A program made the translations under genes and the position numbers. This document shows positions 1 through 13,384 of a stretch of 13,384 nucleotides of DNA, piece by piece. How positions within the stretch are numbered: the first letter of the stretch is position 1; each line of letters begins with the position of its first letter. Location of the stretch: assembly GCA_002404115.1 (NCBI GenBank), contig DHJB01000079.1, forward strand, positions 14,747-28,130. Direction: 5' to 3'. The notes beneath the pieces are model-generated. The model did no database searches. It was not told the origin of the DNA and saw nothing but the letters and a program-made list of their open reading frames with translations. Origin of the DNA: Microbacteriaceae bacterium UBA4731. GTDB lineage: Bacteria > Actinomycetota > Actinomycetes > Actinomycetales > Microbacteriaceae.

Positions 1-36
1 CAGGCTGAAGGCCAGGCGGAAGGCCAGGCTGAAAGG
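1..36. repeat. Three tandem 12-bp units at the window edge
   Basis: Three near-identical 12-mers stand head to tail: caggctgaaggc, caggcggaaggc and caggctgaaagg. Plus frame 1 reads QAEGQAEGQAER and stops at TAG 37-39. Plus frame 2 reads a Lys/Arg/Ala-rich peptide that stays open to TAG 122-124. On the minus strand an ATG at 70-68 opens a Gln/Pro/Gly-rich reading. So the repeat could belong to the tail of an upstream co-directional gene or to the N-terminus of a divergent one. Third-position GC is highest in plus frame 2 for the first 20 or so codons, but no reading is convincing. Just downstream, GGGCAG (47-52) and CTGCCC (54-59) form a 13-bp odd palindrome. Confidence 0.5.
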
Positions 37-140
37 TAGCCTGACCGGGCAGCCTGCCCTGAGCGAACATGAGAGTCATCCCAGCAGCGCGTGTCTAGGA
101 TGGAGACTGACCCTGACTTATTAGAGCAAGAGGCCAATCA

Positions 141-3032
141 GTGACGTCATCATCCGCCACAACCGCTCCCCGACGGAGCCGAGCCCCGCTCGCCATTACG
201 GCAGCGATCATCGCCGGGCTGGTGGTCCTGTTCTTCATCTTCGCCGGGCTATACGCCGACGTGCTCTGGTTCGACCAGCTCGGATTCCTGAGCGTGCTCA
301 CCAAGCAGTGGTTCGCCGGCTCCGCATTGTTCCTGGTCGGATTCATCGCCATGGCGGTCCCGGTGTGGGTGAGCATCCAGCTTGCCTACCGGCTGCGCCC
401 CGTCTACGCGAAACTCAACTCGCAACTCGACCGGTACCAGCAGGTCATCGAGCCCCTGCGGCGCCTCGCCATGTACGGCATCCCGGCCCTGCTCGGCCTC
501 TTCGCCGGCGTGGCAGCTTCCACTCGCTGGGAGACGGTCCTGATGTGGCTGAACCGCACGCAGGTGGGCCGGGTCGACCCGCAGTTCCACCTTGACATCT
601 CGTTCTACCTGTTCGACCTGCCGTTCTACCACTCCGCGCTCGGCTTCGCTTCGGCGGTCGTGCTCATCTCCGGGCTCGTCGCGATCGCGACGAGCTACCT
701 TTACGGCGCCATCCGCGTCGGCGGCCGGGTGCTCCTCGTCTCCCGGTCGGCGCGCATCCAGATCGCCGTCACCGCGAGTGTCTACCTGCTCGTTCAGGCC
801 GCCAGCATCTGGCTCGACCAGTATTCGACCCTCGGCGACACGAACGAGCTGATCACCGGAGCCGGCTACACCGACGTCAACGCGACCATCCCCGGCCGCG
901 CCATCCTCTCCGGCATCGCCGCCGTGGTGGCCCTGCTCTTCATCGTGACCGCGGTCATCGGCCGCTGGCGCCTGCCCGTTGTCGGCACCGCCCTGCTGAT
1001 CGTCACCAGCCTGCTCATCGGCTCGCTCTACCCGTGGATCGTGCAGCGGTTCCAGGTCGTCCCGAGCGCCAAGACGCTCGAGGCCCCCTATATCGAGCGC
1101 AATATCAAGCTGACCAGGGATGCCTACGGCGTCGCCGGCGTGAAGGAGGTCCCGTACAACGCGACCACCACGGCCGAGCCGGGCGCCCTGCGCGCCGACG
1201 CCGCGACCACCGCCAACATCCGCATCCTCGACCCGGCGCTGGTGAGCGATTCCTTCGCCCAGCTCGAGCAGTTCAAGCAGTACTACCAGTTCCCGAACAA
1301 CCTCGACGTGGACCGGTACACGATCAACGGCAAGTCCCAGGACACCGTCGTTTCCGTGCGCGACCTCAGCCTCGCCGGGCTCGGTTCCGGTGCGACCTGG
1401 GTGAACACGAACGTGGTCTACACCCACGGCTACGGTGTTGTGGCGGCCTACGGCAACCAGCGCTCGGCCGACGGCCAGCCGGTGTTCCTGGAATCCGGCA
1501 TCCCGACGAAGGGCGCGTTCGGCAAGTACGAGCCGCGCGTGTACTTCGGCGAGAACTCGCCGCCGGTGTCCATCGTCGGTGCGCCAACGGGCACCAAACC
1601 CGTGGAGCTCGACTACCCGTCGGGCACAGGGGGGGCCCAGGAGACCTACACGACCTTCACCGGGAACGGCGGACCCAAGCTCGACAACCCCTTCAACAAG
1701 CTGATCTACGCGCTCAAGTTCCAGTCGGAGCAGATCTTCCTGTCCGACTCGGTGAACGCGAAGTCGCAGATCCTCTACGACCGTGACCCCGTCACGCGCG
1801 TGAAGAAGGTTGCCCCGTACCTCACCCTCGACTCCGACGCGTACCCGTCCGTTGTCGACGGCCGGGTCAAGTGGATCATCGACGGCTACACGACCTCCGA
1901 CAGCTACCCGTACTCCACCCCGGTCGGCCTGAGCGATGCGATCGCCGACACGGAGACGCCCGCGCAGCCGTTCGCGCTCGACAAGATCAACTACATGCGC
2001 AACTCGGTCAAGGCCGTCGTCGACGCCTACGACGGTTCGGTCACCCTGTACGCCTGGGATGCCAAGGAACCGCTCCTGCAGACCTGGCAGAAGATCTTCC
2101 CGTCGACGCTGAAGCCGATGAGCCAGATGAGCGGCGACCTGATGAGCCACGTGCGCTACCCGGCCGACCTGTTCAAGGTTCAGCGCGCCATCCTCGGCCA
2201 GTACCACGTGACCGACGCAGGTTCGTTCTACTCCAAGAACGACGCGTGGATCACGCCTGACGATCCCACCTCGCCGGCCGGGGCCACCACACTGCAGCCG
2301 CCGTACTACCTGACGATGCAGATGCCGGGCCAGAAGAAGCCGTCGTTCTCGCTGTATTCGACGTACATCCCGGATGCGACGGGTACCACCAGCCGAAGCG
2401 TGCTCACCGGCTACCTTGCCGTGGATGCGGATGCCGGGTCGACCGACGGTAAACGCGCGAGCGGCTATGGAACCCTCAGGCTGCTCACGCTGCCGAAGGA
2501 AGACACGGTGCCAGGGCCGGGCCAGGTGCAGAACAAGTTCAACGGTGACCCCGCCGTGTCCACCCAGCTGAACCTGCTCAAGCAGGGCCAGTCGAAGGTG
2601 CTCAACGGCAACCTGCTGACGCTGCCGGTCGGCGGGGGACTGCTGTACGTGCAGCCGGTCTACGTGCAGTCGACGGGTAACACCAGCTATCCGCTGCTGC
2701 AGAAGGTGCTCGTGGCGTTCGGCGACCAGATCGCCTTCGAGGACACCCTTGACAAGGCCCTCGACGTACTCTTCGGCGGGAACTCCGGCGCGAGCGCGGG
2801 AGACACCGGCGTGCCGCCGACCAGCACGACGCCGGGCGGCACCACGACTCCGCCGTCGTCGACCGGCAACGCGGCAAAGGATGCCCAGCTGAAGTCGCTG
2901 CTCCAGGTCGCGAAGCAGGCCCTCGCCGAGAAGCAGGCGGCGCTGGCCGCCGGCGACTTCACGGCGTACGGCGTGGCCGACAAGAGGCTCTCCGACACCA
3001 TCGCGAAGATGCTCACCCTGCTCGGCCAGTAG
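141..3032 (+). CDS. UPF0182 family membrane protein
   Basis: This is a 963-residue integral membrane protein of the UPF0182 family, conserved in Actinobacteria and without an assigned biochemical function. About seven hydrophobic segments are visible near residues 17-38, 60-82, 108-128, 164-190, 206-224, 255-273 and 279-300. A family hallmark, DPQFHLDISFYLFDLPFY, lies at 146-163 in the loop after the third segment. The large hydrophilic domain from about 305 to 885 is probably extracytoplasmic and begins with NIKLTRDAYG (321-330). A Pro/Thr/Ser/Gly linker (about 885-912) precedes a charged, Ala-rich helical tail (913-963) that could pack or oligomerise. The GTG start at 141 is supported by AAGAGG at 128-133, 7 nt upstream. 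A G7 run near 1629-1635 does not break the frame. A weak -10-like TAGGAT lies at 96-101. The family call is secure; the role is unknown. Confidence 0.92.
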   Translation: MTSSSATTAPRRSRAPLAITAAIIAGLVVLFFIFAGLYADVLWFDQLGFLSVLTKQWFAGSALFLVGFIAMAVPVWVSIQLAYRLRPVYAKLNSQLDRYQQVIEPLRRLAMYGIPALLGLFAGVAASTRWETVLMWLNRTQVGRVDPQFHLDISFYLFDLPFYHSALGFASAVVLISGLVAIATSYLYGAIRVGGRVLLVSRSARIQIAVTASVYLLVQAASIWLDQYSTLGDTNELITGAGYTDVNATIPGRAILSGIAAVVALLFIVTAVIGRWRLPVVGTALLIVTSLLIGSLYPWIVQRFQVVPSAKTLEAPYIERNIKLTRDAYGVAGVKEVPYNATTTAEPGALRADAATTANIRILDPALVSDSFAQLEQFKQYYQFPNNLDVDRYTINGKSQDTVVSVRDLSLAGLGSGATWVNTNVVYTHGYGVVAAYGNQRSADGQPVFLESGIPTKGAFGKYEPRVYFGENSPPVSIVGAPTGTKPVELDYPSGTGGAQETYTTFTGNGGPKLDNPFNKLIYALKFQSEQIFLSDSVNAKSQILYDRDPVTRVKKVAPYLTLDSDAYPSVVDGRVKWIIDGYTTSDSYPYSTPVGLSDAIADTETPAQPFALDKINYMRNSVKAVVDAYDGSVTLYAWDAKEPLLQTWQKIFPSTLKPMSQMSGDLMSHVRYPADLFKVQRAILGQYHVTDAGSFYSKNDAWITPDDPTSPAGATTLQPPYYLTMQMPGQKKPSFSLYSTYIPDATGTTSRSVLTGYLAVDADAGSTDGKRASGYGTLRLLTLPKEDTVPGPGQVQNKFNGDPAVSTQLNLLKQGQSKVLNGNLLTLPVGGGLLYVQPVYVQSTGNTSYPLLQKVLVAFGDQIAFEDTLDKALDVLFGGNSGASAGDTGVPPTSTTPGGTTTPPSSTGNAAKDAQLKSLLQVAKQALAEKQAALAAGDFTAYGVADKRLSDTIAKMLTLLGQ

Positions 3033-3042
3033 GCCGCTTCCC

Positions 3043-3124
3043 CCTTCGCCGACTTTGACACTTCCGGTCGAGATTGCCCCGCGTACAGGGCAATCTCGAC
3101 CGAAACGGACAAAGTCGGCGAAGG
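3043..3124. repeat. 82-bp near-perfect palindrome (candidate REP-type element)
   Basis: The outer arms CCTTCGCCGACTTTG (3043-3057) and CAAAGTCGGCGAAGG (3110-3124) are perfect 15-bp reverse complements. The inner arms GGTCGAGATTGCCC (3066-3079) and GGGCAATCTCGACC (3088-3101) are perfect over 14 bp. An 8-nt mismatched patch separates outer from inner arms on each side, and the loop is 8 nt (3080-3087). As RNA it would form a very stable hairpin 11 nt after the UPF0182 stop codon. It could insulate that transcript from the tRNA gene or protect its 3' end. No T-run follows, so it is not a classical intrinsic terminator. The arm length and bulged layout suggest a dispersed palindromic repeat. Confidence 0.85.
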
Positions 3125-3172
3125 AATCGGCTCGGAAGGCGCGATCGGGTCAAGGGGCCTGTGGGGCTGTGG

Positions 3173-3178
3173 TAGATT
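3173..3178 (+). promoter_or_regulatory. Probable -10 element of the tRNA-fMet gene
   Basis: TAGATT fits the TAnnnT form of an actinobacterial -10 box. It lies 11 nt before the first base of the mature tRNA, which would give a 5' leader of only about 4-6 nt for RNase P to remove. No good TTGACA-like box lies 16-19 bp upstream, so the assignment rests on the -10 and its position. Confidence 0.35.
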
Positions 3179-3189
3179 AGTTCTTGTAG

Positions 3190-3263
3190 CGCGGGGTGGA
3201 GCAGTTCGGTAGCTCGCTGGGCTCATAACCCAGAGGTCGTAGGTTCAAATCCTGCCCCCGCAA
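3190..3263 (+). tRNA. Initiator tRNA-fMet, anticodon CAT
   Basis: The cloverleaf folds fully. The acceptor arm is CGCGGGG (3190-3196) against CCCCGCA (3256-3262). The anticodon stem is CTGGG/CCCAG (3217-3221, 3229-3233) around loop CTCATAA with anticodon CAT at 3224-3226. The T arm is GTAGG-TTCAAAT-CCTGC (3239-3255). Two initiator hallmarks are present: the unpaired C1/A72 at the end of the acceptor stem and three consecutive G:C pairs at the base of the anticodon stem. The discriminator base is A3263. CCA is not encoded (ACA follows), so it must be added after transcription. A strong terminator follows directly, so the gene is probably a single-gene transcript. Confidence 0.97.
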
Positions 3264-3270
3264 CAAAAGG

Positions 3271-3305
3271 AACCCCCGGAATCATTGCGATTCCGGGGGT
3301 TTTGT
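3271..3305 (+). terminator. Intrinsic terminator after tRNA-fMet
   Basis: AACCCCCGGAATC (3271-3283) pairs perfectly over 13 bp with GATTCCGGGGGTT (3289-3301). The loop is 5 nt and the sequence runs on into TTTTGTC. The A-rich stretch AAAAGG just upstream could also pair partly with the T tract. It ends the tRNA transcript and insulates the next gene, which has its own promoter 50 bp on. Confidence 0.88.
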
Positions 3306-3352
3306 CTTGCCCTCGTTTTGTCTTTCCCTCCCGCGGTCGGGACGTTCGACCC

Positions 3353-3381
3353 TTGACAGGGACCGGCCGCAAAAATAGTTT
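3353..3381 (+). promoter_or_regulatory. Housekeeping-sigma promoter of the beta-CASP nuclease gene
   Basis: A perfect -35 TTGACA (3353-3358) is followed by a 17-bp spacer and a -10 TAGTTT (3376-3381). Transcription would begin near 3388, giving a 5' untranslated leader of about 30 nt that carries the ribosome site of the gene starting at 3418. This is the best promoter in the window. Confidence 0.72.
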
Positions 3382-3417
3382 TGTCGCAACTCCATCGACC
3401 GGTCTGGGGAGATCACC

Positions 3418-4803
3418 GTGGCGGCAGGCTCAGCTTCAACCCTCCAGTTCCTCGGAGCGACCGGAACGGTCACGGGATCGCGCTTCCTCGTGCAATCGGG
3501 GGGCCGCAGGATCCTCGTCGATTGCGGCCTGTTCCAGGGGTACAAGCAGCTCCGCGACCGCAACCGTCGCCCCTTCCCGGTCGACCCGGCCTCGATCGAT
3601 GCTGTGCTCCTGACCCACGCGCACCTCGACCACTCCGGGTACATCCCTGCCCTCGTGCGCGACGGTTTCGCCGGGCCCGTTTACGCCACACTGGGAACCA
3701 CCGAGCTGAGCGGGCTCCTGCTGCCCGACAGCGGCCACCTCCTCGAGGAGGAGGCGGCCTTCGCGAAGAAACGCAAGTCGTCCCGGCACGAGAATCCGCG
3801 GCCGCTCTACACGGCGGACGACGCCCTCGCCTCCCTCGACTCCTTCCTGGTGCAGGGCTTCGACAAGGAACGCGACCTCGGCGGCGGCATCCGTGCCACG
3901 TTCGTCCCGGCCGGCCACATTCTCGGGGCGTCCCAGGTCCACCTCCGGGTGGGCGACACCACCCTCCACTTCACCGGTGACCTCGGCCGTCCCGACGACC
4001 CCCTCATGAAACCCCCTCGGCCGCTCGAGGCGACGGACATCCTCGTATCTGAGTCGACCTACGGCGACCGGAAACACTCGCCGGTTGACCCGGAAAATGC
4101 CCTGGGCGACGTCATCCGGCGGGTGGCCAAACGCGGCGGCGTCGTCGTGATCCCCGCGTTCGCCGTCGGCCGGTCGGAAACCGTGCTGCTGCACCTGTCG
4201 CGCCTGCGCGACCGCGGTGAGATCCCGGCCATCCCGATCTTCCTCAACAGCCCGATGGCGATCAATGCCTCCGGCATCTACCAGCATCACTCGAATGAGC
4301 ACCGGCTCGCGCCCGACGAATTCGACAGAATGTACGGTCTGGCCAAACTGGTGCACACCGTCGACGAATCGAAACTGCTCAATCTGCGCGGTGGGCCGAT
4401 GATCATCATCTCGGCCAGCGGGATGCTCACCGGCGGCCGGGTGCTGCACCACGTTGCCGCGTACGGGTCCGACCGGAAGAACGCCATCGTCCTCACCGGC
4501 TACCAGGCCGGCGGCACGCGCGGCGCCGCGCTCCTGCGGGGAGACGATCACCTGCGCATCTACGGGCGGGACATACCGATCAATGCCGAGGTGGTCGCAC
4601 TGCAGGGCCTCTCGGCCCACGCGGACTCCGACGAGATCATCCAATGGATGCGAACAGCCCCGAGTGCCCCGGTCATGACGTACATCGTCCATGGGGAACC
4701 CGAATCGTCCGATGCCCTGCGGTATCGGATGAAGCACGACCTCGGCTGGAGCGCGCGGGTGCCGGAGCACCTCGAGACGATCGACCTCGAGGCCCCGCAC
4801 TGA
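3418..4803 (+). CDS. Beta-CASP metallo-beta-lactamase ribonuclease (CPSF-like)
   Basis: This 461-residue protein has the build of bacterial beta-CASP RNases: a metallo-beta-lactamase fold, an inserted beta-CASP domain and a C-terminal RNA-specificity (RMMBL) segment. The two-zinc site is complete: HAHLDH at 67-72, H167 in GHILG, D188 in FTGDLGR, and the terminal H425 in HGEP. Beta-CASP motifs are also present: E212 in SESTYG, ISASGM (331-336) followed by HH at 344-345, and H401 in SAHAD. It probably processes or degrades RNA in the cytoplasm; an exo- or endonuclease mode cannot be told from sequence. Length is close to single-domain bacterial members such as the Thermus enzyme, and it lacks the long C-terminal domain of RNase J. 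The GTG start has GGGGAG at 3406-3411, 6 nt upstream. It has its own promoter and is followed 89 nt later by the ACT-domain gene. Confidence 0.93.
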   Translation: MAAGSASTLQFLGATGTVTGSRFLVQSGGRRILVDCGLFQGYKQLRDRNRRPFPVDPASIDAVLLTHAHLDHSGYIPALVRDGFAGPVYATLGTTELSGLLLPDSGHLLEEEAAFAKKRKSSRHENPRPLYTADDALASLDSFLVQGFDKERDLGGGIRATFVPAGHILGASQVHLRVGDTTLHFTGDLGRPDDPLMKPPRPLEATDILVSESTYGDRKHSPVDPENALGDVIRRVAKRGGVVVIPAFAVGRSETVLLHLSRLRDRGEIPAIPIFLNSPMAINASGIYQHHSNEHRLAPDEFDRMYGLAKLVHTVDESKLLNLRGGPMIIISASGMLTGGRVLHHVAAYGSDRKNAIVLTGYQAGGTRGAALLRGDDHLRIYGRDIPINAEVVALQGLSAHADSDEIIQWMRTAPSAPVMTYIVHGEPESSDALRYRMKHDLGWSARVPEHLETIDLEAPH

Positions 4804-4892
4804 CCGGCACCGCCCCAGCCGTTGGCGGAGATTTCGCTCGCCCGTGACACCGCCGCAACCTGCCCGTAACGGCGGATGCCCAGAATGGGATC

Positions 4893-5750
4893 ATGAAGCG
4901 GGGGAACGCACGACATCCGGGCACGGCGAAAGCCGGCACGACCCAGCTGGCCTGCCACGAATGCGGCCAGCTGCCTGAGGTCTCCAAGACGCGCATCACC
5001 GTCGCGCATGTGGTGACGATCCTTCCCATCGAACTTGTCGTATACGCCATCGTCGAGCACACGGAACTGCCCTACCTCGCGAAGGTCGGGGTGCTCGCGG
5101 TCACGGCCACGGCGCTCGTCGTCTGGGTGGTCGAACCCTCCGCGCGGAGGCTCCTGCGTTCCTGGCTGCACGCGCCGACCCTGCGCCGCCACCGGAGGCT
5201 CGACACCTCGCCGGCCCTCTGGCGGGTGCGCACCCGGCTGCCGGACGAGCCCGGCGCCCTGGAGCGGATCACCCGTGCCCTGGCCCGGTTGAACGCGAAC
5301 ATCCTCGGCATCCACGTGCATCCGGTCGGCGGCGGCGTGCTCGACGAATTCGTGTTGAGCGCCCCCGGCGAGCTTACCGACGACGACCTGCTCGCCGCCG
5401 TGGCCGCGAGCGGGGGCTGGGACACGCGGGTCTGGCCGACGACGCCGCTCGCCGTGACCGACGGCCAGACCAGGGCCCTGAGCCTCGCGGCCAGGGTCGC
5501 CAGCAACCCCGGCGAGCTGGCCCCCGTCATAGCCGAGCTCCTCGCTGCGGAGATCGTCGTCGACGATCCCGAATCCCCGGAGTCCGGGCCGCGGCCGAAG
5601 GATGGCACCCTGCTCAAGATCCCGACCACCTGGCACGGGCCGCTGCTGTTCGTTCGCCCCGGTGACCCGTTCACGCCGGCCGAGTCGAGCCGCGCGCACC
5701 GCCTCGCCGAACTCGCCGAGGTCGTCGAACTGTCCGACCTTGCCCGTTAG
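4893..5750 (+). CDS. Two-TM protein with an ACT domain, function unknown
   Basis: This 285-residue protein has a hydrophilic N-terminus with a single CxxC (C21, C24), two membrane segments (about 36-54 and 61-81) and a basic patch (84-102). It then has an ACT-type ligand-binding domain at about 111-175, with the typical DEPGALERITRALARLNANI (118-137). A C-terminal region (about 190-285) contains a FVRPGDPFTPAE segment (253-264). ACT domains usually bind amino acids or related small ligands and control an attached or partner protein, so a membrane-tethered sensor is a reasonable inference. No enzyme domain is recognisable. The CxxC is alone, so a zinc ribbon is not supported. The ATG start at 4893 has only a weak ribosome site. 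The TAG stop overlaps the stop of the convergent transporter gene by 4 nt. It may be co-transcribed with the nuclease upstream. Confidence 0.8.
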   Translation: MKRGNARHPGTAKAGTTQLACHECGQLPEVSKTRITVAHVVTILPIELVVYAIVEHTELPYLAKVGVLAVTATALVVWVVEPSARRLLRSWLHAPTLRRHRRLDTSPALWRVRTRLPDEPGALERITRALARLNANILGIHVHPVGGGVLDEFVLSAPGELTDDDLLAAVAASGGWDTRVWPTTPLAVTDGQTRALSLAARVASNPGELAPVIAELLAAEIVVDDPESPESGPRPKDGTLLKIPTTWHGPLLFVRPGDPFTPAESSRAHRLAELAEVVELSDLAR

Positions 5751-7177
5751 GGCAGAACCGGCGCGATGAAGCTGAACGTCATGCCCAGCAGCCAGACCAG
5801 CAACAGCGCCACCGGCAGGTGGAACATGAACTGCAGGAACGTGAAGCCCACCAGGTCGCGGGCCTTGAGCCTGAGCACCGCGAGCAGGGGCAGCATGAAG
5901 AAGGGGTTGATCAGGTTCGGCAGGGCCTCGGCCACGTTGTAGATCTGCACGGTCCAGCCCAGGTTCATGTGCACATCCGTAGCCGCCTGCATGACGTACG
6001 GCGCCTCGACCAGCCACTTGCCGCCGCCTGACGGCACGAAGATCCCGAGGATCACGGTGTAGATGGCGATGACCACAGGGAAGCCCCCGCCGCTGCCCAG
6101 GCTCGTGAAGAACTGGGACAGGTGCTCCGAAACCGACAGCCCACCGTTGCCGACCGCCCTGGTCAGGATCGCAGCCATGGCCGCGTACAGCGGGAACTGA
6201 ACGAGGATGCCGGCGGTCGCCGGCACAGCCTTCGTGACGGCCTGCAAGAAGTTGCGTGGTGTTCCGTGCAGCAGCAGCCCCAGCATCAGGAAGATCAGCA
6301 GGTAGCCGTTCAGGTTGCTGACGACGGCGAGGAGCGGTTTGGTCAGGAACTGCGAGACCAGCCAGCCCAGCGTCATCAGCGCGGCGAGCACCGGCAGCAC
6401 GCGGCTGTATTCGAGCCATTCCCCGGGACGGGTGCGGGGAGCGGCCGGCTCCGGCTGGTCGTTCACGTCGACGCCGAGCTCGAAGGCGGTCTTGATGGCG
6501 TCACCGCGCGGCGCGGAGAAATGGGCGATCACGACGGTCAACGCGATGATAAGGCCGCACATCGTCAAGGACTGCCAGGTGAAGATCGTGGTTCCGAAGT
6601 CCAGGATGCCGGTGATCTTCAGCAGCGCGGGAGGCAGGGAGTCGGCGGTGGCCTGCAGCTGGGCGGCAGAGGAGGACATGCCGAGGGCCCAGACGGCGCC
6701 GAGGCCCATGAAGGCCGCCGCGCCCAGGGCGCGGTAGTCGACCCGCAGGTCCACCCGCCGGGCGATTGCGCGCGCCAGGAGGCCGCCGAAGACCAGGCTG
6801 AGTCCCCAGTTCAGGAAGGAAACGGACATCGACAGGAACGCCACGAAGCTCACGGCGCTGCTCGCGGTCTGCGGCAGTTCGGCGAGCCGGTTGATCAGCC
6901 TGGCCACCGGCGGGGACGTCGCGACGACGTATCCGGTGAGGACGACCATGGCCATCTGCAGGGTGAACGCGGTGAGATCCCAGAAGCCGTTGCCGAAAGC
7001 GTCGACGATGGCCTGCGGGGACGATCCGTTGGCGAGGGCGGCGATGGCCACGATGAGAACGCCGGCGAGGGCGAAGACATAGGCGTCCGGAAACCACTTC
7101 TCCGTCCAGCGGGCGAGCGACTGTGCGGTACGCGCCAGCCCCTTTTCGGACGTGGTTTCTGTTGTGACGGAGGTCAT
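5747..7177 (-). CDS. atoE: Short-chain fatty acid transporter, AtoE family
   Basis: This 476-residue, highly hydrophobic protein with roughly 10-12 membrane segments matches the AtoE/TIGR00366 short-chain fatty acid permease family. Recognisable conserved stretches are SFLNWGLSLVFGGLLAR (120-136), GLGAVWALGMSSSAAQLQAT (158-177), FVPSGGGKWLVEAPYVM (380-396) and NLINPFFMLPLLA (421-433). A hydrophilic cytoplasmic loop at about 222-258 splits the protein into two halves. It probably imports acetoacetate, butyrate or similar acids; the exact substrate cannot be read. The start at 7177 is chosen because a purine tract AAGGAAGAGGA (7187-7197) lies upstream with GAGGA 9 nt from the ATG. An upstream in-frame start would add only a basic, non-conserved leader. 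No acetoacetate-metabolism genes (atoA, atoD) lie nearby. Its stop overlaps that of the ACT-domain gene. Confidence 0.9.
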   Translation of the reverse strand: MTSVTTETTSEKGLARTAQSLARWTEKWFPDAYVFALAGVLIVAIAALANGSSPQAIVDAFGNGFWDLTAFTLQMAMVVLTGYVVATSPPVARLINRLAELPQTASSAVSFVAFLSMSVSFLNWGLSLVFGGLLARAIARRVDLRVDYRALGAAAFMGLGAVWALGMSSSAAQLQATADSLPPALLKITGILDFGTTIFTWQSLTMCGLIIALTVVIAHFSAPRGDAIKTAFELGVDVNDQPEPAAPRTRPGEWLEYSRVLPVLAALMTLGWLVSQFLTKPLLAVVSNLNGYLLIFLMLGLLLHGTPRNFLQAVTKAVPATAGILVQFPLYAAMAAILTRAVGNGGLSVSEHLSQFFTSLGSGGGFPVVIAIYTVILGIFVPSGGGKWLVEAPYVMQAATDVHMNLGWTVQIYNVAEALPNLINPFFMLPLLAVLRLKARDLVGFTFLQFMFHLPVALLLVWLLGMTFSFIAPVLP

Positions 7178-7186
7178 GCGGCTGAA

Positions 7187-7197
7187 TCCTCTTCCTT
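7187..7197 (-). promoter_or_regulatory. Ribosome site fixing the atoE start
   Basis: On the minus strand this is AAGGAAGAGGA, with GAGGA 9 nt before the ATG at 7177. It favours that codon over the upstream start at 7225. Confidence 0.65.
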
Positions 7198-7246
7198 GAG
7201 CGATGCGTCTGGTTCTGGCCCCCAATGGGGATGAGCCGCACTCCGC

Positions 7247-7275
7247 GGGTTAGGGGTGAGGGTCGTGGCTGTCAA
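7247..7275 (-). promoter_or_regulatory. Predicted atoE promoter
   Basis: On the minus strand a perfect -35 TTGACA (7275-7270) is followed by 17 bp and TAACCC (7252-7247). The -10 is weak because it lacks the final T. Transcription would begin near 7240, leaving a leader of about 60 nt that includes a CCCC-AAT-GGGG inverted repeat (7220-7230). The site lies in the 170-bp region shared with the divergent gene at 7348. Confidence 0.42.
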
Positions 7276-7301
7276 TTTGGGCCGGCTACACAGCTCTCAC
7301 C

Positions 7302-7309
7302 TGTAGCGT
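7302..7309 (+). promoter_or_regulatory. Possible extended -10 for the gene at 7348
   Basis: TGTAGCGT combines a TG dinucleotide directly before the hexamer TAGCGT (TAnnnT form). No matching -35 is seen at 16-18 bp. It would give a leader of about 30 nt ending at the strong ribosome site at 7338. A small palindrome CGTG-CA-CACG overlaps its end (7307-7316). Confidence 0.25.
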
Positions 7310-7337
7310 GCACACGACTGCTCATTCCGGCTATCAC

Positions 7338-7343
7338 AGGAGG
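7338..7343 (+). promoter_or_regulatory. Strong ribosome site fixing the start at 7348
   Basis: AGGAGG is a perfect Shine-Dalgarno sequence 4 nt before ATG 7348. It rules out the in-frame upstream ATG at 7225, which would add 41 residues with no family resemblance. Confidence 0.8.
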
Positions 7344-7347
7344 AAAT

Positions 7348-8088
7348 ATGACCGTGCGCCGCGATTTGGCCACCGACCCCGTCCTCGAGGCCGAACTGCT
7401 GACTGCTCGCCGGGGGACCGCGTTTTTCAGCCGGGCGCTCGATGGGTTGTCGGATGCGGAGCTGGACGAAGATTCCCTGCTGCCCGGCTGGAACCGCAGC
7501 CATGTCGTCGCCCACGTCGGCTACAACGCCCGCGCCATCGTCCGCCTGATCGAATGGGCCGGCACCGGGGTTGAGACCCCGATGTACGAGTCCCCGGAGG
7601 CGCGCAGCCGTGAGATCACGCAGGGGGCCACCCTGGGTGCCGGTGCCCTGCGCGAGTTGTACGATCAGTCCGCCAGGCACCTCAACGCGGAATGGCGCGA
7701 TTTGCGGGCGGCCCACTGGTCGCATCCGGTGAAGACGGCACAGGGGCGCATCGTCCCGGCCTCTGAAACGGTCTGGATGCGCACCCGCGAGGTCTGGATC
7801 CACGGCGTGGACCTGAACACCGGTGCCACGTTCGCGGACATGCCTGCCGAGTTCCTGGTACGGCTGCTCGGAGACATCACGGCCGCGTGGAAAAGCCGGG
7901 GCGAAGACGCCGGCCTCCTTCTGTCGGTGTCCGGCGCGGAGACCCCGGAGCTCGGCGACCTCGACGCCGCCGACCCCCAGATCGTGTCGGGGTCACTCGC
8001 CGACGTGACCGCGTGGGCCTGCGGTCGCGGCTCTGCCGGCGTCACCTCCAGCACGCAGGACACCCCGGTCGCGCCCCGCTGGCTCTGA
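7348..8088 (+). CDS. Mycothiol-dependent maleylpyruvate isomerase family protein
   Basis: This 246-residue protein has the MDMPI layout: an N-terminal DinB-like four-helix bundle and a smaller C-terminal alpha/beta domain. The helix signature LPGWNRSHVVAHVGYNA (45-61) and MRTREVWIHGVDL (144-156) supply the three expected metal ligands H52, E148 and H152. The characterised Corynebacterium enzyme uses mycothiol to isomerise maleylpyruvate to fumarylpyruvate in gentisate breakdown. Many relatives have other or unknown mycothiol-dependent roles. No gentisate dioxygenase or fumarylpyruvate hydrolase is nearby, so only the family is assigned, although the metal site is complete and length is close to the true isomerase. 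It is divergent from atoE. Its TGA stop lies 7 nt from the stop of the convergent nadS. Confidence 0.88.
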   Translation: MTVRRDLATDPVLEAELLTARRGTAFFSRALDGLSDAELDEDSLLPGWNRSHVVAHVGYNARAIVRLIEWAGTGVETPMYESPEARSREITQGATLGAGALRELYDQSARHLNAEWRDLRAAHWSHPVKTAQGRIVPASETVWMRTREVWIHGVDLNTGATFADMPAEFLVRLLGDITAAWKSRGEDAGLLLSVSGAETPELGDLDAADPQIVSGSLADVTAWACGRGSAGVTSSTQDTPVAPRWL

Positions 8089-8099
8089 AGTCGCTTCAG
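8085..8099. repeat. Small inverted repeat spanning two convergent stop codons
   Basis: CTGAAG (8085-8090), TCG, CTTCAG (8094-8099). The left arm contains the TGA stop of the MDMPI-family gene and the right arm the TGA stop of nadS on the other strand. A 6-bp stem with no T-run is too weak for a normal terminator. No other terminator exists between these two convergent genes. Confidence 0.5.
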
Positions 8100-9241
8100 G
8101 CCGCGCCGATGCTCCGGACAGCGTCGACGGCGAAGCGCACGGATGCCGCGGCCTCGGTGAGTTGCTCGGCCGTCGTGGTCGCGGCGAGCGTGAACCGCAC
8201 CGCCGTCTGCGCCACCTCGGCCGGCACTCCCATCGCGGTCAGCACATGGGACGGCTCGTCACTGCCGGCCGCGCAGGCCGATCCGCTCGAGCAGACGATG
8301 CCGCGCTGTTCGAGCTCGAGCAGCACGGCCTCACCGCTCGTACCGGGGAACACGAATGACGCGTTCGCTGGCAGGCGATGCACCGGATGCCCGGTGAGCC
8401 GGGCCACCGGCGTCTCGCTGAGCACCGTGGCGATGAACGCATCCCGGAGCGACGACATGCGCCGGGCCGCCTCCTCGCGCTCCTGCTCGGCCAGCCGCAG
8501 CGCCATCGCCAGGCCGACCGCGCCGGCCACGTTCTCGGTGCCGCTGCGCTTGCCGCGCTCCTGCCCGCCGCCGTGCAGCACCGGTTCGATCGGCAGCCGA
8601 CCGCGCAGGTAGAGCGCCCCGGTGCCCTGGGGTGCGCCCAGCTTGTGGCCGGAAATGCCGAGCGCGTCGACGCCGAGGGCACTAACGGAAAGGGGCAGCC
8701 AGCCGGCTGCCTGCACCGCGTCGGTGTGGAACGGCACACCGGCCTCACGGGCGACCTGGGCGAGCTCACTGATCGGCTGCACCGTGCCCACCTCGTTGTT
8801 GGCGTACTGCACCGAGACGAGGGTGGTGTCAGGGCGGATGACGCGGCTGAACTCGCCTCGGTCGACCAGGCCGGAGACATCCGCCGCCAGCGTGGTGATC
8901 TCGAAGCCGTGCACGCGTCGCAGGTAGTCGCACGACTCGAGCACCGCCTCGTGCTCGGTGGGCGTGGTGATGATGTGGCGGCCGCGCGGGGCGCCCAGCG
9001 CGATGCCCTTCACCGCGAGGTTGGCGGCCTCGGTGCCGCCGCTCGTGAACACGACCTCCGCCGGTCGGCAGCCGAGCAGGCGGGCGACGGTGCGGCGCGC
9101 ATCGGCCAGCGCGGCGGCGGCCGCCTCGCCCACCCGGTGGTGGCTCGACGGGTTGCCGAACCCGCCGGCGAGGTGCGGCCAGATGGCTTCGAGCACCTCC
9201 CGGCGCACCGGGGTGGTGGCGGCGTTGTCGAGGTAGATCAT
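8096..9241 (-). CDS. nadS: Cysteine desulfurase of the NAD operon (NifS/IscS family)
   Basis: This 381-residue PLP enzyme releases sulfur from cysteine as an enzyme persulfide. Visible sites are the cofactor lysine K200 in SGHKLGAPQGTG, H97 in TEHEAV, the D174/Q177 pair in HTDAVQAAG, and catalytic C323 in CSSGSACAAGS. The short active-site loop and overall length fit group I (IscS/NifS) enzymes. No other Fe-S assembly gene is adjacent. Its place at the end of the nad operon matches NadS of Corynebacterium glutamicum and NifS beside nadB in Bacillus, both needed to mature the NadA Fe-S cluster. That role is inferred here. The ATG lies 12 nt after the nadC stop, with only a weak GGGA ribosome site, which suggests coupled translation. 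Confidence 0.93.
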   Translation of the reverse strand: MIYLDNAATTPVRREVLEAIWPHLAGGFGNPSSHHRVGEAAAAALADARRTVARLLGCRPAEVVFTSGGTEAANLAVKGIALGAPRGRHIITTPTEHEAVLESCDYLRRVHGFEITTLAADVSGLVDRGEFSRVIRPDTTLVSVQYANNEVGTVQPISELAQVAREAGVPFHTDAVQAAGWLPLSVSALGVDALGISGHKLGAPQGTGALYLRGRLPIEPVLHGGGQERGKRSGTENVAGAVGLAMALRLAEQEREEAARRMSSLRDAFIATVLSETPVARLTGHPVHRLPANASFVFPGTSGEAVLLELEQRGIVCSSGSACAAGSDEPSHVLTAMGVPAEVAQTAVRFTLAATTTAEQLTEAAASVRFAVDAVRSIGAA

Positions 9242-9253
9242 GGCGGGTCCCGG

Positions 9254-10114
9254 TCAGCCCTCGGTCAGGACGACCACGTCGAGGCCGAGGTCGAGCGAGT
9301 GCACGCTGTGGGTGAGGGCTCCCACCGAGATCACGTCGACGCCGGTCTCGGCGATGGCGCGCACGGTGGTCAGCGAGACGCCGCCGCTCGCCTCGACGAT
9401 CGCGCGGCCGGCGACGAGGCGAACGCCTTCGCGGAGCTCGTCCGGCGTGAAGTTGTCGAGCATGATCGTGTCGATGCCGGCGGCGAGCACGGGCTCGATC
9501 TGGTCGATCCGGTCGACCTCGACCTCGAAATGCGTGGTGTGGGAGAGTCGCTCGCGCACCTCGCGCAGCGCCTCGGTCAGGCCGAGCCCGCTCGCGCTGA
9601 GCACGGCGAGGTGGTTGTCCTTGGCCATGACGGCGTCGGAGAGGCTGAACCGGTGGTTCTGGCCGCCGCCGTCGCGCACGGCCTGGCGCTCCAGGGCGCG
9701 CAGCCCCGGCGTGGTCTTGCGGGTGTCGACGATCCGGGCCCGCGTGCCGGCGATCTCGGTGACGTACCGGGCGGTCAGGGTGGCGATCCCGCTCATCCGC
9801 TGCACGAAATTGAGGCCGATGCGTTCGGCCTGCAGGATGCCGCGGGCGGGGCCGGACGCCTCGGCGAGCACCGTTCCCGGTTCGAAGTGGGTGCCGTCGG
9901 CGGCGAGCAGGTGCACGACGATGCGCGGGTCGGTGAGCCGGAACGCTGACTCGAAGACCGCGCTCCCGCTGAAGACGCCGGGCTCGCGGGCCACGAGCTG
10001 CGCGGTCGCGAGCGCGTCGGCGGGGATCAGCACCGCCGAGGTCAGGTCACCCCAGGGGGCGTCTTCGTCGAGGGCGGCCCGCACGACGGTGTCGATGGCG
10101 TGACTGGTCAGCAT
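9254..10114 (-). CDS. nadC: Quinolinate phosphoribosyltransferase (nicotinate-nucleotide pyrophosphorylase)
   Basis: This 286-residue enzyme converts quinolinate and PRPP to nicotinate mononucleotide, CO2 and pyrophosphate, the last step shared by the operon. The family motifs are intact: QRMSGIAT (105-112), DTRKTTPG (130-137), GGGQNHR (149-155), KDNH (165-168), FEVEV (196-200), MLDNF (218-222), EASGG (241-245) and SVGALTHS (263-270). The basic residues R106, R132, K133, H154, R155 and K165 are the expected quinolinate/PRPP contacts. Length is normal. The ATG start overlaps the end of nadB by 7 nt (ATGCTGA), a strong sign of translational coupling. Confidence 0.96.
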   Translation of the reverse strand: MLTSHAIDTVVRAALDEDAPWGDLTSAVLIPADALATAQLVAREPGVFSGSAVFESAFRLTDPRIVVHLLAADGTHFEPGTVLAEASGPARGILQAERIGLNFVQRMSGIATLTARYVTEIAGTRARIVDTRKTTPGLRALERQAVRDGGGQNHRFSLSDAVMAKDNHLAVLSASGLGLTEALREVRERLSHTTHFEVEVDRIDQIEPVLAAGIDTIMLDNFTPDELREGVRLVAGRAIVEASGGVSLTTVRAIAETGVDVISVGALTHSVHSLDLGLDVVVLTEG

Positions 10115-11811
10115 GCGATGGCCTCCTTGGCCTCGATTCGCTCGTCCGCGCGGGTCCAGACGAGCGGGTGGGCGAGTTCGGGACGGGCGACCGAGAAGTC
10201 GGCCCGGTGGTGCGCGCCGCGGGATTCTTCCCTCGCCAGGGCGGCTTCGACGGTGATTCGTGCGAGGTCGAGCAGGTTGGCGTCTTCATGGGACCTGACC
10301 GGGGCATCCGTGCCGGTGCCCGGCCGTGCCCAGCCGGCCAGGGTGACGGATGCCGCAGCGAGCGAGTCGCCGCTTCGCAGCACCCCCGCGGCCTCCCACA
10401 TCACCCCCTGCAGCTTCTCCCGCGAAAACTCGTCCCCGCCGTCGCCGTCGCCCGCTGCGTCCGCGGCGCCGGCCCAGTCGAATTCGACGGAGATTTTCGG
10501 GGACACGCCGTCGTGCGGGAGGGACACTGTGGCGTGTCGGGAAGAATCTCCGTCGAATTCGGCGGGGGTGCCGGTGGACGGGTCGGCGAGCGTGAGCGCG
10601 CGCACGGCACGGTCCGCGAACACGGCGGCCTCGAGCAGCGAGTTGGAGGCGAGCCGGTTGGCGCCGTGCGCGCCTGTGCGCGCGGCCTCGCCGACCGCAT
10701 ACAGGCCGGGGATCGTGCTGCGTCCCCACACATCGGTGAGGATGCCGCCCATCCAGTAGTGCGCGGCAGGGGCAACCGGGATCGACTCCACCGCCCAGTC
10801 GAGTCCGGCCGCGAGGCAGGCCGCCGTGATGGTCGGGAAGCGTCGTTGAAGCAGGTCGCGACCGAGCCCGGTCGCGTCGAGGCGCACCGGCTCGCCGCCC
10901 TGGGCCGCCATCTCGCGCGCGATGCCCCTGGCGACCACGTCGCGCGGGGCGAGCTCGGCGTCCGGGTGCAGCGCGAGCATGAAGCGTTCGCCCTTCGCGT
11001 TCCGCAGCACGGCGCCTTCGCCGCGCACCGCCTCTGAGACAAGCGGCGTACCGGGCACCGCGAGCGCGGTGGGGTGGAACTGGTAGAACTCCAGGTCGGC
11101 GACGGATGCCCCGGCCCGCCAGGCCGCGGCCACCCCGTCGCCCGTGGCGAGGTCGGGGTTCGTGGTGTGCCGGTAGAGCGACCCGGCGCCGCCGGTCGCG
11201 AGGATAACGGCGTCCGCGTCGATGTCCTGGAGGCCGAGACCGTCGGGCGCGTCCAGGCCGGCCCCACCCCCGAGCACGGTCGCCCCAGCGACGCGCCCGT
11301 CCCGCACAATCAGATCGGTGAGCATCGTGTGCTCCAGGATGCGCAGCTCGCCGCCGCGCGCGGAACCGCGCGCCCTGGCCTGCGCCGCCCGTGACCGCAC
11401 CGTTGCGACGAGGGCCTCCTCGATGACCGCCCCGGTGGCGTCGCCGCCGGCGTGCAGCACGCGCGAGCGCGAATGAGCCGCCTCGAGCCCGCGGGTGAGG
11501 CCGGAGTCGTCGCGGTCGAAGTCCACGCCGAACCGGATCAGGTCCCGCACGCGGGCCGGCCCCTCCGCGCACAGCACGTGCACGGCGGCCGGGTCGCAGA
11601 GCCCGGCGCCGGCCCGGAGCGTGTCCAGCATGTGGGTGTCCACAGAGTCGTCGGGGAAGAGGGCGGCGGCGATCCCGCCCTGGGCGTAGCGCGTGTTGCT
11701 CTCCGGCAGGGTGCCCTTGGTCACGAGGGTGACGCTGTGGCCGGCATCCGTCGCGCGCACCGCGGCGGTCAGCCCGGCCAGGCCGCTGCCGACGACGAGC
11801 ACCGAGGTCAT
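10108..11811 (-). CDS. nadB: L-aspartate oxidase with a palindrome-encoded insert
   Basis: This 567-residue flavoprotein oxidises L-aspartate to iminoaspartate. It has the FAD dinucleotide motif GSGLAG (8-13), SNTRYAQGGIAA (38-49), FYQFHPT with H246 (242-248), R290 in PRDVVARG, H351 in HYWMGG and R386 in GANRLASNSLLEA. These are the substrate-contacting residues of the family. A C-terminal helical domain starts near 467. It is longer than usual (about 530-540). The excess lies at about 418-445, between two EFD triplets, exactly where the DNA forms an 83-bp palindrome (10479-10561). An acidic Asp/Gly/Ala stretch (446-460) follows. The ATG lies 2 nt after the nadA stop. The reading frame stays open far upstream through nadA, but that extension is a high-GC artefact and not a fusion. 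Confidence 0.95.
   Translation of the reverse strand: MTSVLVVGSGLAGLTAAVRATDAGHSVTLVTKGTLPESNTRYAQGGIAAALFPDDSVDTHMLDTLRAGAGLCDPAAVHVLCAEGPARVRDLIRFGVDFDRDDSGLTRGLEAAHSRSRVLHAGGDATGAVIEEALVATVRSRAAQARARGSARGGELRILEHTMLTDLIVRDGRVAGATVLGGGAGLDAPDGLGLQDIDADAVILATGGAGSLYRHTTNPDLATGDGVAAAWRAGASVADLEFYQFHPTALAVPGTPLVSEAVRGEGAVLRNAKGERFMLALHPDAELAPRDVVARGIAREMAAQGGEPVRLDATGLGRDLLQRRFPTITAACLAAGLDWAVESIPVAPAAHYWMGGILTDVWGRSTIPGLYAVGEAARTGAHGANRLASNSLLEAAVFADRAVRALTLADPSTGTPAEFDGDSSRHATVSLPHDGVSPKISVEFDWAGAADAAGDGDGGDEFSREKLQGVMWEAAGVLRSGDSLAAASVTLAGWARPGTGTDAPVRSHEDANLLDLARITVEAALAREESRGAHHRADFSVARPELAHPLVWTRADERIEAKEAIAC
10479..10561. repeat. 83-bp imperfect palindrome inside nadB, in frame
   Basis: The outer arms CGAATTCGACGGAGATT (10479-10495) and AATCTCCGTCGAATTCG (10545-10561) are perfect 17-bp reverse complements. 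Two more pairs, one of them G:T, extend inward. The inner arms GACACGCC (10502-10509) and GGCGTGTC (10531-10538) match over 8 bp. A mismatched patch separates the arms, and the loop is 21 nt. On the minus strand the element reads through without a stop as nadB residues 418-445, starting and ending with EFD. Total length and bulged layout match the 82-bp palindrome at 3043-3124, although the sequences are not clearly homologous. An in-frame inserted palindromic element is the most economical explanation. Confidence 0.8.
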
Positions 11812-11813
11812 GG

Positions 11814-13136
11814 TCAGGCCTCGGCGGTCGCGCTGGTCGTGACCGGCGGCTTGGCGGCGAGCATCCGCTCGAGGGCGATGCGCGCGTTTCCGGCGACGTC
11901 CTCGGAAACCGTGATCCGGTTCAGCACTTCGGCCGGCTTGTCGTCGCCGGCGATGAGCGCCTCCAGCACCCAGGCGAGGTAGCCGGAGTGGATGCGGTAC
12001 ATGGTCGAACAGGGGCAGACCACCGGGTCGAGGCAGAAGATCGTGTGCTCTGGGTGCTGCGCGGCCAGCCGCTGCACCAGGTTGATTTCGGTGCCGATCG
12101 CGAAGGTGGTGCCGGCGGGCGCGGCCGCGATGGCCTTGCTGATGTAGTCGGTGGACCCGTATGCGTCGGCAGCGTCGACGACAGGCATCGGGCACTCGGG
12201 GTGCACGATCACACGCACGCCGGGATGTTCGATCCGGGCCGTGGAGATCTGGTCGACCGTGAACCGCTTGTGCACGCTGCAGAAGCCGTGCCAGAGGATG
12301 ACCCTGGCGTCGTCCAGCTCCGCCGCCGTGCTGCCGCCGAGGGGCTTGCGCGGGTTCCACATCGGCATCTGCGAGAGGGGAACGCCCATGGCCTTGGCCG
12401 TGTTGCGGCCGAGGTGCTGGTCGGGGAAGAACAAAACGCGCTGGCCGCGCTCGAACGCCCACTCGAGCACGGTCTCGGCGTTCGACGAGGTGCAGACGAT
12501 GCCGCCGTGTTCGCCGCAAAAGCCCTTGAGCGCCGCCGAGGAGTTCATGTAGGTGACCGGGATGACGGGAACGCGGCCGTCGGCATCCGGCCCGGTGCCG
12601 TACAGCTCCTCGAGCTGCTCCCAGCACTCGGTGACCGAGTCGATGTCTGCCATGTCGGCCATCGAGCAGCCCGCCGCGAGGTTGGGCAGGATCACGGCCT
12701 GCTGCGGGCCGGAGAGCAGGTCGGCGGTCTCCGCCATGAAGTGCACGCCGCAGAAGACGATGGCCTCGGCGTCCGGTCGGCTCTTGGTTGCCTGCGCCAG
12801 CTGGAAGGAGTCGCCCACGAAGTCGGCGTGCTGCAACACCTCGTCGCGCTGGTAGAAGTGCCCGAGGATCACGACGCGGTCGCCGAGCGTCTCCTTGGCG
12901 GCACGGATGCGCGCCCGGAGCTCCTCCGTCGACGCGGTGCGGTAGCTCTCGGGCAGCTCGCCCTGGCGTGGGGAGCCGGTCGGGATGACGTCGCCCATCG
13001 AAGACCCAGGGCCGTAGCCGGGTGTGCCGGAGTCGAACTCCCACGGCGCGGTGGCGAGATCGGGACTGCAGGTGCTGCCGGCGGCGGCTCCCGCGCTGAT
13101 GAGTTGGATGGTCCGGTCAACCGATGCGATGGTCAT
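11814..13136 (-). CDS. nadA: Quinolinate synthase A, long form
   Basis: This 440-residue 4Fe-4S enzyme condenses iminoaspartate with dihydroxyacetone phosphate to quinolinate. Conserved stretches include ILGHFYQRDEV (90-100), GDSFQLAQ (108-115), VFCGVHFMAETA (127-138), GCSMADM (156-162), YMNSSAALK (196-204), CTSSNA (215-220), FPDQHLGRNTA (237-247), HPECP (312-316) and CPCSTMYRI (374-382). Likely cluster ligands are C129, C215 and one of C374/C376. It is about 90 residues longer than compact NadA proteins (about 350). Residues 1-70 form a non-conserved extension, and an insertion appears around 258-300, including HGFCSVHKRF (283-292). The ATG at 13136 has AAGGAA (13144-13149) 7 nt upstream. 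nadB follows after 2 nt. It depends on NadB for substrate and probably on NadS for its cluster. Confidence 0.96.
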   Translation of the reverse strand: MTIASVDRTIQLISAGAAAGSTCSPDLATAPWEFDSGTPGYGPGSSMGDVIPTGSPRQGELPESYRTASTEELRARIRAAKETLGDRVVILGHFYQRDEVLQHADFVGDSFQLAQATKSRPDAEAIVFCGVHFMAETADLLSGPQQAVILPNLAAGCSMADMADIDSVTECWEQLEELYGTGPDADGRVPVIPVTYMNSSAALKGFCGEHGGIVCTSSNAETVLEWAFERGQRVLFFPDQHLGRNTAKAMGVPLSQMPMWNPRKPLGGSTAAELDDARVILWHGFCSVHKRFTVDQISTARIEHPGVRVIVHPECPMPVVDAADAYGSTDYISKAIAAAPAGTTFAIGTEINLVQRLAAQHPEHTIFCLDPVVCPCSTMYRIHSGYLAWVLEALIAGDDKPAEVLNRITVSEDVAGNARIALERMLAAKPPVTTSATAEA

Positions 13137-13187
13137 GTCATGGTTCCTTGGGTGTGGTGGTCAGGCTTTGGAGCAGAGCGGTGAATA

Positions 13188-13384
13188 TCAGCCGACAGAG
13201 GGACCCAGGGGTCCTGCGTCGGCGAGGCGGCTGGAATCGTCGTAGCGGTAGAGACGCGGCGGGCGGTGGCGTGTGCCGGCGACGCGTTCGCCGGTGTCGA
13301 CGACGGTGCCGGAGGATTCGACCGTGCGGCGGAAGTTGGCCGGGTCGAGGGGCTTCTGCAGCACGGCCTCGTGCACGTCGCGCA
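13188..13384 (-). CDS. nrtR: Nudix-related regulator of NAD synthesis, 3' end only (NrtR/NdnR type)
   Basis: Only the last 64 residues are in the window; the gene continues beyond 13384. The visible part, with VHEAVLQKPLDPANFRRTV then RPPRLYRYD, matches the C-terminal winged-helix domain that follows the Nudix fold in NrtR/NdnR regulators. These use a catalytically inactive or weakly active Nudix domain to sense ADP-ribose or NAD status and repress NAD synthesis operons. In Corynebacterium glutamicum the homologue NdnR is the first gene of ndnR-nadA-nadC-nadS and represses it. Here it lies 51 nt upstream of nadA on the same strand, so an autoregulated operon is likely. Its operator would be upstream, outside the window. 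A plain Nudix hydrolase with this C-terminal domain cannot be excluded without the N-terminal half. Confidence 0.75.
   Translation of the reverse strand, partial: RDVHEAVLQKPLDPANFRRTVESSGTVVDTGERVAGTRHRPPRLYRYDDSSRLADAGPLGPSVG

Follow-up and report, generated by a model that had tools for sequence, protein, structure and literature searches.

A dispersed Microbacteriaceae repeat with inverted half-sites at a fixed distance and a ten-base-pair interior register, one copy of which lies in nadB

The palindrome inside the nadB gene of Microbacteriaceae bacterium UBA4731 belongs, as a divergent member, to a repeat family dispersed in Microbacteriaceae, and this family is the real find. Its members carry inverted half-sites AATTCGACGGAGATT at a fixed distance, enclosing a nearly free interior in which A/T patches recur every 10.0 bp. 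The preservation of the ends and of the length, together with a free interior that keeps a ten-base A/T register, suggests DNA that is bent or wrapped by a putative protein. The whole explanation, a duplex-DNA site composed of half-sites and a phased A/T interior and wrapped or looped by such a protein, is given a probability of roughly 0.55. If it is correct, some bacteria retain around a hundred scattered sites of constant length whose interiors preserve the shape of the DNA and not its sequence. The protein-DNA complex would be a defined one, directly findable by pull-down, and the copies would be a natural set for telling sequence from shape in DNA recognition. No description of the element was found in titles and abstracts of the open-licence literature.

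The copy in nadB

The features of the window, which is the whole stretch of 13,384 nucleotides that was analysed, are as follows.

10108..11811, minus strand: nadB (L-aspartate oxidase), 567 amino acids, with the element in frame between two domains
10479..10561, no strand: repeat copy, a palindrome with perfect 17-nt ends; the core GACGGAGATT...AATCTCCGTC is 69 bp, the family standard being 67
10481..10495, plus strand: half-site 1, conserved, AATTCGACGGAGATT (family profile and sequence)
10545..10559, minus strand: half-site 2, conserved, AATTCGACGGAGATT inverted (family profile and sequence)
10496..10544, no strand: interior of 49 bp (standard 47), GC-rich and weakly phased, with the inverted 8-mers GACACGCC and GGCGTGTC
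10502..10509, plus strand: inner arm, 8 nt, GACACGCC (sequence)
10531..10538, plus strand: inner arm, 8 nt, GGCGTGTC (sequence)

The original prediction described an 83-bp palindrome with perfect 17- and 8-bp arms that is translated in the frame of nadB. Both pairs of arms are indeed exact (17 nt at 10479-10495 and 10545-10561; 8 nt at 10502-10509 and 10531-10538), and the repeat search of the window returned an inverted repeat at 10473-10509 and 10531-10567 with 81% complementarity. The element begins with the third base of codon 417, ends with the first base of codon 445 and is read as about 27 residues of the linker between the FAD_binding_2 (4-392) and Succ_DH_flav_C (464-541) domains. The strong hairpin foreseen for this copy was recovered as well, with a predicted energy of -53 kcal/mol on the nadB-sense strand (z -9.0), which was equalled by none of 200 shuffles. 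The frames on either side of nadB are presumably nadC and nadA.

An Rfam search of the window returned a tRNA only. A stronger inverted repeat of 82 bp, with 37-nt arms that are 89% complementary, is located at 3043-3124, between the stop codon of the first long frame, which it closely follows, and the tRNA gene (3190-3263); the first 80 loci contain nothing convincingly related to it. Inverted repeats of 92-109 bp whose ends resemble (TGTGGCTA)ACTCAGGAGAT and whose interiors vary also occur at L161:7640, L168:9494, L156:8794, L175:10819 and L176:17887.

By its NadB the window belongs to Cryobacterium. The best match is C. tagatosivorans, with 75% in the best segment and 81% in further comparisons, and genome G426 is equally close. 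The translation of the element is recognisable by eye, at the same length, in the NadB of the window, G001, G426 and G428; this count covers 29 genomes parsed of 30 loci fetched (L271 was left out, and no locus was obtained from 27 of the 57 genomes). In an alignment of 23 NadB relatives the element is visible in C. tagatosivorans only. The clean gap expected in the relatives' NadB did not appear, because the length of the linker varies in all parsed Cryobacterium (45-74 residues; 69 in the window), which precludes a clean one-step gap in the alignment.

Between the window and C. tagatosivorans the 28 codons of the element show 2 synonymous and 11 non-synonymous differences, and the peptide is therefore not conserved. 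The corresponding numbers are 117 and 59 for the 414 codons before the element and 33 and 34 for the 117 codons after it. The best 83-mer of the window has a self-complementarity of 0.70; those of the other three species score 0.63, 0.58 and 0.55 and still have stable predicted folds (-46.7 to -53.0 kcal/mol). The nadB copy has type I ends and an interior resembling that of the more homogeneous type II copies (GGAGATTTTCGCGACACGCCG...), and its phase score, at best 0.37, belongs to the lowest tenth of the family.

In an AlphaFold2 model of NadB, computed from a shallow alignment of 20 (mean confidence 76.2, pTM 0.82), residues 420-458 have a confidence below 50, which is in keeping with predicted disorder; other stretches of the model are also of low confidence. 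A second apparent repeat family, GGTCTCGACAGGCTCGACCA-like and in frame, is found in the NadB linker of other Cryobacterium (L003:7171-7329, L020:7159-7335, L250) and gives peptides such as VSTGSTTGG and LVEVVET. The presence of other repeat-like sequences in the same linker makes it seem tolerant of insertions. The nadB copy would thus be a captured family member, of 69 instead of 67 bp, which was retained in frame in a variable linker. Judged by the comparison of two species, in which there is no constraint at the protein level, the element probably contributes nothing to the NadB enzyme. The in-frame reading looks incidental and not the element's normal habit.

Architecture and divergence of the family

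The proposed search with the 83-bp sequence brought further copies to light: matches were found in 8 of 22 Cryobacterium genomes, three of which are rich, with at least 35, 28 and 25 matches. The exact pattern GACGGAGATT...AATCTCCGTC is present in 19 of 57 Cryobacterium genomes, at copy numbers of 107, 102, 97, 49, 41, 17, 13, 11 and fewer. It is absent from the other 38, and the element is therefore dispensable for the genus as a whole. Among 398 sampled Microbacteriaceae genomes the exact pattern occurs in 9. G082, which lies outside Cryobacterium, has 34 copies, and four further genomes beyond the 57 have 1-3 copies each. A related pattern was found in 3 of 396 sampled genomes of the order, two of the three being Cryobacterium. 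Species with at least 13 copies group together in the NadB tree (midpoint-rooted, no support values shown). The five genomes with the highest copy numbers (G003, G004, G007, G434, G419) are rather small, at 3.1-3.5 Mb, the range of the genus being 2.5-4.8 Mb.

The length of the element is nearly constant. When 5-75 bp were permitted between the two 10-mer arms, 139 distinct matches had cores of 67 bp (123 matches), 68 bp (11), 66 bp (3), 69 bp (the nadB copy) and 76 bp (L078, by its look a chance match); most loci had been fetched with patterns admitting 50-75 bp cores, so that the spacing test is fair only inside that range. In 758 kb of sequence, 148 of 155 exact arms are matched at the standard distance by an arm that is likewise exact, six have a partner that is altered as judged by eye, and one has none.

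Over 124 canonical copies the ends are nearly invariant, with a profile reading CCCGAACGAATTCGACGGAGATT, and there is little consensus in the interior (positions 15-55). This set is mostly from Cryobacterium with a few copies from elsewhere and includes orthologous copies, so that its members are not fully independent. Its profile has A/T-rich triplets at 20, 30, 40 and 50, separated by G/C-rich stretches. The period is 10.0 bp and the amplitude 0.353, compared with a maximum of 0.042 in 500 shuffles and 0.009 in the flanks. All 124 copies are phased in one sense (minimum score 0.15), and AAA or TTT occupies 177 of the 496 phased triplets. In G082, 33 of 34 copies peak at the same A/T coordinates as the main set, with a period of 10.0 and an amplitude of 0.44.

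The element could act as RNA, its long stem forming a hairpin that serves as a REP-like bidirectional terminator or stabilises mRNA 3' ends between convergent genes. The ends are able to pair, and the nadB copies of the window and of its three relatives fold stably. Covariation occurs at some positions of the ends (nine in the main set, z 2.4-6.4; 12-14 in G082, z 2.7-4.4). Pairing within the G082 interior slightly exceeds expectation, notably at positions 30 and 31 (z 2.5 and 2.7), so that a hairpin contribution may exist. The copies are also found at 3' ends and in convergent gaps, as described for REPs (partial text of PMC3733652). Against this, the interior of about 41 nt pairs with its mirror positions at the level of chance in the 124 copies (0.344, expected 0.370) and follows the 10-bp rule, so that a hairpin spanning the whole element, and with it the extension of the hairpin view to the whole family, is not borne out by the main set. 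At position -4 each side has G or C without regard to the other; the two sides carry opposite letters in 64 of 124 copies and do not form a Watson-Crick pair in 59%. The polarity of the element is unrelated to transcription (14 with and 13 against among the 27 scorable of 29 tandem copies), and an RNA hairpin provides no evident reason for an exact length of 67 bp. A function at the RNA level is considered quite unlikely.

Between species the interior diverges faster than four-fold degenerate sites while the ends hardly change. In 13 orthologous pairs, 8 of 364 end sites and 201 of 534 interior sites differ, compared with 286 of 2073 sites in the partly coding 130-bp flanks and, near 12 of the pairs, 1313 of 5607 four-fold sites. 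Seventeen pairs were examined; two of unequal length (a difference of 1 bp) and two that appear to combine different copies (L100/L191, L161/L111) were left out of the 13, and 12 were used for the four-fold sites and the gap analysis. Five of the 12 align better with balanced, apparently compensating gaps that restore 67 bp. The position-by-position count thus overstates the interior divergence somewhat, and the balanced gaps, if these alignments are right, are a sign that the length is kept.

A strict conservation of A/T versus G/C class between orthologues was not seen. The interior shows no enrichment of A-T and G-C swaps (0.36, compared with 0.37 in the flanks), although a strict constraint on shape might have led to one, which speaks against the preferred reading. 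A/T positions underwent 18 A-T swaps and 36 changes of class, the class being not visibly protected. This is not fully reconciled with the phasing; our guess is that selection acts on some looser property.

Genomic placement and the proposed protein-wrapped site

In 758 kb of G003 and G004, chosen around known copies and annotated with a home-made gene finder, 79 copies were placed. Seventy-four are intergenic, two lie at sequence edges and three overlap the 3' end of a gene. The intergenic copies comprise 40 convergent, 29 tandem and 5 divergent cases, whereas the background of gaps of at least 60 bp comprises 80, 203 and 105, respectively (convergent excess, p about 2e-10; divergent deficit, p about 2e-5). 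The ratio of 40 copies to 80 convergent gaps applies to the sampled regions, and because these were chosen around known copies the genome-wide share of occupied convergent gaps must be clearly lower. The original prediction had likened the palindrome to the Rickettsia RPEs, which enter protein genes. In the sampled sequence of the two copy-rich genomes none of the 79 copies lies inside a called gene, only the nadB copy was seen within one, and the nadB palindrome is not an actinobacterial RPE.

Copies of G003 with placeable orthologous gaps are present in 5 of 5 cases in G004, 1 of 8 in G002, 1 of 2 in G006 and 2 of 4 in G007; one of the G007 absences (L160) is apparently due to a query that had matched coding sequence by chance. 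Copies of G004 are present in 5 of 6 cases in G003 and 1 of 2 in G006. Two of the seven G003 copies absent in G002 share one gap. At one orthologous gap the element is present in five Cryobacterium species (L161, L097, L111, L115, L151); the genomes of two of them contain no more than 2 and 3 exact copies, respectively. The genes flanking this site are taken to be glyA and folD, and a second site, conserved in two genomes, adjoins what appears to be an aquaporin-like gene. A partner gene beside conserved copies was considered and rejected: there is no DNA-binding gene at either site.

Such a distribution could also stem from a MITE. The element would then be a non-autonomous transposon bounded by terminal inverted repeats and spread by a putative transposase, and its copy in nadB would be an in-frame insertion. 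The ends are inverted, the copies are scattered, their number is very different between related species, and a relative has element-free sites, as in the seven of eight cases in G002. The nearest copies are closer to each other than simulated independent ones (median of 13 compared with 17 differences in 41), so that some copies share descent. Random pairs of copies, however, differ in the interior like independent draws (0.63, expected 0.626). Eight absent sites were aligned, one of them on one side only; the gaps differ beyond the element, and a clean empty site with a target duplication was not seen. The transposase of RAYT type (Y1_Tnp, PF01797) was found in none of 26 genomes, while the same search was positive in 5 of 14 control genomes. 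The pairing of the exact arms at the standard distance also speaks against a MITE, and apart from the 1 of 155 arms that is unpaired the examined DNA gives no sign of insertion-sequence ends. A MITE is unlikely as the explanation, and it could be the origin of the element without being its present function.

A further alternative is that the DNA of the element is curved by itself and has no protein of its own, or that it is a site wrapped by gyrase in the manner of BIME-2. The phased AAA/TTT patches agree with this, as does the location of the copies at the 3' ends of genes, where positive supercoils gather. The gyrase motif of E. coli is likewise periodic, with a 10.75-bp GC period in two regions that flank a separate 36-bp centre, 130 bp in total (partial text of PMC6379681), whereas the element keeps 10.0 bp through its centre and measures about 85 bp. 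For bare curvature the conserved half-sites would be superfluous. This alternative is very unlikely in either form.

The preferred reading is that the element most likely acts as duplex DNA. A putative protein, perhaps a dimer or a small oligomer, would grip both half-sites simultaneously, and the A/T patches would turn the minor groove to a single face, whereby about 85 bp may bend or wrap round the protein. A role as an insulator, as a roadblock or in topology is suggested by the location at the 3' ends of genes, particularly in convergent gaps; this is the weakest step of the proposal. A more specific version is offered tentatively: the geometry might be nucleosome-like, the half-sites clamping approximately one superhelical turn on an undescribed architectural protein that in some Microbacteriaceae marks the junctions of convergent genes. 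The interior would carry little information besides its 10.0-bp A/T register. No protein that binds the element was found; PF01797 was the one protein family searched across genomes.

Comparison with known systems

REPs are short dispersed palindromic repeats present in many copies, which are intergenic, mostly convergent or tandem, and occasionally located in genes; they form stem-loops of 20-40 bp with short loops (partial text of PMC3733652). The element resembles the REPs and BIMEs of the GTAG and CGTC families in being a scattered palindromic repeat of mostly convergent or tandem gaps that is occasionally found within a gene. It differs in that its ends enclose a helically phased interior, which in the main set pairs no more than by chance. 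The end profile has no GTAG. The CGTC REP has an 8-9 bp stem and a 4-5 nt loop (Table 1 in the partial text of PMC3733652), whereas the ends of the element contain CGTC but enclose about 41 nt whose pairing does not exceed the chance level. A REP driven by RAYT was rejected, as PF01797 is missing from the 26 genomes.

The nadB copy is like an RPE in that a palindrome is translated in frame within a protein gene and adds residues to the product. RPEs interrupt many genes (partial text of PMC3733652), whereas in the family described here the nadB copy is the exception. Similarly to MITEs, the element has terminal inverted repeats, is dispersed and has no coding capacity of its own. MITE copies, however, usually share their interior, while that of the element is nearly free with length and phase kept, and no parent element was found in the DNA examined.

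The gyrase motif and BIME-2 share with the element a periodic A/T and G/C content that is suggestive of wrapped DNA, at a period of 10.75 compared with 10.0 bp and a length of 130 compared with about 85 bp. The gyrase motif is degenerate and without conserved specific ends, whereas the element has them.
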